A DNA stretch of 64,000 bases from Pseudomonas sp. LRP2-20. Lineage in GTDB: Bacteria > Pseudomonadota > Gammaproteobacteria > Pseudomonadales > Pseudomonadaceae. The notes under the pieces were generated by a model. It was not told where the DNA came from. It saw only the letters and a program-made list of their open reading frames with translations, and did no database searches. Location of the stretch: positions 4,780,001 through 4,844,000 of the forward strand of contig NZ_AP025944.1 of assembly GCF_024349685.1 (NCBI RefSeq). The letters are read 5' to 3'. The position numbers and the translations under genes were made by a program. This document shows, in pieces, positions 1 to 64,000 of the stretch; position 1 is the stretch's first letter, and each line of letters begins with the position of its first letter.

Positions 1-1
1 G

Positions 2-1033
2 GAAGGCGTGGATAACCGCAGCGAGATCGACCGCCTGTGCCGGCGGCTGATCGAACTGCTGCAGCAACCCATCACCTTTGAAAACCAGCAGCTGCACATC
101 GGCGCCAGCCTCGGCATCGCCCAGACCCGCAGCCAGGGGTTCGATGCCGGCGAGCTGATCCGCTGCGCCGATATCGCCCTGTACCAGGCCAAGGCAGATG
201 GCAAGGGCACCTGGCGCTACTTCGCCGCCGAGATGAACCAGCAGATCCAGTACCGCCGCCAGCTGGAAAACGACCTGCGCCGCGCCCTGAAGAACAACGA
301 GTTCGTCATCCATTACCAGCCACGCTACCGCCTCAGCGACCTGCGCATCGTCTCGGTCGAAGCCTTGCTGCGCTGGCAGCACCCACAGGAAGGCCTGCTC
401 GCCCCGGATACCTTCATTCCCCTGGCCGAGCAAAGCGGACTGATCGTCACCCTGGGCCGTTGGGTACTGCGCGAAGCATGCCGCAACGCACTCGACTGGC
501 CAGAGCACCTGCTGGTTTCGGTAAACCTGTCACCTGCGCAATTCATGCGCAGTGACGTGGTCGCCGATGTTCGCGAAATCCTTCTGGAAACCACCTTCCC
601 TGCCCAGCAGCTGGAGCTGGAGATTACCGAGAACGTGATGCTCAACGACATCGAGGGCGCCCTGGGCACCATGCTCGCGCTCAAGGAGCTGGGCGTGCGG
701 CTTAACATGGATGACTTCGGCACGGGGTATTCCTCGCTCGGCTACCTGCGGACCTACCCGTTCGACAGCATCAAGATCGACAAGCGCTTCATCGCCGGCC
801 TGGCCAATAGCACCGGCAGCGACCGCGCCGTGGTGCAGGCGATCATCAACCTGGGGGAAGCAATGGGGCTGACGGTGACGGCCGAGGGCGTGGAGACCGA
901 GCAACAATTGCGTGCGCTGCAGAAGGATCGCTGCCACGAAGTGCAGGGTTACTACCTGAGCCGGCCATTGGACAAGGCCGGCTTCGAGCAATTATTGAGG
1001 CGCAAGCCTGACGGGTCCGCAGATGCTTTGTAA
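2..1033 (+). CDS. GGDEF/EAL diguanylate cyclase-phosphodiesterase, C-terminal part
   Basis: The frame is open to the window edge, so the 5' end lies outside and only the C-terminal part is seen. The first ~70 residues are the end of a GGDEF domain (IGASLGIAQ, then DIALYQAKADGKG). An EAL domain follows, with an intact EALLRW motif near residue 118 (counted from the GTG at 8), the NVML glutamate region, and DDFGTGYSSLGYL. The domain should hydrolyse cyclic di-GMP. Whether the cyclase half is active cannot be judged because its GGDEF motif is upstream. It is convergent with the DUF2025 gene, 8 bp away. Confidence 0.9.
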   Translation, partial: EGVDNRSEIDRLCRRLIELLQQPITFENQQLHIGASLGIAQTRSQGFDAGELIRCADIALYQAKADGKGTWRYFAAEMNQQIQYRRQLENDLRRALKNNEFVIHYQPRYRLSDLRIVSVEALLRWQHPQEGLLAPDTFIPLAEQSGLIVTLGRWVLREACRNALDWPEHLLVSVNLSPAQFMRSDVVADVREILLETTFPAQQLELEITENVMLNDIEGALGTMLALKELGVRLNMDDFGTGYSSLGYLRTYPFDSIKIDKRFIAGLANSTGSDRAVVQAIINLGEAMGLTVTAEGVETEQQLRALQKDRCHEVQGYYLSRPLDKAGFEQLLRRKPDGSADAL

Positions 1034-1041
1034 TCCGCAGC

Positions 1042-1362
1042 TCAGCGCAGCGAGCGCTCAGCCACGATTTCCGGCAGATCACGACGCCGCAGGTAAATGC
1101 GCAATGGCTCGCCGATGTTCAGCCGGTCATCCACATGTTGCTCCAGCAACAGCGCCAGGCGCTCCCGGCACAGCGACATGCGCGAGCCCTGTTGCGGCCG
1201 CCAGACGAATTCGCTGCAGGGGGTGATGCTGTCATCCGCCACGTCCATGCCGAACGCGTCTTCGGAAAACCGCACGATATGGACACCGCGCTTGCCATGA
1301 AAGCCGACAAAGCCATTGAGCTGGTCGGCAGCGCTGCAGATGTCCTGGGAAGTGATGGCCAT
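1042..1362 (-). CDS. DUF2025 family protein
   Basis: A 106-residue protein starting MAITSQDICSAADQLNGF. It matches my memory of the DUF2025 family of pseudomonads (P. aeruginosa PA1123 type, same length), whose function is unknown. The ATG at 1362 is chosen over an upstream TTG because a GAGG ribosome-binding site lies about 8 bases before it. There is no signal peptide or membrane segment, so it is probably cytoplasmic. The C terminus (RIYLRRRDLPEIVAERSLR) is strongly charged. It stands alone between a convergent EAL gene and the LysR gene. Confidence 0.8.
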   Translation of the reverse strand: MAITSQDICSAADQLNGFVGFHGKRGVHIVRFSEDAFGMDVADDSITPCSEFVWRPQQGSRMSLCRERLALLLEQHVDDRLNIGEPLRIYLRRRDLPEIVAERSLR

Positions 1363-1449
1363 GACGTAACCTCGCAAATGAACGGAAGTGACGCACGCCA
1401 GGCAGGCAACGGTCGCCTCTGTTGGGCGACGCGCAGTGGGCAGCCTAGC

Positions 1450-2391
1450 TCAAGTGTTCATCGTTGTGCCAAGGTTTTCGTCGCCTGGCATCGGGTCGAC
1501 CTGCGACGCCAGTAGCCCGCCCAGCCAGCTCATGAACGCCTGGACCCGGCGAGGTACATGCCGTTGCCGGGCATACAACAAGGACACCGGCATGGCCTGG
1601 GCCTGCCAGCCGTGCATCACCTCCATCAGCTCACCACTTGCCAGGTGATGCGCCACACCGACTGCCGGCACCTGGATCAAACCGAGGCCCGCCAGGCAGG
1701 CCGCCGAATAGGCCTCGGCATTGTTGACCGTGACCACGCCGGCCATGGGCTGAAAGCACACCCGGCCGGCCTGCATGTATTCAAAGCCCGCGCTGCGCGC
1801 ACCCAGGTTGCGTACATAGTGGACCAGTCGGTGCTTGCCCAGGTCGTCCAGGCTATGCGGTACGCCGCAACGGTCAAGGTAGTCCGGGCTGGCGCAATTG
1901 CGCATGCTCAACTGGCCGATCGGCCGCGCCACGACATCCAGGTCACTCAGCGCACCAATTCGCATGACGCAGTCGAAACCTTCACGTAGCAGGTCGACCT
2001 GGCGGTCGGTGCAACTGATCTCCACTTCCAGCCTGGGAAACCGTGACAAAAATTGCGGCAAGGCCGGAATGATTACACGGCGGGCCATCATGGTCGGCAT
2101 GTCGACCCGTAGGCAGCCGGCCAGCTCGGCATCGTCGGCGCGGAACAGGCTTTCGATCTCGTCCATGCCCGACAGCAGATCCTTGCTGCGCTCATACAGC
2201 AGAGTACCGTCCTGGGTTGCCTGGACGCGCCGCGTGGTGCGGTTGAACAGGCGCGTGCCAAGCAGTTGCTCCAGCGCCCTCACCTGCTCCGACACCGTCG
2301 AGCGCGGCAGGCCCAGGCTGTCTGCCGCCAGTGTGAAACTGCTCAGCTCACTGACGCGAACGAACGTGCGCAGCAGTTCCAACTTGTTCAT
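1450..2391 (-). CDS. LysR-family transcriptional regulator
   Basis: A 313-residue regulator. The N terminus holds the LysR winged helix-turn-helix (MNKLELLRTFVRVSELSSF, then STVSEQVRALEQLLGTRLFNRTTRRV) and the rest is the effector-binding domain. Length is typical of the family. The ATG at 2391 follows a GGGGG ribosome-binding site; a GTG 12 bases upstream is possible. It is divergent from a short-chain dehydrogenase, and the shared 112 bp contain a perfect interrupted palindrome with a T-N11-A core, so it probably controls that neighbour and itself. The effector is unknown. Confidence 0.92.
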   Translation of the reverse strand: MNKLELLRTFVRVSELSSFTLAADSLGLPRSTVSEQVRALEQLLGTRLFNRTTRRVQATQDGTLLYERSKDLLSGMDEIESLFRADDAELAGCLRVDMPTMMARRVIIPALPQFLSRFPRLEVEISCTDRQVDLLREGFDCVMRIGALSDLDVVARPIGQLSMRNCASPDYLDRCGVPHSLDDLGKHRLVHYVRNLGARSAGFEYMQAGRVCFQPMAGVVTVNNAEAYSAACLAGLGLIQVPAVGVAHHLASGELMEVMHGWQAQAMPVSLLYARQRHVPRRVQAFMSWLGGLLASQVDPMPGDENLGTTMNT

Positions 2392-2402
2392 ATCCACCCC
2401 CA

Positions 2403-2423
2403 CTGTTCGGACCAGACGAACAG
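2403..2423. promoter_or_regulatory. Palindromic operator between LysR and SDR genes
   Basis: CTGTTCG at 2403-2409 and CGAACAG at 2417-2423 form a perfect 7-base inverted repeat around a 7-base spacer. It contains T2407-N11-A2419, the LysR-type recognition pattern. It starts 12 bases upstream of the LysR start and lies about 80 bases before the SDR start, as expected for an autoregulated divergent pair. Binding by the neighbouring regulator is inferred. Confidence 0.65.
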
Positions 2424-2503
2424 TATTTCCGATTCAACTGGATTTAACAGCCACAGCACGATCAATAACCTGTCCTGCATCCACCATCCACGAGGGATAC
2501 GAC

Positions 2504-3262
2504 ATGACTCGCAAGATCGCTCTGATCACTGGCGCCAGCCGTGGGCTGGGCCGCAATGCCGCCGAACATCTGGCTGCACGCGGTATCGACATCATCGGCA
2601 CATACCACAGCAAGGCCGACGAGGCCCAGCGCGTGGCCAAGGCCCTCGAAGCGGCTGGAGCCAAGGCTGCCATGCTCCAGCTGGATGTCGGCGACAGCAG
2701 CAGCTTCGCCGGCTTTGCCGAGCGCCTGGGTACGACCCTGCAACAACACTTTGGCCGTGAGCGCTTCGATTTCCTGGTGAACAATGCCGGTATCGGCCTG
2801 AATGTACCGTTCAGTGAAACCAGCGAGGCGCAGTTCGACCAGTTGCTGAACATCCAGTTCAAGGGGCCGTTCTTCCTCACACAGCGGCTGCTGCCATTGC
2901 TGGTCGATGGCGGGCGCATCGTCAACATCTCGTCCGGGTTGGCGCGCTTTGCGTTGCCTGGGTATGCCGCCTATGCCGCCATGAAGGGGGCGATGGAGGT
3001 TTTGACCCGGTATCAGGCCAAGGAGCTGGGGGCACGCGGCATTCGCGTCAACATCCTTGCCCCGGGGGCGATCGAGACTGACTTTGGTGGCGGCGTGGTG
3101 CGCGACAACCAGCAGGTCAACGACTTCATTGCTGGCAATACAGCGCTCGGGCGGGTCGGGTTGCCGGACGATATCGGCGCTGCCATCGCGCTGCTGCTGG
3201 AGGAAGGCAATGGCTGGATTACCGGGCAGCGGCTGGAAGTGTCTGGCGGGATGTTCCTTTAA
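2504..3262 (+). CDS. Short-chain dehydrogenase/reductase (SDR)
   Basis: A 252-residue classical SDR, predicted to be a cytoplasmic NAD(P)H-dependent oxidoreductase. The nucleotide-binding TGASRGLG motif is near residue 10, NNAGIG follows mid-protein, and the catalytic Ser and YxxxK are in ISSGLARF and YAAYAAMK. The C terminus (GWITGQRLEVSGGMFL) is typical of the FabG-like group. The open frame runs far upstream, but MTRKIALITG at 2504 is the family start and follows GAGGG. The substrate is unknown. It is divergent from the LysR gene, its likely regulator. Confidence 0.9.
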   Translation: MTRKIALITGASRGLGRNAAEHLAARGIDIIGTYHSKADEAQRVAKALEAAGAKAAMLQLDVGDSSSFAGFAERLGTTLQQHFGRERFDFLVNNAGIGLNVPFSETSEAQFDQLLNIQFKGPFFLTQRLLPLLVDGGRIVNISSGLARFALPGYAAYAAMKGAMEVLTRYQAKELGARGIRVNILAPGAIETDFGGGVVRDNQQVNDFIAGNTALGRVGLPDDIGAAIALLLEEGNGWITGQRLEVSGGMFL

Positions 3263-3276
3263 GGCAGAAAAACTTG

Positions 3277-3412
3277 GGGCCGCTTTGCGGCCCATCGCCG
3301 GCAAGCCAGCTCCCACAACGACCGCGCTAACCCGCAGGCATGTGCAGTACTTGTGGGAGCCGCGCTTGTCGTGGCGACGAACCGCGTCGATGGGCTGCGA
3401 AGCAGCCCTTTG
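3277..3412. repeat. REP-type inverted repeat pair
   Basis: The left arm (3277-3318) begins with the hairpin GGCCGC-TTT-GCGGCC and continues into CGCCGGCAAGCCAGCTCCCACA. The right arm (3351-3412) begins TGTGGGAGCCGCGCTTGTCG and ends in GGGCTGCGAAGCAGCCC. This is a diverged pair of P. putida-type REP sequences filling the gap between two convergent genes. The GC hairpins may also act as terminators. Confidence 0.75.
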
Positions 3413-3416
3413 GCCA

Positions 3417-4286
3417 TCACTGTTCTGCCTGATCCTCATGCACCTGCACGCTGGCGGTCATCCCCGCACTCAGGTGAACCCCTTCGGGAATCTGATCCAG
3501 CCTGATCCGCACCGGAATCCGTTGCGCCAGCCGCACCCAGTTGAACGTCGGCTCCACAACCGGCAGCAGCTGGCTGTCCGGATTGCTGTTGCTGTCGGTG
3601 ATGCCGCGGCTGATGCTTTCCACATGCCCCTTCATCGCATCGCCCGCGCCCATCAGCCAGACTTTCACCTCATCGCCAACCCGGATGCGCGGCAGCTTGG
3701 TCTCCTCGAAGTAGGCCTGGATGTAGAACGTCGAATCATCCACCAGGGCCATCACCGACTGACCGGTGTTGACATAGTTGCCCTGGGCCAGACGCAGGTT
3801 GGTGATATGCCCGCTGCGCGGCGCTCGCACTTCACTGCGCGCCAGGTTGATCTTTGCCACTTGCAACTGGGCTTCGGCCTCATGCAGTTCGCCACGGGCG
3901 ATGGCGGCGTTGATCTGGGCATTTTCGCGCAGTTCGGCGCTGATCGCCTCCGGGCCCAGCGCCGTGCGCCGCGCGGCTTCACGCTCACGCAGGTGCAACT
4001 GCTGGGCGCGGGTTTCAGCCACCGCGCTGGCCTGCTCGAAGGCCGCCTGGAAACGCTCGCGGTCGATGCTCATCAACAGATCGCCAGCCTTGACCTGCTG
4101 GTTGTCCTGCACCTTGAGCTCACGCACCCAGCCAGATACGTCCGGGGCGATCACCACCACATCGGCGCGTACCCGGGCATCACGCGTCCACGGCGTGAGC
4201 ATGTAGTACTGCCAGAGCTTGAAGCCGGCCAGAACGGCAATGGCGACCACGCACAAGGTCACCAGAATACGGACGACAGCACGCAT
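3417..4286 (-). CDS. HlyD-family periplasmic adaptor subunit (AaeA-like)
   Basis: A 289-residue membrane-fusion protein. The N-terminal helix (VRILVTLCVVAIAVLAGF) anchors it in the inner membrane. It is followed by RDARVRADVVVIAPDVSGWV (lipoyl/biotinyl half), a short coiled coil, and a beta-barrel region with LRLAQGNYVNTGQSVMALVDD. The ATG at 4286 has an AGGAGG ribosome-binding site. It is the last gene of a FUSC-DUF1656-HlyD operon, the layout of aromatic acid or drug efflux pumps such as AaeXAB, where it would link the FUSC pump to an outer-membrane channel. The substrate is unknown. Confidence 0.9.
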   Translation of the reverse strand: MRAVVRILVTLCVVAIAVLAGFKLWQYYMLTPWTRDARVRADVVVIAPDVSGWVRELKVQDNQQVKAGDLLMSIDRERFQAAFEQASAVAETRAQQLHLREREAARRTALGPEAISAELRENAQINAAIARGELHEAEAQLQVAKINLARSEVRAPRSGHITNLRLAQGNYVNTGQSVMALVDDSTFYIQAYFEETKLPRIRVGDEVKVWLMGAGDAMKGHVESISRGITDSNSNPDSQLLPVVEPTFNWVRLAQRIPVRIRLDQIPEGVHLSAGMTASVQVHEDQAEQ

Positions 4287-4297
4287 TGAATCCCTCC

Positions 4298-4504
4298 TTA
4301 CAAAGGCCCCAGCAGGCGAACTACCAGGAACAGCACACAAACGAACAACGCCGTGTCGAACAGCGCTTCATGCCATATCCAGCGCCCCAGCGGCGTGGCC
4401 TGTACCACCAGGCGCAACGCCCCGGTCAGCGCCAGCGCCATCAGCACATAAATCAGGAACGGGCTGAGCAGCACACCGCCCAGCTCCCACTCACGCAAGC
4501 CCAT
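4298..4504 (-). CDS. DUF1656 small membrane protein (AaeX-like)
   Basis: A 68-residue protein with two hydrophobic segments (LLSPFLIYVLMALALTGAL and TALFVCVLFLVVRLL), typical of DUF1656/AaeX subunits that sit between FUSC and HlyD genes. Two ATG codons are close together (4510 and 4504). The AGGAGG site touches the first and lies 6 bases before the second, so 4504 is chosen. Its start overlaps the end of the FUSC gene by 14 bases, and 11 bases separate it from the HlyD gene, so the three are probably translationally coupled. Confidence 0.9.
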   Translation of the reverse strand: MGLREWELGGVLLSPFLIYVLMALALTGALRLVVQATPLGRWIWHEALFDTALFVCVLFLVVRLLGPL

Positions 4505-6479
4505 GGGCATCCTCCTGTGCGCGGCACCATTTACCCCAACTTTTCTGCAACTGCAGCACCGCGCCCTGGGCCAGGCGCAACGGGTCGCTGGCCGGCGCCC
4601 GTTGCAAGGCGGCGATAAACTGCTCGCTGGCCGTATCCAGGCGCTGCTCGCGGCCAACGGCCGGGCCGTTGGCCAGCACCGCCTCGACCTGCTGCAGGTA
4701 TTCACGCTCGGCGCCAGCCAATGGCACCTGGGCCACCGCCAGGCACATGCGCAGGTGCACCAGCTCGTCTCCGATATCCAGCCCATGCAGGCCATCATCC
4801 CAGCGCTTGCGTTCGGTGGCTGGCAGCTCGCTGGCATGCCGGGCCAGTTGCATCAGGCGGTCGGCCATGCGCCCGCCAAACCAGCTGTCGGCACCGCGCA
4901 GTTCGCGCCGGGTCAGGCGCACCAGGTCGCTCTGGGTTGCGGCGCGCAGGCGCCGGCCAAGCCAGGCCGGGTGGCGAAACACCAGCAAGCGGAAGGCCAA
5001 TACCGCAGCACCCACACCCACCAACATGGACAGGGCGCTGTTGAACATGGTCGCCACACCGAACGTCATGGCGTTGAGCGGCGAGACCAGCACGATGAAA
5101 TGCAGGCAATAGGAAGTGGCCGTGGCGCCGGTACGCGGGTGGGCCATGCCCAACGCGCCGAAGAACAGCGGCACACCCATGCCCAGGCAGAGCATGGCGA
5201 AACTGCTCCACTGCGGCAGGATGATCTGCCCGACCAGAAAAGCTGCGGGGATCGCCAGGAAGATCCCGCGCAAGAAGCTCAGGCCAATCTGCGCGCCGTT
5301 CTCCCGGCTGGCGAACAGGCTGCACACCACGCAGGTCAGCACCAGGCCGCCAGGCGCCGACGGCCAGGCGGTGGCCAGCCAGAAGCTGCTCATCACCAGA
5401 AAGGCCAAGGCACTGCGTGAACCGAACAACAAGGCCAGCGACCAGTCGCGGTGCGCCGCCAGGCCCTGGGATACATCTTTCGGCGCCCTGCCCGCCTCGA
5501 CATCGTCCAGGGCCTGGGTGGCAGCCATGGCGTAGTCCAGCAGCAAGGCCATGCGCGCCAGGCAGAAGTGCTCGGCGGAGCTGATCTGCTCATCATGGGC
5601 CGCGTCCCAGATACGCTGACGCAACACCAGCAAGTTCGGCTGATCGGGCTTGACCAGCTGCGCCCGCACTTCGTCAAGCCAAGGCGCGAGTTGCCCGGCT
5701 TCGTGCTCGTCCAGTTGCCGCCACTGCCGGCGCACCGAGCGTGAAATACGCAGCAGCACCATGAGTTTCTGGCTCAGCCCACGGATGGCCTTGGCTCGCT
5801 GCCGCCCGCGTGGGCCTTCGAACCAGGCATGCTCGCGCTGGGTATCGATGGCGACGATGCGACCCAGGCTGTCCAACAGCCCTTTGCGTGCTTCATCCTC
5901 GCCACCCAGCATGGCGCTTGCCGCCTGCAGACCGTTCTGCCAGGCCTGACGGGCTTGCCCGGCAAGCTGCTGCTCGACCCGCATCGGCCAGATCAGGGCG
6001 CTGCTGGCGGTGGCGCAGAAGATCCCCAGACAGATTTCAGTGCACCGCGCCACCGCCTGGTCAAACACCTGCAAGGGATGATTGATGGCGGGCAAGGCAA
6101 TGATGGCCGCCGTATAGCCAGCCAGGACGAACGAATAGGCCCAGGCACTGCGCAATTGCGTGGAGGCCGCCGTGCACAAGGCCAGCCACAGCGCCAGGGT
6201 GATCAGGAACAGCCATGGGGTCTGGGCAAACAGGCCGATGAACACCACCGACATGACCGTGCCGACCAAGGTCCCGGCCAGACGCGCCAGGCCTTTCTGC
6301 ACCACCATTCCGGACAGCGGCTGGGCGACGATGAACGCGGTCATCAAGGCCCAGGACGGTTGCTCCAGCCCCCAGCGCATGGCCAGCCACAACGCCAGCC
6401 CCGCCCCAAGCAATGTCTTGATGGCGAACTTGATGGCGAGGCTGCTGGGTGCGAACAGGGCCTGGAAGGTGATGGGCAC
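4491..6479 (-). CDS. FUSC-family efflux transporter (AaeB-like)
   Basis: A 662-residue inner-membrane protein with two clusters of transmembrane helices (about residues 15-165 and 355-500), each followed by a soluble domain. This is the doubled FUSC architecture of AaeB-type pumps. The N terminus (AIKFAIKTLLGAGLALWLAMRWGLEQPSWALMTAFIVAQP) is very characteristic. The start is a GTG at 6479 with AAGG about 10 bases upstream. It is the first gene of the operon with DUF1656 and HlyD subunits and is predicted to export aromatic or other toxic compounds. Confidence 0.9.
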   Translation of the reverse strand: MPITFQALFAPSSLAIKFAIKTLLGAGLALWLAMRWGLEQPSWALMTAFIVAQPLSGMVVQKGLARLAGTLVGTVMSVVFIGLFAQTPWLFLITLALWLALCTAASTQLRSAWAYSFVLAGYTAAIIALPAINHPLQVFDQAVARCTEICLGIFCATASSALIWPMRVEQQLAGQARQAWQNGLQAASAMLGGEDEARKGLLDSLGRIVAIDTQREHAWFEGPRGRQRAKAIRGLSQKLMVLLRISRSVRRQWRQLDEHEAGQLAPWLDEVRAQLVKPDQPNLLVLRQRIWDAAHDEQISSAEHFCLARMALLLDYAMAATQALDDVEAGRAPKDVSQGLAAHRDWSLALLFGSRSALAFLVMSSFWLATAWPSAPGGLVLTCVVCSLFASRENGAQIGLSFLRGIFLAIPAAFLVGQIILPQWSSFAMLCLGMGVPLFFGALGMAHPRTGATATSYCLHFIVLVSPLNAMTFGVATMFNSALSMLVGVGAAVLAFRLLVFRHPAWLGRRLRAATQSDLVRLTRRELRGADSWFGGRMADRLMQLARHASELPATERKRWDDGLHGLDIGDELVHLRMCLAVAQVPLAGAEREYLQQVEAVLANGPAVGREQRLDTASEQFIAALQRAPASDPLRLAQGAVLQLQKSWGKWCRAQEDAHGLA

Positions 6480-6648
6480 GAATCGGACCTTGCGGGGGAT
6501 GGTGAGTTAAACAATAGACAATGGCGAGCAGGATACTGCGGGATCGAATAATTAGCTAGCTAACCATCTTTATCGGCAAAATACGCAGGCAAAAAAATGG
6601 GCGACCGAAGTCGCCCTAAATGCCTTGCGTGCTCGTGAATCCGAAAGG

Positions 6649-6765
6649 TCAGCGCGGCTTGCGCTTGTGCGAATCCTTCCAGATGAAAATGCCCAGACCG
6701 GCAAAGAATGCAACCATCAACCCGACCGTTACCACGCCCGCGATAACCACATTGTCGAAGAACAT
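6649..6765 (-). CDS. ccoM: CcoM-like small subunit of cbb3 cytochrome oxidase
   Basis: A 38-residue protein with one transmembrane helix (VVIAGVVTVGLMVAFFAGLGIFIW) and a short basic tail, WKDSHKRKPR. From memory this resembles CcoM, the small membrane subunit described for the P. stutzeri cbb3 oxidase. The ATG at 6765 has a GGGAGG site; the longer open frame upstream is not used. Two ANR/FNR-type boxes lie 68-132 bases upstream, consistent with oxygen-controlled expression like the ccoNOPQ genes, which are not in this window. The name is by similarity, without a search. Confidence 0.7.
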   Translation of the reverse strand: MFFDNVVIAGVVTVGLMVAFFAGLGIFIWKDSHKRKPR

Positions 6766-6832
6766 GCTGGCCTCCCGATTCGTTTGCCGTTGTCCGATGG
6801 ATGCAAGGTAACGAATACGGGGGCGGGGAAAA

Positions 6833-6846
6833 TTGATCAGGGTCAA
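6833..6846 (-). promoter_or_regulatory. ANR/FNR-type box, proximal
   Basis: On the minus strand this reads TTGAC-CCTG-ATCAA, a full match to the TTGAT/C-N4-A/GTCAA consensus for ANR/FNR. Its centre is 74 bases upstream of the ccoM ATG. A start point about 41 bases downstream, near 6798, would give the usual class II activation geometry. Confidence 0.7.
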
Positions 6847-6883
6847 TGCTGCCCGGGACCGGGCACGCGAGGCGGGTGCAGGG

Positions 6884-6897
6884 TTGACCTGCGTCAA
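6884..6897 (-). promoter_or_regulatory. ANR/FNR-type box, distal
   Basis: TTGAC-CTGC-GTCAA is self-complementary in both half sites and matches the ANR consensus. It is centred 51 bases upstream of the proximal box and ends 4 bases before the stop codon of the upstream small gene. The near-integral number of helical turns between the boxes places them on roughly the same DNA face. Confidence 0.6.
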
Positions 6898-6900
6898 GTT

Positions 6901-7062
6901 TCAGCGCTTCTTGGGCTTGCCCTTTGGCTTCTTTTTCTTCGTAGCGGCAAGTGGCATGGCCTGCTCGAACGCCTGGCGCACTTCGTTCAGGCGTTTTTCC
7001 TTGAGGTCATGGATGCGCTTGGCGCGCTCGGCATCGAAGTCGATGAGGTTGTCTTGGCTCAT
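6901..7062 (-). CDS. Small basic-tailed hypothetical protein
   Basis: A 53-residue protein not reported by length-limited ORF calling. It begins MSQDNLIDFDAERAKRIHDLKEKR and ends in a lysine-rich tail (TKKKKPKGKPKKR). It has an amphipathic charged helix followed by a disordered basic end and no membrane segment. The reading frame is clean, with a TGA stop at 6901-6903 just after the distal ANR box. The ribosome-binding site is weak. It could bind nucleic acid, but that is only suggested by the charge. Function unknown. Confidence 0.6.
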   Translation of the reverse strand: MSQDNLIDFDAERAKRIHDLKEKRLNEVRQAFEQAMPLAATKKKKPKGKPKKR

Positions 7063-7129
7063 GGGTGGGCTCGACGATCTACAGAGACTTGCATCATGAA
7101 GCCAGGCGCTGGCCGTGACCAGCCCCGCG

Positions 7130-7459
7130 TCAGACTTCGATATCGACCAGCAGGCCCTGGCGCGGGTTCTCGCCCATCAGCGGTGCCACCGGCACGGTGT
7201 TGTCGGCATTGACTTCGTCACCCGGCATGGCGCTGTAAAGCTCCGCTTCGTCCTTTTTGTTGCGCCGCTGCTGGCGGCGCTGCTCCTCGCGCAGCAGCAG
7301 GACTTGCTCCTGAGGGTCGCGCTGCTGCTTCAGGTCGATGGCACTTTCATTGGACGAAGGCTGCACCGGCACCACCGGCTTGATGTCGGGGGTCTGTTTG
7401 ACCGGGTCCAGTTGTGAGGTCACCGGGGCGGCACTGAGCGGGATGATCGGCGGCAGCAT
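7130..7459 (-). CDS. Proline/glutamine-rich hypothetical protein
   Basis: A 109-residue low-complexity protein. The N terminus is Pro/Val-rich (MLPPIIPLSAAPVTSQ), the middle is a charged, probably helical stretch (DPQEQVLLLREEQRRQQRRNKKDE), and the end is GENPRQGLLVDIEV. Such proteins are common in Pseudomonas and, as I recall, sometimes misnamed aspartate-semialdehyde dehydrogenase; nothing here supports an enzyme. The start at 7459 has an AGGAG ribosome-binding site. It has no signal peptide, is probably largely disordered, and its function is unknown. Confidence 0.75.
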   Translation of the reverse strand: MLPPIIPLSAAPVTSQLDPVKQTPDIKPVVPVQPSSNESAIDLKQQRDPQEQVLLLREEQRRQQRRNKKDEAELYSAMPGDEVNADNTVPVAPLMGENPRQGLLVDIEV

Positions 7460-7565
7460 GGCAGTTCTCCTGTGCCCACTGTATCGGCCGTCCGTTAGCC
7501 AGCTTGAGCGTCAAGGTATGGGTGTGCGGCCGCTCATGGCCGCATCATGCCAGTGTAGACAGTGG

Positions 7566-8261
7566 TTACTCGGTATCGTCCTCAGGGTCGTCGTCGACCG
7601 GCGGGCTGGCTTCGCTCCAGGGCCGCTTGTAGACCTGCTGCCAGACCGAATCCATATGCTCGCGCAGTACCTGCGGCGCATTCTTCAGCGACGCGCTGTC
7701 TTCACGCTCGCCGCCGACCGGCTCTTCACCTGCCGGGGTGATCAGCGACTGACCGGTGATGGTGTAGGCGTTCTGCCCCTCGCGCATTTCAATGGCGATG
7801 TCGTGCGGATCGATGCCGCCACCGCAGAAGGCGTGGCTGGCCACGGTCACCTCGGCGACACCGTCCTTGTTCAGGTCACTGACGTCACTGACATCGGTAT
7901 AGAAGTCAACATCCAGGTCCAGCCCGGGGCAGGTGGTTTCCTGCTCGATCTGCCAGCGCGGCTTGAACGCGTCGCGCTCGGCGGTGCGCCCGTAGAGGGT
8001 GGCCTTGAGCACCACCTTGTCGACTTCCTGCTCGGATTCGGCATCCACGGCCTGGCCATCGCTGCGGCTGAGCACCAGCAGCCCCTCGCCGTCGCGGTCA
8101 CGGAAGTGCACGCTCTTGATCGGCGTCTGCACGCCCAGCACTTCGAGCTGCTCGACCGGGATCGCAGGCAGGGTTTCAAAATTTTTCTGTTCGCAGGCGG
8201 CCAGCAGCAGCAAGCTGCCCATGGCCAGGGAGGTGTGCAACCAGCGGTGCTTGAGCGGCAT
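7566..8261 (-). CDS. Predicted lipoprotein
   Basis: A 231-residue exported protein. The N-terminal signal (SLAMGSLLLLAAC) ends in a lipobox, so Cys23 should be lipidated. The mature part contains a repeat-like VDFYTDVSDVSDLNKDGVAEVTVAS segment, which resembles calcium-binding or beta-propeller loops (DxNxDG), and CGGGIDPHDIAIEMREG. The last 20 residues are acidic (PPVDDDPEDDTE). No catalytic motif is recognised. It stands alone, divergent from rapA with 132 bp between them. Function unknown. Confidence 0.8.
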   Translation of the reverse strand: MPLKHRWLHTSLAMGSLLLLAACEQKNFETLPAIPVEQLEVLGVQTPIKSVHFRDRDGEGLLVLSRSDGQAVDAESEQEVDKVVLKATLYGRTAERDAFKPRWQIEQETTCPGLDLDVDFYTDVSDVSDLNKDGVAEVTVASHAFCGGGIDPHDIAIEMREGQNAYTITGQSLITPAGEEPVGGEREDSASLKNAPQVLREHMDSVWQQVYKRPWSEASPPVDDDPEDDTE

Positions 8262-8393
8262 ATCGGTGCGTAGCCCTCGTCAGCAAGACGGTGATCTGCG
8301 ATGAAACAGCTAGACTGATGGACTTCTGGTCTATGGTCCGCCCGGCCTATCCGTTAACATAGCCGGCTTTTTCATCGCGGGAGTTCAGGCAGT

Positions 8394-11240
8394 ATGGCGC
8401 AGCAGTATCAACCGGGGCAACGCTGGATCAGCGACAGCGAAGCGGAGCTCGGCCTGGGGACCATCCTGGCGCAGGATGGCCGCCTGCTGACCGTGCTCTA
8501 CCCGGCCACTGGCGACACCCGCCAGTATTCCCTGCGCAATGCGCCGCTGACCCGCGTGCGCTTCTCGCCAGGTGACCAGATCACCCACTTCGAAGGCTGG
8601 AAGCTGACCGTGCGCGAAGTCGAGGACATCGACGGGCTGATGGTCTACCACGGCCTGGATGGCCAGAACCAGCCGCGCACCCTGCCGGAAACCCAGCTGT
8701 CGAACTTCATCCAGTTCCGCCTGGCCAGCGACCGCCTGTTCGCCGGGCAGATCGACCCGCTGTCGTGGTTCAGCCTGCGTTACAACACCTTGCACCACAC
8801 CAGCAAGCAGATGCAGTCGTCGCTGTGGGGCCTGGGTGGCTGCCGCGCGCAACCGATCGCCCACCAGTTGCACATCGCCCGCGAAGTCGCCGACCGCAGC
8901 GCCCCACGGGTATTGCTGGCCGACGAAGTAGGCCTGGGCAAGACCATCGAGGCCGGCCTGGTGATTCACCGCCAGCTGCTGTCCGGCCGCGCCAGCCGCG
9001 TGCTGATCCTGGTTCCGGAAAACCTCCAGCACCAGTGGCTGGTGGAAATGCGCCGGCGCTTCAACCTGCAGGTCGCCTTGTTCGACGCCGAGCGCTTCAT
9101 CGAAAGCGACGCCAGCAACCCGTTCGAGGATGCCCAACTGGCGCTGGTCGCTCTGGAATGGCTGGTCGATGACGAAAAGGCCCAGGACGCGCTGTTTGCC
9201 GCTGGCTGGGACCTGATGGTGGTCGACGAGGCGCACCACCTGGTGTGGCACGAAGACCAGGTCAGCGCCGAGTACGGCCTGGTCGAGCAACTGGCCCAGG
9301 TCATCCCGGGCGTGCTGCTGCTGACCGCTACCCCTGAACAACTCGGCCAGGACAGCCACTTCGCCCGCCTGCGCCTGCTCGACCCCAACCGTTTCCATGA
9401 CCTCGCAGCGTTCCGCGCCGAGAGCGAAAACTACCGCCCGGTGGCCGAGGCCGTGCAGGAGCTGCTTGAAGAAGGCCGCCTGTCACCCAAGGCCCATGCC
9501 ACCATTCAAGGCTTCCTCGGCGCCGAAGGCGAAGCCCTGCTGGCGGCGGTCAACGATGGCGATACCCAGGCCAGCGCCCGCCTGATCCGCGAGCTGCTTG
9601 ACCGCCACGGCACCGGCCGCGTGCTGTTCCGCAACACCCGTGCGGCAGTCCAGGGTTTCCCCGAGCGCCAGCTGCACCCGTATCCACTGGCCAACCCCGC
9701 GCAGTACCAGGACCTGCCAGCCGGCGAACACGCCGAGTTGTACCCGGAAGTGGCCTTCCAGGCCCAGGGTGACGTCAGCGATGACGAGCGCTGGTGGCGC
9801 TTCGACCCTCGGGTCGACTGGCTGATCGACACACTGAAGATGCTCAAGCGCACCAAGGTCCTGGTGATCTGCGCCCACGCCGAAACCGCCATGGACCTGG
9901 AAGACGCCCTGCGCGTGCGCTCCGGCATCCCGGCCACGGTGTTCCACGAAGGCATGAGCATCCTCGAACGCGACCGTGCCGCTGCCTACTTTGCCGACGA
10001 GGAATTCGGCGCCCAGGTGCTGATCTGCTCCGAGATCGGCAGTGAAGGCCGTAACTTCCAGTTCGCCCATCACCTGGTGATGTTCGACCTGCCGGCCCAC
10101 CCGGACCTGCTCGAACAGCGTATCGGCCGTCTCGACCGGATCGGTCAGAAGCACACCATCGAACTGCATATCCCTTACCTGCAGGACAGCCCGCAGGAGC
10201 GCCTGTTCCAGTGGTACCACGATGGCCTCAACGCCTTCCTCAATACCTGCCCGACCGGCAACGCCCTGCAGCACCAGTTCGGCCCGCGCCTGCTGCCGAT
10301 GCTCGAGGGCGGCGACGCCAAGGCCTGGACCGCACTGGTCAGCGAGGCCCGTGGCGAGCGCGAGCGCCTGGAGGCAGAACTGCACAGCGGCCGTGACCGC
10401 CTGCTGGAACTGAACTCCGGTGGCGCCGGTGAAGGCCAGGCGCTGGTCGAGGCCATCCTCGAGCAGGACGACCAGTTCGCCTTGCCTATCTATATGGAAA
10501 CCCTGTTCGACGCCTTCGGCATCGACAGCGAAGACCACTCGGAAAACGCCCTGATCCTCAAGCCGAGCGAGAAAATGCTCGACGCCAGTTTCCCGCTGGG
10601 CGACGACGAAGGCGTGACCATCACCTACGACCGTGCCCAGGCCCTGTCACGTGAAGACATGCAGTTCCTGACCTGGGAGCACCCGATGGTCCAGGGCGGC
10701 ATGGACCTGGTGCTGTCCGGCTCGATGGGCAACACCGCCGTCGCGCTGATCAAGAACAAGGCGCTCAAGCCCGGTACCGTACTGCTTGAACTGCTGTTCG
10801 TCAGCGAGGTGGTGGCGCCACGCAGCCTGCAACTGGGCCGCTACCTGCCGCCAGCGGCACTGCGCTGCCTGCTCGATGCCAACGGCAACGACCTGGCGTC
10901 GCGCGTGGCGTTCGAAACCCTCAATGACCAGCTCGAAAGCGTGCCACGTGCCAGCGCCAACAAGTTCGTCCAGGCCCAGCGTGACGTGCTGGCCAAGCGC
11001 ATCAGCGGTGGCGAGGCCAAGGTCATGCCAGTGCACGTCGAGCGCGTGGCCGAGGCACAGCGCCGCCTGGCCGCCGAGGCCGATGAAGAGCTGGCCCGCC
11101 TGACCGCACTTCAGGCGGTCAACCCGAGCGTGCGTGACAGCGAGATCGATGCGCTGCGCAAGCAGCGGGAACAGGGCATGGCGATGCTGGACAAGGCCGC
11201 CTTGCGGCTTGAAGCCATCCGCGTACTCGTTGCCGGGTAA
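8394..11240 (+). CDS. rapA: RNA polymerase-associated helicase-like ATPase RapA
   Basis: A 948-residue Swi2/Snf2-family ATPase that binds RNA polymerase and helps recycle it after transcription. The N terminus ([41 protein letters not shown]) is the RapA Tudor-like region. Walker A is [14 protein letters not shown], Walker B is [10 protein letters not shown], and motifs III ([10 protein letters not shown]) and VI ([21 protein letters not shown]) are intact. Length is close to the E. coli protein (968 residues). It is transcribed alone and followed by a GC-rich hairpin. Confidence 0.97.
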
Positions 11241-11260
11241 ACTGACAAGCCATGCCAACT

Positions 11261-11287
11261 GGGGGCGCCTTGCGCCCCCGTTCGTTA
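11261..11287 (+). terminator. Terminator-like hairpin after rapA
   Basis: GGGGGCGC at 11261-11268 pairs with GCGCCCCC at 11272-11279 around CTT, followed by a weakly T-rich run (GTTCGTTATT), 20 bases after the rapA stop codon. Confidence 0.6.
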
Positions 11288-11436
11288 TTACGGCTGGCTA
11301 TCGATTTGAGAACCAAATCATTGAAGCCAAAGTGCCATTACTCAGGAAGGTTTAGCCAGCTGTTTCTATACTGCCCCAGGACAGTCTCCACAGGGCTTGA
11401 ACGGAGACGAGTGAAAACTCGAGCAAAGGGCAAGCA

Positions 11437-13701
11437 ATGGAATGGCTGGGTCTGCAACTGTTCACCGAGCTGCCGGTTACCGGGCGCATCGTCATCAACT
11501 GCCGCCATGAACCGCTACTGGTCCTGATCGCCTTTGCGGTGGCCAGTGCAGCCTGCTTTGCCACCCTCGACATGGCGGAGCGCCAATCCCACAGCGAACA
11601 CCCCGCCGCGCAACGGCAATGGCGCATGCTCGGTGCCTGCTGCCTGGCAGGCGGCATCTGGGCCATGCACTTCATCAGCATGCTGGCCTTCCAGGCCCCG
11701 GTTGAAATGCACTACGACGTGTCGCTGACCGGCCTTTCGCTGCTGATCGCACTGCTGGTGGCCTGGATGGCGATGGCCAGCCTCGACCGCATCCACATGC
11801 GTCTGCACCACTACCTGCAAAGCGCCCTGCTCATCGGGCTGGGCATCATCCTGATGCATTTCGTCGGCATGGCTGCGCTGCAGACCGGTGCCCAGCAGTA
11901 CTACCAGACCAGCCTGCTGCTGGGCAGCGCTGCCATCGCCCTGCTGACCAGCCTGGCTGCCTTGCTGCTGGCCCGTTACTTCCGCAACGGCAGCGGTACC
12001 CTGCACCAGACCTTGAAATATGGCGCCAGCCTGCTGATGGCCGGCGGCATCATCGCCACACATTTCACCGCCATGGCTGCCATGACCTTGGTGATTCCGG
12101 CCTCTGCTGCCCTGAGCCTGCCATCCGGAGACAACAGCCTGCAGTTGGGACTGACCGTGGCCTTCATCACCTTGCTGATCAGCGGCAGCAGCATCAGCGC
12201 CGCCCTGGCCGACAAGAAGCTGCAAAGCAAGGAGGACGACCTGCGCCGCTACGGTGTGCTGCTCAGCCAACTGGACCAGGCCCGCGCGTCACTGCAGCAG
12301 GCAGCTCACTATGATGCCCTGACCAATCTGGTCAACCGCCGCGGTTTCAACCAGATCTTCGCCGAGCGCCTGGCGGAACTGGACCCTGGCGAAAGCCGCC
12401 TGGCATTGATGTTCCTCGACATCGACCACTTCAAGCGGATCAACGACAGCCTCGGCCACGACGCCGGCGACGAATTGCTCAAGGTGATCGCCAACCACAT
12501 CAAGGCTGCCACCCGCAGTCATGATCTGGTCGCCCGCTTCGGCGGCGACGAGTTCTGCGTGGTCACCAGCCTCAACAACCGCGACGAGGCCCGCCACCTG
12601 GCCCAGCGCATCATGCAGCGGATGAAGGATCCGATCGATCTGGGTGGCCGGCGCATGGTCATGACCACCAGCATTGGCATCAGCATTTTCCCTGATGACG
12701 GCCTGACAGCTGAAGAATTGCTCAAGCATGCCGACCTGGCCCTCTACCAGTCCAAGGGCAGCGGGCGCAACAGCCTGCACTTTTTCAACAGCAGCCTGAA
12801 AAGCCATGCCAGCCTGGCACTGCAACTGGAAGAGGAACTGCGCATTGCCCTGCTTGAAGAACGCGGCCTGTGCGTGCATTACCAGCCAATCTTCGACCTG
12901 CGCACTGGCCAGGTGGCCAAGCTCGAAGCGTTGGTGCGCTGGCAGCACCCACTGCACGGGCTGATGGGACCTGACCGGTTCATCGGCATCGCCGAAGCCA
13001 ACGGCCTGATCGTCGACCTCGACCTGTGGGTGTTGCGCCGTGCCTGCCAGGACCTGACCCGGCTTCACCAACATGGTTTTGCCAGCCTCAAGGTCACGGT
13101 CAATTGCTCGGCGGTGACCCTGGGCGATGAAAGCCTGCCCAACGAAGTGGAAGTGGCGTTGTTCCAGGCGGGCCTGGCACCTCGCCATCTGGAGCTCGAA
13201 GTCACCGAAAATGCCCTGATGGGTGATATCCAGCAGACCGTCGCTCTGCTCAAGCGCATCCGTGGCCAGGGCGTCGGCCTGTCGATCGACGATTTCGGCA
13301 CCGGCTATTCGTCGCTGGCCTACCTCAAGCGCCTGCCCTTGGACGTGCTGAAGATCGACCGCAGCTTCCTGCAGGATGTGCCCGCCAGCCCCAAGGATCG
13401 CGAAATCATCCAGGCCATCATCGCCATGGCCCACACCCTGCATCTGGAAGTGGTCAGCGAAGGCGTCGAAACCGTCGAGCAACACGAATTCCTGGCCAGC
13501 AACGGCTGCGATTACCTGCAGGGCTACCTGCTCAGCCGCCCGGTGCCGATGAGCGAGCTGCGCCCGCTGCTTGACCAGCTCGACCGCCAGGACACGGTAT
13601 TCATCCCTTGTTGCGATACAGCTCTACCAGGGTCGCCGGATCTTTTTGCAGATAGCCCTGGCTACCGTGCAGGCGCATCAACTGCGCGGCGAGGCCACTG
13701 A
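11437..13701 (+). CDS. MHYT-GGDEF-EAL membrane cyclic-di-GMP protein
   Basis: A 754-residue protein. Residues ~15-265 form an MHYT sensor of about seven helices with repeated H/M-rich motifs (WAMHFISMLAF, LMHFVGMAAL, IATHFTAMAAM) that may bind copper or sense gases. A GGDEF domain follows with an intact RFGGDEF (369-373), then an EAL domain with EAL at 497-499 and DDFGTGYSS. Both catalytic sites look intact. The layout is that of MucR/YkoW-type proteins, slightly longer. The last 101 bases overlap the convergent reductase gene, so the C-terminal tail (PCCDTALPGSP and on) is unusual. Confidence 0.92.
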   Translation: MEWLGLQLFTELPVTGRIVINCRHEPLLVLIAFAVASAACFATLDMAERQSHSEHPAAQRQWRMLGACCLAGGIWAMHFISMLAFQAPVEMHYDVSLTGLSLLIALLVAWMAMASLDRIHMRLHHYLQSALLIGLGIILMHFVGMAALQTGAQQYYQTSLLLGSAAIALLTSLAALLLARYFRNGSGTLHQTLKYGASLLMAGGIIATHFTAMAAMTLVIPASAALSLPSGDNSLQLGLTVAFITLLISGSSISAALADKKLQSKEDDLRRYGVLLSQLDQARASLQQAAHYDALTNLVNRRGFNQIFAERLAELDPGESRLALMFLDIDHFKRINDSLGHDAGDELLKVIANHIKAATRSHDLVARFGGDEFCVVTSLNNRDEARHLAQRIMQRMKDPIDLGGRRMVMTTSIGISIFPDDGLTAEELLKHADLALYQSKGSGRNSLHFFNSSLKSHASLALQLEEELRIALLEERGLCVHYQPIFDLRTGQVAKLEALVRWQHPLHGLMGPDRFIGIAEANGLIVDLDLWVLRRACQDLTRLHQHGFASLKVTVNCSAVTLGDESLPNEVEVALFQAGLAPRHLELEVTENALMGDIQQTVALLKRIRGQGVGLSIDDFGTGYSSLAYLKRLPLDVLKIDRSFLQDVPASPKDREIIQAIIAMAHTLHLEVVSEGVETVEQHEFLASNGCDYLQGYLLSRPVPMSELRPLLDQLDRQDTVFIPCCDTALPGSPDLFADSPGYRAGASTARRGH

Positions 13702-14488
13702 GCGGCGTGGCTGCGCCCTGCTCGCGGGAAAGTTTGACAGCACCGTCGAGGTCCTTGAGCAACGTGCGCACATGCCACTTGATCGGTTCGAAACGGCTTT
13801 CGGCCATTTGCGGTGCCAGGATCTGCAGCGGCTTCGAATCGGCAAAGCCACCAGCAAGGGCTTCAGCGATCAAGGTGGCGTCGACGCCTGACTGCTCGGC
13901 CAGTGCCACCACCTCGGCGATGACCAACGCATTGCAGGCCACGATCATCTGATTGCAGGCCTTGGTCACCTGCCCTGCCCCCACCCCGCCCATGTGCGTC
14001 ACCCGTTGGCCGAGCACCTGCAGAACCGGGCGCGCACGCTGCAGGTCAGTGGCATCGCCGCCCACCATGATCGCCAAGGTCCCCGCCTCGGCCCCTGGCG
14101 TGCCGCCGGATACCGGCGCATCCAGCCAGGCCATGCCGCACAGCGCAGCCAGCTCGGCCGCCATTTCCCGGGTAGCGGTCGGCTCGAGGCTGGAGAAGTC
14201 CACCAGTAGCTGCCCCCTGCGCCCGCCCTCGGCGATGCCTTGCTCGCCAAACACCACCTCACGCACCACCGCCGTGTCGGCCAGGCACAGCAGCACCATG
14301 TCGCTGTCACGGCACAACTCGGCGGGGCTGGCAGCCAAGCGCGCACCTGCGGCCACCAATGCGGCGCATTTGTCCGGGCTGCGGTTCCAGACCGTCAGCG
14401 GATAACCCGCAGCCAACAGGCGCTGGCACATCGGCAAGCCCATAAGGCCAATCCCGGCAAATCCCAGCGAAGGCAGTGCAGTACTCAT
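13601..14488 (-). CDS. 3-hydroxyisobutyrate dehydrogenase-family reductase
   Basis: A 295-residue NAD(P)-dependent beta-hydroxyacid dehydrogenase. The Rossmann motif GFAGIGLMGLPMCQRLLAAGY is at the N terminus, the substrate-binding DAPVSGGTPGAEAGTLAIMVGG lies mid-protein, and the catalytic lysine is in GQVTKACNQMIVA. The C terminus (DPATLVELYRNKG) is typical for the family, which includes tartronate semialdehyde reductases. The exact substrate cannot be fixed. The gene's 3' end overlaps the convergent MHYT gene by 101 bp. Confidence 0.9.
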   Translation of the reverse strand: MSTALPSLGFAGIGLMGLPMCQRLLAAGYPLTVWNRSPDKCAALVAAGARLAASPAELCRDSDMVLLCLADTAVVREVVFGEQGIAEGGRRGQLLVDFSSLEPTATREMAAELAALCGMAWLDAPVSGGTPGAEAGTLAIMVGGDATDLQRARPVLQVLGQRVTHMGGVGAGQVTKACNQMIVACNALVIAEVVALAEQSGVDATLIAEALAGGFADSKPLQILAPQMAESRFEPIKWHVRTLLKDLDGAVKLSREQGAATPLSGLAAQLMRLHGSQGYLQKDPATLVELYRNKG

Positions 14489-14686
14489 GAACGACTCCAG
14501 GCAGAAGATTAAAGAAGTGTGACAAGCGGGCGATGCAATGCCAGCTCGACCAAAAAACCCTTAAAACAAGTAAGGGAAACCCCTATCGCATCCGTAAATG
14601 GCGCACTGCTAGAGTCGCGGCATTTCGCGTGATGGCCATATGGCATAACCCACTAATAATCACTGACACCAGGCAAATGGCGCACT

Positions 14687-16861
14687 ATGACCTCTACGAA
14701 CACTTCTGCCAATGCGGTTTCCGAGCCTTCGACTCTGCCCAACCCCAATGGTGTTCGTGACACGCTGCCAGCACGCAGCTCAGCCACCCAGCAGTACCTG
14801 TACTTCACCGAGCAGGACATCCAGCGCATCCTCGACAATCTCGACGGCTTGCGTGACTTGGTGTTTCCCAGCAACCAGCACATCGATGACGATGAACAAC
14901 TGCGCATGGAGCAGCAGTTCCCATCGGTGTGCCTGATCGGCCTGGGCCGTTGCGGCTCCAACATCGCCTTGGACGTGGCTGAACTGGTCTACAACGCCCG
15001 CACGTTCTTCCTCAATGAGTTCAACAACGAGGACCGCCTCAAGGGCGAATCGGGCTACAGCCCGGCGCGCTGGATCCGCCAGAACCTGCGCCTGGTGCAG
15101 AACAAGGGGGCCAAGCCGGTGTTCCTGGTCGAACCGCTGGTAATGCTCGGCGACCTGGACAAGGACATCGCCGGGCGCATCCGTTTCTCGCGCAAGGGCG
15201 AACGTGGCGAGTTCCTGCGCGACTACAGCAAGATGAAGATCATGGACCTGTCCGAGGTGCATGCAGGCGGTGCCGGTAACGCGCCGATCCTCGGCCAGTA
15301 CCTGGCGAAGATCATCCTCAACAAGGACACCCAGCGTTTCTCCAGTGCCGACTGGAAACTGATCCACTCGTACCTGATCGACTCCTGCGGCATCAAGGCC
15401 AACCAGTCGCGGCTGTACTTCTACATCTTCAGTGCCGGTGGTGGTACCGGCTCCGGCATGGCTTCGGAGTTCGGCCTGGCCCAACAGTACTCGTACATGA
15501 ACAAGACCTTCGACACCAAGCCGGCCGACGAGAACGATGGCAAGGGTGGGCACTCGTTCGTCTTCGAGCCGATCTTCACCAGCGGCATCTGCGTGCTGCC
15601 CAATGCTACGGATCATCGCAGCGAGATGTCCGAAGCCCTGCACATCAACGCCGGCCGGCTATTGTGCAAATACCTGTCGGAAGAATGGGACTTCTCTTAT
15701 AACTTCGATAATGAAGACAGCAGCGAAGCCAGCGTGATGGGCCGTATCCGCCCATGGAACGCGATGATGCTGATCTCCAACGACATCATGCGCTACGCCG
15801 AAGAAAGCGATGACGGCACCATCCACAATATCGACGTCAACGCCATGGAGAAGCACGCCAACCAGTACATCTCCCAGCAGATCTTCAACATCCTCACCGC
15901 CCAGGCGGTGACTACCGACTACGACCAGAACTACTTCCGCCGCGCCGGTATCGACATCGGCGAAACCATCCGCCTGGACGCCAACGACCTGTTCATGAGC
16001 CTGGCCGGCCCGGTAGCCATTGCCTACGCCGAGTCGGTGGTGCCCGAGGCGCCCGCCCAGGGTTCGGACAAGTTCAAGGTGTTCGAGCGCGAAACCCCAC
16101 GGTTGGACATCGATGACCTGTTCTTGCGCTCAATCGACCTGCCGCATTTCAACAAGCAGACCCAGGCCATCGAAGGCATCAGCCTGCTGCCGATCGAGTC
16201 GCGCCGCTACCGCGCGGCCCTGGAGCAATACCAGGCTTCGGGTTACGACGCGGCGGCGCTGCATGACCTGCACTTCTTCAAGAACTGCTCGTCGGTAGTG
16301 TCGATCGTTTCGCTGCCCAAGGACTACAAGCTGTCGTACATGGACCTCAACCGGCTCAAGACCCACCTCAACAGCCTGTTCCCCAATACCACGCTCAAGC
16401 GCTATGCGCTGGTGATCGGTGCCTCGGCCAACCTGTCGCTGACCACCCTGATCGCCAAGAGCCCGTGCCTGTCGGACGATTTCCTGACCCTGATCGTGGC
16501 CTTCATCAAGCGCTGCTTTGCCCGTACGCCGTACCGTTTCGATGACACCCTGGACAACGCCATCCTCGAGTTCATCACCAGCGAACATTTCGCGGAGGAG
16601 CGGATCGACGACCTGCTGAACGAGTTCGAAAACCCGGCGAAGATCCTCGACACCAACTGGTACGCGATCAAGCCGATGTACGAGAAGAAGTACCGCGAGT
16701 TGATCAACGACAAGAGCCGCTTCGTGTCGATCAACGATATCCGCCTGTCGCGTGAATGTGTGAAGAAGGCCGTGAAGTACCTGCGCGAGATATTCCGCCA
16801 CCGCATCGGCAAGACTCGGGTGATTTCGCTGAACAGCCACACCGGCCGGGTCGATTACTGA
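14687..16861 (+). CDS. FtsZ/tubulin-superfamily GTPase-like protein
   Basis: A 724-residue protein with the signature loops of the FtsZ/tubulin fold in the right order. T1-like GLGRCGSN is at 85-92; the tubulin signature GGGTGSG (T4) at 251-257 within FSAGGGTGSGMASEFG; a guanine-contact Asn-Asp at 365-366 in MMLISNDIMRYAEE (compare FtsZ IPNDKLL); and a T7-like LDAND at 430-434, where Asp431 and Asp434 match the two catalytic aspartates of FtsZ NxDFAD. The T1-T4 spacing is about 75 residues longer than in FtsZ, and ~280 residues follow T7. No signal peptide or membrane segment. It appears monocistronic. It is not the cell-division FtsZ. The polymer and role are unknown; family membership is my inference from motifs. 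Confidence 0.8.
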   Translation: MTSTNTSANAVSEPSTLPNPNGVRDTLPARSSATQQYLYFTEQDIQRILDNLDGLRDLVFPSNQHIDDDEQLRMEQQFPSVCLIGLGRCGSNIALDVAELVYNARTFFLNEFNNEDRLKGESGYSPARWIRQNLRLVQNKGAKPVFLVEPLVMLGDLDKDIAGRIRFSRKGERGEFLRDYSKMKIMDLSEVHAGGAGNAPILGQYLAKIILNKDTQRFSSADWKLIHSYLIDSCGIKANQSRLYFYIFSAGGGTGSGMASEFGLAQQYSYMNKTFDTKPADENDGKGGHSFVFEPIFTSGICVLPNATDHRSEMSEALHINAGRLLCKYLSEEWDFSYNFDNEDSSEASVMGRIRPWNAMMLISNDIMRYAEESDDGTIHNIDVNAMEKHANQYISQQIFNILTAQAVTTDYDQNYFRRAGIDIGETIRLDANDLFMSLAGPVAIAYAESVVPEAPAQGSDKFKVFERETPRLDIDDLFLRSIDLPHFNKQTQAIEGISLLPIESRRYRAALEQYQASGYDAAALHDLHFFKNCSSVVSIVSLPKDYKLSYMDLNRLKTHLNSLFPNTTLKRYALVIGASANLSLTTLIAKSPCLSDDFLTLIVAFIKRCFARTPYRFDDTLDNAILEFITSEHFAEERIDDLLNEFENPAKILDTNWYAIKPMYEKKYRELINDKSRFVSINDIRLSRECVKKAVKYLREIFRHRIGKTRVISLNSHTGRVDY

Positions 16862-16868
16862 TACTGCC

Positions 16869-17076
16869 AGGGCCGCTGCGCGGCCCATCGCGGGCAAGCC
16901 TGCTCCCACAGGGAATGCGGACCGCTTGCGAACTCAGTTCTCTACGCGACAGCGCAGCCCACAGGGCTGGGTGATCTCCCACAGGGTTCTGTGTAGATCC
17001 TGAAGGCAGCGCCAGTCCTTTGGGAGCGGCGGTGCGGCGATCCGACTTGCCCGCGATGGACTGCACAGCGGCCCCA
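16869..17076. repeat. Degenerate REP pair in the gap after the FtsZ-like gene
   Basis: The left arm (16869-16912) holds the hairpin GGGCCGC-TGC-GCGGCCC followed by CGCGGGCAAGCCTGCTCCCACAG; the hairpin may terminate the FtsZ-like gene, whose stop is 8 bases upstream. The right arm (17019-17076) is a decayed inverse copy (TTTGGGAGCGGCGG ... CTTGCCCGCGATGG). Between 17077 and 17208 I see no further gene or motif. Confidence 0.6.
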
Positions 17077-17208
17077 TTACGCATGCCGTAAACTGTTACC
17101 GCCCCGCCGAATCCCCCGGTCGTTGTTACTTACTTCCACCTTACGTGAGCGTCAACGAGCACCATCACGGGGCGGCTGCGTATTTTTACGCACTAAAAAA
17201 GCGCTCCG

Positions 17209-17514
17209 TTATTCCGCTTGTTTCGCCTGGATCACGATAAACGGCGAAACCACCACCGCCCAGATCTCTGGATCGCGGCTTTGCAGGTCGAGTGCCTGCT
17301 CGGCGGTGACCGGCCCGACAGTGCCATCACTACGCCACTTGGCGAAGATCTCGCTGCGATTCTCGGCCATTGCCGCGGCAACCTCGATCAGGTCGAGACC
17401 GGGGTCGACCCAAATCAGGTCACCCTTGGCCCAGAAACGCTCCAAAGCTTTCCACTCGATTGTCGCGGTCTCGCCGAGCAATTTGGCATAGAGGGTGCTT
17501 GTTTGATCAGTCAT
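17209..17514 (-). CDS. DUF2288 family protein
   Basis: A 101-residue protein starting MTDQTSTLYAKLLGETATIEWKALERFWAKGDLIWVDPGLDLIEVA. Sequence and length fit the DUF2288 family of gammaproteobacteria and cyanobacteria, whose function is unknown. It is acidic, soluble and without signal peptide. It lies alone, convergent with the FtsZ-like gene and divergent from braC with about 360 bp between the starts. Confidence 0.8.
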   Translation of the reverse strand: MTDQTSTLYAKLLGETATIEWKALERFWAKGDLIWVDPGLDLIEVAAAMAENRSEIFAKWRSDGTVGPVTAEQALDLQSRDPEIWAVVVSPFIVIQAKQAE

Positions 17515-17874
17515 GGGTTTGTACCCGCAAATTCGGCCAATGAAAAAAGGCCGGCATTTTTGCAGAAAAACCCGGTTTCAAATATGTAATTTGGTCGATT
17601 GGCTCCGAAGTTGTGGGGTGGAGCCCGGGATGCAGGCAAAGTGATGGCGCTTTTCTGTATCTTTGTGTCGAGCATGCGACAAGCCGCGGAACAGGCACTT
17701 TTTGCCCGCTTTTCAAGCGCGCGAACAGCGCTCTACACTGTACCGGTACAGTTCCGGGACAAGTTCCGGGGGAAGGTGGGCATGCAGTATGGCGTGGCCA
17801 TGCCGCAAATCCCGCCCGGTCTGTAGCCCTGGCCGCCAGGACTATAAGAATTACAACAGAATGAGTGGAGCACT
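17515..17874. promoter_or_regulatory. Intergenic region upstream of braC
   Basis: This 360-base gap holds no convincing gene; its short open frames lack ribosome-binding sites and coding character. A perfect 16-base palindrome lies at 17737-17752. Overlapping it is a possible -10 element, TACACT at 17734-17739, with a poor -35 17 bases upstream. The braC leader would be about 130 bases. The braC ribosome-binding site is GTGGAG at 17865-17870. Confidence 0.4.
17737..17752. promoter_or_regulatory. Perfect 16-bp palindrome upstream of braC
   Basis: ACTGTACCGGTACAGT is exactly self-complementary without a spacer, the shape typical of TetR-type or other dimeric repressor operators. It lies 123 bases before the braC ATG and overlaps a candidate -10 box, so it could repress the promoter. 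No matching regulator gene is adjacent. Assignment is by shape only. Confidence 0.45.
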
Positions 17875-18990
17875 ATGATCAAGATTTCCAAGCTGTTCGC
17901 CGCAATGGTACTGGCCGGGGTAGCCAGCCATTCGTTTGCCGCCGATACCATCAAGATCGGGATCGCGGGCCCCAAGACCGGCCCTGTGACCCAGTACGGC
18001 GACATGCAGTTCATCGGCGCCAAGCAGGCCATCAAGGATATCAACGCCAAGGGCGGCGTCGATGGCAAGATGCTCGAAGCCAAGGAATACGACGACGCCT
18101 GCGACCCTAAACAGGCCGTGGCAGTCGCCAACAAAGTGGTCAACGACGGCGTCAAGTTCGTCATCGGCCACCTGTGCTCCAGCTCCACCCAGCCAGCGTC
18201 CGACATCTACGAAGACGAAGGCGTGATCATGATCACCCCGGCGGCCACCTCGCCGGAAATCACCGCCCGTGGCTACAAACTGATCTTCCGCACCATCGGC
18301 CTGGACAGCGCTCAGGGCCCGGCGGCCGGCAACTACATCGCCGACCACGTCAAGCCGAAGGTCGTCGCGGTACTGCACGACAAGCAGCAGTACGGTGAAG
18401 GCATCGCCACCGCGGTCAAGCAGACGCTGGAGAAGAAAGGCACCAAGGTTGCCGTCTTCGAAGGCCTCAACGCCGGTGACAAGGACTTCTCCTCGATCAT
18501 CCAGAAGCTCAAGCAGAACAACGTCGACTTCGTCTACTACGGCGGCTACCACCCAGAGCTGGGCCTGATCCTGCGCCAAGCCCAGGAAAAAGGCCTGAAA
18601 GCCAAGTTCATGGGTCCGGAAGGCGTGGGTAACGACTCCATCTCGCAAATCGCCCAGAACGCCTCCGAAGGCCTGCTGGTCACCCTGCCGAAGTCGTTCG
18701 ATGCAGACCCAGAGAACAAAGCCATCGTCGACGCCATCAAGGCCGACGGCAAGGACCCAAGCGGCCCGTTCGTGTTCCCGGCCTACTCGGCTGTCGAACT
18801 GATCGCCAAAGGTATCGAAGCGGCCAAGTCCGAAGACACCGACAAGGTGGCAGCCGCCATCCACGCCGGCTCCTTCAAGACCCCGACCGGCACCTTGTCG
18901 TACGACGAGAAGGGCGACCTGAAAGACTTCAAGTTCGTGGTCTACGAATGGCACTTCGGCAAGCCGAAGACCGAAGTCTCCCCTCAGTAA
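17875..18990 (+). CDS. braC: Branched-chain amino acid periplasmic binding protein
   Basis: A 371-residue periplasmic protein that captures Leu/Ile/Val (and in P. aeruginosa also Ala/Thr) for the BraDEFG transporter. The signal peptide (MIKISKLFAAMVLAGVASHSFA) is cut before ADTIKIGIAGPKTGPVTQYGD. The type I periplasmic-binding fold is clear (VKFVIGHLCSSSTQPASDIYEDEGVIMITPAATSPEIT). Two cysteines (in DDACD and HLCSS) match the disulphide of LivJ-type proteins. It is separated from braD by a terminator-like hairpin, which would let it be made in excess over the membrane subunits. Confidence 0.96.
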   Translation: MIKISKLFAAMVLAGVASHSFAADTIKIGIAGPKTGPVTQYGDMQFIGAKQAIKDINAKGGVDGKMLEAKEYDDACDPKQAVAVANKVVNDGVKFVIGHLCSSSTQPASDIYEDEGVIMITPAATSPEITARGYKLIFRTIGLDSAQGPAAGNYIADHVKPKVVAVLHDKQQYGEGIATAVKQTLEKKGTKVAVFEGLNAGDKDFSSIIQKLKQNNVDFVYYGGYHPELGLILRQAQEKGLKAKFMGPEGVGNDSISQIAQNASEGLLVTLPKSFDADPENKAIVDAIKADGKDPSGPFVFPAYSAVELIAKGIEAAKSEDTDKVAAAIHAGSFKTPTGTLSYDEKGDLKDFKFVVYEWHFGKPKTEVSPQ

Positions 18991-19016
18991 CTGCGTGACT
19001 AATAGCTGACCGTAGA

Positions 19017-19047
19017 AGCCCACTGTGCGAGCAGTGGGCTTTGTTTT
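19017..19047 (+). terminator. Hairpin between braC and braD
   Basis: AGCCCACTG at 19017-19025 and CAGTGGGCT at 19032-19040 form a perfect 9-bp stem with a 6-base loop, followed by TTGTTTT. It starts 26 bases after the braC stop. As braDEFG has no obvious strong promoter of its own, it probably acts as a partial terminator that sets the ratio of binding protein to permease. Confidence 0.85.
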
Positions 19048-19175
19048 ACGAGGTTCATGGGCCTGATCCCCGCGATCCGGGGGCCGACCCACCTGAAAAT
19101 CTTAAAACCGTCACCCGCGGTTTCCTGGCCTACCCCCGCCAGCGAAATGCAAATCAGGTTTTTAGGAGCGCTGTA

Positions 19176-20095
<920 letters not shown>

Positions 20096-20099
<4 letters not shown>

Positions 20100-21352
20100 A
20101 CAGAAATCTCAAACAGGCGTTCTTCAGCGCCTTGCTGGTCTGGGCCGTGGCCTTCCCGGTGCTGGGCCTGAAACTGAGCATCGATGGCATCAGCCTGGCG
20201 GTGCACAGCCAGGGTTCGTTCACCATCAGCATCATCGCCGTGTGCTCGGTACTGATGTTCCTGCGCGTGCTGTTCGACAAGCAGTGGAACTCGGTGATGG
20301 GCCGTCGCTCGGATCGCAAGCTGATCCCGCCAGCCGTCAGCAACTACCTGACCCTGCCGAAAACCCAGCGCTATGTGATCATCGGCCTGATCGTCGCGGC
20401 GCTGGTGTGGCCGTTCTTCGGCTCGCGCGGGGCGGTCGACATCGCCACGCTGATCCTGATCTACGTACTGCTGGGCCTGGGCCTGAACATCGTGGTCGGC
20501 CTGGCCGGTCTGCTCGACCTCGGTTACGTCGGCTTCTACGCCGTCGGTGCCTACAGCTACGCGATGCTCTCGCACTACCTGGGCTGGAGCTTCTGGGTCT
20601 GCCTGCCGATCGCCGGTCTGATGGCTGCTACCTTCGGCTTCCTGCTCGGCTTCCCGGTGCTGCGCTTGCGCGGTGACTACCTGGCAATCGTGACCCTCGG
20701 CTTCGGCGAGATCATCCGCCTGTTCCTGCGTAACCTCACCGACTGGACCGGCGGCCCCAACGGCATCAGCAACATCCCCAAGCCGGAGTTCTTCGGCCTG
20801 ACCTTCGAGCGCAAGGCTGCCGAAGGGATGCAGACCTTCCACGAGTTCTTCGGGCTGGAATACAACTCGATCAACAAGGTCATCTTCCTCTACCTGGTCG
20901 CACTGCTGCTGGCCCTGCTGGCGCTATTCGTGATCAACCGCCTGCTGCGCATGCCGATCGGCCGTGCCTGGGAAGCGCTGCGCGAGGACGAGATCGCCTG
21001 CCGTGCGCTGGGCCTGAACCCTACCGTGATCAAGCTCTCGGCTTTCACCCTGGGTGCCTGCTTCGCCGGTTTCGCCGGCAGCTTCTTCGCTGCGCGCCAG
21101 GGCCTGGTGACGCCGGAGTCGTTCACTTTCATCGAGTCGGCGATCATCCTCGCCATCGTCGTGCTCGGCGGCATGGGTTCACAACTGGGCGTGATTCTCG
21201 CGGCCATCGTGATGATCCTGCTGCCGGAGCTGATGCGTGAGTTCAGCGAATACCGGATGCTGATGTTCGGTGCGCTGATGGTGTTGATGATGATCTGGCG
21301 TCCGCAAGGCCTGCTGCCTATGCAACGTCCCCACATGGAGCTGCATCGATGA
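20096..21352 (+). CDS. braE: Branched-chain amino acid ABC permease BraE/LivM
   Basis: A 418-residue inner-membrane permease. An extended N terminus with two helices and a linker (about residues 1-100) precedes the conserved LivM core ([98 protein letters not shown]), which contains the EAA-like loop. It overlaps both neighbours by four bases. Confidence 0.96.
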
Positions 21353-22116
21353 GCCGTGAAATTCTGCAAGTCAGCGGCCTGAGCATGCGCTTCGGCGGCT
21401 TGTTGGCGGTCAACGGCGTGGCCCTGACCGTCAAGGAAAAACAGGTGGTGGCGCTGATCGGCCCGAACGGCGCCGGCAAGACTACGGTGTTCAACTGCCT
21501 GACCGGCTTCTACAAGCCTAGCGGCGGCACCATCCTGCTCGACGGCCAGCCGATCCAGGGCCTGGCCGGTCACCAGATCGCCCGCAAGGGCGTGGTGCGA
21601 ACCTTCCAGAACGTGCGCCTGTTCAAGGAAATGACTGCGCTGGAAAACCTGCTGATCGCCCAGCACCGCCACCTTAACACCAACTTCTTCGCCGGCCTGT
21701 TCAAGACACCAAGCTTCCGCCGCAGCGAGAAGGAGGCCATGGAACGCGCGCAGTACTGGCTGGAGAAGGTCAACCTGACCGAGTTCGCCAACCGTACTGC
21801 CGGCACCCTCGCCTACGGCCAGCAACGCCGCCTGGAAATCGCCCGCTGCATGATGACCCAGCCACGGATCATCATGCTCGACGAACCGGCCGCCGGCCTG
21901 AACCCGAAGGAAACCGAAGACCTCAAGGCGCTGATCGCCTACCTGCGTGAGTCGCACAACGTCACCGTGCTGCTGATCGAACACGACATGAAGCTGGTGA
22001 TGAGCATCTCCGACCACATCGTCGTGATCAACCAGGGCACGCCCCTGGCCCACGGCACGCCGGAAGAGATCCGCGACAACCCTGACGTGATCAAAGCCTA
22101 CCTGGGGGAAGCGTAA
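21349..22116 (+). CDS. braF: Branched-chain amino acid ABC ATPase BraF/LivG
   Basis: A 255-residue cytoplasmic ATPase. Walker A is GPNGAGKTT, the signature region is [15 protein letters not shown] (the LivG variant of LSGGQ), Walker B is [13 protein letters not shown], and the switch His is in [11 protein letters not shown]. It pairs with BraG to power the transporter. The start overlaps braE by four bases and the stop is immediately followed by the braG ATG. Confidence 0.97.
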
Positions 22117-22818
<702 letters not shown>

Positions 22819-22821
22819 ATG

Positions 22822-22846
22822 AAAAAGGGCCTTCGGGCCCTTTTTT
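22822..22846 (+). terminator. Intrinsic terminator of the bra operon
   Basis: GGGCC (22827-22831), loop TTCG, GGCCC (22836-22840), with flanking A5 and T6 runs that extend the stem and supply the U-tract. It is four bases past the braG stop codon. Confidence 0.93.
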
Positions 22847-22865
22847 CTGCCTGTCACAAATGTGT

Positions 22866-22961
22866 CGGCCTCTTCGCGGGCAAGCCCGCTCCCACAGGTT
22901 CTGCAGAGTTTCAGAACCTGTGGGATCCCTGTGGGAGCGGGCTTGCCCGCGAAGAAGCCGG
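22866..22961. repeat. REP inverted pair (GCAAGC type)
   Basis: The left arm, 22866-22898, and right arm, 22928-22961, are near-perfect inverse copies of the P. putida REP (CTTCGCGGGCAAGCCCGCTCCCACAGG). They are separated by a 29-base spacer containing a smaller imperfect inverted repeat. The pair lies just downstream of the bra terminator. Confidence 0.9.
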
Positions 22962-23046
22962 CACAGGCTTACCAAAGGCTTGTGATCCCCGCCGAGCCTG
23001 AGTAACGTGGCCAGCTCTTTGGCAAAGATTCCCCGGAGCCCGCCCC

Positions 23047-23721
23047 ATGCGCCTCACCCCTACCCTGCTGCTCAGTGCCGTGCTGCCCCTGTTCGCCGGC
23101 TGCCAGTTGCTGGCCGAGCAGCCCCGTGACCCGAACATCGGTACCACGCGCATGCAGGGTGAGCTGAGCGCAGGTGGCGGCCGGCTGCTGTTCAAACCCT
23201 GTGGTGAGAGCCGCCACTTCGTGATCAACGATGTCGCCGGCACCGGCATCCTCCAGGAGTCAGTCAACCTGGCCAAGGACGCCAACGCCAAGCTGTTCGC
23301 CGACGTGCGCGGGCGCCTCACCGGTGCCAAGCAGGCCGACAACGATGGCCAGCTGGAGGTCAGCCGCCTGTACCGCCTGGAGCCGTCCACCCGCGCCTGC
23401 GACGACCCCAACTTCAAGCAGCTGACCTTGCGCGCCAATGGCCATGAACCGGATTGGGACATCAAGGCCAGTGGCAAGGGCATGGTGCTCAACCGCGTCG
23501 GCAAAGACCCACTGCCCTTGCCGTTCCTCGAAGAAGAAGTGCCCGGCGGTGGCCTGACCCTGACCAGCGAAGCCAACGGCCAGCATGTTGAACTGTGGGT
23601 CGCCCCACAACGCTGCGTCGATGCCGCCACGGGCGCCGTGCGCCACCTGCGCGCCGAGCTGCGTATCGACGGCCAGACCTTGCGCGGCTGCGGTTACTAC
23701 GGCGGCGCGCGCGACAACTGA
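23047..23721 (+). CDS. Predicted outer-membrane lipoprotein (COG3650-like)
   Basis: A 224-residue lipoprotein. The signal (TPTLLLSAVLPLFAGC) has a lipobox with Cys19. The mature part has the pattern of COG3650/YajG-like envelope proteins: a first beta domain (MQGELSAGGGRLLFKPCGESRHFVINDVAGTG), then ARANGHEPDWDIKASG-type and LWVAPQRCVDAATGAVRHLRAELRIDGQTLRGCGYYGG near the end. Four cysteines in the mature part may form disulphides. Function unknown. It stands alone before the FAD oxidoreductase. Confidence 0.8.
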   Translation: MRLTPTLLLSAVLPLFAGCQLLAEQPRDPNIGTTRMQGELSAGGGRLLFKPCGESRHFVINDVAGTGILQESVNLAKDANAKLFADVRGRLTGAKQADNDGQLEVSRLYRLEPSTRACDDPNFKQLTLRANGHEPDWDIKASGKGMVLNRVGKDPLPLPFLEEEVPGGGLTLTSEANGQHVELWVAPQRCVDAATGAVRHLRAELRIDGQTLRGCGYYGGARDN

Positions 23722-23824
23722 TCGCCGGGCGCTTTTATCCTGCCAGTCAGGGCGGCGAACAGCTTATACTTGGCGGTTTGTGTAAAGCCGCCGGCCGCCC
23801 ATGGCCGGGATACTGGACCCTGCC

Positions 23825-25432
23825 ATGCTACGAATCACCGAACTGAAGCTGCCCCTGGACCATCCCGACGAAGCCCTGCGTGAAGCCATCGTCCAGCGCC
23901 TGGGCATCCGCGACGAGCAACTGCTCAGCTTCAACCTGTTCAAACGCAGTTACGATGCGCGCAAGAAGAACAGCGAACTGCTGTTCATCTACACCATCGA
24001 CCTGGAAGCCAGCAACGAAGCCGAACTTCTCAGCAAGTTCGCCGACGATCACAACATCGGCGTGGCCCCGGACGTTACCTACAAGTTCGTCGGCCAGGCC
24101 CCGGCCGATCTGCAGGAACGCCCGATCGTGGTCGGCTTCGGCCCGTGCGGTATCTTTGCCGGCCTGCTGCTGGCGCAGATGGGCTTCAAGCCGATCATCC
24201 TCGAACGTGGCAAGGAAGTACGCCAGCGCACCAAGGACACCTGGGGCCTGTGGCGCAAAAGCGTGCTCAATCCCGAGTCCAACGTGCAGTTCGGTGAAGG
24301 CGGCGCCGGGACCTTCTCCGACGGCAAGCTCTACAGCCAGATCAAGGACCCGAACCACCACGGCCGCAAGGTCCTGGAAGAGTTCGTCAAGGCCGGTGCG
24401 CCAGACGAGATCCTGTACATCAACAAACCGCACATCGGCACCTTCCGCCTGACCGGCATGGTCGAGCAGATGCGCCAGGACATGATTGCCCTCGGCGCCG
24501 AAGTGCGCTTCCAGGAGAAAGTCACCGACCTGCTGATCGAAGACGGCCAGCTGACTGGCGTGGTGCTGGAGAGTGGCGAGCAGCTGCACTCGCGCCATGT
24601 GGTCCTGGCCCTCGGCCACAGCGCCCGCGACACCTTCCGCATGCTGCACGCCAAGGGGGTGTACATGGAAGCCAAGCCGTTCTCGGTGGGTTTCCGTATC
24701 GAGCATCCACAAACGCTGATCGACAAGGCGCGCCTGGGCAAGTATGCCGGCCACCCGAAACTCGGCGCGGCCGACTACAAGCTGGTGTATCACGCCAAGA
24801 ACGGTCGCTCGGTGTACAGCTTCTGCATGTGCCCGGGCGGCACCGTGGTCGCGGCCACCAGCGAACCGGGCCGCGTCGTTACCAATGGCATGAGCCAGTA
24901 CTCGCGTAACGAGCGCAACGCCAACTCCGGCATCGTCGTCGGCATCGACCCCGAGCGCGACTACCCGGGTGGCCCGCTGGCCGGTATCGAGTTGCAGGAG
25001 CGCCTGGAAGCCCACGCCTACGTCATGGGCGGCAGCAACTACCAGGCGCCGGCGCAGCTGGTGGGCGACTTCGTCGCTGGCAAGCCGTCCACCGCCCTGG
25101 GCAGCGTCGAGCCGTCGTACAAACCAGGGGTGACCTTGGGTGACCTGGCGCCGAGCCTGCCGGACTTCGCCATCGAGGCCATCCGCGAGGCACTGCCGGC
25201 ATTCGACCGCCAGATCAAAGGCTACAACCTGCATGATGCGGTGTTGACCGGGATCGAGACACGCACCTCGTCGCCACTGCGCATTACCCGTGGCGCTGAC
25301 TTCCAGAGCTTGAACCTGAAGGGGTTGTTCCCGGCAGGTGAAGGTGCCGGGTATGCCGGCGGCATTCTTTCGGCAGGTGTGGATGGCATCCGCATTGCCG
25401 AAGCAGTGGCGCGGGATATGCTCGGGCTCTGA
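23825..25432 (+). CDS. FAD-dependent oxidoreductase (COG2509-like)
   Basis: A 535-residue flavoprotein. After an N-terminal ~90-residue domain (MLRITELKLPLDHPDEALREAIVQRLGI) comes the dinucleotide-binding segment PIVVGFGPCGIFAGLLLAQMGFKPIILERG, a GEGGAGTFSDGKLYSQI motif, and a C-terminal FAD contact (GLFPAGEGAGYAGGILSAGVDGIRIAEAVARD). This matches uncharacterised FAD-dependent dehydrogenases of the COG2509 type. The start at 23825 fits the family; an ATG at 23801 is possible, and neither has a strong ribosome-binding site. Substrate unknown. Confidence 0.85.
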   Translation: MLRITELKLPLDHPDEALREAIVQRLGIRDEQLLSFNLFKRSYDARKKNSELLFIYTIDLEASNEAELLSKFADDHNIGVAPDVTYKFVGQAPADLQERPIVVGFGPCGIFAGLLLAQMGFKPIILERGKEVRQRTKDTWGLWRKSVLNPESNVQFGEGGAGTFSDGKLYSQIKDPNHHGRKVLEEFVKAGAPDEILYINKPHIGTFRLTGMVEQMRQDMIALGAEVRFQEKVTDLLIEDGQLTGVVLESGEQLHSRHVVLALGHSARDTFRMLHAKGVYMEAKPFSVGFRIEHPQTLIDKARLGKYAGHPKLGAADYKLVYHAKNGRSVYSFCMCPGGTVVAATSEPGRVVTNGMSQYSRNERNANSGIVVGIDPERDYPGGPLAGIELQERLEAHAYVMGGSNYQAPAQLVGDFVAGKPSTALGSVEPSYKPGVTLGDLAPSLPDFAIEAIREALPAFDRQIKGYNLHDAVLTGIETRTSSPLRITRGADFQSLNLKGLFPAGEGAGYAGGILSAGVDGIRIAEAVARDMLGL

Positions 25433-25442
25433 GCTGCATTGC

Positions 25443-25550
25443 CTGGGCTGGCCTCTTCGCGGGTCAACCCGCTCCCACAGGGATTGCGCAGCCCTTGAAA
25501 ACTGTGCAGTACCTGTGGGAGCGGGTTGACCCGCGAAGAGGCCAGCCCAG
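25443..25550. repeat. REP inverted pair (GTCAACC variant)
   Basis: The left arm (25443-25481) and right arm (25512-25550) are perfectly complementary over nearly 39 bases (CTGGGCTGGCCTCTTCGCGG ... CTCCCACAGG). Both arms carry the same variant, GGGTCAACCC/GGGTTGACCC, instead of GGGCAAGCCC. The pair lies between the FAD oxidoreductase and a bidirectional terminator. Confidence 0.9.
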
Positions 25551-25555
25551 AAAAC

Positions 25556-25594
25556 GAAAAACCCCGAACAGTGCTGGACCGTTCGGGGTTTTTA
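25556..25594. terminator. Bidirectional terminator
   Basis: ACCCCGAAC (25561-25569) pairs with GTTCGGGGT (25581-25589) with an 11-base loop, flanked by A-run and T-run on the two sides. It sits between convergent genes and should stop transcription of both the FAD oxidoreductase and the SlyB-like gene. Confidence 0.88.
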
Positions 25595-25607
25595 CTTGCC
25601 GCGGCAA

Positions 25608-26072
25608 TCAGTGCGAAACGCGGCTGGTACCGTCAACGGTCATGATGCGCACGCGGTCGCCAACGCGGAAGACTTCATTCTCCTGCACGGCCTGGACATA
25701 GGCGCGCATGCTGCCATCGTCTTCGCGCACGGTGATTTCCACACCCTGGGTACGGGTGATGCCTTCCTCGGCAGCCGAACCTGCCAGGCCACCGGCAACG
25801 GCACCGATCACCGCAGCGACGACGCTGCCACGGCCACCGCCAACGGCGCTGCCAGCCACGCCACCGACGATGGCGCCAGCGCCACCGCCGATCGGGGTCT
25901 TGGTACCTTCGATCTTGACCGGACGCAGGGATTCGATGGTCCCCATGCGCACGGTCTGCACGCGACGGGCCTCATCACGGGAGTAGCTGTCACCGGTCAG
26001 GCTCGAGGCACAGCCACCGAGCAGCAGCGACATGGTGGTGAAAGTCGCCACCAGCAAAGCGGATTTACGCAT
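25608..26072 (-). CDS. Glycine-zipper outer-membrane lipoprotein (SlyB-like)
   Basis: A 154-residue lipoprotein. The signal peptide (MRKSALLVATFTTMSLLLGGC) ends in a lipobox. The middle is a glycine zipper, GGGAGAIVGGVAGSAVGGGRGS and VIGAVAGGLAGSAAEEG, as in the 17-kDa surface antigen/SlyB family, which inserts as paired helices in the outer membrane. The C-terminal SH3-like part is ITVREDDGSMRAYVQAVQENEVFRVGDRVRIM. The ATG at 26072 has a GGAGA site. It is probably a membrane-stress-related envelope stabiliser, by family. Confidence 0.88.
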   Translation of the reverse strand: MRKSALLVATFTTMSLLLGGCASSLTGDSYSRDEARRVQTVRMGTIESLRPVKIEGTKTPIGGGAGAIVGGVAGSAVGGGRGSVVAAVIGAVAGGLAGSAAEEGITRTQGVEITVREDDGSMRAYVQAVQENEVFRVGDRVRIMTVDGTSRVSH

Positions 26073-26268
26073 GGGTACAATCTCCAGAAAACAGGTGTCC
26101 ATTAGACGCTGCGCATTGACGGCTGTCACGGCGCTAACGCGAAAAATTTATTTCCATTCAGCCCCTGTACAGCCACGTAGGGCAGTAATGCGGGCGTTAC
26201 AGCTCAGACCAAGCATAGCCACGGATTACTTCATCGTCGTGTGCAGAAGTTGTGGCATCAGGAAAGCA

Positions 26269-26290
26269 AGGGGCCGCAAAAGCGGCCCCA
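26269..26290 (-). terminator. Terminator-like hairpin after pdxH
   Basis: GGGGCCGC / GCGGCCCC with an AAAA loop, followed on the minus strand by TTGCTTTCC. It begins about six bases after the pdxH stop codon. Confidence 0.65.
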
Positions 26291-26295
26291 GGTTG

Positions 26296-26943
26296 TCACG
26301 GCGCCAGGCGCTCCCGCGCCCACTGGCCATCGACCAGGCGGTAGTTCAAGCGGTCATGCAGGCGGCTGGCTCGTCCTTGCCAGAACTCGATCCGCTCCGG
26401 CAGCAAACGGTAGCCGCCCCAATGCTCCGGGCAATGCGGTTGGGTATCGGAAAAGCGCGCTTCGGTGGCCTTGACCAACCCTTCGAGCTCCTCACGATTG
26501 GCAATCACCCGACTCTGCGGCGAAGCCCAGGCCCCCAGGCGGCTGCCCAGCGGGCGTACCTGGTAGTAGTCATCCGACTCCTTGGCCGTGACCTTTTCCA
26601 CCCGCCCTTCGATCCGCACCTGGCGCTCCAGCGCCGGCCAGAAGAAGGTCATGGCAGCGAACGGGTTGGCCAGCAGCTGCTGGCCCTTGGCGCTGTCATA
26701 GTTGGTGAAGAAGGTGAAGCCACGGTCATCGAGGCCCTTGAGCAGCAGCACGCGGCAATGCGGGCGGCCCTCGCCATCGACCGTGGCGAGGGTCAGCGCG
26801 TTGGCCTCCACCGGCGGCTGCTCGGTCTTCACGGCATCGGCAAACCACTGGTGGAACAGGGCGAACGGCTCACCCGGGGCCTGGGCTTCAGCCAGGCCAT
26901 CACGGGTGTAGTCGCGGCGCATATCGGCCAGGGATTGGGTCAT
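26296..26943 (-). CDS. pdxH: Pyridoxamine/pyridoxine 5'-phosphate oxidase
   Basis: A 215-residue FMN enzyme that oxidises pyridoxamine/pyridoxine 5'-phosphate to pyridoxal 5'-phosphate, the last step of vitamin B6 synthesis and salvage. Typical blocks are [10 protein letters not shown] near the N terminus, [30 protein letters not shown] (FMN phosphate contacts), [35 protein letters not shown], and the C-terminal [20 protein letters not shown] and RLAP end. Length is as expected. It stands 19 bases downstream of the OmpA-like lipoprotein gene and may be cotranscribed with it. Confidence 0.97.
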
Positions 26944-26962
26944 GGCTGCGTTTCCTTGACGA

Positions 26963-27940
26963 TCAGTTGGTCTTCGCAGGGCTGTTGGCGGCTACTTTCT
27001 TGTCGGTGGCAGCAGCCTTCTTGGCGGCAGGCTTGGCTGGCGCGGCTTTTTTCTTGGCGGTGGCCTTCGCCGCAGGTTTGGCTGCGGCTTTTTTCGCTGC
27101 TGGCTTGGCGGCCGGTTTCTTGGTCTCGACAGGCTTGGCGGCAGGCGCCTTGGCATCCTGCACGGCAACCATCGAAGCCGGGGTTGCCACCGGGGCAGCC
27201 TGCTGGTACTTGGCCAGCAGGGCAACCATGGTGTTCTGCGGCGTCAGCAGCATTTCCACACGACGGTTCAGTGCGCGGCCTTCGGCACTGTCGTTGGCGG
27301 CGCGCGGCATTTCCGAGCCCATGCCCTTGAGCGACAGGCGGTCACGTTGCAGGCCACTCAGGCGGAAGATCGCCGATACCGAGGCGGCGCGCTCCAGGCT
27401 CAGCTTCTGGTTGGCAGCAGCCACACCGCTGCTGTCGGCATGGCCGAGTACCAGCACGGCAGTCTTCGAGTCACCTTCGACAGCCTTGGCCACGCGGGTG
27501 ATCGGGCCCAGGGTCATCGGCAGCAGCATGTTCGGACGATCCGGGTTGTACGAGCTGTCGACCGGGATGGTTACCACCAGCACGTTGTCGCGGCGCTCCA
27601 GCTCCAGCTTGCTGTCCTTGACCGCTTCACGCAGCTTCGGCTCGTACTGGTCCAACCAGGCCTGGGTGGCCTTTTCGTCAATCTTCGGCACCGCTGGCCC
27701 TTTGGCCTGCTGGTCGTCACCGCCAAACGGCCACCACCAGTGACTGGCGCTCTCGGACTTGGCATCGGCCTTGGCGACTTTATCGGTTACCGCCGCTTTC
27801 ACTTCCTTGTCGGCTACCTTGTCCGAACCGAACGGCCACCAGCTGCTACCGCCTTCCTTGGAGGCGTCCTGGGAGTGGCTGGCGCAACCGGTCATAGCGG
27901 CCAGGCACAGGGCGAGAGCTAAGGTTTTATGTGAAGACAT
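26963..27940 (-). CDS. OmpA-family lipoprotein with histone-H1-like Ala/Lys tail
   Basis: A 325-residue lipoprotein. The signal ([19 protein letters not shown]) has a lipobox. Two similar aromatic motifs follow ([10 protein letters not shown] and [11 protein letters not shown]). An OmpA/MotB peptidoglycan-binding domain occupies about residues 95-235 ([27 protein letters not shown], ending [14 protein letters not shown]). The last ~75 residues are a low-complexity tail of [15 protein letters not shown] repeats, resembling AlgP or histone H1. The start at 27940 fits the signal peptide; its ribosome-binding site is weak. Confidence 0.85.
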
Positions 27941-28039
27941 CAGCGATACACCATGAAATTGAAAGATATTTTGCCAACGCACTTCAGGCGTTGGCATTGA
28001 GGATAGTCAAAGCGGTTGCCTAATACCCGCTTTACCCGA

Positions 28040-29185
28040 TCAAAGGCAAGTGCCAAGCACGCGTACCAGCTGCTGGGCTCTTGGATCCATGAGCACGTAG
28101 GGGCCAAGGGTATTGACCACGAAACCGAAGGCCACGTCGTGCTCCGGGTCGGCGAAACCGACCGAGCCACCAGCCCCTGGATGGCCGAAGGCCCGGGCGC
28201 CGAGGCCAAAGGTGGCGTTGGCCACATCGGGCTGGTCGAGCATGCAACCCAGGCCGAAACGGGTCTGGGTCAACAAGGTACGGTCCTGGCCAAGGCTGTG
28301 TTCTCGGGTCAGCTCGTCGAGCAGTTCGGATTCGAGCAGGCTGCCGTCGAGCAGGCCCGCGTAGAAACCTGCCAGGCTGCGCGCATTGCCGTGGCCATTG
28401 GCCGCCGGCTGCTGCATGCGCCGCCATTCGGGCTTGTTGGTGCTGGTCAGGATCGCTGGTGGGTTGGTGAAGGCACGCGTCGACAGCGCCTCGGGTTCAC
28501 GCATGGTCACCTGTAGCAGGCGCTGGGCGGCGGCATCACCCGCGTTGCCCTTGCCACGGGCAATATGCGCCACGCGGTGGAACTCTTCGTCGGCCAGGCC
28601 GACGTGGAAGTCCAGCCCCAGCGGCCGTGCCGTACGGGCAACGATCGACTCACCCGGGCCACGGCCATCGACACGGCGGATCAGCTCGCCAATCAGCCAG
28701 CCGTAGGTGATGGCGGCATAGCCGTGTTCAGTGCCGGGCGTCCACCAGGGCGTTTCGGCGGCCAGGGCATCAACCATGGTTTGCCAGTCATACAGGGCTT
28801 GCGCCGGCAGCAACTCACGAATGGCCGGCAGGCCGGCACGGTGGCTGAGCAACTGGCGCAAGGTGATGTTCTGCTTGCCGGCCTGGGCGAACTCCGGCCA
28901 GTAGCGCGCTACCGGGGCATCCAGGGCAAGTTTGCCCTCACCCACCAGCTGCAGCGCCGTCACGGCGGTGAAGGTCTTGGTGCAGGAAAACAGGTTGGCG
29001 ATGGTATCGCTGTGCCAGGCCTGCTGGCCGTCCTTGTCGGCACTGCCCGCCCACAGATCGACCACGGTCTCGCCACCGATCTGGATGCACAGCGCAGCGC
29101 CACGCTCCTGGGGATCTTCGAACAATGCCGCAAACGCTTCACGCACCGCTTCGAACTTCAGCTCATAGTGACCCTGGATCTGCAC
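28040..29185 (-). CDS. Serine hydrolase, beta-lactamase/esterase family
   Basis: A 381-residue protein of the class C beta-lactamase/EstB fold. The catalytic SxxK is SCTK in ANLFSCTKTFTAVTALQLVGEGKL; the second-motif tyrosine lies in HGYAAITYGWLIGEL; and GHPGAGGSVGFADPEHDVAFGFV near the C terminus takes the place of the KTG-type strand. There is no signal peptide, so it is probably a cytoplasmic esterase rather than an antibiotic resistance enzyme. The GTG at 29185 is chosen because GGAGAA lies about 8 bases upstream and the sequence QIQGHYELKFEAVREAF is the usual family start. Confidence 0.85.
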   Translation of the reverse strand: MQIQGHYELKFEAVREAFAALFEDPQERGAALCIQIGGETVVDLWAGSADKDGQQAWHSDTIANLFSCTKTFTAVTALQLVGEGKLALDAPVARYWPEFAQAGKQNITLRQLLSHRAGLPAIRELLPAQALYDWQTMVDALAAETPWWTPGTEHGYAAITYGWLIGELIRRVDGRGPGESIVARTARPLGLDFHVGLADEEFHRVAHIARGKGNAGDAAAQRLLQVTMREPEALSTRAFTNPPAILTSTNKPEWRRMQQPAANGHGNARSLAGFYAGLLDGSLLESELLDELTREHSLGQDRTLLTQTRFGLGCMLDQPDVANATFGLGARAFGHPGAGGSVGFADPEHDVAFGFVVNTLGPYVLMDPRAQQLVRVLGTCL

Positions 29186-29329
29186 CCACTGTTCTCCGTA
29201 CGACCTTGCTGACAAAGGCGTGCATTGTTTCAGTAGTTGGCAGTTTTGCATACTGGGCAAGGCCGGATGGTCCGTACCGAAACCGCAGTGTCAGCCGTGC
29301 CAGGGGCGCAGAGCGCCCCTGATAGACCT

Positions 29330-31567
29330 TCAGGGGGCCTTTTTCTCCAGTACACCGCTCAACTGACCAACGGCCTGCAGGTTGCTCTTGCGCACTGCGT
29401 CGACGAACCCTGGGTAGGGCACATCCGTAATCGCCACCAGGCCCAGGTGGCCGTTCTCACCATCGAGCAAACGCCCACTGGCCGGCTGGTCGAGGTACTG
29501 GAACCAATGCACGCCCACGATCATCGGCTGTGCCAGGGCGGCCTTGAGGAAGTTACTGTAGGCCGGCCCACGGTCCTCTTCCCTTGCCACCTCAACCGGC
29601 CCCGGCCAGAACGGCCCACGATCGCGGGAACCAAACTGGAACTCGGACACCAGCACCGGCTTGTCGAGTTCGGCCAGACGAGCAAAGTCATATCCATCCT
29701 CGGGCTTGAGGGTATAGAAATTGAAACTCAGCACATCGCAGAACTCGGCGCAGGCCTTGACCGCCTCCGGTGTGCTCACGGCGTAGCGACCGCCCAGCAG
29801 CAGGTGATTGGGCGCATGCCACTTAAGCGCATCGGAAATGGTCTTGAAGTAGGTTTCGGCGAATACCTGCTGGAAATACTGGTAATCACGCTCGATTTCC
29901 GGATGTTCTGGGTCGGGCAGCGGCGCCTCGAAGCCTGGGTCTTCCATCAGCTCCCAGGCCTGCAGGTCGATGCCCCAGGCCTTGGACAACCCCTCCTGGT
30001 TGCGGTACTTGTCGCGCAGCTGCTTGAGGAAGGCGCGTTTGGCCGGCACGTCGGTGGTCAGGCGCAAGGTACCGTAGGCCAGGCCATAGCGCGCCTTGGG
30101 ATCATTGCCGGGCGCGGCCCAGGCCAGTTCGTTGTCGGCGAAATAGCCGATCAGCCACGGGTCGTCACGGTGGTCGCGCGCGGCAATGGCCACGGCGCGT
30201 TCAGTGGCCATGGCAAACCGTGGGTCGAACGGGTCAGGCATGCGGCCCCACCAGTCCATGCCGGTGCTGATGCTGGCATAGTCACCGACGATCGACAGCG
30301 GCAAGGTATAGGGCATGCGTTTGGCCTGGCCGACGGCCGGGTCGCTCCAGTTGCCCAGGGTGTTGAAGCCCCAGGCCTGCAGCCGGTCCAGCGTGTGCCC
30401 CTGCCAGCGTTCGGCATCCAATGCCAGCGGTGGGCACACGGGGGTGGCTTGCCCCTCCACGGCTGGCGGGCAAGGTTTGCCGTAGGTGCGCTGGATGTTG
30501 GCGGCATAGAAGTCGAACCAGCGCCCCTGCTTGAAACTGCGCCCTTGCGACGAGGCGTTGCCATCGTCGTTATTGCCTTCACCATAAAAGGCCGTGAGTG
30601 CGTCGCCTTCACCTGGCAAGGCCTTGAACATCCCCTCGCGGCCGGCAACGTAGGTGCGCCCGCCATCGGCGGCCACGGCATTGACGCCGAGGGAAAAGAA
30701 CGGATGGCCTTGCGGCGTGACCAGGTACCAGCGACCTTCGCGCTTTTCGGTGCGGAAAAAACCCTTGGCTGCGAACGCCGGCCCGGCCAGCAAGCCACCG
30801 TAGCTGTCCAGTTGTAGCTTCTGACGATCGGCCAACCAGCCCTTGAGCTGCTGTTGTTCACGGCTGTCGGCGGCCTTGAGTTGCTCGTCGTTGACGATCT
30901 TCTCGGGCCAATGCCCCCGGGTGGATTGGCCGTAGGCATCGATCAACTCGTGGTAGGCCGCCTGGTAGGCCTGGTCGTCGTCCTGGATGCCGACCTTTTC
31001 GATCAGCAGGTTCTGCGCCACCTTCGGGTTGGGTATGGTCAGGCTGACGGCCACCACCTGCTTGAGGTCAACCTCGCCGGCACTGCTGGTCAACAGTAAC
31101 CGTTGCCCTTCGTAGGCCCATGGCATGGGCGGGCCGGCACGCATGCCCTGGCTCAGCGGCGAACTGGCCTTGAGCGGCACCATGACGGTTTGCGCAGGCC
31201 CTGCAGGTAGGTCGATACGGCTGGTCAGCGTGCGCCCATCGCTGCCGAGCACCGTGACGTCGACGGTCAATGCCCAGTCCTGGGCGCTTTGCATGCGCAA
31301 GGTGAGGAACTGCCCGGCCGACCAGTCCCATACGCCGCTCTGCGGGCTCAGGCGCAGAGTCGGGCGTTCGACCGGATTGAACACCACCCGCCTGAGCACC
31401 TCGCCTTCGGCCGTCTGCTCCGCGTTGTACTGCGGCATGCCGGTGCCTTCGGTCACCACATTGACCACCGAGGCCGGGCGAACGAAGCTGAACAGCGTCT
31501 GCTGCCCGGCCAGCAAAGGCGTGCTGAACAGCAGGGTAAGTACCACGGGCAAGGTGCGGCGGAACAT
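29330..31567 (-). CDS. Secreted agarase-like glycoside hydrolase
   Basis: A 745-residue exported enzyme. The signal peptide (MFRRTLPVVLTLLFSTPLLA) is followed by a ~230-residue beta-sandwich carbohydrate-binding-like region and then a clan GH-A TIM barrel. The candidate acid/base Glu is in IGYFADNELAWAAPG and the candidate nucleophile Glu in KPVLVSEFQFGSRDRGPFWPGP. Upstream loops (FFSLGVNAV; LDRLQAWGFNTLGNWSD) resemble beta-agarases. The true substrate in this soil bacterium is unclear. The ATG at 31567 is preceded by AAGGAGAG about 12 bases upstream. Confidence 0.82.
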   Translation of the reverse strand: MFRRTLPVVLTLLFSTPLLAGQQTLFSFVRPASVVNVVTEGTGMPQYNAEQTAEGEVLRRVVFNPVERPTLRLSPQSGVWDWSAGQFLTLRMQSAQDWALTVDVTVLGSDGRTLTSRIDLPAGPAQTVMVPLKASSPLSQGMRAGPPMPWAYEGQRLLLTSSAGEVDLKQVVAVSLTIPNPKVAQNLLIEKVGIQDDDQAYQAAYHELIDAYGQSTRGHWPEKIVNDEQLKAADSREQQQLKGWLADRQKLQLDSYGGLLAGPAFAAKGFFRTEKREGRWYLVTPQGHPFFSLGVNAVAADGGRTYVAGREGMFKALPGEGDALTAFYGEGNNDDGNASSQGRSFKQGRWFDFYAANIQRTYGKPCPPAVEGQATPVCPPLALDAERWQGHTLDRLQAWGFNTLGNWSDPAVGQAKRMPYTLPLSIVGDYASISTGMDWWGRMPDPFDPRFAMATERAVAIAARDHRDDPWLIGYFADNELAWAAPGNDPKARYGLAYGTLRLTTDVPAKRAFLKQLRDKYRNQEGLSKAWGIDLQAWELMEDPGFEAPLPDPEHPEIERDYQYFQQVFAETYFKTISDALKWHAPNHLLLGGRYAVSTPEAVKACAEFCDVLSFNFYTLKPEDGYDFARLAELDKPVLVSEFQFGSRDRGPFWPGPVEVAREEDRGPAYSNFLKAALAQPMIVGVHWFQYLDQPASGRLLDGENGHLGLVAITDVPYPGFVDAVRKSNLQAVGQLSGVLEKKAP

Positions 31568-31648
31568 AAGGCTGGGGCTCTCCTTCCAGGCCCTCATGGG
31601 CCCGCGACTGAGTAATGGACAACGGGCCGGCGCATCGTGCTTCGGCCG

Positions 31649-33793
31649 TCAGGAAATCTCCCGCCGGAAAGGCGGCAGCGCATTGAGAATAGCCTTGCCG
31701 TAGCGCTGCGTGACCAGTCGCCGATCCAGCAAGGTGATGACGCCGCGATCCTGCTCGGTACGCAGCAGGCGACCGCAGGCCTGAATCAGGCGCAGCGAGG
31801 CGTCGGGCACGGCAATTTCCATGAACGGGTTGCCGCCACGGGCTTCGATCCATTCGGCCAGGGCCGCCTCGACCGGGTCGTCGGGCACGGCGAAGGGGAT
31901 CTTGGCGATGACCACGTGTTCACAATAGGCGCCTGGCAGGTCGACACCCTCGGCGAAGCTGGCCAGGCCGAACAGCACACTGTGCTGACCATCGTCGACC
32001 CGTGCCTTGTGCTTGTTCAGGGTTTCCTGCTTGGACAGATTGCCCTGGATCAGCACCAGCTTGCGCCAGTCGCGATCCAGGCCGTCGAACACTTCCTGCA
32101 TCTGCTTGCGCGAAGAGAACAGCACCAGCGCACCGCGGGCATCTGCGACGATGTTCGGCAGTTCACGAATGATCGCCGCAGTGTGCGCTGCCGCGTCGCG
32201 CGGATCGGCCTTGAGGTCGGGGACCCGCAACAGGCCGGCATCGCCGTGCACGAACGGGCTTGGGACCACGCAGGTGACGGCATCGCGGGGCAACCCCGAG
32301 CGCATGCGGAAGCGGTCGAACTTGCCCAGTGCAGTCAGCGTGGCCGAGGTCACCAGGGCGCCATGGGCGACACTCCAGAGGCTGCGCCGCAGCATCTCGG
32401 CGGCGAGAATCGGGCTGGCATTGACCTCGATGTCGAACAGCGCGCCGCTTTCCGCCAGGGTCAGCCAACGCGCCATGGGCGGGCTGTCTTCCGGGTCTTC
32501 GGCGGTGAACGCGGTCCACAGCTCCCAGTTGCCCTGGGCACGGGTGACCAAGCTGCCGAACAGTGGGTACCACTCTTCGGCCTGGTGGCTGGCGATGCCG
32601 ATGTTGACCTCACCGTCCATGCCTTCCTTGAGCAAGTCGGCCAGGCGGGTGAACAGGTCGTTGAGGCGGGCGAAGCCCTTTTTCAGTTCGATGCCGACTT
32701 CGCGGATCTGCTCCGGTACCACGCCACCTTCAAAGCGGTAACGCGGGCGCTCGCGGCCTTCGGTGTCCTCGCTCGGGCGGAAGTCGGCGACCTGCTCGCA
32801 CAGGGTGAACATGAACTGCTGCTGGGTGCGCACTTCCCGTGCCAGCTCCGGCACCTGCTCGATGTACTTGCCCAGGTCGCCCGGCAACGGGTGCTGGGCC
32901 AGCAGCTTGGTGAGGTTCTTGGCAGTCTGCTCCAGCCAGTCGGCAGTGGAGCGCAGGCGCGAATAATGGGCGAAGTGGCCGATGGCCTTGTCTGGCAGGT
33001 GGTGACCTTCGTCGAACACGTACAGGGTGTCGCGCGGGTCAGGCAGCACCGCGCCACCGCCCAGGGCCAGGTCGGCCAGGACCATGTCGTGGTTGGTGAC
33101 GATCACATCGACCTTGCCCATGCCTTCGCGGGCCTTGTAGAACACGCACTGCTGGAAGTTCGGGCAGTGGCGGCCGGTGCACTGGCTGTGGTCAGTGGTC
33201 AGGCGCGCCCAGTCCTGGTCCTCGATGGCCTCCGACCAGCTGTCGCGGTCGCCGTCCCAACGGTTGCCGGCGAGCTTTTCGATCATGCTGTTGAACAGCT
33301 TCTGACTGCGCTCGTCGACCTCGATGTGGAAGCCTTCTTCCTCGAACAGCTGAGCGGTGGCCGACTGTGCATGCCCCTCCTGCAGCAGGATGTCCAGCTT
33401 GGACAGGCACAGGTAACGACCGCGACCCTTGGCCAGGGCGAAGCTGAAGTTCAGGCCGCTGTTACGCATCAGGTCCGGCAGGTCCTTGATGACGATCTGC
33501 TCCTGCAAGGCCACGGTCGCGGTGGCAATCACCAGGCGCTTGCCGGCGGCCTTGGCGGCCGGGATAGCGGCCAGCGCGTAGGCGACCGTCTTGCCGGTAC
33601 CGGTGCCCGCCTCCACCGCAACCACGGCGGGTTCGCCGGCGCGGCGGCCTTCGTCGTCACAGGCGATGTCGCCGAGCACCTTGGCCACTTCGGCGATCAT
33701 CAGGCGCTGGCCATACCGCGGCTTGAGGCTCTTGGCTTCGAGAAAACGCGTGTAGGCGCCCTGGATGGTGGCTTTGAGTTCGTTGCTGATCAT
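31649..33793 (-). CDS. dinG: ATP-dependent DNA helicase DinG
   Basis: A 714-residue XPD-like superfamily 2 helicase that unwinds DNA 5'-3' and resolves R-loops and damaged forks. Walker A is VEAGTGTGKTVAYALAA and Walker B is YVFDEGHHLPD (DEGH). The iron-sulphur ligands are the Cys in GRYLCLSKL and three in SQCTGRHCPNFQQCVFYKA. Motif VI is QACGRLLRTEQDRGVITLLDRR. Length equals the E. coli protein. I see no clear LexA box in the short upstream region. Confidence 0.96.
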   Translation of the reverse strand: MISNELKATIQGAYTRFLEAKSLKPRYGQRLMIAEVAKVLGDIACDDEGRRAGEPAVVAVEAGTGTGKTVAYALAAIPAAKAAGKRLVIATATVALQEQIVIKDLPDLMRNSGLNFSFALAKGRGRYLCLSKLDILLQEGHAQSATAQLFEEEGFHIEVDERSQKLFNSMIEKLAGNRWDGDRDSWSEAIEDQDWARLTTDHSQCTGRHCPNFQQCVFYKAREGMGKVDVIVTNHDMVLADLALGGGAVLPDPRDTLYVFDEGHHLPDKAIGHFAHYSRLRSTADWLEQTAKNLTKLLAQHPLPGDLGKYIEQVPELAREVRTQQQFMFTLCEQVADFRPSEDTEGRERPRYRFEGGVVPEQIREVGIELKKGFARLNDLFTRLADLLKEGMDGEVNIGIASHQAEEWYPLFGSLVTRAQGNWELWTAFTAEDPEDSPPMARWLTLAESGALFDIEVNASPILAAEMLRRSLWSVAHGALVTSATLTALGKFDRFRMRSGLPRDAVTCVVPSPFVHGDAGLLRVPDLKADPRDAAAHTAAIIRELPNIVADARGALVLFSSRKQMQEVFDGLDRDWRKLVLIQGNLSKQETLNKHKARVDDGQHSVLFGLASFAEGVDLPGAYCEHVVIAKIPFAVPDDPVEAALAEWIEARGGNPFMEIAVPDASLRLIQACGRLLRTEQDRGVITLLDRRLVTQRYGKAILNALPPFRREIS

Positions 33794-33891
33794 GGTCTGC
33801 AGGCGCCCGGAGGGCTGGATATATTTTCAGTGTTTCACATGGGGCGGCTATCATACCCCGCTATTGCCCTTTGTGCCGCATGGAGATCCGG

Positions 33892-34356
33892 ATGCTAGCC
33901 TTTGCCCTGCCCTACACCCTGCATGTCCTCGCCGCCCTGGTATGGGTCGGCGGCATGTTCTTCGCCTGGCTGGTACTGCGCCCGGCAACGGTTGCAGCCC
34001 TTGACGGGCCTGCCCGCCTGCGCCTGTGGGTGGAAGTTTTCCGACGCTTCTTCGTCTGGGTCTGGCTGGCCGTGGCGATTTTGGCGATAAGTGGTATCGG
34101 CATGTTGCACATGCGCTTCAGCGGCTTCGAGACTGCGCCCAAATATGTGCAGGTGATGATTGGCGGCGGGATTGCCATGTTCGCGCTGTTCATGCGCATC
34201 CAGGCTTTGCTGCTGCCGGAACTGAAGGCAGCGGTGCAGGCTGAAGACTGGCCGGCGGGCGCTGCGGTGCTCGGACGCATTCGGCGGATGGTGGGGATCA
34301 ACCTGCTGCTGGGCTTGGCCGTCGTTGCAGTGGCCAGTTCACGGCTGTTGATGTGA
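33892..34356 (+). CDS. CopD-like four-helix membrane protein
   Basis: A 154-residue inner-membrane protein with four predicted helices. The first (LPYTLHVLAALVWVGGMFFAWLVLRP) carries the His and HxxxxxxWxGG pattern of CopD/cytochrome b561-like proteins; later helices are VWLAVAILAISGIGMLHM, YVQVMIGGGIAMFALFMRIQAL and GINLLLGLAVVAVASSRLL. It may bind haem or copper. A GGAG six bases upstream of the ATG at 33892 decides the start over two earlier codons. Divergent from dinG. Confidence 0.82.
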   Translation: MLAFALPYTLHVLAALVWVGGMFFAWLVLRPATVAALDGPARLRLWVEVFRRFFVWVWLAVAILAISGIGMLHMRFSGFETAPKYVQVMIGGGIAMFALFMRIQALLLPELKAAVQAEDWPAGAAVLGRIRRMVGINLLLGLAVVAVASSRLLM

Positions 34357-34379
34357 GGGGTTCTCCGCGGCATTTTAAG

Positions 34380-34620
34380 TGCCTGCGAGATCGAGCGCCG
34401 CCCGCGCGGCGCATCGCGAGCTGCGCTCGCTCCTACGTTTGTTTCTGGCCAGTTATTCCTGGGGAATTTGCGCGCGAACGCCTTGGCGCCTGACTCGATA
34501 TCAAGTCGTACAAACCAGGCGGTCGCGCGCGCCTGTCACTGGCATTACTGGCCCGAAACAAACGTAGGAGCGAGCGCAGCTCGCGATGCGCCGCGCGGGC
34601 GGCGCTCGATCTCGCAGGCA
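34380..34620 (+). repeat. 240-bp imperfect palindromic repeat, copy 1
   Basis: About 60-base arms (TGCCTGCGAGATCGAGCGCC ... GCGCTCGATCTCGCAGGCA) are inverse complements and enclose a ~120-base core centred on GACTCGATATCAAGTC that is itself imperfectly palindromic. The same element occurs at 39146, 41948 and 61416, all in one orientation. The open frames through it, in both strands, recur at every copy and are not genes. Confidence 0.9.
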
Positions 34621-34643
34621 CCACAGATCCAAAGGCTTGCCCC

Positions 34644-35402
34644 TCAGAGGCGCTGCAGGACCAGTTCACCCTCGGCACCTGCAAGCCCAGGCTGCCCCTC
34701 CTGCCCAGGTCGGCCATTGGCCCCGGCACCGGTGCGATACACCAGGCAGCCCTTGCTTGCCCCGCCTTTACCGGCCTTGCCGGCAGCTCCGGCCTTGCCC
34801 GGCGCACCACCATCCAGGCGTACCACGATGCGCTCCTGCGGGAAGCCCTGCGGCAGGCTCAGGCGAATCCGCCCACCAGGCGCACCATCATGCCCGTTGC
34901 CACCATCATCGCCATTCGCCCCTGGGCTTGCCTGGCCCCAAGTGCAACCGCCAGCCTGGCCATTGGCGCCATCAAGGCCCACGTAACCTGGCGCCCCGGC
35001 ACCACCTCGGGCATCAATGGCCAGCCGCTCGGCATCGACCGCGGCGAGCTTCAAATCCAGGCTGCGCCCAGAGCGGGCAGCCCGTTCATAGGTGCCGGGC
35101 GCCCCTGGCGCGCTGATCTCGCTGCCCTCACCCAGCACAGCACTGCGTACATCGATGAGCAGCGGTGCTTCGGCAGGTGCAACGGCAATCCGTGCATCGC
35201 GGCCCAGTTGCAGATGATCGACCTTCAGTTCGGTCAAGCTAGCCGGCAACAGCAAAGTCGCCGAATCCGCCACGCGCAATTGCTCCAGGTGCACGCTGGC
35301 CGACTTGTTCGGCAGGCGCAGCATGGAATGGGAGGCAACCTCCAGGCTCTGCGCCTGGGTCATGGGCGCAGCCAATAGCGCCAGCAACATCAATTTACGC
35401 AT
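34644..35402 (-). CDS. Exported collagen-like Gly-X-Y protein
   Basis: A 252-residue exported protein. The signal peptide (MRKLMLLALLAAPMTQAQS) is followed by about 110 residues of beta-rich sequence (VHLEQLRVADSATLLLPASLTELKVDHLQLG). Two glycine-rich blocks then follow: GGAGAPGYVGLDGANGQAGG with GANGDDGGNGHDGAPGG, and GGAPGKAGAAGKAGKGG with GANGRPGQEGQPGLAGAEG. These are short collagen-like Gly-X-Y runs. Two cysteines (GGCTW and KGCLVYR) flank them. The start at 35402 has GGAGG 10 bases upstream and overlaps the upstream DUF1145 gene by 8 bases, so the two form an operon. Function unknown. Confidence 0.82.
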   Translation of the reverse strand: MRKLMLLALLAAPMTQAQSLEVASHSMLRLPNKSASVHLEQLRVADSATLLLPASLTELKVDHLQLGRDARIAVAPAEAPLLIDVRSAVLGEGSEISAPGAPGTYERAARSGRSLDLKLAAVDAERLAIDARGGAGAPGYVGLDGANGQAGGCTWGQASPGANGDDGGNGHDGAPGGRIRLSLPQGFPQERIVVRLDGGAPGKAGAAGKAGKGGASKGCLVYRTGAGANGRPGQEGQPGLAGAEGELVLQRL

Positions 35403-35670
35403 GGCGAGGCGCCTCCTGCGGACGGGGAATGGACATGACATGAAAGATACCGGTCAGCAGGATCTGCAACCGGTCGAACCAGCGATGGCTGCGGCCACGC
35501 AGGCTGCCATTGAAAAACAGCACTTCAAGAAAATGCAGGCTCAGCACAAGAATCCCAAGCGCATTGATCAGCAGATTCAACGGCAGCGGTTGCGGCATCA
35601 TCAGATTGAACAGCACCACGCCCCAGAACGCCACGGTGAGGACCTTGCCCAGGCCCAGGATGAATTTCAT
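35395..35670 (-). CDS. DUF1145 family membrane protein
   Basis: A 91-residue protein with two transmembrane helices (VLTVAFWGVVLFNLMM and LLINALGILVLSLHFLEVLFF) and a basic C-terminal tail (RSHRWFDRLQILLTGIFHVM). This pattern, including HFLEVLFF, fits DUF1145 (YhhL-like) proteins of unknown function. It is translationally coupled to the collagen-like gene. Confidence 0.82.
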   Translation of the reverse strand: MKFILGLGKVLTVAFWGVVLFNLMMPQPLPLNLLINALGILVLSLHFLEVLFFNGSLRGRSHRWFDRLQILLTGIFHVMSIPRPQEAPRHA

Positions 35671-35771
35671 ACCCCGCCCCTACATGTCTATTTATTGTTA
35701 TGTCTACGCGGCCCGAGCAAGCGCGCCGCGCAGCCAACACTACCTGCATGCCTGGGCACACGCCAGTGCAG

Positions 35772-36488
35772 TCAGTTGAGGTGCAGGTCCACCCGTCGGT
35801 TGTGCGCACGCCCCTCTTCGGTGGCGTTGTCGGCGATCGGCTCATGGGCGCCACGGCCCTCGCTGGTCACCTTCTGCGGCGCCAGGCCCTGACTGATCAG
35901 GTACTCGGCGACACTGGCGGCACGGCGTTGGGAAAGCGCCTGGTTGTAGCTGTCGGAGCCAACGCTGTCGGTATGGCCCACCACTTTGATACGGGTAACC
36001 CCCAGTTCGTTGAGGCGCGGCAACAGGCTTTTCAGGCGCTCCTCGCTACCCGGAGTGAGGTCGGCTGAATTGAAGGCAAACATCACCTGCCCCTGGTCGT
36101 CGAGGGTGATCACCTCGGGCTTGGGCTCGGGTGCGGGCTGGGACGGCGGGTACTGCGCAAGCGGGCAGCCCATGTGGTCAACTGTGGTGTTGGCGGGGGT
36201 GTCGGGGCAGCGGTCGCGACGGTCGAAGACACCGTCGCCATCTTCGTCGCCATCCTGGGCGTAGCAGATCAGGCCACCGGCGATCGCACCCAGGGTACCG
36301 GCGCCAGCCGCCCAGCTTGAACTCTCGATGGCGCCCAGGCCACCACCTACCGCGCCGCCGAGCAGGCTGCAGATGGGCCAAGTCCTTTGATTGAGGGGCG
36401 CACTGCCGTCACTGTGGGTGGCGCAGCCTGCCAGCAGGCCGGTCACCACCAGCAACGGCAACGCCGCCTTCGACGATACACTCATCAT
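35772..36488 (-). CDS. OmpA-like lipoprotein with calcium-type repeat, copy A
   Basis: A 238-residue lipoprotein. The signal ends in VTGLLAGC. A glycine-zipper stretch follows (CSLLGGAVGGGLGAIESSSWAAGAGTLGAIAGGL), then a thrombospondin-type-3-like calcium motif (DGDEDGDGVFDRRDRCPDTP) and a C-terminal OmpA domain (MFAFNSADLTPGSEERL; VGHTDSVGSDSYNQALSQRRAASVAEYL; NRRVDLHLN) that should bind peptidoglycan. It tethers the outer membrane to the wall. It is a tandem paralogue of the next gene, 85 bp upstream. Confidence 0.9.
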   Translation of the reverse strand: MMSVSSKAALPLLVVTGLLAGCATHSDGSAPLNQRTWPICSLLGGAVGGGLGAIESSSWAAGAGTLGAIAGGLICYAQDGDEDGDGVFDRRDRCPDTPANTTVDHMGCPLAQYPPSQPAPEPKPEVITLDDQGQVMFAFNSADLTPGSEERLKSLLPRLNELGVTRIKVVGHTDSVGSDSYNQALSQRRAASVAEYLISQGLAPQKVTSEGRGAHEPIADNATEEGRAHNRRVDLHLN

Positions 36489-36535
36489 GAATGCTCCTGT
36501 GTCATCGGCCGCAACCGGCTAACAGGATTAAAGAC

Positions 36536-36566
36536 GCGCCCGCGCCACTTCTCAAGGCGCGGGCGC
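36536..36566 (-). terminator. Terminator between the OmpA-like paralogues
   Basis: GCGCCCGCGCC (36536-36546) pairs with GGCGCGGGCGC (36556-36566) around a 9-base loop. On the minus strand it is followed by GTCTTTAATCC. It starts 7 bases after the stop codon of the upstream paralogue and should limit read-through into copy A. Confidence 0.7.
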
Positions 36567-36573
36567 CGGGACG

Positions 36574-37263
36574 TCAACGCTGGATCTTGATCTCGGTACG
36601 ACGGTTCATGGCTCGGCCTTCGGCCGTGGCATTGTCTGCCACCGGCTGGGTTTCGCCAGCACCTACCACCGAAACGAAGCTGGCGCGAGGCACACCGCTA
36701 TCAATCAGATAGTCAGTTACCGCGTGGGCACGCTGCTCGGACAACTTCTGGTTGTACTTGTCGGAACCCACACTGTCGGTGTGGCCGGTCACGGTCAGGC
36801 GGGCACTCGGCGCTTCTTGCTTCAGGCGAGTGGCAACCTTGTTGAGGCGTTCCTTGTCGGCCGCGGTCAGGCGCGAAGAGTTGAATTCGAAGTGCACATC
36901 ACGGATGACGATCACCTCCTCTTTTTGCACTACCACTTCCTCGACGACGGGAGGCGGCGGCGGGCAGCCATTGGCATCGACCTTCACACCGTGCGGCGTG
37001 CCGGGGCACTTGTCACGGCTGTCCGGCACGCCATCACCGTCCTCGTCGCCATCGCCGTGAGCCCAGCAATAGCCTGCTGCCAGGCCACCACCGAGCAGCG
37101 CGCCCCAGCCCGCCCAGCTGGAACTCTCGATGGCACCCAGGCCGGCACCGGCGACGCCCCCGACGGCAGCGCACTTCGGCCAGTCGGTTTTTTGCAAACC
37201 TGCACAACCAGTCAACACACTGGTGAGCAGTACCAGGGGTAACGCTGTGCGTACTATGCTCAT
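36574..37263 (-). CDS. OmpA-like lipoprotein with calcium-type repeat, copy B
   Basis: A 229-residue lipoprotein with the same order as copy A: lipobox (VLTGCAGLQ), glycine-rich helix (AAVGGVAGAGLGAIESSSWAGWGALLGGGLAAGYCW), calcium-type motif (GDGDEDGDGVPDSRDKCPGTP), a short proline linker (CPPPPPVVEE), and a C-terminal OmpA domain (VHFEFNSSRLTAADKERLNKV; VTGHTDSVGSDKYNQKLSEQRAHAVTDYL; NRRTEIKIQR). The ATG at 37263 with AGGAGA decides the start. It is closer to typical OmpA-like sequences than copy A. Confidence 0.9.
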   Translation of the reverse strand: MSIVRTALPLVLLTSVLTGCAGLQKTDWPKCAAVGGVAGAGLGAIESSSWAGWGALLGGGLAAGYCWAHGDGDEDGDGVPDSRDKCPGTPHGVKVDANGCPPPPPVVEEVVVQKEEVIVIRDVHFEFNSSRLTAADKERLNKVATRLKQEAPSARLTVTGHTDSVGSDKYNQKLSEQRAHAVTDYLIDSGVPRASFVSVVGAGETQPVADNATAEGRAMNRRTEIKIQR

Positions 37264-37423
37264 TTTCGTAGCTTCTCCTAGGGGGAATCGGCATAAGACC
37301 GATCTCTGGCAGTAAAGACCGCGCAATCCATCCCTGCCAGCAATAAGCCACGACGCGGCCACTTGCCTCTATGCCGGCGAACAGCAGCCCGCTAGTCTTG
37401 GATGACTTGAACGAGGATTGGCA

Positions 37424-37918
37424 ATGACCGACGGTTTTTCCCAGCGCACCCCGCAACAAGCCCTGGCCGCCCTGCTGGAGCGCTTCACCCCGCAACGCCT
37501 GCTGCTGGTGGGCACCCGCTTCCCGGCCCTGGATGCCTTTGCCCAGGCTCACCCCCAGGTGATCATCGAAACCTGTGAGCCGGGGCCATTGCCGGCAGCG
37601 CTGGCGGCCCAGCGCTTTGACCTGGCGGTGCTGGTGGACTGCCTGGAGCACTTGCCCAAACGCACCGGCCTGCAACTGCTGGGCGGCATCCGCAACCTCA
37701 ACGCAAGCCGGGTTGCAGTGCTGGCAGACCTGCCCGCCTGCGGCTGGCAAGACACCGATTTCTTCTCCTTGGCGCTGCAGGCCAGCGAGAAATTCCGCCG
37801 CGATCAACAGGTGTTGAGCTTGTTCACCTATGATCTACATGACTACAAGCAGGTCCCGGACTGGCTCAACGCCAAGTTCTGGGCCAACCCTGAAAACTTC
37901 GGCAAGTATTGGTGGTGA
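37424..37918 (+). CDS. DUF6231 family protein
   Basis: A 164-residue protein. It has a degenerate Rossmann-like core reminiscent of methyltransferases ([68 protein letters not shown]), but without a clear SAM-binding GxGxG. The C-terminal [28 protein letters not shown] is conserved in this Pseudomonas family, which I recall as DUF6231. GAGG lies 8 bases before the ATG at 37424. Its stop overlaps an ATG of the next gene, so the two are coupled. Confidence 0.75.
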
Positions 37919-37920
37919 TG

Positions 37921-38397
37921 ATGAGTGTCTCGGTTTGCCCTTGTGGCAGCGGCAATCTGCTCGACGCCTGCTGCGGGCATTACCATGCCGGCACCCCGGC
38001 GCCCGATGCCCAGACGCTGATGCGTTCGCGTTACAGCGCCTATGTAATGGGGCTGATCGACTACCTGGTCGCCACCACCCTGCCGGCCCAGCAGGCCGGG
38101 CTGGACCGCGCCGCCATGGCGGCGTGGAGCGCCCGGAGCACCTGGCTGGGCCTGGAGGTGGAAAGCGCCGAGGTGCTCGGCGGCCAGCCCGAACATGCCT
38201 TCGTGACCTTTACCGCGCGCTGGCATGACCAGGAGGGCGACCATCAGCACCGGGAGCGTTCTGCTTTCGTGCAGCACGAGCGGCGCTGGTACTTCATCGA
38301 CCCCACCGTCGCGCTCAAAGCCGGGCGCAACGACCCCTGCCCCTGCGCCAGCGGGCAGAAATTCAAGAAATGCTGCGCCAGCTACGTCGGTAACTGA
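37921..38397 (+). CDS. YchJ-family SEC-C motif protein
   Basis: A 158-residue protein with a zinc-binding SEC-C-like motif at each end: [17 protein letters not shown] at the N terminus and [16 protein letters not shown] at the C terminus. The core ([52 protein letters not shown]) is the YchJ/UPF0225 fold. Two ATG codons (37918, 37921) are equally placed; the second gives [11 protein letters not shown]. It sits in a run of closely spaced genes with DUF6231, LEA2 and another SEC-C protein. Confidence 0.9.
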
Positions 38398-38399
38398 GC

Positions 38400-38876
38400 A
38401 TGATCGCCGCCACCCGCCTGCTTTTGCTCAGCGCCCTGCTGGCGCTGCTGGCGGGCTGTGCGAGTTGGGGCAGCGATGATGCGCGCGTGCCGGAACTGCA
38501 CCTGGACAAGGTCGAAACGGTGAAGGCGCGGCTGCTGCAACAGGAGTTCGTCCTGCACCTGCGCGTCGACAACCCGAACGACAGCCGCCTGTTCATTCGC
38601 AACCTGAGCTATTCGGTATGGCTCGACGACTTGCTGCTGGCGCAGGATGACGTCAGCCTCTGGCGCAGTGTCGGCGGGCATGCCCGGCGCACGTTCAAGA
38701 TCACTGCGCGGACCAACCTGTGGCAGCACCTGAAGCCGTTGGCCAAGCTGCTCAAGAGCGGGCAGCCGCTGCATTACCGCCTGCAAGGCGAACTGGAGAC
38801 CGGGCTGATCATCCATCAGGACCTGCACTTGTCGCGCAGTGGTGAGATAATCCCCGGCGATTTCATACCGGAGTAA
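38400..38876 (+). CDS. LEA type 2 (WHy-domain) lipoprotein
   Basis: A 158-residue lipoprotein. The signal ([14 protein letters not shown]) has a lipobox. The mature part is a single LEA2/WHy immunoglobulin-like domain ([53 protein letters not shown]), common in gammaproteobacteria near envelope genes and linked by family to desiccation or membrane protection. It begins two bases after the YchJ stop. Confidence 0.9.
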
Positions 38877-38883
38877 CCCTGCA

Positions 38884-39087
38884 ATGACCCAGCAACCCCA
38901 TGTTCATGGCCCGGACTGCAACCACGGTCACGATCATCAGCATGATCACGACCACGGCCATGTACACGGCCCGCACTGCAACCACGGCCACCAGGAGCCG
39001 GTGCGCAACGCCCTGAAAGACGTTGGCCGCAACGACCCGTGCCCATGCGGCAGCCAGAAAAAGTTCAAGAAGTGCCACGGCGCTTGA
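38884..39087 (+). CDS. His-rich SEC-C mini-protein
   Basis: A 67-residue protein. The first ~35 residues are a His/Asp/Asn-rich stretch containing two VHGPxCNHGH units and a [11 protein letters not shown] run, and the end is a complete SEC-C zinc finger ([19 protein letters not shown]). In SecA this module binds zinc and helps contact SecB and ribosomes. The His-rich part could bind nickel or zinc. It starts 7 bases after the LEA2 gene with CCCTGCA upstream (weak site), so it probably belongs to that operon. Confidence 0.85.
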
Positions 39088-39145
39088 TGGTTTTTAGCTA
39101 CAAATTGCATTTTGGCTGAGAGGTGCAGGGCTAGAGTCCTGCGGT

Positions 39146-39384
39146 GCCTGTCAGATCGAGCGCCGCCCGCGCGGCGCATCGCGAGCTGCGCTCGCTCCTA
39201 CGTTTGTTTCTGGCCAATTAATCCTGGGGGATTTGGGCGCGAATGCCCTGGTGCTTGGCACGATATCGCGTCGTACCAACAGGGCGGCCGCGCGCGCCTG
39301 CCACAGGCATTACTGGCCCGAAACAAACGTAGGAGCGAGCGCAGCTCGCGATGCGCCGCGCGGGCGGCGCTCGATCTCACAGGC
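39146..39384 (+). repeat. 240-bp imperfect palindromic repeat, copy 2
   Basis: The arms are as in copy 1, with CCTGTCAGATCGAG at the left and CTCGATCTCACAGG at the right. The core is the most diverged of the four (GCACGATATCGCGTCG at the centre), yet keeps the same order. It fills the gap between the His-rich SEC-C gene and the acylase gene; the 58 bases on the left and 69 on the right hold nothing I recognise beyond the acylase ribosome-binding site. Confidence 0.88.
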
Positions 39385-39453
39385 GCCGAAACCCTGTCGC
39401 CATGCTACCTTAGCGCCTCCCAACACCCGCCACGCCTTGCAGGAGCCCTTGTC

Positions 39454-41895
39454 ATGGCCGCCCCCGTCCTTCCTCCCTTCCGCCCGCGGCTCAGCGCCGC
39501 CGCCACGCTGCTCGGCATGCTCGGGCTCGCCGGCTGCCAGATGGGGGGCTACCAGGACAGCGTGCCACCAACCACCGGCGTGCAGCCGCTCAAAGGCCTG
39601 GCACAGAACGTCTCGGTCCGGCGCAACACCATGGGTGCACCGCTGATCGAAAGCAGCAGCTTCCATGACGCCCTGTTCACCCTCGGCTATGTGCATGCAG
39701 GCGACCGCATCGAGCAGATGCTCGCCATGCGCCTGCTCGCCCAGGGCCGCCTGGCGGAGCTGGCCGGCAGCGAAGCGCTGGACATCGACCGGCTGATGCG
39801 TGCTGCCAACCTCAAGCAGAACGCCGCGCAGCAGTACGCCGATGCCTCGCCGCGCCTGAAGCGCTTCTTCGAGGTGTATGCCCGTGGGGTCAACGCCTAC
39901 CTGTTCCGCTACCGCGACAAGCTGCCGGCCAACCTGGCCAGCAGCGGTTATCGCCCGGAATACTGGAAGCCTGAGGATTCGGCACTGATCTTCAACCTGT
40001 ACGCCTTCAGCCAGTCGGTAAACCTGCAGGAAGAGCTCAGCGCCCTGATCTTGGCGCAGAAGGTTGGCAACGACAAGCTGCCCTGGCTGCTGCCCGGCGC
40101 ACCGGACGAACCCTTGGCTGACGCCGAGGTGGAAAAACTCAAGGGCCTGAACCTGGGTAGCCAGCTGCCAGGCCTGTCCGCGTTGGCGGCGGCCAGCCAG
40201 AAGCTCGCCGACCTCGACCTGCTCGGCAGCCCCGGCTCGGCCAACCTGGCGCTCGGCCCGCAACGCAGCCGCAGCGGCAAGAGCCTGCTGGCCAGCGACA
40301 GCCGCGCCGCCTGGGCCCTCAGCCCGGTACAGATCCACACGGGCAAGTACCAGGTTGCCGGCCTGTCACTGCCGGGCCTGCCGATCGTGCTGGCCGGCTA
40401 CAACGGCAAGCTCGCCTGGAGCAGCAGCGCGGTGATGGCCGACAACCAAGACCTGTACCTGGAGCAGCTGCGTCATGCGGGCAACCAGGTGACCTACCTG
40501 GCCGACGGCAAGTGGCTGCCGGCCCGGGCCCGCAGCGAGACCTTCTTTGTTCGCGGCCAGCGCCCGCAGCGCGAGGTGATGTACGACACCCGCCACGGCA
40601 CCCTGCTGCCCCAGGCGGACAACGCCAGCCTCGGCCTGGCACTGAGCCTGCCACAACTCAAGGGCGACCGTAGCCTCGATGCGCTGTTCGACCTGACCCG
40701 CGCGCAGAACATAGAACGCGCCTTCGAGAGTACCCGTGAAGTCGCCACTGCCGCGCTGAACTTCGTCTTCGCCGAACCCGAACACATCGGCTGGCAAGTC
40801 AGCGGCCGCTACCCGAACCGCCGTGAAGGCCAGGGCCTGCTGCCGTCGCCTGGCTGGGACGGTCGCTATGACTGGGACGGTTATGCCGACCCGATGCTGC
40901 ACCCCTATGACCAGGACCCACCGGCCGGCTGGATCGCCCACGCCAACCAGCGCAGCCTGCCGCGTGGCTATGGCATGCAGCTGTCCAGCACCTGGTACTA
41001 CCCTGAGCGCGCCGAGCGCCTGGGCCAGCTGGCTGGCAACGGCCGCCACGACAGCCGCAGCCTGATGGCGTTGCAGAACGACCAGGTGACGCTGCTGGCT
41101 GACAAGCTCAAGCAGATGTTCGATGCTCCGGGCATGGCCCAGCCGCTCAAGCAGGCCATCGACGCTCTGCCTGCGCCCCAGCGCGACAAGGCGCGCGACG
41201 CACTTGCCCGGCTGAAAGCCTTCGATGGCCGCCTGAGCCCGGTATCGGCAGATGCCGCGCTGTACGAGCTGTTCCTCCAGGAAGTGACCCGGCAGACCTT
41301 CCTCGACGACCTCGGCCCGGAATCGAGCCCGGCCTGGCAGGCGTTCGTCAGCAATGCCCGCCTGTCGTACTCGGCCCAGGCCGACCACCTGCTGGGCCGC
41401 GACGACAGCCCGTTCTGGGACGATCGCAACACCCCGCAAAAAGAAGACAAACCTGCCATCCTCGCCCGCAGCCTGGCCGCGGCCGTGGATGCCGGCACCG
41501 CGCAACTGGGCAGCGAGCGCCGTGCCTGGCAGTGGGGCAAGTTGCACCAGTACCGCTGGCCTGCCCCTGCCTACCACGGGCTGGGCGATGCGCTGAACCG
41601 CTCGTCAATGGCCGCCGGTGGCGACTTCACCACCCTCGCCCTGACGCCTTACGCCTGGGGCAGCGATTTCGACACCCGCCTGCCGGCCTCGGCGCGGATG
41701 ATCGTCGACTTCGGCCAGGCCGAGCCGCTGCAGGTACTGACCAGCAATGGCCAGTCGGGCAACCCGGCCAGTTCGCATTACAGCGACGGGCTGGATGCCT
41801 GGTTCAAGGGGCGGTTCACGAGCCTGCCGCTACAGCCGCAGAACTTCGGGCGGGCATATGGCAGCCAGCGGTTGACGCTGGTTCCGGGGCGGTAA
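39454..41895 (+). CDS. quiP: Penicillin/acyl-homoserine-lactone acylase (QuiP-like)
   Basis: An 813-residue Ntn-hydrolase precursor. A lipobox-like signal ([11 protein letters not shown], Cys28) is followed by an alpha region ([48 protein letters not shown]) that closely matches what I recall of P. aeruginosa QuiP, in the same gene neighbourhood. Self-cleavage would fall at Gly261-Ser262, making Ser262 the nucleophile. The residues just after it are unusual (SANLALGPQ instead of SNNW-type; LLASDSRA instead of LLANDPHL), so activity on AHLs is uncertain. The ATG at 39454 follows AGGAG; the longer frame upstream runs through the repeat. Confidence 0.85.
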
Positions 41896-41947
41896 GGGAT
41901 TTCGGAAAAATTGAAAGGTGAGTCAGGGCCACCAGGGGCTCGCCGCT

Positions 41948-42208
41948 AGATTTTCAGCGCCTGTGAGATCGAGCGCCGCCCGCGCGGCGCATCGCGAGCT
42001 GCGCTCGCTCCTACGTTTGTTTCGGGCCAGTTATTCCTGGGGGATTTGCGCGCGAACGCCTTGGCGCCTGACTCGATATCGAGTCGTACAAACCAGGCGA
42101 TCGCGCGCGCCTGTCACAGGCATTCCTGGCCCGAAACAAACGTAGGAGCGAGCGCAGCTCGCGATGCGCCGCGCGGGCGGCGCTCGATCTCACAGGCGCT
42201 GAAAATCT
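41948..42208 (+). repeat. 240-bp imperfect palindromic repeat, copy 3
   Basis: The most symmetric copy: the inverted arms extend to 41948 and 42208 (AGATTTTCAGCGCCTGTGAG ... CTCACAGGCGCTGAAAATCT) and the core centre is the perfect palindrome GACTCGATATCGAGTC. It lies between the acylase and exonuclease genes. Confidence 0.92.
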
Positions 42209-42300
42209 CCCGTCAGGCATTTGTCAGCCCCAACTCCATCCGAACTTCTCCCTACGCCCACGGCTCCTAACTGGTAACCCCAAACCAGCGCACAGAAGCC

Positions 42301-43317
42301 ATGGACCTCGTCATCGCCCGCCCCGAAGGCCTGTACTGCCCACCCGGCGACTTCTACATAGACCCCTGGCGCCCGGTCGAGCGTGCCGTGATCACCCATG
42401 GTCATGGCGACCACGCTCGCACCGGCAACCGTCATTACCTGACCGCCGCCCCTGGCGCGGGCATCCTGCGCAGCCGACTGGGCCAGGACATAGACCTGCA
42501 GACCCTGGCCTACGGCGAGCAAATCCGGCACCACGGCGTCACCCTCAGCCTGCACCCGGCCGGCCATGTGCTGGGTTCGGCACAGGTGCGTCTGGAGTAT
42601 CAGGGCGAAGTCTGGGTCGCTTCGGGTGATTACAAGGTCGAGCCGGACGGGACCTGCGCCGCCTTCGAGCCGGTGCGCTGCCATACCTTTATCACCGAGT
42701 CCACGTTCGGCCTGCCCATCTACCGCTGGCCCAGCCAGGCGACCATCTTCGCCGGGATCAATGCCTGGTGGCGGAGCAACCGCGAGCAAGGCAAGGCCAG
42801 CGTGCTGTTCTGCTATGCCTTCGGCAAGGCCCAGCGAGTTCTCCATGGCCTGGACCCGGACATCGGGCCGATCCTCGTGCATGGCGCTGTCGAGCCGCTG
42901 AACCGGGTGTACCGCGAAGCGGGTGTGCAGCTGCCGGTTACCCGCTATGCCGGTGATGTCCCGCGCAACGACCCGCTGATGCGTCAGGCATTGATCCTGG
43001 CACCACCCTCTGCCGCAGGTAGCAGCTGGATGCGCCGTTTCGGCGAGTACAGCGATGCCTTTGCCAGCGGCTGGATGCTGCTGCGCGGTACCCGGCGACG
43101 GCGCGGTGTGGATCGTGGCTTCGTGTTGTCCGACCATGCCGACTGGCCGGGGCTGCTGTGGGCCATCGGCCAGACCGGTGCCGAGCGGGTCATGGTTACC
43201 CACGGCTCAGTGAATGTGCTGGTGCGCTACCTCAACGAACAAGGCCTGGACGCCCGCGCCTTCGTCACCGAATACGGCGAAGAAGATGACACCACAGTCA
43301 CGGAGCCTGAGGCATGA
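42301..43317 (+). CDS. Ligase-associated MBL-fold DNA exonuclease
   Basis: A 338-residue metallo-beta-lactamase/beta-CASP nuclease. The metal motif THGHGDHA gives His33, His35, Asp37 and His38; further ligands lie in HPAGHVLGSAQV, ASGDYKV and VLSDHADWPGLL. Proteins of this type process DNA ends beside an ATP-dependent ligase. It overlaps the ligase gene by four bases (ATGA), so the pair is translationally coupled. First gene of the repair cassette. Confidence 0.93.
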   Translation: MDLVIARPEGLYCPPGDFYIDPWRPVERAVITHGHGDHARTGNRHYLTAAPGAGILRSRLGQDIDLQTLAYGEQIRHHGVTLSLHPAGHVLGSAQVRLEYQGEVWVASGDYKVEPDGTCAAFEPVRCHTFITESTFGLPIYRWPSQATIFAGINAWWRSNREQGKASVLFCYAFGKAQRVLHGLDPDIGPILVHGAVEPLNRVYREAGVQLPVTRYAGDVPRNDPLMRQALILAPPSAAGSSWMRRFGEYSDAFASGWMLLRGTRRRRGVDRGFVLSDHADWPGLLWAIGQTGAERVMVTHGSVNVLVRYLNEQGLDARAFVTEYGEEDDTTVTEPEA

Positions 43318-44972
43318 AAGCCTTCGCCGAACTGTATCTGCGCCTGGATGCCACCACCTCCAGCAATGCCAAGCTCGAAGCGTTGCGCGACTATTTTGCT
43401 GCAGCGCCCGCCGAAGACGCCGCCTGGGCCGTGTACTTCCTCGCTGGCGGGCGCCCGCGCCAGCTGGTGCCCACGCGTATGCTGCGTGAGCTGGCCACGA
43501 CCTTGGCGGGGTTGCCCGAATGGTTGTTCGAAGAGAGCTACCAGGCCGTGGGTGATCTGGCCGAGACCATCTCGCTGTTGTTGCCGCAAGCTGCCCATGC
43601 CAGTGACGACGGCCTGGCATACTGGGTCGAAGCGCACCTGCTGCCCTTGCGTGGCCTGCCTGCTGAAGCAGTCCAGCAGCGCCTGCCGCCCCTGTGGGCA
43701 CAACTGGACCGCCCCAGTCTGATGCTGTGCCTGAAGCTGATCACTGGCAGCTTTCGCGTCGGCGTGTCCAAGCTACTGGTCACCCGCGCCCTGGCACAAC
43801 TGGCCGGGCTGGATGCCAAACGCGTGGCCCAGCGGCTGGTCGGCTATACCGATATCGGCCATCGCCCAACGGCCGCCAGTTACCACAAGCTGATCGCCGA
43901 AGAATCCGCAGATGAACATAGCCAGCGCGGTGGCCAGCCTTACCCCTTCTTCCTGGCTCACGCCCTGCAGGCCCCGGTGGAGCAGTTCGACGCCCTGCTC
44001 GGCCCGCCCGCTGCGTGGCAGATCGAATGGAAGTGGGATGGCATCCGCGCGCAAGTCGTCAAGCGCGAAGGCCAGCTGTGGGTCTGGTCGCGGGGCGAAG
44101 AGTTGGTCACCGAGCGTTTTCCCGAGCTGCATGGCCTGGCCGAAAGCTTGCCGGACGGCACGGTGCTCGACGGCGAGATCCTGGTCTGGAAGCCAGGCGC
44201 CGATGCCAGCATGCCGGCTGTACAGCCGTTCGCCGTGCTGCAACAACGCATTGGCCGCAAGACCCTGAGCAAGAAGCTGCTGGCCGACGCGCCGGTGGTG
44301 CTGCAAGCCTACGACGTGCTGGAATGGCAAGGCGAGGACTGGCGCAACCGCCCGCAACATGAACGGCGCCAGCAATTGCAGCACCTGGTTGCCGAGTATC
44401 CCCTGGCCCCGCTGTTGCTTTCACCGCTGCTCGAGGGCAATGACTGGAACGACCTGGCCAGGCAACGCGAACAGTCGCGCAACCTTGGCGTGGAGGGGTT
44501 GATGCTCAAGCAGCGTGATTCGCTGTATGGCGTGGGCCGAACCAAGGACATGGGCCTGTGGTGGAAGTGGAAGATCGACCCCTTCAGCGTCGATGCTGTA
44601 CTGGTCTACGCCCAGCGCGGTCATGGCCGCCGTGCCAGCCTCTACAGCGACTACACCTTCGCGGTGTGGAACGCGCCACCCGGCACGCCCGAGCGCACGC
44701 TGGTACCCTTCGCCAAGGCATATTCGGGGCTCAGCGACGAAGAGATGCGCAAGGTGGATGCGATCATCCGCAAGACCACGGTGGAAACCTTCGGGCCAGT
44801 GCGCAGCGTCACGCCGACCCTGGTGTTCGAGCTCGGCTTCGAGGGCATAGCACTGTCCAAGCGCCACAAGAGTGGTATCGCCGTCAGGTTTCCGCGGATG
44901 TTGCGCTGGCGCCTGGACAAGCCGGTCGACGAAGCCGATGACCTGGCAAGCCTGCAGGCATTGCTGGTCTGA
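43314..44972 (+). CDS. ATP-dependent DNA ligase of the Lhr-exonuclease cassette
   Basis: A 552-residue ligase. The N-terminal ~220 residues form the DNA-binding domain, with GSFRVGVSKLLVTRALAQL. The nucleotidyl-acceptor motif KWDG puts the AMP-accepting lysine at 240 in IEWKWDGIRAQVV; motif III/IIIa is DGTVLDGEILVW, motif IV EGLMLKQ, and motif V WWKWKIDPFSVDAVLVY. The OB domain ends the protein. It would seal DNA ends trimmed by the upstream exonuclease. Not the essential NAD-dependent LigA. Confidence 0.94.
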   Translation: MKAFAELYLRLDATTSSNAKLEALRDYFAAAPAEDAAWAVYFLAGGRPRQLVPTRMLRELATTLAGLPEWLFEESYQAVGDLAETISLLLPQAAHASDDGLAYWVEAHLLPLRGLPAEAVQQRLPPLWAQLDRPSLMLCLKLITGSFRVGVSKLLVTRALAQLAGLDAKRVAQRLVGYTDIGHRPTAASYHKLIAEESADEHSQRGGQPYPFFLAHALQAPVEQFDALLGPPAAWQIEWKWDGIRAQVVKREGQLWVWSRGEELVTERFPELHGLAESLPDGTVLDGEILVWKPGADASMPAVQPFAVLQQRIGRKTLSKKLLADAPVVLQAYDVLEWQGEDWRNRPQHERRQQLQHLVAEYPLAPLLLSPLLEGNDWNDLARQREQSRNLGVEGLMLKQRDSLYGVGRTKDMGLWWKWKIDPFSVDAVLVYAQRGHGRRASLYSDYTFAVWNAPPGTPERTLVPFAKAYSGLSDEEMRKVDAIIRKTTVETFGPVRSVTPTLVFELGFEGIALSKRHKSGIAVRFPRMLRWRLDKPVDEADDLASLQALLV

Positions 44973-45070
44973 AAGAAGGCAACACGGTGAGGCGCGATAA
45001 CGGAATTTATGCTTCTATCTTTGAGCCGACCCGTGTCGCAGACCGTTTTCGCCACGCAGCCAGGACCACC

Positions 45071-46186
45071 ATGCACCATTCGACCCACGACCTGCTCGCG
45101 CCCGTACCGGGCATTACCCGCCAATTGCACAGTTTCCACTTCGGCCCACGGGGTGGCGCCAAGGTGTACATCCAGGCCTCGCTGCATGCCGACGAACTGC
45201 CCGGCATGCTGGTCGCCTGGCATCTCAAGCGCCGCTTGGCCGAGCTGGAACAGCAAGGTCGCCTGTTGCGCGAGATCATCCTGGTACCGGTGGCCAACCC
45301 TGTCGGCCTGGAACAGGTGATGCTGGACGCGCCCCTGGGCCGTTTCGAATTGCAAAGCGGCGAGAACTTCAACCGCAACTTCGTCGACCTGTCCGACAGC
45401 ATCGGCGACCAGATCGAAAGCCACCTGACCCAGGACCCGGCGCACAACGTGGCATTGATCCGCGAATACTTGCGCCGCGGCCTGGATGCTCACCCGGCGC
45501 ACACGCCGTTGCAGTCCCAGCGCCTGACCTTGCAACGGCTGGCCTGCGATGCCGACCTGGTGCTGGACCTGCACTGTGACTTCGAGGCTGTCGAACATCT
45601 CTACACCACCCCTGAAGCCTGGCCACAGGTCGAGCCGCTGGCCCGTTACCTCGGGGCCCAGGCCAGCCTGCTGGCTACCGATTCCGGTGGCCAATCGTTC
45701 GACGAGTGCTTCAGCCTGGTCTGGTGGCAGCTGCAACAGCGCTTCGGCAAGCGCTTCCCGATCCCGCAGGGCAGCATTGCCGTGACTGTCGAGCTGCGCG
45801 GCCAAGCCGATGTAAGCCATGACCTGGCCAGCCAGGACTGCCAGGCGATTCTCGACTACCTGACCCACGCCAACGTCATCGAAGGCACCGCCGCCCCACT
45901 GCCGGCGCTGACACGCCCGGCCACACCACTGGCCGCCGTCGAACCCGTGGCTGCGCCCCTTGGCGGGCTGCTGGTGTACCACGCCCGCCCCGGCCAGCAC
46001 CTGGAGGCCGGGCAACTGATCGCTGAAGTCATCGACCCGCTCAGCGACCGGGTAACGGCCGTGCGCAACAGCCACCCCGGCCTGCTCTACGCCCGCAGCG
46101 TGCGACGCATGGCCACGGCCGGCATGGTCATCGCCCATGTCGCCGGTGAACAGGTGCTACGCAGCGGCTATCTGCTGGCCAACTGA
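45071..46186 (+). CDS. AstE/aspartoacylase-like zinc carboxypeptidase-fold protein
   Basis: A 371-residue member of the succinylglutamate desuccinylase/aspartoacylase (M14-like) family. Zinc ligands are His and Glu in [10 protein letters not shown] and the His in [12 protein letters not shown]; a catalytic Glu may lie in [11 protein letters not shown]. The C-terminal ~90 residues form a lipoyl-like beta domain ([34 protein letters not shown]), common in these deacylases. The start at 45071 with AGGA is preferred to a GTG at 44987. It lies between the ligase and helicase genes, although its chemistry has no clear link to DNA repair. Confidence 0.85.
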
Positions 46187-46254
46187 CCGGTTTAAACCAA
46201 AGCCTGTTGCGAGTGGTCTGTAGAAGCACAGCCTTTTCAGGACCGCTCGCCGCC

Positions 46255-48705
46255 ATGCCCGCCTCTTCCGACCTCGCCAGTGCCTGGTTCAGCGCCCGCG
46301 GCTGGAAGCCTTTCGCCTTCCAGCGCCAGATATGGGCAGCGGTTGGGCGCGGTGAGTCCGGGCTGCTGCATGCCAGCACCGGAGCAGGCAAGACGTATGC
46401 AGTCTGGCTCGCGGCATTGCGCGCTTTCGCCAGGCCAGGCGACGGGCGCCAGCCCGCAGCACTGCAGGTGCTCTGGATCACCCCCATGCGCGCTCTGGCC
46501 GCAGATACCGCGCGCGCCCTGCAAACGCCATTGGATGAGCTTGGCCTGAACTGGACGGTCGGCGTGCGCAGTGGCGACACCGGCAGCGCCGAGCGCGCAC
46601 GCCAGGCCCGGCGCCTGCCCAGCACCCTGATCACCACGCCGGAAAGCCTGACCTTGCTACTGACTCGTGCACAAGCCCGTGATGACTTCGCCGGCCTGCG
46701 CCTGGTGGTGGTGGATGAATGGCATGAACTGCTCGGTAACAAGCGTGGCGTGCAACTGCAACTGGCCCTGGCACGCCTGCGCCGTTGGCATCCGGGCCTG
46801 ATGACCTGGGGCTTGTCGGCCACCCTCGGCAATCTGCCGCACGCCATCGACGTGCTGCTGCCGGGGGGTGGACAGTTGGTGAAAGGCCGCCAGGACAAAC
46901 AGCTGCTTGTTGACACCTTGCTGCCCGATGCCATCGAGCGCTTCCCCTGGGCCGGGCACATGGGCCTGAAGATGCTCGACCAGGTTGCCGATGAACTCGA
47001 CGCCAGCACCAGCAGCCTGGTGTTCACCAACACCCGTGCCCAGGCCGAACTCTGGTACCAGGCCTTGCTCGACGCCCGCCCCGATTGGGCCGGGCAGATC
47101 GCCTTGCACCATGCCTCACTGGCCCGGGCGAGCCGCGACTGGGTTGAGCAGAGCCTCAAGCAGGGCACGCTCAAGGCCGTCATCTGCACCTCCAGCCTGG
47201 ACCTGGGCGTGGACTTCCTGCCAGTCGAGCGGGTGCTGCAGATCGGCTCGGCCAAAGGCATAGCCCGCCTGATGCAGCGCGCCGGTCGCTCTGGCCATGC
47301 GCCGGGGCGCCGCTCGCGCGTCACTCTGGTACCGACCCATAGCCTGGAGCTGGTAGAAGCCGCCGCCGCCCGCGCCGCACTGACTGCCGGCCATATCGAA
47401 GCGCGCCACTCGCCGCGCCTGTGCATGGACGTGCTGGTTCAACACCTGGTCAGTATGGCGCTGGGCAGTGGCTTTCGCCCTGATGAACTGCTCGCGGAAG
47501 TCCGCAGCACCTGGGCATTCCGTGACCTGCTTGACAGCCAGTGGCAGTGGGCGCTGGACTTCGTCAATCACGGCGGCCATACACTGACGGCCTACCCCGA
47601 TTATCAGCGTGTCGAGGCGCACCCCGACGGAGTCTGGCGGGTGGCCAGCGAACGCCTCGCGCGTCGCCACCGCATGGGCATCGGCACCATCGTCAGCGAC
47701 GCCAGCTTGCAGCTCAAGTACTGGAGCAAGGGTGGCGGCGGCAAGCACCTGGGCAGTGTCGAGGAAGCCTTCATCGCCCGACTGCGCCCTGGCGATACCC
47801 TGGTATTCGGCGGCCGGGTGCTGGAGTTGGTACGGGTCGAAGGCATGACCGCCTATGTGCGCCGCAGCACCGCACGCAAGGCCGCCGTGGCGCGCTGGAA
47901 TGGCGGGCGCATGCCACTGTCCAGCGAACTGGCCGACGCGCTGGTCGGGCAACTCGATGCAGCCGCCCACGGGCATTACATTGGCCCGGAAATGCACGCC
48001 GTAAAGCCCCTGCTGGCCTTGCAGTCGCGGTGGTCGGCCTTGCCCACCAGCGGCACGCTGCTGGCCGAAACGCTGGAGTCGCGCCAGGGCTCGCACCTGT
48101 TTCTCTACCCCTTCGCCGGGCGCATGGCCAACCTGGGCCTGGCCAACCTGATCGCCTGGCGAGTGAGCCGGGTGCAGCCACTATCGGTATCCATCGCAGT
48201 GAACGACTATGGTTTCGAGCTGCTCAGCCCCGGCACCGTGGATTGGGCCAGCTGCCTGCCAGAAGCGCTGTCGGGCGAAAACCTGCTGGAGGACGTGCTG
48301 GCCAGCCTGAACGCTGGCGAAATGGCGCTCAGGCGCTTTCGAGAAATCGCCCAGATCGCCGGGCTGGTTTTCGGCGGCTACCCGGCCGCGCAGAAGAGCA
48401 CGCGGCAGATCCAGGCCTCCAGCGGGTTGTTCTACGAGGTGTTCCGCAAACATGATGCAGGCAACTTGCTGCTCGGCCAGGCGCGCGATGAAGTGCTGAG
48501 CGAAGAACTGGAGATCGAGCGCCTGCACCGCCAGTTGCTCAAGATGCGCGCCCTGCAACTGGACCTGCGCGCGCTGCAACGCCCTGGCCCGCTGGCCTTC
48601 GCCCTGCTGGTCGAGGGCATGCGCGAGACCCTGAGCACGGAAAAGTTGGCGGACCGCATTGCTCGAATGGTGGCCGACCTGGAAAAAGCGGCAAACCGGC
48701 CATGA
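46255..48705 (+). CDS. Ligase-associated Lhr-like DEXH helicase
   Basis: An 816-residue superfamily 2 helicase of the short Lhr type. Walker A is STGAGKT at 41-47; Walker B is [11 protein letters not shown], with the DEWH box typical of the ligase-associated form; motif III is GLSATLGN; motif VI is [24 protein letters not shown]. The C-terminal half contains the Lhr winged-helix and core region ([33 protein letters not shown]). It translocates 3'-5' on single strands by family. It overlaps pdeM by four bases. Confidence 0.93.
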
Positions 48706-49361
48706 ATACCTGTCTGCCTATCGAACACTGTGGCGAAACGCTCTGGCTGCTACCGGACAAGGCCATCTACTGGCCAGCCCGCCGCGCCTTGCTGGTGGCA
48801 GACGTGCATATCGGCAAGGCGGCCAGTTACCGAGCCTTGCATCAACCTGTTCCGCGCGGCACCACGGCCACCACCCTGGCACGCCTGGATGCGCTACTGA
48901 ACAGCCATGACTGCGAGCAGTTGATCATCCTCGGTGACTTTCTTCATGCGCGCGCTGCACATTCGCCGGACATCCTGGCCAGCCTGTACGCATGGAGAAA
49001 CCGCCATGAAACGCTGAAGGTAGTCCTGGTGCGCGGCAACCATGACCGCCACGCCGGTGATCCGCCTGTGGTTCTGGCTATCGAGGTAAAAGACGAGCCT
49101 TTGCTGCTGGAACCCTTCGCCCTGCAGCACGAACCCTTGCCACACCCCAGCCACCCTGTGCTGGCCGGGCATGTGCATCCGGTATACATGCTGCGAGGGC
49201 GGGCACGGCAACGGCTCAGGCTACCCTGCTTCCTGATCGATGCTCAGGTCAGCCTGCTGCCGGCATTCGGTGAATTCACCGGGGGATGGCTGGTCGAGCC
49301 AGGCCTGGGCGCCCGCGTTTTCCTTGCCGGCGGCGATCAGGTCTGGGCACTTGGCGACTGA
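48702..49361 (+). CDS. pdeM: Ligase-associated DNA damage response endonuclease PdeM
   Basis: A 219-residue calcineurin-like metallophosphoesterase. The metal motifs are in order: [14 protein letters not shown] (D, H), [11 protein letters not shown] (GD), [10 protein letters not shown] (GNHD), and [10 protein letters not shown] (GHVH). It is the fourth member of the Lhr/ligase/exonuclease cassette and is translationally coupled to the helicase gene. Family members act on DNA ends or cleave cyclic phosphates. Confidence 0.93.
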
Positions 49362-49589
49362 TCAGGCTACGGGAGAAGGCGGTGGCTCATCGGGAAGGGT
49401 GGGCTCACCTGGCTCCATCGGCGGATGTTCACCGGGCTCCGGCGGCTGCGGCGTATCGGGACCAGGCTGGTGCGGCACGCCGCCGGCTTGCATGGGCAGC
49501 GGATGCGCCAGCAGTGACCACGCCAGCAACCCGACCTGATTGGGCTGAAGTACAGCCAGCTTCGCACTGATTGCGGGGTTGAGTTTCAT
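49362..49589 (-). CDS. Small proline-rich protein
   Basis: A 75-residue protein. The first ~30 residues (MKLNPAISAKLAVLQPNQVGLLAWSLLA) are weakly hydrophobic and the rest is almost all Pro, Gly and Glu in PGPDTPQPPEPGEHPP-type sequence, certainly disordered. The ATG at 49589 has AGGAG upstream, which supports it as a real gene. The stop codon is directly adjacent to the convergent pdeM stop. Function unknown. Confidence 0.65.
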   Translation of the reverse strand: MKLNPAISAKLAVLQPNQVGLLAWSLLAHPLPMQAGGVPHQPGPDTPQPPEPGEHPPMEPGEPTLPDEPPPSPVA

Positions 49590-49687
49590 TGGCAGCTCCT
49601 GACAAGGGCCGACACGCTTCATACCTGTCGGCACTGTTCACAGCGTTGGAGTGCCATCAGGGAAACTAATTCCCCGCGCTCGTCGGA

Positions 49688-50254
49688 TCAGGTGCGCGGC
49701 AGGGTGACGCCGCGCTGCCCCTGGTACTTGCCGCCACGGTCCTTGTACGACACTTCGCACTCTTCATCGGACTCGAGGAACAGCATCTGCGCCACGCCTT
49801 CGTTGGCGTAGATCTTCGCCGGCAGCGTGGTGGTGTTGGAGAACTCCAGGGTCACGTGGCCTTCCCACTCCGGCTCGAGCGGGGTGACGTTGACGATGAT
49901 CCCGCAACGGGCATAGGTGCTTTTGCCCAGGCAGATGGTCAGCACGTTGCGCGGGATGCGGAAGTACTCGACGGTACGGGCCAGGGCGAAGGAGTTCGGC
50001 GGGATGATGCAGACGTCGCTCTTGACGTCGACGAAGCTGCCGGCGTCGAAGTTCTTCGGGTCGACGGTGGCCGAGTTGATGTTGGTGAACACCTTGAATT
50101 CATCGGCGCAGCGCACGTCGTAGCCGTAGCTGGAGACGCCGAAGGAGATGACCCGGCTGTCGTGCTCGCCGCGCACCTGGCGCTCGACGAACGGTTCGAT
50201 CATGCCGTGTTCCTGCGCCATGCGGCGAATCCACTTGTCCGATTTGATGCTCAT
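49688..50254 (-). CDS. dcd: dCTP deaminase
   Basis: A 188-residue enzyme that deaminates dCTP to dUTP, feeding dTMP synthesis. Conserved blocks are [95 protein letters not shown] (with the catalytic Glu in EGHVTLE), and [20 protein letters not shown]. Length is typical. It is divergent from cspA. Confidence 0.97.
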
Positions 50255-50581
50255 GGCGGGGTGTCCTGAAGAGTTGCGAGGGGAAAATCCAGACGCGCAT
50301 ATTACCGGTCCCGGCGCCTGGGTTAAAGTTCAATGCCACATCCCGCGCCGGACGGGGGCTGCAGCCGCCGTCGATCCGAATTTGCGTAAAGCGTTCACAG
50401 ACCATTGGCAGCTCGTGGAAAGTGGGGTAAGGTGGCGCCACTGTGCTGCACGTGACACCGAGAATCTCTAGTTTGATGCACGATCCTGATCGGCCCATCG
50501 CTGAATTTTCTGCTCTCTTTGCGCTCAGTCCCGGCCAGGGTTTTTCCTGACCGTTATCAAATTGTCCAAGGAGACAGAAAA
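50255..50581 (+). promoter_or_regulatory. Promoter and long leader region of cspA
   Basis: A 327-base gap between the divergent dcd and cspA genes. I find no gene. The last ~100 bases (from about 50490) become pyrimidine-rich and A/T-rich (TTTTCTGCTCTCTTTGCG; ATTGTCCAAGGAGACAG), as expected for a long structured cold-shock leader. The ribosome-binding site AAGGAGA is at 50569-50575. No convincing -10/-35 pair could be fixed by eye. Confidence 0.45.
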
Positions 50582-50791
50582 ATGTCCAACCGTCAATCCG
50601 GTGTTGTTAAGTGGTTCAACGATGAGAAAGGCTACGGCTTCATCACCCCTCAGTCGGGCGACGACCTGTTCGTGCACTTCAAAGCCATCCAAGCTGACGG
50701 CTTCAAAACCCTGAAAGAAGGCCAGGCTGTTACTTTCGTCGCTACCCGCGGCCAGAAAGGCATGCAGGCTGAAGAAGTTCAGATCGCCTAA
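50582..50791 (+). CDS. cspA: Cold-shock protein (CspA family)
   Basis: A 69-residue single OB-fold RNA chaperone. RNP1 is KGYGFITP and RNP2 is DLFVHFKAI; the N terminus [16 protein letters not shown] is typical. It binds single-stranded RNA and melts secondary structure. A strong AAGGAGA precedes the ATG, and a terminator follows 24 bases after the stop. It may be the capB-type gene of pseudomonads; the paralogue cannot be fixed here. Confidence 0.95.
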
Positions 50792-50815
50792 GTCGATCTA
50801 AGCTTCCTAGCTTTC

Positions 50816-50847
50816 AAAAAAACCCGCCTTCTGGCGGGTTTTTTTAT
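50816..50847 (+). terminator. Intrinsic terminator of cspA
   Basis: AACCCGCC (50821-50828), loop TTCT, GGCGGGTT (50833-50840), followed by six further T residues and preceded by an A run. Confidence 0.95.
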
Positions 50848-50868
50848 GCCTGAGCGAAATACCGAGTC

Positions 50869-50965
50869 GCCTGCTTCGCGGGCAAGCCCGCTCCCACAGG
50901 GACTGCAAAAGGCTTGAAACCTACGCGATCCCTGTGGGAGCGGGTTTACCCGCGAAGAAACCAGC
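50869..50965. repeat. REP inverted pair (mixed type)
   Basis: The left arm (50869-50900) carries CGCGGGCAAGCCCGCTCCCACAGG; the right arm (50931-50965) is its inverse but reads GGGTTTACCCGCGAAGAAACC, so the loop-proximal residues differ. It lies between the cspA terminator and the 3' end of apbC. Confidence 0.88.
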
Positions 50966-50972
50966 GCGGTCT

Positions 50973-52067
50973 TCAGTCCTCGCTGATGGTAATGCTCGGC
51001 ATCGCCGGGGCCGCCGCTTCCTGCAGCACGATCCGTGCACCCACCTGACGGGCCAGCTCCTGGTAGACCATGGCAATCTGGCTTTCCGGCTCGGCGATCG
51101 CCGTCGGCTTGCCGCTGTCGGCCTGCTCACGGATCAGCATCGACAGCGGCAGCGAGGCCAGCAGGTCGACACCGTACTGCGCCGCCAGCTTCTCGCCACC
51201 GCCTTCACCGAACAGGTGCTCGGCATGGCCGCAGTTCGAGCAGATGTGCACGGCCATGTTCTCCACCACACCCAGCACCGGAATGTTGACCTTGCGGAAC
51301 ATCTCCACGCCCTTCTTGGCATCCAGCAGGGCCAGGTCCTGTGGCGTGGTGACGATGACCGAACCGGCCACCGGCACCTTCTGCGCCAGGGTCAGCTGGA
51401 TATCGCCGGTACCCGGCGGCATGTCGATGACCAGATAGTCCAGGTCATCCCAGGCAGTCTGGGTCACCAGCTGCAGCAATGCACCGGACACCATCGGCCC
51501 ACGCCAGACCATCGGCGTGTTGTCATCGGTGAGGAACGCCATGGACATCACTTCCACGCCATGGGCCTTGATCGGCACGAACCACTTCTGTTCGCGGATC
51601 TGCGGGCGGGTGCCCTCGGCGATACCGAACATCACGCCCTGGCTGGGGCCATAGATGTCGGCATCGAGAATGCCCACGCGGGCACCTTCACGGGCCAGGG
51701 CCAAGGCCAGGTTGGCGGCGGTGGTCGACTTGCCGACCCCGCCCTTGCCCGAGGCAACGGCAATGATGTTCTTGACGTTGGCCATGGCCGGCACCTGGGC
51801 CTGGGCCTTGTGCGCGGCCACCACGCAGTCGATCGACACCTGGGCCGAACTGACGCCGTCGAGATTCTCGATCGCGGTCTGCAGCACCTGGGCCCAGCCG
51901 TTCTTGAACAGGCCGGCGGCATAGCCCAGCTGCAACTGCACAGCAACCTGACCGCTCTGGATGTCGATGGCGCGCACGCAACCGGCGCTGACCGGGTCCT
52001 GGTTCAGGTAGGGGTCGGTGTACTGGCGAAGCACGCCTTCGACGGCGGCACGGGTGACGGCACTCAT
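50973..52067 (-). CDS. apbC: Iron-sulphur cluster carrier ATPase ApbC/Mrp
   Basis: A 364-residue P-loop ATPase that carries Fe-S clusters. An N-terminal DUF59-like domain (residues 1-90, [17 protein letters not shown]) is followed by the deviant Walker [35 protein letters not shown], and the cluster-binding CxxC motif in [15 protein letters not shown]. The ATG at 52067 has GGGAG upstream. Divergent from metG, the usual arrangement in gammaproteobacteria. Confidence 0.95.
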
Positions 52068-52223
52068 GGACACTCCCATTGGCAAACTGAGTACGAAACA
52101 GACGCCTATCCTAACCCGTCAATCGTCAGCAGATGCGTGCTTGGGGTGAAATATCTTCGCCGGCCCTTTATAGTGGCCGATCACCCTCATTTTTACCCGA
52201 GCCAGATAAGTAGCCGAGCCACC

Positions 52224-54263
52224 ATGTCCGAGCCACGTCAGATTCTCGTTACCAGCGCCCTGCCCTATGCCAATGGATCCATCCACCTTGGCCATATGCT
52301 GGAGTACATCCAGACGGACATGTGGGTGCGCTTCCAGAAGCTGCGCGGCAACCAGTGCATCTACGTCTGCGCCGACGATGCACACGGTTCGGCCATCATG
52401 TTGCGTGCCGAGAAAGAAGGCATCACCCCGGAGCAACTGATCGCCAATGTCCAGGCCGAGCACAGCGGCGACTTCGCCGACTTCCTGGTTGACTTCGACA
52501 ACTTCCACTCCACCCACAGTGACGAAAACCGTGAGCTGTCGGGCCTGATCTACGGGCGCCTGCGTGACGCCGGGCACATCGCTACCCGTTCGGTGACCCA
52601 GTACTTCGACCCTGAGAAAGGCATGTTCCTCGCCGACCGCTTCATCAAGGGCACCTGCCCGAAATGTGCGGCTGAAGACCAGTACGGCGACAACTGCGAG
52701 AAATGCGGTGCCACCTATGCCCCGACCGAACTGAAGAACCCCAAGTCGGCGATCTCCGGTGCCACCCCGGTACTGCGCGATTCCCAGCATTTCTTCTTCA
52801 AGCTGCCAGACTTCCAGGCCATGCTGCAGCAGTGGACCCGCAGCGGCGCCTTGCAGGACGCAGTGGCCAACAAGCTCGCCGAATGGCTGGATTCCGGCCT
52901 GCAGGAGTGGGACATCTCGCGTGATGCGCCGTACTTCGGCTTCGAAATTCCGGGCGAGCCAGGCAAGTACTTCTACGTCTGGCTGGATGCGCCGATCGGC
53001 TACATGGCCAGCTTCAAGAACCTCTGCGCACGCCGCCCGGAGCTGGACTTCGACGCGTTCTGGAACAAAGACTCCAAGGCCGAGCTGTACCACTTCATCG
53101 GCAAGGACATCGTCAACTTCCACGCCCTGTTCTGGCCAGCCATGCTCGAAGGCGCCGGCTTGCGCAAACCGACCGCGGTCAACGTGCACGGTTACCTGAC
53201 CGTCAACGGCGCCAAGATGTCGAAGTCGCGTGGCACCTTCATCAAGGCCCGCACCTACCTGGACCACCTGCAGCCGGAATACCTGCGCTACTACTACGCC
53301 GCCAAGCTTGGCCGTGGCGTCGATGACCTCGACCTGAACCTCGAGGACTTCGTGCAGAAGGTCAACTCCGACCTGGTCGGCAAAGTGGTCAACATCGCCA
53401 GCCGTTGCGCCGGCTTCATCCACAAGGGCAATGCGGGCGTTATGGTCGCTGGCGACGCTGCGCCGGAGCTGACCGAGGCCTTCCTCGCTGCCGCCCCGTC
53501 GATCGCCGAGGCTTATGAAGGCCGCGACTTCGGCCGTGCCATGCGCGAAATCATGGCCCTGGCCGATCGTGCCAACGCCTGGATCGCCGACAAGGCGCCC
53601 TGGTCGCTGGCCAAGCAGGAAGGCAAGCAGGATGAAGTCCAGGCCATCTGCGCCCAGGGCATCAACCTGTTCCGCCAGCTGGTGATCTTCCTCAAGCCGG
53701 TGCTGCCGCTGCTCGCCGCTGATGCCGAGGCGTTCCTCAACGTCGCCCCGCTGACCTGGAACGACCATCAGTCGCGCCTGGAAAACCACCAGCTGAACCC
53801 GTTCAAGGCACTGATGAGCCGTATCGAACCGGCCAAGGTCGAAGCCATGGTCGCCGCCAGCAAGGAAGACCTGCTGGCCGCCGAAGCCCAGGCGCCCGCC
53901 GGCAATGGCGAGCTGGCCAAGGACCCGCTGTCGGCCGAGATCGAGTTCGACACCTTTGCTGCCGTCGACCTGCGCGTCGCACTGATCGTCAAGGCCGAAG
54001 CCGTGCCCGGCGCCGACAAGCTGCTGCAGCTGACCCTGGATATCGGTGACGAGCGCCGTAACGTGTTCTCCGGCATCAAGTCGGCATACCCGGACCCATC
54101 CAAGCTGGAAGGCCGCCTGACCATGATGGTGGCTAACCTCAAGCCGCGGAAAATGCGCTTCGGCATGTCCGAGGGCATGGTCATGGCGGCCGGCCCTGGC
54201 GGCGAAGAGATCTACCTGCTCAGCCCTGACAGCGGCGCCAAGCCAGGTCAGCGTATCAAGTAA
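52224..54263 (+). CDS. metG: Methionyl-tRNA synthetase
   Basis: A 679-residue class I synthetase that charges tRNA-Met. HIGH-like HLGH lies in [20 protein letters not shown]; the zinc knuckle has [23 protein letters not shown] is in [15 protein letters not shown]. The C-terminal domain ([37 protein letters not shown]) is the EMAP-like dimerisation/tRNA-binding module. The frame is open far upstream, but [18 protein letters not shown] at 52224 is the family start. Confidence 0.98.
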
Positions 54264-54270
54264 TCCCTCC

Positions 54271-54294
54271 TGCCCCGGCCTCACCGCCGGGGCA
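54271..54294 (+). terminator. Hairpin after metG
   Basis: TGCCCCGGC (54271-54279) pairs with GCCGGGGCA (54286-54294) around CTCACC. There is no T-run, so termination is only possible, 7 bases after the metG stop. Confidence 0.5.
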
Positions 54295-54353
54295 ATGCCA
54301 TCTGCTGGGCCAATGCCGGACGATCCGGGCGATTCCCGGCTATCGTCATTCAC

Positions 54354-54902
54354 ATGAACGATTACATGCTGATCCTGGCCAGCGCTGCGCTGGTCAGCCA
54401 CCTGCTCTTGCAACAACAGCCGTTGAGCCGGATGCGCCTGCACGTGTGCGGCCTGGCAAGCGCCTTGTCGATCGCACTCGGGGTAGCCGGCGGGCAAGTG
54501 CTCGAACGGCTGGTCGTAGCGCCCTGGCAGATACAGGACCTGCGCCTGTTCCTGCTGCTGCCCTGGCTGGGGTTGCTGGCATGGGGCGTGCCGCAGGTGC
54601 TGGCAAGGCTACGCCCGCAGTGGCCCACCGGGCACCTTGCGCTGCCATTGCTGGGCAATGCATTGCTGCTGGGCCTTGCACTGCAAGCGGCAGGCGATAA
54701 CGCCACGGTGCTTGCCACGTTGCGCACAGCGATAGTGGCCGGCCTGGGCTTCTGGCTTGCACTGGCGCTGTTCGATGACCTGCACCAGCGCAGCCAGCAG
54801 GCTGAAGTGCCGGCTGCGCTGCGCGGCCTGCCCATTACATTGATCGGTACGGGGGTCATGGCCCTGGCGTTCTCGGGATTCAACGGACTATTCACGCAAT
54901 GA
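54354..54902 (+). CDS. rnfA: RnfA-like membrane subunit lacking Fe-S cysteines
   Basis: A 182-residue protein with about six helices. It aligns end to end with Rnf[20 protein letters not shown] at the start and [30 protein letters not shown] at the end (E. coli RsxA [29 protein letters not shown]). The two cysteines that bind the intramembrane [2Fe-2S] cluster are missing: position 26 is Arg where RsxA has LGLCPFMG, and LLGNALLLG replaces TTNCAVLG. It overlaps rnfB by four bases. First gene of the reduced rnf cluster. Confidence 0.82.
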
Positions 54903-55576
54903 ACTTGATTCAACGCATCGACGCCCTGCTACCGCAGACCCAATGCGGCAAATGTGGCCACAATGGTTGCCGGCCCTACGCCGAAGGCCTGGCAGCGGGC
55001 GAAGCGATCAACAAGTGCCCGCCTGGCGGCAGCGAAACCATCGCCGCCCTGGCCGCACTGCTCAAGGTGCCGCTGCTTGACCCTGACCCGCAGCGTGGCA
55101 GCGCACCGCCCCAGGTGGCCTTTATTCGCGAAGCCGAGTGCATCGGTTGCACCAAATGCATCCAGGTTTGCCCGGTGGATGCCATCATCGGCGCCGCCAA
55201 GCTGATGCACACGGTCATCGCCAGCGAATGCACCGGCTGTGACCTTTGCCTGGCTCCTTGCCCGGTCGACTGCATCGACATGCAGCCACTGCCGGCGACG
55301 GTGGTACCGATTGTCAGCGGCCTTGCCCATACCCCCGAACAACTGCTGGCCCGCCGCCAGCGCCGTGATCATGCGCGCCAGCGCCACGAACAGCGCAGCG
55401 CCCGCCTGCAACGCGATGTGGCGCGCCGGGAAGCGCAACGCCTGGCACGTACGGCAGATGCCGCAAAAGGCGCGGCAGACCCGATCAAGGCTGCCCTCGA
55501 GCGGATCAAGGCGCAAAAAACCGCCGCTGCCGATGCTGCGCACACAGCGGCCGGGCACGACCATGGCAAGCCCTGA
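54899..55576 (+). CDS. rnfB: RnfB-like ferredoxin subunit, no membrane anchor, extended tail
   Basis: A 225-residue iron-sulphur protein. Cys16, 19, 24 and 40 (CGKCGHNGC and NKCPPGG) form the Rnf-type cluster motif. Two [4Fe-4S] ferredoxin motifs follow: C81-C84-C87-C91 ([12 protein letters not shown]) and C111-C114-C117-C121 ([12 protein letters not shown]). The usual N-terminal membrane helix is absent, as the protein starts directly at [11 protein letters not shown]. The last ~80 residues are a basic, Arg/Ala-rich helix with [13 protein letters not shown], resembling the C-terminal repeats of RnfC. It overlaps rnfD by 14 bases. Confidence 0.92.
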
Positions 55577-56534
55577 TCCACGCTTGCGCAAGGCCATGGG
55601 CCTGGTGCTGCTGGCCTGCCTACCCGGTTTGCTCGCGGTGTTCTGGACGCAGGGCTGGGGGGTGCTGTCAAGCCTGTTGCTGTGCGCCAGTAGTGCATTG
55701 AGTTGCGAAGCGGCCCTGCTGGCCGTGCGTCGCCAGCCTGTTCTACCGGCATTGAACGACGGCAGTGCCCTGGTGACTGCCGTACTGCTGGCCATCGCCC
55801 TGCCTGTAGCGGCACCCTGGTGGTTGCCAGTGACAGCCGCAGGCATCGCCATCGGCGTCGGCAAGCAGGCCTTTGGCGGAGTGGGCCGCAACCTGTTCAA
55901 CCCGGCGATGGTCGGTTACGCCTTTGTGCTGCTCAACTTTCCGCTGCAGATGAACCATTGGCCCAGCCAGCCTCTCGGTTTTATCGACAGCCTTCAGCTG
56001 GTGTCTGGCAGTAGCCCCCAGATCGATGCCTGGGCGGGGCCGACCATTCTCGACGGCCTGCGCCACAACCGCAGCCTGACCCTCGACGAGCTGTTCGCCA
56101 GCCACCCCGGGTTTGGCAGCATTGGCGGCCGCAGCAGCGAGTGGGTCAACCTGGCACTGCTGTTCGGCGGGCTGTTTCTGATGCTGCGCAAGGTCATCAG
56201 CTGGCATGCCCCGGCGGGCCTGCTGAGCGGCCTGTTCCTGTTCAGCCTGCTGGCCTGGAATGGCTCCGGTTCGGATTCTAACGGCTCACCACTGCTGCAT
56301 CTGTTCAGCGGCTCGACCATGCTGGCGGCATTCTTCATCGCCACGGAGCCGGTTTCCGGCCCCAAGGCCAACCTGGCCAGGCTGCTGTTCGGCTTTGGCG
56401 CAGGCGCGCTGATCTACCTGATTCGGACCTGGGGCAGTTACCCGGATGGCACGGCTTTCGCCATCCTGCTGATGAACCTGGCGGCGCCCGCCCTGGATCG
56501 GTTCGCCTTGCGGCGCCAGCAGGCCTTGCCATGA
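55563..56534 (+). CDS. rnfD: RnfD membrane flavoprotein subunit
   Basis: A 323-residue inner-membrane subunit of the RnfD/NqrB family with about nine helices. The conserved block [28 protein letters not shown] is clear. FMN should attach to Thr161 in [13 protein letters not shown], where typical family members read SGATPLD, so the motif is a variant. ATEPVSGP near the end is also conserved. The gene order goes straight from rnfB to rnfD; rnfC, normally between them, is absent. Confidence 0.92.
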
Positions 56535-57133
56535 TCACGCCCGTTCGCAGCACGTTGCTGCTACTTGCCATCGGTGGATCGGCTGTAGCGGTGACGTTGG
56601 CCTGGCAGCACTGGACCCGCCCCACCATCGCCGATGCCGAGCGGCAGTTGCAAGCCAGCCAGTTCCTCGCGGCCCTGCCAGCGCAAAGCTACGACAATCA
56701 CCCGCTGGACAGTGCGTTGCCATTGCCAGCCGACCAACCACAGCACAGCACGGTACTCGCTGCCTATCGCGCAACCCACGGTACCTCGCCAACTGCCATC
56801 GTGCTGGTGAGCCAGGTACAGGGCTATGCCGGCCCTATCAGGCTGAGCATTGCCATCGACGCCGATGGCCGCCTGATTGGTACCCGGGTGGTCGAGCAGC
56901 AGGAAAGCCCTGGGCTGGGCGGCCGGATTGCCGATCCGCAACTTGGCTGGCTGGCGCAGTTTGCCAAGCATGACCTTGCCGATCGCTGGGCGATCCGGCG
57001 CGACCAGGGCGACTTCGACCAGTTGGCCGGGGCGACCGTTACTTCCCGGGCAGTCATCCAAGCCCAGCAGGAAGCCTTGCGCTATTTTGACCGGCATCGC
57101 AGCGAACTGCTCGGAGCACCCGGCCATGAATAG
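56531..57133 (+). CDS. rnfG: RnfG FMN-binding subunit
   Basis: A 200-residue protein with an N-terminal anchor helix (STLLLLAIGGSAVAVTLAW) and a periplasmic FMN-binding domain. VQGYAGPIRLSIAIDADGRLIGTRVVEQQESPGLGGRI is the conserved RnfG core. FMN should be bound covalently at Thr171 in LAGATVTSRAV (family motif SGATxT). It overlaps both neighbours (4 bases with rnfD, 8 with rnfE). Confidence 0.93.
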   Translation: MITPVRSTLLLLAIGGSAVAVTLAWQHWTRPTIADAERQLQASQFLAALPAQSYDNHPLDSALPLPADQPQHSTVLAAYRATHGTSPTAIVLVSQVQGYAGPIRLSIAIDADGRLIGTRVVEQQESPGLGGRIADPQLGWLAQFAKHDLADRWAIRRDQGDFDQLAGATVTSRAVIQAQQEALRYFDRHRSELLGAPGHE

Positions 57134-57644
57134 ATTCTGCGTGCTGGTAACCGGCCTGGCTCCGCTGCTTGGCGCGACTCGAACCTTCCCTCAAGCGGTG
57201 GCCCTCGGCATGTGCATGCTCGTGCTGCCCCTTCTCCACCAAGCCTTGCTATGGCCACTGCGGGCAACGCTCAGTGGCGCAAGATACTGGCTGGCAAGCC
57301 TGCTGCTACTTGCTGCGCTTGCCAGTTGCCTGCAACTGGCGCTGCGGGCCTGGGCATTGCCATTGGCACTGATGCTTGGTTACTTTCCGGCGCTGATCTG
57401 CCTGCAATGCCTTGCCATCGATACATTGCTGCCCAGCACAGGGCGCTGGCGCCCACTGTTGCTTCATTTGACCGGCCTGCTGCTGGCCTGCCTGCTGCTG
57501 GGTGCCGGTCGCCAATGGCTGGATCAGGTCGCTGGCATGCACCTGGCCAACCTGCCATCAGGTGCGCTGCTGCTGCTCGGCGCGCTGCTGGCCTTGTACA
57601 ATTGGCTACGCCCCACCCTCACACGTCGTCAAGGAAAGCGTTGA
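57126..57644 (+). CDS. rnfE: RnfE-like membrane subunit, shortened
   Basis: A 172-residue membrane protein, about 60 residues shorter than E. coli RsxE. The N terminus NRFCVLVTGLAPLLGATRT corresponds to RsxE LVQLLGLCPLLAVTST, but the cluster cysteine is Ala12. The second ligand position seems kept (Cys95 in ICLQCLAID versus VTNCIVVGR). The end (LANLPSGALLLLGALLALYNWL) matches the PPGAFIGLGLMLA region. Start ATG at 57126 overlaps rnfG. It lies directly before nth, as in E. coli. Confidence 0.82.
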   Translation: MNRFCVLVTGLAPLLGATRTFPQAVALGMCMLVLPLLHQALLWPLRATLSGARYWLASLLLLAALASCLQLALRAWALPLALMLGYFPALICLQCLAIDTLLPSTGRWRPLLLHLTGLLLACLLLGAGRQWLDQVAGMHLANLPSGALLLLGALLALYNWLRPTLTRRQGKR

Positions 57645-57648
57645 CCCC

Positions 57649-58287
57649 ATGAATGCCGCCAAACGCCTGGAGATTTTTCGCAGGCTGCACGAAGACAATC
57701 CCGATCCGAAAACGGAATTGGCTTACACCACCCCTTTCGAGTTGCTGGTTGCCGTGACGCTTTCCGCTCAGTCCACCGATGTTGGCGTCAACAAGGCCAC
57801 CGCGCGCCTGTTCCCGGTCGCCAATACGCCGCAAGCCATCTATGCACTTGGTGTCGCGGGGCTGAGTGAATACATCAAGACCATCGGTCTCTACAACAGC
57901 AAGGCCAAGAATGTCATCGAGGCCTGCCGCCTGTTGATCGAGCGCCATGGCGGCGAGGTCCCACAGACCCGCGAAGCACTGGAGGCGTTACCGGGCGTTG
58001 GCCGCAAGACCGCCAACGTGGTGCTCAACACTGCCTTCCGCCAGCCCGCCATGGCTGTGGACACGCACATCTTCCGGGTCAGCAATCGCACTGGCATCGC
58101 ACCTGGCAAGACCGTGCTCGAAGTCGAGAAGAAACTGCTCAAGTTCGTCCCCAAGGATTACCTGCTCGACGCCCACCACTGGCTCATCCTGCATGGCCGC
58201 TACGTTTGCCAGGCACGCAAGCCGCGCTGCGGCAGCTGCCGCATCGAAGACCTTTGCGAATACAAGCACAAGACCTCCGACGATTGA
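57649..58287 (+). CDS. nth: Endonuclease III
   Basis: A 212-residue DNA glycosylase/AP lyase that removes oxidised pyrimidines. The helix-hairpin-helix is LPGVGRKTANVVLNTAF; the catalytic Lys is in this motif (GRKTA) and the Asp in VDTHIFRVSNRTG. The C-terminal [4Fe-4S] loop CQARKPRCGSCRIEDLCEY has the four ligands with C-x6-C-x2-C-x5-C spacing. It starts 4 bases after rnfE and ends the operon. Confidence 0.97.
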   Translation: MNAAKRLEIFRRLHEDNPDPKTELAYTTPFELLVAVTLSAQSTDVGVNKATARLFPVANTPQAIYALGVAGLSEYIKTIGLYNSKAKNVIEACRLLIERHGGEVPQTREALEALPGVGRKTANVVLNTAFRQPAMAVDTHIFRVSNRTGIAPGKTVLEVEKKLLKFVPKDYLLDAHHWLILHGRYVCQARKPRCGSCRIEDLCEYKHKTSDD

Positions 58288-58391
58288 GCCAATAGTAAAA
58301 ACAGCTGCATTGCGATTGAAAAAATCTTTTTTACCAGACTTCGCTTTCTCGCTATAAGGACGGCCAATGGCCCTTTGGCTTGGAGCGACTC

Positions 58392-58568
58392 ATGAGTACC
58401 GATAAAGACGACCTGTCGATCGAAGATGACTTTGCCACCGCTGACGACGAAGCGGAGCCCCAGGTGGAAACCGCTAAGACCAACCTGAGCAAGCGTCGCA
58501 CCATAGACAACCTCCTCGAAGAGCGGCGCCTGCAACGGCAACTCGCCGATTTCGACTACGACCTGTAA
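58392..58568 (+). CDS. PA3496-family small acidic protein
   Basis: A 58-residue highly acidic protein (MSTDKDDLSIEDDFATADDEAEPQVE) with a more basic C-terminal helix (SKRRTIDNLLEERRLQRQLADFDYDL). It matches what I recall of the PA3496 family, named a putative envelope integrity protein, which lies next to nth in P. aeruginosa too. GGAG lies before the ATG at 58392. It is mostly disordered with no membrane segment. Confidence 0.8.
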   Translation: MSTDKDDLSIEDDFATADDEAEPQVETAKTNLSKRRTIDNLLEERRLQRQLADFDYDL

Positions 58569-58576
58569 CCTCGCAG

Positions 58577-58598
58577 CAAGCCTCCTAACGGAGGCTTG
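58577..58598. terminator. Hairpin between convergent genes
   Basis: CAAGCCTCC (58577-58585), loop TAAC, GGAGGCTTG (58590-58598): a perfect 9-bp stem 9 bases after the PA3496-family stop and 14 bases from the end of the response-regulator gene. There is no strong T-run on either side. Confidence 0.6.
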
Positions 58599-58611
58599 GT
58601 GCATTGCAGGT

Positions 58612-59238
58612 TCAGTTCAGGCCATGCCGCCGGGCCAGTTCGATCAGGTCCACCAGGGAGTGGGCATTCAGTTTCAGTAGCAGGCGGGTCTTGTAGGTGC
58701 TGACCGTCTTGTTGCTGAGGAACATGCTATCGGCAATCTCCTTGTTGGACCGCCCCCGTGCAAGCTGCTGCAGCACCATCATCTCCCTTGTCGACAGACG
58801 ATCAACCATTTCCGCCTCGCTAGTGCCCCCCACCCGGCCACGCGACTTGTGCAATGCCTGGTTCGGGAAATAACTGTAACCAGAGAGCACAGCCTTGATG
58901 GCACTGAGCAGTTCGGTGAGTTCCTGCTGCTTGCACACGTAGCCTGAAGCTCCCGCCTGCATGCAGCGCATGGAGAAATGCCCAGGGGCCTGGGAAGTCA
59001 GCACCAGGACACGGCTGCCAGGGCTGGCCGCTGCCATGCGGGCAATGACCTCCAAGCCGTCGAGTTTGGGGATGCCGATATCGAGTACGACAACATCGGG
59101 AAGGTGTTCGCGAGTGAGCTGCAAGGCCGCTATGCCGTTGTCGGTTTCCGCGACAACATCGTACCCATGCCGCTCCATCAGCATGCGCACTGCCAAGCGT
59201 ATGACCGGATGATCATCCACGATAAGGACTTTATTCAT
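58612..59238 (-). CDS. NarL/FixJ-family response regulator
   Basis: A 208-residue two-component regulator. The receiver domain has acidic Asp8-Asp9, phospho-acceptor Asp53 (VVVLDIGIPKLDG), Thr in VLVLTSQA and Lys in YVCKQQE. The C-terminal LuxR-type helix-turn-helix is LSTREMMVLQQLARGRSNKEIADSMFLSNKTVSTYKTRLLLKL. This is the EvgA/BvgA/RocA-like group, which often pairs with hybrid sensors; none is adjacent. It is divergent from an orphan membrane protein gene across an A/T-rich gap. Confidence 0.92.
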   Translation of the reverse strand: MNKVLIVDDHPVIRLAVRMLMERHGYDVVAETDNGIAALQLTREHLPDVVVLDIGIPKLDGLEVIARMAAASPGSRVLVLTSQAPGHFSMRCMQAGASGYVCKQQELTELLSAIKAVLSGYSYFPNQALHKSRGRVGGTSEAEMVDRLSTREMMVLQQLARGRSNKEIADSMFLSNKTVSTYKTRLLLKLNAHSLVDLIELARRHGLN

Positions 59239-59545
59239 GCGATATCCATCATTCGTTATTTTGCTTTGACGACTGACTCACCTTAACCGAGCAGAACGCT
59301 CAATGGCGCACTCATTCCCCGCACAAATAGCCGAATAGATGAACCCTACGTCGGTTTGGGAATTTTCCTACAAGAAAAAATTTACAGAATCCTCGCGAAA
59401 GTGCTTGTGAGCACGCGAATGAAAAATGATTGAATCGCGCGCTTCATCAACCCCGTTGAAAAATTCCCTCCCCCGGAAAAATTCCACAATTTAGTTGAGG
59501 CAGCCAGTGGGTTATTGATAAGCAGAATATGCAGGAGGCAATAAC
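59239..59545. promoter_or_regulatory. A/T-rich divergent intergenic region
   Basis: These 307 bases are clearly richer in A/T than the surroundings and hold no convincing gene. At 59363-59378 lies the inverted repeat TTTTC-CTACAA-GAAAA, similar to half sites bound by EvgA/BvgA-type regulators as I remember them. AGGAGG at 59531-59536 is the ribosome-binding site for the downstream gene. Promoters for both genes presumably lie here. Confidence 0.45.
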
Positions 59546-59986
59546 ATGACCGACAATCAACCTGTTGCTCCGTTGACAATAATCGCCATCTTCGCAGGCA
59601 TCATCGAAGCTTCTGCTTTAGCAACCTTGCCTTTTCTCAGCGAGAAGAGTCAGACGTACTACACATGGTTCCTCGTAGGGTTTCCATTCTTCCTCACTGC
59701 CCTGTTCTTTCTCACCCTGAACTTCAACTACAAATCTTTTTACAAGCCCCCCCCGGACGAGCAGAAGAGCTCCACCGAACAAGCGGAGCGTCCCGACACG
59801 CAAGAAACGGTAACCATGATGTTTTCCGGGCCTGACGCGCAGAAACTGATTCAACAACACCTCATGCAAGCCATTGCCCAGCCGCATACCGAGAACAGGC
59901 AGTGGCGCTTGTGCAATATGGATCTACATCAATGCGTCGTGCTGTCGACCACCCGCTTGCCTGAGGACTTATCCCAAGGGCATTGA
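59546..59986 (+). CDS. Orphan two-helix membrane protein
   Basis: A 146-residue protein with two N-terminal transmembrane helices (LTIIAIFAGIIEASALATL and TWFLVGFPFFLTALFFLTL) and a ~85-residue soluble tail containing SGPDAQKLIQQHLMQAIAQ and CNMDLHQCVVLSTTRLP. An excellent AGGAGG site precedes the ATG. Base composition is more A/T-rich than its neighbours, which may indicate acquisition. I do not recognise the family. The adjacent response regulator is a candidate controller. Confidence 0.72.
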   Translation: MTDNQPVAPLTIIAIFAGIIEASALATLPFLSEKSQTYYTWFLVGFPFFLTALFFLTLNFNYKSFYKPPPDEQKSSTEQAERPDTQETVTMMFSGPDAQKLIQQHLMQAIAQPHTENRQWRLCNMDLHQCVVLSTTRLPEDLSQGH

Positions 59987-60008
59987 TCAGATGCACGCCC
60001 CTGAAGGC

Positions 60009-60037
60009 AAAAAAAAACCCCGACCTGAGCCGGGGTT
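60009..60037 (-). terminator. Intrinsic terminator of argG
   Basis: AACCCCG (60016-60022) pairs with CGGGGTT (60031-60037); on the minus strand the stem is followed by a run of eight or more T. It begins 24 bases after the argG stop codon, and also separates the convergent membrane protein gene. Confidence 0.9.
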
Positions 60038-60060
60038 CATTTGCCAATTCAGCCTGATGC

Positions 60061-61278
60061 TCAGAGCATCCCGCGGCCCTTGTTGGCAGCGATGCGCATG
60101 CGCAGCGCATTGAGCTTGATGAAGCCAGCAGCATCGGCCTGGTTGTAGGCGCCGCCGTCTTCTTCGAAGGTCGCGATGTTGGCATCGAACAGCGAGTCGT
60201 CCGACTTGCGGCCAACCACGATGACGTTGCCCTTGTACAGTTTCAGGCGCACAACGCCGTTAACGTTGACCTGCGAAGCGTCGATCATCTTCTGCAGCAT
60301 CAGACGCTCCGGGCTCCACCAGTAGCCGGTGTAGATCAGGCTGGCGTACTTCGGCATCAGCTCGTCTTTCAGGTGAGCGACTTCGCGGTCCAGGGTGATC
60401 GACTCGATGGCACGGTGGGCCTTGAGCATGATGGTGCCGCCAGGGGTTTCGTAGCAGCCGCGGGACTTCATGCCCACATAACGGTTCTCGACGATATCCA
60501 GACGGCCGATACCGTTGGCGCCGCCAATGCGGTTCAGTTCGGCAAGCACGGTGGCCGGAGTCATGTCGACGCCGTCGATGGCGACGATGTCACCATTGCG
60601 GTAGGTCAGTTCGATGTAGGTAGCCTGGTCCGGGGCGTTCTCTGGCGAGACGCTCCAGCGCCACATGTCTTCTTCGTGCTCGGTCCAGGTATCTTCCAGG
60701 ACACCGCCCTCGTAGGAGATGTGCAGCAGGTTGGCGTCCATCGAGTACGGCGACTTCTTCTTGCCGTGGCGCTCGATCGGGATACCGTGCTTCTCGGCAT
60801 AGTCCATCAGTTTCTCGCGGGACAGCAGGTCCCACTCGCGCCATGGGGCGATGACCTTGACGCCTGGCTTGAGGGCGTAGGCACCCAGCTCGAAGCGAAC
60901 CTGGTCGTTACCCTTGCCGGTAGCACCGTGGGAAATGGCATCGGCGCCGGTTTCGTTGGCGATTTCGATCAGGCGCTTGGCGATCAGCGGGCGGGCGATG
61001 GAGGTACCCAGCAGGTACTCGCCTTCGTAGACGGTGTTGGCGCGGAACATCGGGAAGACGAAATCACGCACGAACTCTTCGCGCAGGTCGTCGATGTAGA
61101 TCTCTTTTACGCCCATCGCCTGGGCTTTGGCGCGAGCCGGCTCGACTTCTTCGCCCTGACCCAGGTCAGCGGTGAAGGTCACCACTTCGCAGTTGTAGGT
61201 ATCCTGCAGCCACTTGAGAATCACCGAAGTATCAAGGCCGCCGGAATACGCCAGTACGACCTTTTTTACGTCCGCCAT
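60061..61278 (-). CDS. argG: Argininosuccinate synthase
   Basis: A 405-residue enzyme joining citrulline and aspartate with ATP in arginine synthesis. The ATP pyrophosphatase loop is [15 protein letters not shown] at the N terminus; [17 protein letters not shown] and [24 protein letters not shown] are conserved. The ATG at 61278 follows GGAG; the 44-codon upstream extension is non-coding. Transcribed alone, with its own terminator. Confidence 0.98.
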
Positions 61279-61415
61279 GCCATCACTCCACGGGGTTGTA
61301 CGGAAAGGGATCGATTCTACCGGCGTTGCGGATAAATTTACAGTGGGGCGACAGCTTCTGACGACAAAGCGACAGGAACTGTCGATGGGGCGACGTGCTT
61401 GCCACAACATCTCCA

Positions 61416-61660
61416 GCGCCTGTCAGATCGAGCGCCGCCCGCGCGGCGCATCGCGAGCTGCGCTCGCTCCTACGCTTGTTTCTGGCCAGTTATTCCTGGG
61501 GAATTTGCGCGCGAACGCCTTGGCGCCTGACTCGATATCAAGTCTTACAAACCAGGCGGTCGCGCGCGCCTGTCACTGGCATTACTGGCCCGAAACAAAC
61601 GTAGGAGCGAGCGCAGCTCGCGATGCGCCGCACGGGCGGCGCTCGATCTGACAGGCGCTG
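61416..61660 (+). repeat. 240-bp imperfect palindromic repeat, copy 4
   Basis: Arms CAGCGCCTGTCAGATCGAGC and the inverse at the right; the core is almost identical to copy 1 over ~120 bases (differences include CGCTTG for CGTTTG and AAGTCTTAC for AAGTCGTAC). It sits in the 465-base gap between argG and motY; the remaining gap sequence contains the argG promoter region at 61279-61415 and, at 61661-61743, nothing I recognise. Confidence 0.92.
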
Positions 61661-61743
61661 AAAATGTCGCGGCAAGCACTTGGTGGCCCTGATGCCCCCC
61701 CAAGCCCCACAACAGGCGGCCACCTCAAAAAGCTGCCTTAAAA

Positions 61744-62712
61744 TCAGAGCGCCTTCGCCCCCGGCGCGGACGCACCCGCACCCGGAGCCGGCACTCCAGC
61801 TGCAGGCGGTGTCACAGGCGCAGCTTGCTGCACCGCCTGAGCAGCCGGCTTCTCCACCTGCGCCACCCTGTCCAGTTCGATATTCACCCGCCGGTTACGC
61901 GCACGATTGGCCGGGCTGTTGTTCTTCACCAGCGGATAGCGCTCGCCATGGAAGCGCACGACAATCTGTTCTTCCGGCACACCATGGGCCTTGAAGTAAT
62001 CGGCAACGGCCAACGCTCGACGCCGCGACGTGTCACGATTGGTCAGGCGATTGCCACTGTTGTCGGAATGGCCGTTGAGTTCGATGTGGTTCACCGAAGG
62101 GTCGGCCTTGAGGTAATCAAGGATCACATCCAGCCGTGCACGGGCATCGGCATCAAGATCGTAGCCTCCGCCCGGGAAGCCAACCTGGGTCTGGCGCACC
62201 TGGTCATAGTTCATCGGCAGCATCTTGCTGGCACAGGCCTGATAGTCGCTATACGCCTTGGCGAAGCTGACCGGCAACACCCGAACCTCCATCACCCGCC
62301 CGCCTTCGCCGGTGTAGTTGCGCACGACCGTGCTGCGGCCATCGAGCAAGCCATTGATCAGGCGGCTGGCCTGGCTCTGCGACGAGCTGAACAGCACCCC
62401 GCTGCGCGCCATGCGTACGGCACCGAGGTTCACATCACCGCGGCCCGGCTGCCAAGGGGCAGCGGCCGCCAGCAAGGTGGCCGAACCTGCACCCAGCACA
62501 TTGCTGTGCGAGCGCAACTGGAACACCGGCTGCTCACCCGCCTTGCGCACGAACTCGCCGCTGCCGAAACCGTCGATCGGCTGGATCAGGCGGCATTCGA
62601 ACTGGTCACCCTCGACTTTCCAGGCGACATTTTCCATGCGGGTCTGGAAGGTCAGTGCACCGGCCGGCAGGCTGGCGACAAGGGTCAACAGGGCTAGGTA
62701 ACGCTGGCGCAC
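61744..62712 (-). CDS. motY: Flagellar stator ring protein MotY
   Basis: A 322-residue exported protein of the flagellar T-ring that holds stator units. The signal peptide (RYLALLTLVASLPAGALT) is followed by the MotY N-terminal domain (FQTRMENVAWKVEGDQFECRLIQPIDGFGSGEFVRKAGE), then an OmpA-type peptidoglycan-binding domain (IELNGHSDNSGNRLTNRDTSRRRALAVADYF; NRARNRRVNIEL) and a Pro/Ala-rich tail. GGAG six bases before the GTG at 62712 decides that start over a GTG at 62724. Adjacent to pyrC, as in P. aeruginosa. Confidence 0.93.
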   Translation of the reverse strand: MRQRYLALLTLVASLPAGALTFQTRMENVAWKVEGDQFECRLIQPIDGFGSGEFVRKAGEQPVFQLRSHSNVLGAGSATLLAAAAPWQPGRGDVNLGAVRMARSGVLFSSSQSQASRLINGLLDGRSTVVRNYTGEGGRVMEVRVLPVSFAKAYSDYQACASKMLPMNYDQVRQTQVGFPGGGYDLDADARARLDVILDYLKADPSVNHIELNGHSDNSGNRLTNRDTSRRRALAVADYFKAHGVPEEQIVVRFHGERYPLVKNNSPANRARNRRVNIELDRVAQVEKPAAQAVQQAAPVTPPAAGVPAPGAGASAPGAKAL

Positions 62713-62842
62713 GGGCGGCTCCACAAATTCTGACGGCTTACAGGCAGGCTATCGGGCGCTTGCCGGAAAACTTGATAGCCGTGCTCGGACCGGGGTTTTC
62801 CGGTAGCATTGGGGCCTGAGTTCGACCCGCCTGGAATTCCCA

Positions 62843-63889
62843 ATGTCCGATCGCCTGACCCTCCTGCGTCCCGACGACTGGCACATCCATCTGCGCGATG
62901 GTGCCGTCCTGCCCCATACCGTTGGCGATGTGGCGCGTACTTTCGCCCGTGCCATCATCATGCCCAACCTGGTTCCGCCGGTACGCAATGCCGTCGAAGC
63001 CGGTGCCTACCGCGAGCGCATCCTTGCGGCCCGCCCGGCTGGCAGCCGTTTTGAACCGCTGATGGTGCTGTACCTCACCGACCGCACCAGCCCCGAGGAC
63101 ATCCGCGCGGCCAAGGCCAGCGGGATCGTGTACGCCGCCAAGCTGTACCCGGCCGGTGCCACCACCAACTCCGATTCGGGCGTCACCAGCATCGACAACA
63201 TCTTCCCGGCCATCGAGGCGCTGGCAGAAGTCGGCATGCCGCTGCTGGTGCACGGTGAAGTGACCCGCAGCGAGATCGACGTGTTCGATCGCGAAAAGCG
63301 CTTCATCGACGAGCACATGCGCCGCCTGGTCGAGCGCTTCCCGACCCTGAAAGTGGTGTTCGAACACATCACCACCGGTGACGCCGCGCAGTTCGTCACC
63401 GAGGCTCCGGCCAACGTCGGCGCCACCATCACTGCCCAGCACCTGCTGTACAACCGCAACCACATGCTGGTCGGTGGTATCCGCCCGCACTTCTATTGCC
63501 TGCCGATCCTCAAGCGCAACACCCACCAGGTGGCGCTGCTGGATGCGGCCACCAGCGGCAACCCGAAGTTCTTCCTCGGCACCGATTCGGCACCCCACGC
63601 CCGTCACGCCAAGGAAGCCGCCTGCGGTTGCGCCGGCTGCTACACCGCCTACGCCGCCATCGAGATGTACGCCGAGGCGTTCGAGCAGCGCAATGCGCTG
63701 GACAAGCTGGAAGGCTTCGCCAGCCTGCACGGCCCGGCTTTCTATGGCCTGCCGGCGAACACCGACAGCATCACCCTGGTCCGTGAAGAATGGACCGCCC
63801 CGGACAGCCTGCCGTTTGGCGAGCAGACCGTGATCCCGCTGCGCGCCGGTGAGAAACTGCGCTGGCGCCTGCTGGAGGACAACGCGTGA
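62843..63889 (+). CDS. pyrC: Dihydroorotase
   Basis: A 348-residue class II dihydroorotase that closes carbamoyl-aspartate in pyrimidine synthesis. Zinc ligands are in [10 protein letters not shown] (HxH), the carbamylated Lys in [14 protein letters not shown], and His in LLVHGEVT and [10 protein letters not shown]; the catalytic Asp is in [15 protein letters not shown]. Length is as expected. It overlaps rnt by four bases (GTGA). Confidence 0.97.
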
Positions 63890-64000
63890 GCGAAGACCTC
63901 TACGAAGACGACCAGGACGGTCAGGTCGGCAGCGGTTCGCGCCACCCCATGGCCGAACGCTTCCGTGGCTATCTGCCGGTAGTGGTGGATGTCGAGACCG
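63886..64000 (+). CDS. rnt: Ribonuclease T, 5' part
   Basis: The first 38 codons, cut by the window end. Beginning with GTG at 63886, the sequence reads [18 protein letters not shown], then [19 protein letters not shown], the start of the DEDD exonuclease Exo I motif. RNase T trims the 3' ends of tRNA and other stable RNA. The acidic N-terminal extension is typical of pseudomonads. It is translationally coupled to pyrC. Confidence 0.9.

Follow-up and report, generated by a model that had tools for sequence, protein, structure and literature searches.

The 724-residue protein and its family

A 724-residue protein, encoded by an ORF with an ATG start (14687–16861, + strand) in the window (the whole stretch of DNA analysed, 64 000 nucleotides of the Pseudomonas sp. 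LRP2-20 genome), fits the FtsZl2 (FtsZ-like-2) family on every point tested, and probably assembles into GTP-dependent head-to-tail filaments that would act as an accessory, non-division scaffold or positioning device beside canonical FtsZ. FtsZl2 is a proteobacterial family named by Makarova and Koonin (2010; PMC2875224), found via a GGGTG(S/T)G search with PFL_1302 of Pseudomonas fluorescens Pf-5 as its type member. The passages of that paper devoted to the family describe T1, T4, T6, T7 and H7 elements, inserts between T1 and T4, and a C-terminal region of ~300 amino acids that is mixed alpha/beta instead of coiled coil and has no recognised relatives; they give neither associated genes nor a functional clue, and consider a direct role in division unlikely (PMC2875224).

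The protein of LRP2-20 shares the genus, carries the GGGTG(S/T)G loop, and has recognisable T1, T4, T6, T7 and H7 elements. Its T1 and T4 loops are 166 residues apart, compared with 88 in the FtsZ of the same genome, i.e. 78 more, close to the ~75 extra residues estimated in an earlier sequence-only reading of this DNA. The 294 residues beyond residue 430 contain predicted strands and helices, as expected of a mixed alpha/beta C-terminal region of ~300 amino acids, and the gene has neither associated genes nor a clue to its function. No difference emerged among the features tested, the comparison being with the published description rather than with the PFL_1302 sequence. Strain Pf-5 is now classed in P. 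protegens, and the orthologue of P. protegens FD6 (87% identity, same locus) stood in for PFL_1302.

As the family was published in 2010, this is not the discovery of a new one; what is added beyond PMC2875224 is a wider distribution, a comparison of conservation with FtsZ, a set of empty sites and a disputed hint about the C-terminal fold. No experiments on FtsZl2 since 2010 were found in the open-licence literature that was searched. In the passage matched, the string 'FtsZl2' in PMC7327170 stands for FtsZ L272E, the name of a mutant and not of a family. A 2023 study (PMC9871819), in its passages on Tubulin_2 'FtsZ-like' proteins, left these out of the main trees.

Motifs and their conservation

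Four tubulin/FtsZ landmarks follow one another on the + strand, at the residues given in the sequence-only reading: the T1 loop GLGRCGSN (residues 85–92; 14939–14962), the T4 loop GGGTGSG (residues 251–257; 15437–15457), the T6 region SNDIMRY (residues 364–370, with the pair N365-D366; 15776–15796), matched by eye to PNEKLL of the genome's own FtsZ, and the T7 loop LDAND (residues 430–434; 15974–15988), whose D431 and D434 are the putative GTPase-activating acids. Two further core elements are more provisional: a probable T3 loop, GGAGNAPILG (residues 194–203; 15266–15295, +), matches GAGANPEVG of FtsZ in a weak local hhalign alignment that has T1, T3 and T4 in register and T6 and T7 out of register, and a predicted long helix at residues ~384–408 (15836–15910, +), present at the place of H7 in both structure models described below, is taken as that core helix.

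In an alignment of 71 rows with 55–94% identity to the protein (A2), the landmarks were near-invariant: G85, G87–N92, G251–S256, S364, N365, D366 and R429–D434 do not vary at all and L86 and G257 hardly vary, the two T7 acids being constant in 71 of 71 rows. One P. putida orthologue (P0003) has GGGTGSR for its T4 loop. Invariant columns make up 42% and 50% of the two motif-bearing stretches, 38% of residues 431–595 and 29% of residues 596–716 (35 of 121), and are absent from a variable N-terminal tail (0 of 34 for residues 1–34; 14687–14788, +). At the DNA level, the whole genome has two matches to a GGGTG(S/T)G pattern, one within this gene and the other within ftsZ, but the reversed control occurs 17 times, so that the pattern alone is not rare and we place the weight on several conserved motifs lying together in a single ORF. 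Read in this way, the argument that the motifs would hardly coincide by chance stands, since the whole set is conserved across 71 rows within one long ORF.

The T7 loop of FtsZ and tubulin acts on the neighbouring subunit. With T1, T4, T6 and both T7 acids invariant, the inference customary for these proteins would be a GTPase completed between subunits, and thus filaments: if the protein works as FtsZ, TubZ and tubulin do, GTP would be bound in the T1–T6 pocket of a subunit whose active site is completed by the T7 loop (D431, D434) of the next, and hydrolysis of GTP would lead to filament disassembly. It is possible, though we think it unlikely, that the protein is instead a non-polymerising GTP-binding protein, a nucleotide-dependent switch or adaptor whose filament interfaces are covered by the inserts and by the C-terminal extension. 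The core motifs are indeed spaced more widely than in the genome's FtsZ (T1–T4, 166 versus 88 residues; T4–T6, 113 versus 59), one of the two structure models (residues 376–724) does not show the FtsZ C-terminal fold, and a non-polymerising option is discussed for FtsZl1 in the passages of the family paper on that group (PMC2875224); the need for T7 acids kept in 71 of 71 rows is, however, not obvious in a monomeric switch.

Profile and sequence searches

Membership of the FtsZ/tubulin superfamily, proposed from the motifs, is borne out by their conservation and is accompanied by profile matches below cut-off. The comparison with tubulin-family HMMs that had been suggested did return both Tubulin_2 (PF13809; E 8.5e-4, 19.1 bits, residues 194–367) and Tubulin (E 1.7e-3, 19.1 bits), but each falls under its curated cut-off (27 and 33 bits respectively). 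Among 10 other divergent members searched at E ≤ 0.1, Tubulin matched 10 and Tubulin_2 seven, none above cut-off, and DUF6562 matched five at a similar level. NCBIfam and PADLOC gave no match to the protein, PHROGs only two rows (E 0.26 and 0.49), and sequence searches against solved structures no member of the FtsZ/tubulin superfamily. Rows for ribosomal L23 structures (E 0.27 to 0.91, within the last 65 residues) were regarded as chance.

Consistent with the sub-cut-off Pfam scores, most of the relatives listed by name are called 'hypothetical' or 'uncharacterized'; the UniRef names of three (P0109, P0126 and P0143) include 'Tubulin like' or 'Tubulin-like protein'. The word orphan, used in the sequence-only reading, holds for the gene neighbourhood but not for the protein, which has 673 relatives at E ≤ 1e-3 among 7999 scored candidates and fits a published family. 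With FtsZl1, the Tubulin_2 group, the protein shares this weak PF13809 match and differs in that neither it nor any of the 10 other members reaches the cut-off. The protein also keeps T6, H7 and T7, the counterparts of which the authors of PMC2875224, in their account of FtsZl1, could not identify. Neighbours of the FtsZl1 type (vWA, kinase or OmpA-like) were seen neither by eye in the neighbour tables nor by Pfam among five neighbours in the window.

Structure models and the C-terminal region

The full-length model, of low confidence, did not resolve the fold of the GTPase domain, and placed a putative FtsZ/TubZ-type C-terminal domain at residues ~430–595 (15974–16471, +), with TubZ among its top structural rows. 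The second model, a crop of residues 376–724 from which the GTPase domain is left out, scored better and did not show the FtsZ C-terminal fold; its VIA list held no FtsZ-family row, an absence that is compatible with the fold. The tubulin-like fold on which the sequence-only reading had staked its claim is thus seen for the C-terminal half in the full-length model and not in the crop, and we treat an FtsZ C-terminal-domain fold in part of this region as a disputed hint.

Beyond it lies a C-terminal extension (residues 596–716; 16472–16834, +), mostly helical in both models, and these ~120 extra residues may act as a docking surface of their own. Within the extension, a basic amphipathic stretch (residues 685–705; 16739–16801, +) has the top four hydrophobic moments among all 18-residue windows of the protein and a net charge of +4. 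Its mean hydrophobicity is low, so a membrane-binding role is possible and not favoured.

Distribution, descent and coexistence with FtsZ

The suggested survey across Pseudomonas sampled 36 genomes of the genus, of which 27 carry the gene; in the whole sample the figure is 28 of 57. Its frequency was 23 of 390 genomes in the order sample, two of 369 in the class sample and nine of 398 in the phylum sample, counts that, like that for the genus, include the genome of LRP2-20. The family of genome G562 had the gene in 29 of 48 genomes, and two other families in two of six and one of three. The gene is patchy in gammaproteobacteria beyond Pseudomonas. One of the nine copies in the phylum sample is broken: at locus L159 of G787, a more distant gammaproteobacterium, it lies in pieces with internal stops. 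A scan of genome contigs confirmed at least 523 relatives among 596 stretches, and of the 80 retained 79 are labelled Pseudomonas and one is a Paucimonas MAG.

A quick tree of 71 rows, without bootstrap and with 21 forks under 80, groups Pseudomonas sensu lato, Cellvibrio, and Rheinheimera/Arsukibacterium/Alishewanella/Alkalimonas (support 80) as clades, with Celerinatantimonas and one Paraglaciecola row falling within Marinomonas and Atopomonas separate from Pseudomonas, a pattern that suggests mostly vertical descent with some transfer. The gene is under purifying selection (dN/dS 0.04–0.17 against 10 of the 80 orthologues). Identity with the proteins of three other genera is 76% (G092), 69% (G562) and 60% (G048), compared with 66%, 60% and 66% for FtsZ in the same genomes, whereas in comparisons inside the genus FtsZ comes out ahead (86–89% versus 80–81%; G664, G774 and G789); conservation is thus comparable with that of FtsZ, not higher throughout.

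FtsZ is present in nearly all bacteria, and all 21 tested genomes that carry the gene or its remains also have a canonical FtsZ. In LRP2-20 this separate FtsZ has 398 amino acids and shares with the 724-residue protein the order T1, T4, T6, T7 and possibly, the models disagreeing, the C-terminal domain; it differs in its length and shorter motif spacing. Such coexistence would also suit an accessory protein of the division machinery, one that regulates FtsZ or assembles together with it, though FtsZ is near-universal in any case; we judge this reading very unlikely. The gene is missing from nine of the 36 sampled genomes of the genus and stands outside a division cluster, ~249 kb from the genome's own ftsZ, which adjoins an FtsA-like ORF (named by eye); an FtsZ-type C-terminal partner-binding peptide was not found in the protein; and the FtsZl2 passages of PMC2875224 likewise speak against direct involvement in division.

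Genomic context

The gene is chromosomal, the genome being one contig of 6.03 Mb. The order in the window, checked by Pfam, is RapA, MHYT-GGDEF-EAL, dehydrogenase, the 724-residue protein, DUF2288 and a branched-chain amino acid binding protein, which we take to be BraC. The MHYT-GGDEF-EAL ORF (11437–13701, +) and the dehydrogenase ORF (13601–14488, −) overlap tail to tail by ~100 bp. P. protegens FD6 has the same order with two more ORFs after rapA, and rapA upstream and braC downstream occur together in 64 of 80 loci. DUF2288 is present in 12 of 12 searched family genomes without the gene, and in six of six inspected the DUF2288–braC region was an empty site, with rapA at the four of these six stretches where it was found. 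We conclude from these empty sites that the gene comes and goes while its chromosomal place is fixed.

Partners were sought by clustering script-called ORFs over 101 loci (the window, the 80 loci and 20 stretches from other genomes) and inspecting the 45 largest neighbour clusters and tables (±5 genes) of 21 loci. No partner common to the genera was found there save GGDEF/EAL proteins and ABC ATPases, which are common domain families. No same-strand ORF of ≥100 amino acids lies within 60 bp downstream in 88 of 95 loci or upstream in 98 of 100, and footprinting of the upstream regions of the window and 31 loci showed no motif with recognisable identity. That the gene stands alone, as first proposed, agrees with this solitary chromosomal locus. 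In 13 of the 101 loci, antisense ORFs are longer than the homologue of the gene. A 24-base element, similar to the REP elements of Pseudomonas, has five copies in the window at ≤3 mismatches (0 expected from shuffles), arranged as two inverted pairs (22875–22951 and 50877–50954) and a single site (16889–16912) that falls inside one arm of an inverted repeat (36 nt, 83%; 16870–16905/17039–17074).

A protein with a GGDEF-like motif is encoded within six called ORFs of the gene in 73 of the 101 loci. In the 80-locus set this is the MHYT-GGDEF-EAL protein, upstream in 65 of 80 (Pfam domains from the window copy), and in Marinomonas-like loci an ammonium transporter-PAS-GGDEF-EAL protein is the next ORF in six of 11 (L144, L147–L150 and L158; three upstream, three downstream; Pfam domains from the L148 copy). 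Each of 15 genomes has 35 to 62 GGDEF domains, and a GGDEF-EAL gene is retained in three of six examined Pseudomonas loci without the tubulin-like gene. Given this abundance and the shared descent of the loci, proximity was not counted as an association, and a link to cyclic-di-GMP signalling through such neighbours in two genera is a weak one.

A tblastn search at E ≤ 1e-5 of 72 556 plasmid records and 50 697 of phages gave no relative, nor did a scan of viral contigs with two peptide patterns, which agrees with the claim that the gene stands clear of phages and plasmids. The high place of TubZ in the structural comparison of the full-length model would suit a TubZ- or PhuZ-like filament, captured by the chromosome, that moves plasmid or phage DNA. 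This origin nevertheless seems extremely improbable, the collections being empty of relatives, no DNA-binding partner being visible by eye among the neighbours, and the gene lying between rapA and braC in 64 of the 80 loci. From TubZ and CetZ, the latter archaeal, the protein differs further in being longer.

Proposed role

Taken together, a locus without partner genes, a patchy distribution and the occurrence of FtsZ in the same genomes point to an accessory, non-division role for the filaments that we propose. We also advance, tentatively and with more doubt than conviction, that FtsZl2 is an ancient tubulin homologue of gammaproteobacterial chromosomes that forms a cytomotive filament, self-contained and solitary, and serves a purpose other than division, the ~120-residue extension taking the place of the adaptor proteins required by other bacterial tubulins. 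To our knowledge, few bacterial tubulin homologues have demonstrated jobs. Here is a 724-residue one in genetically tractable soil pseudomonads, with a conservation between genera about that of FtsZ.
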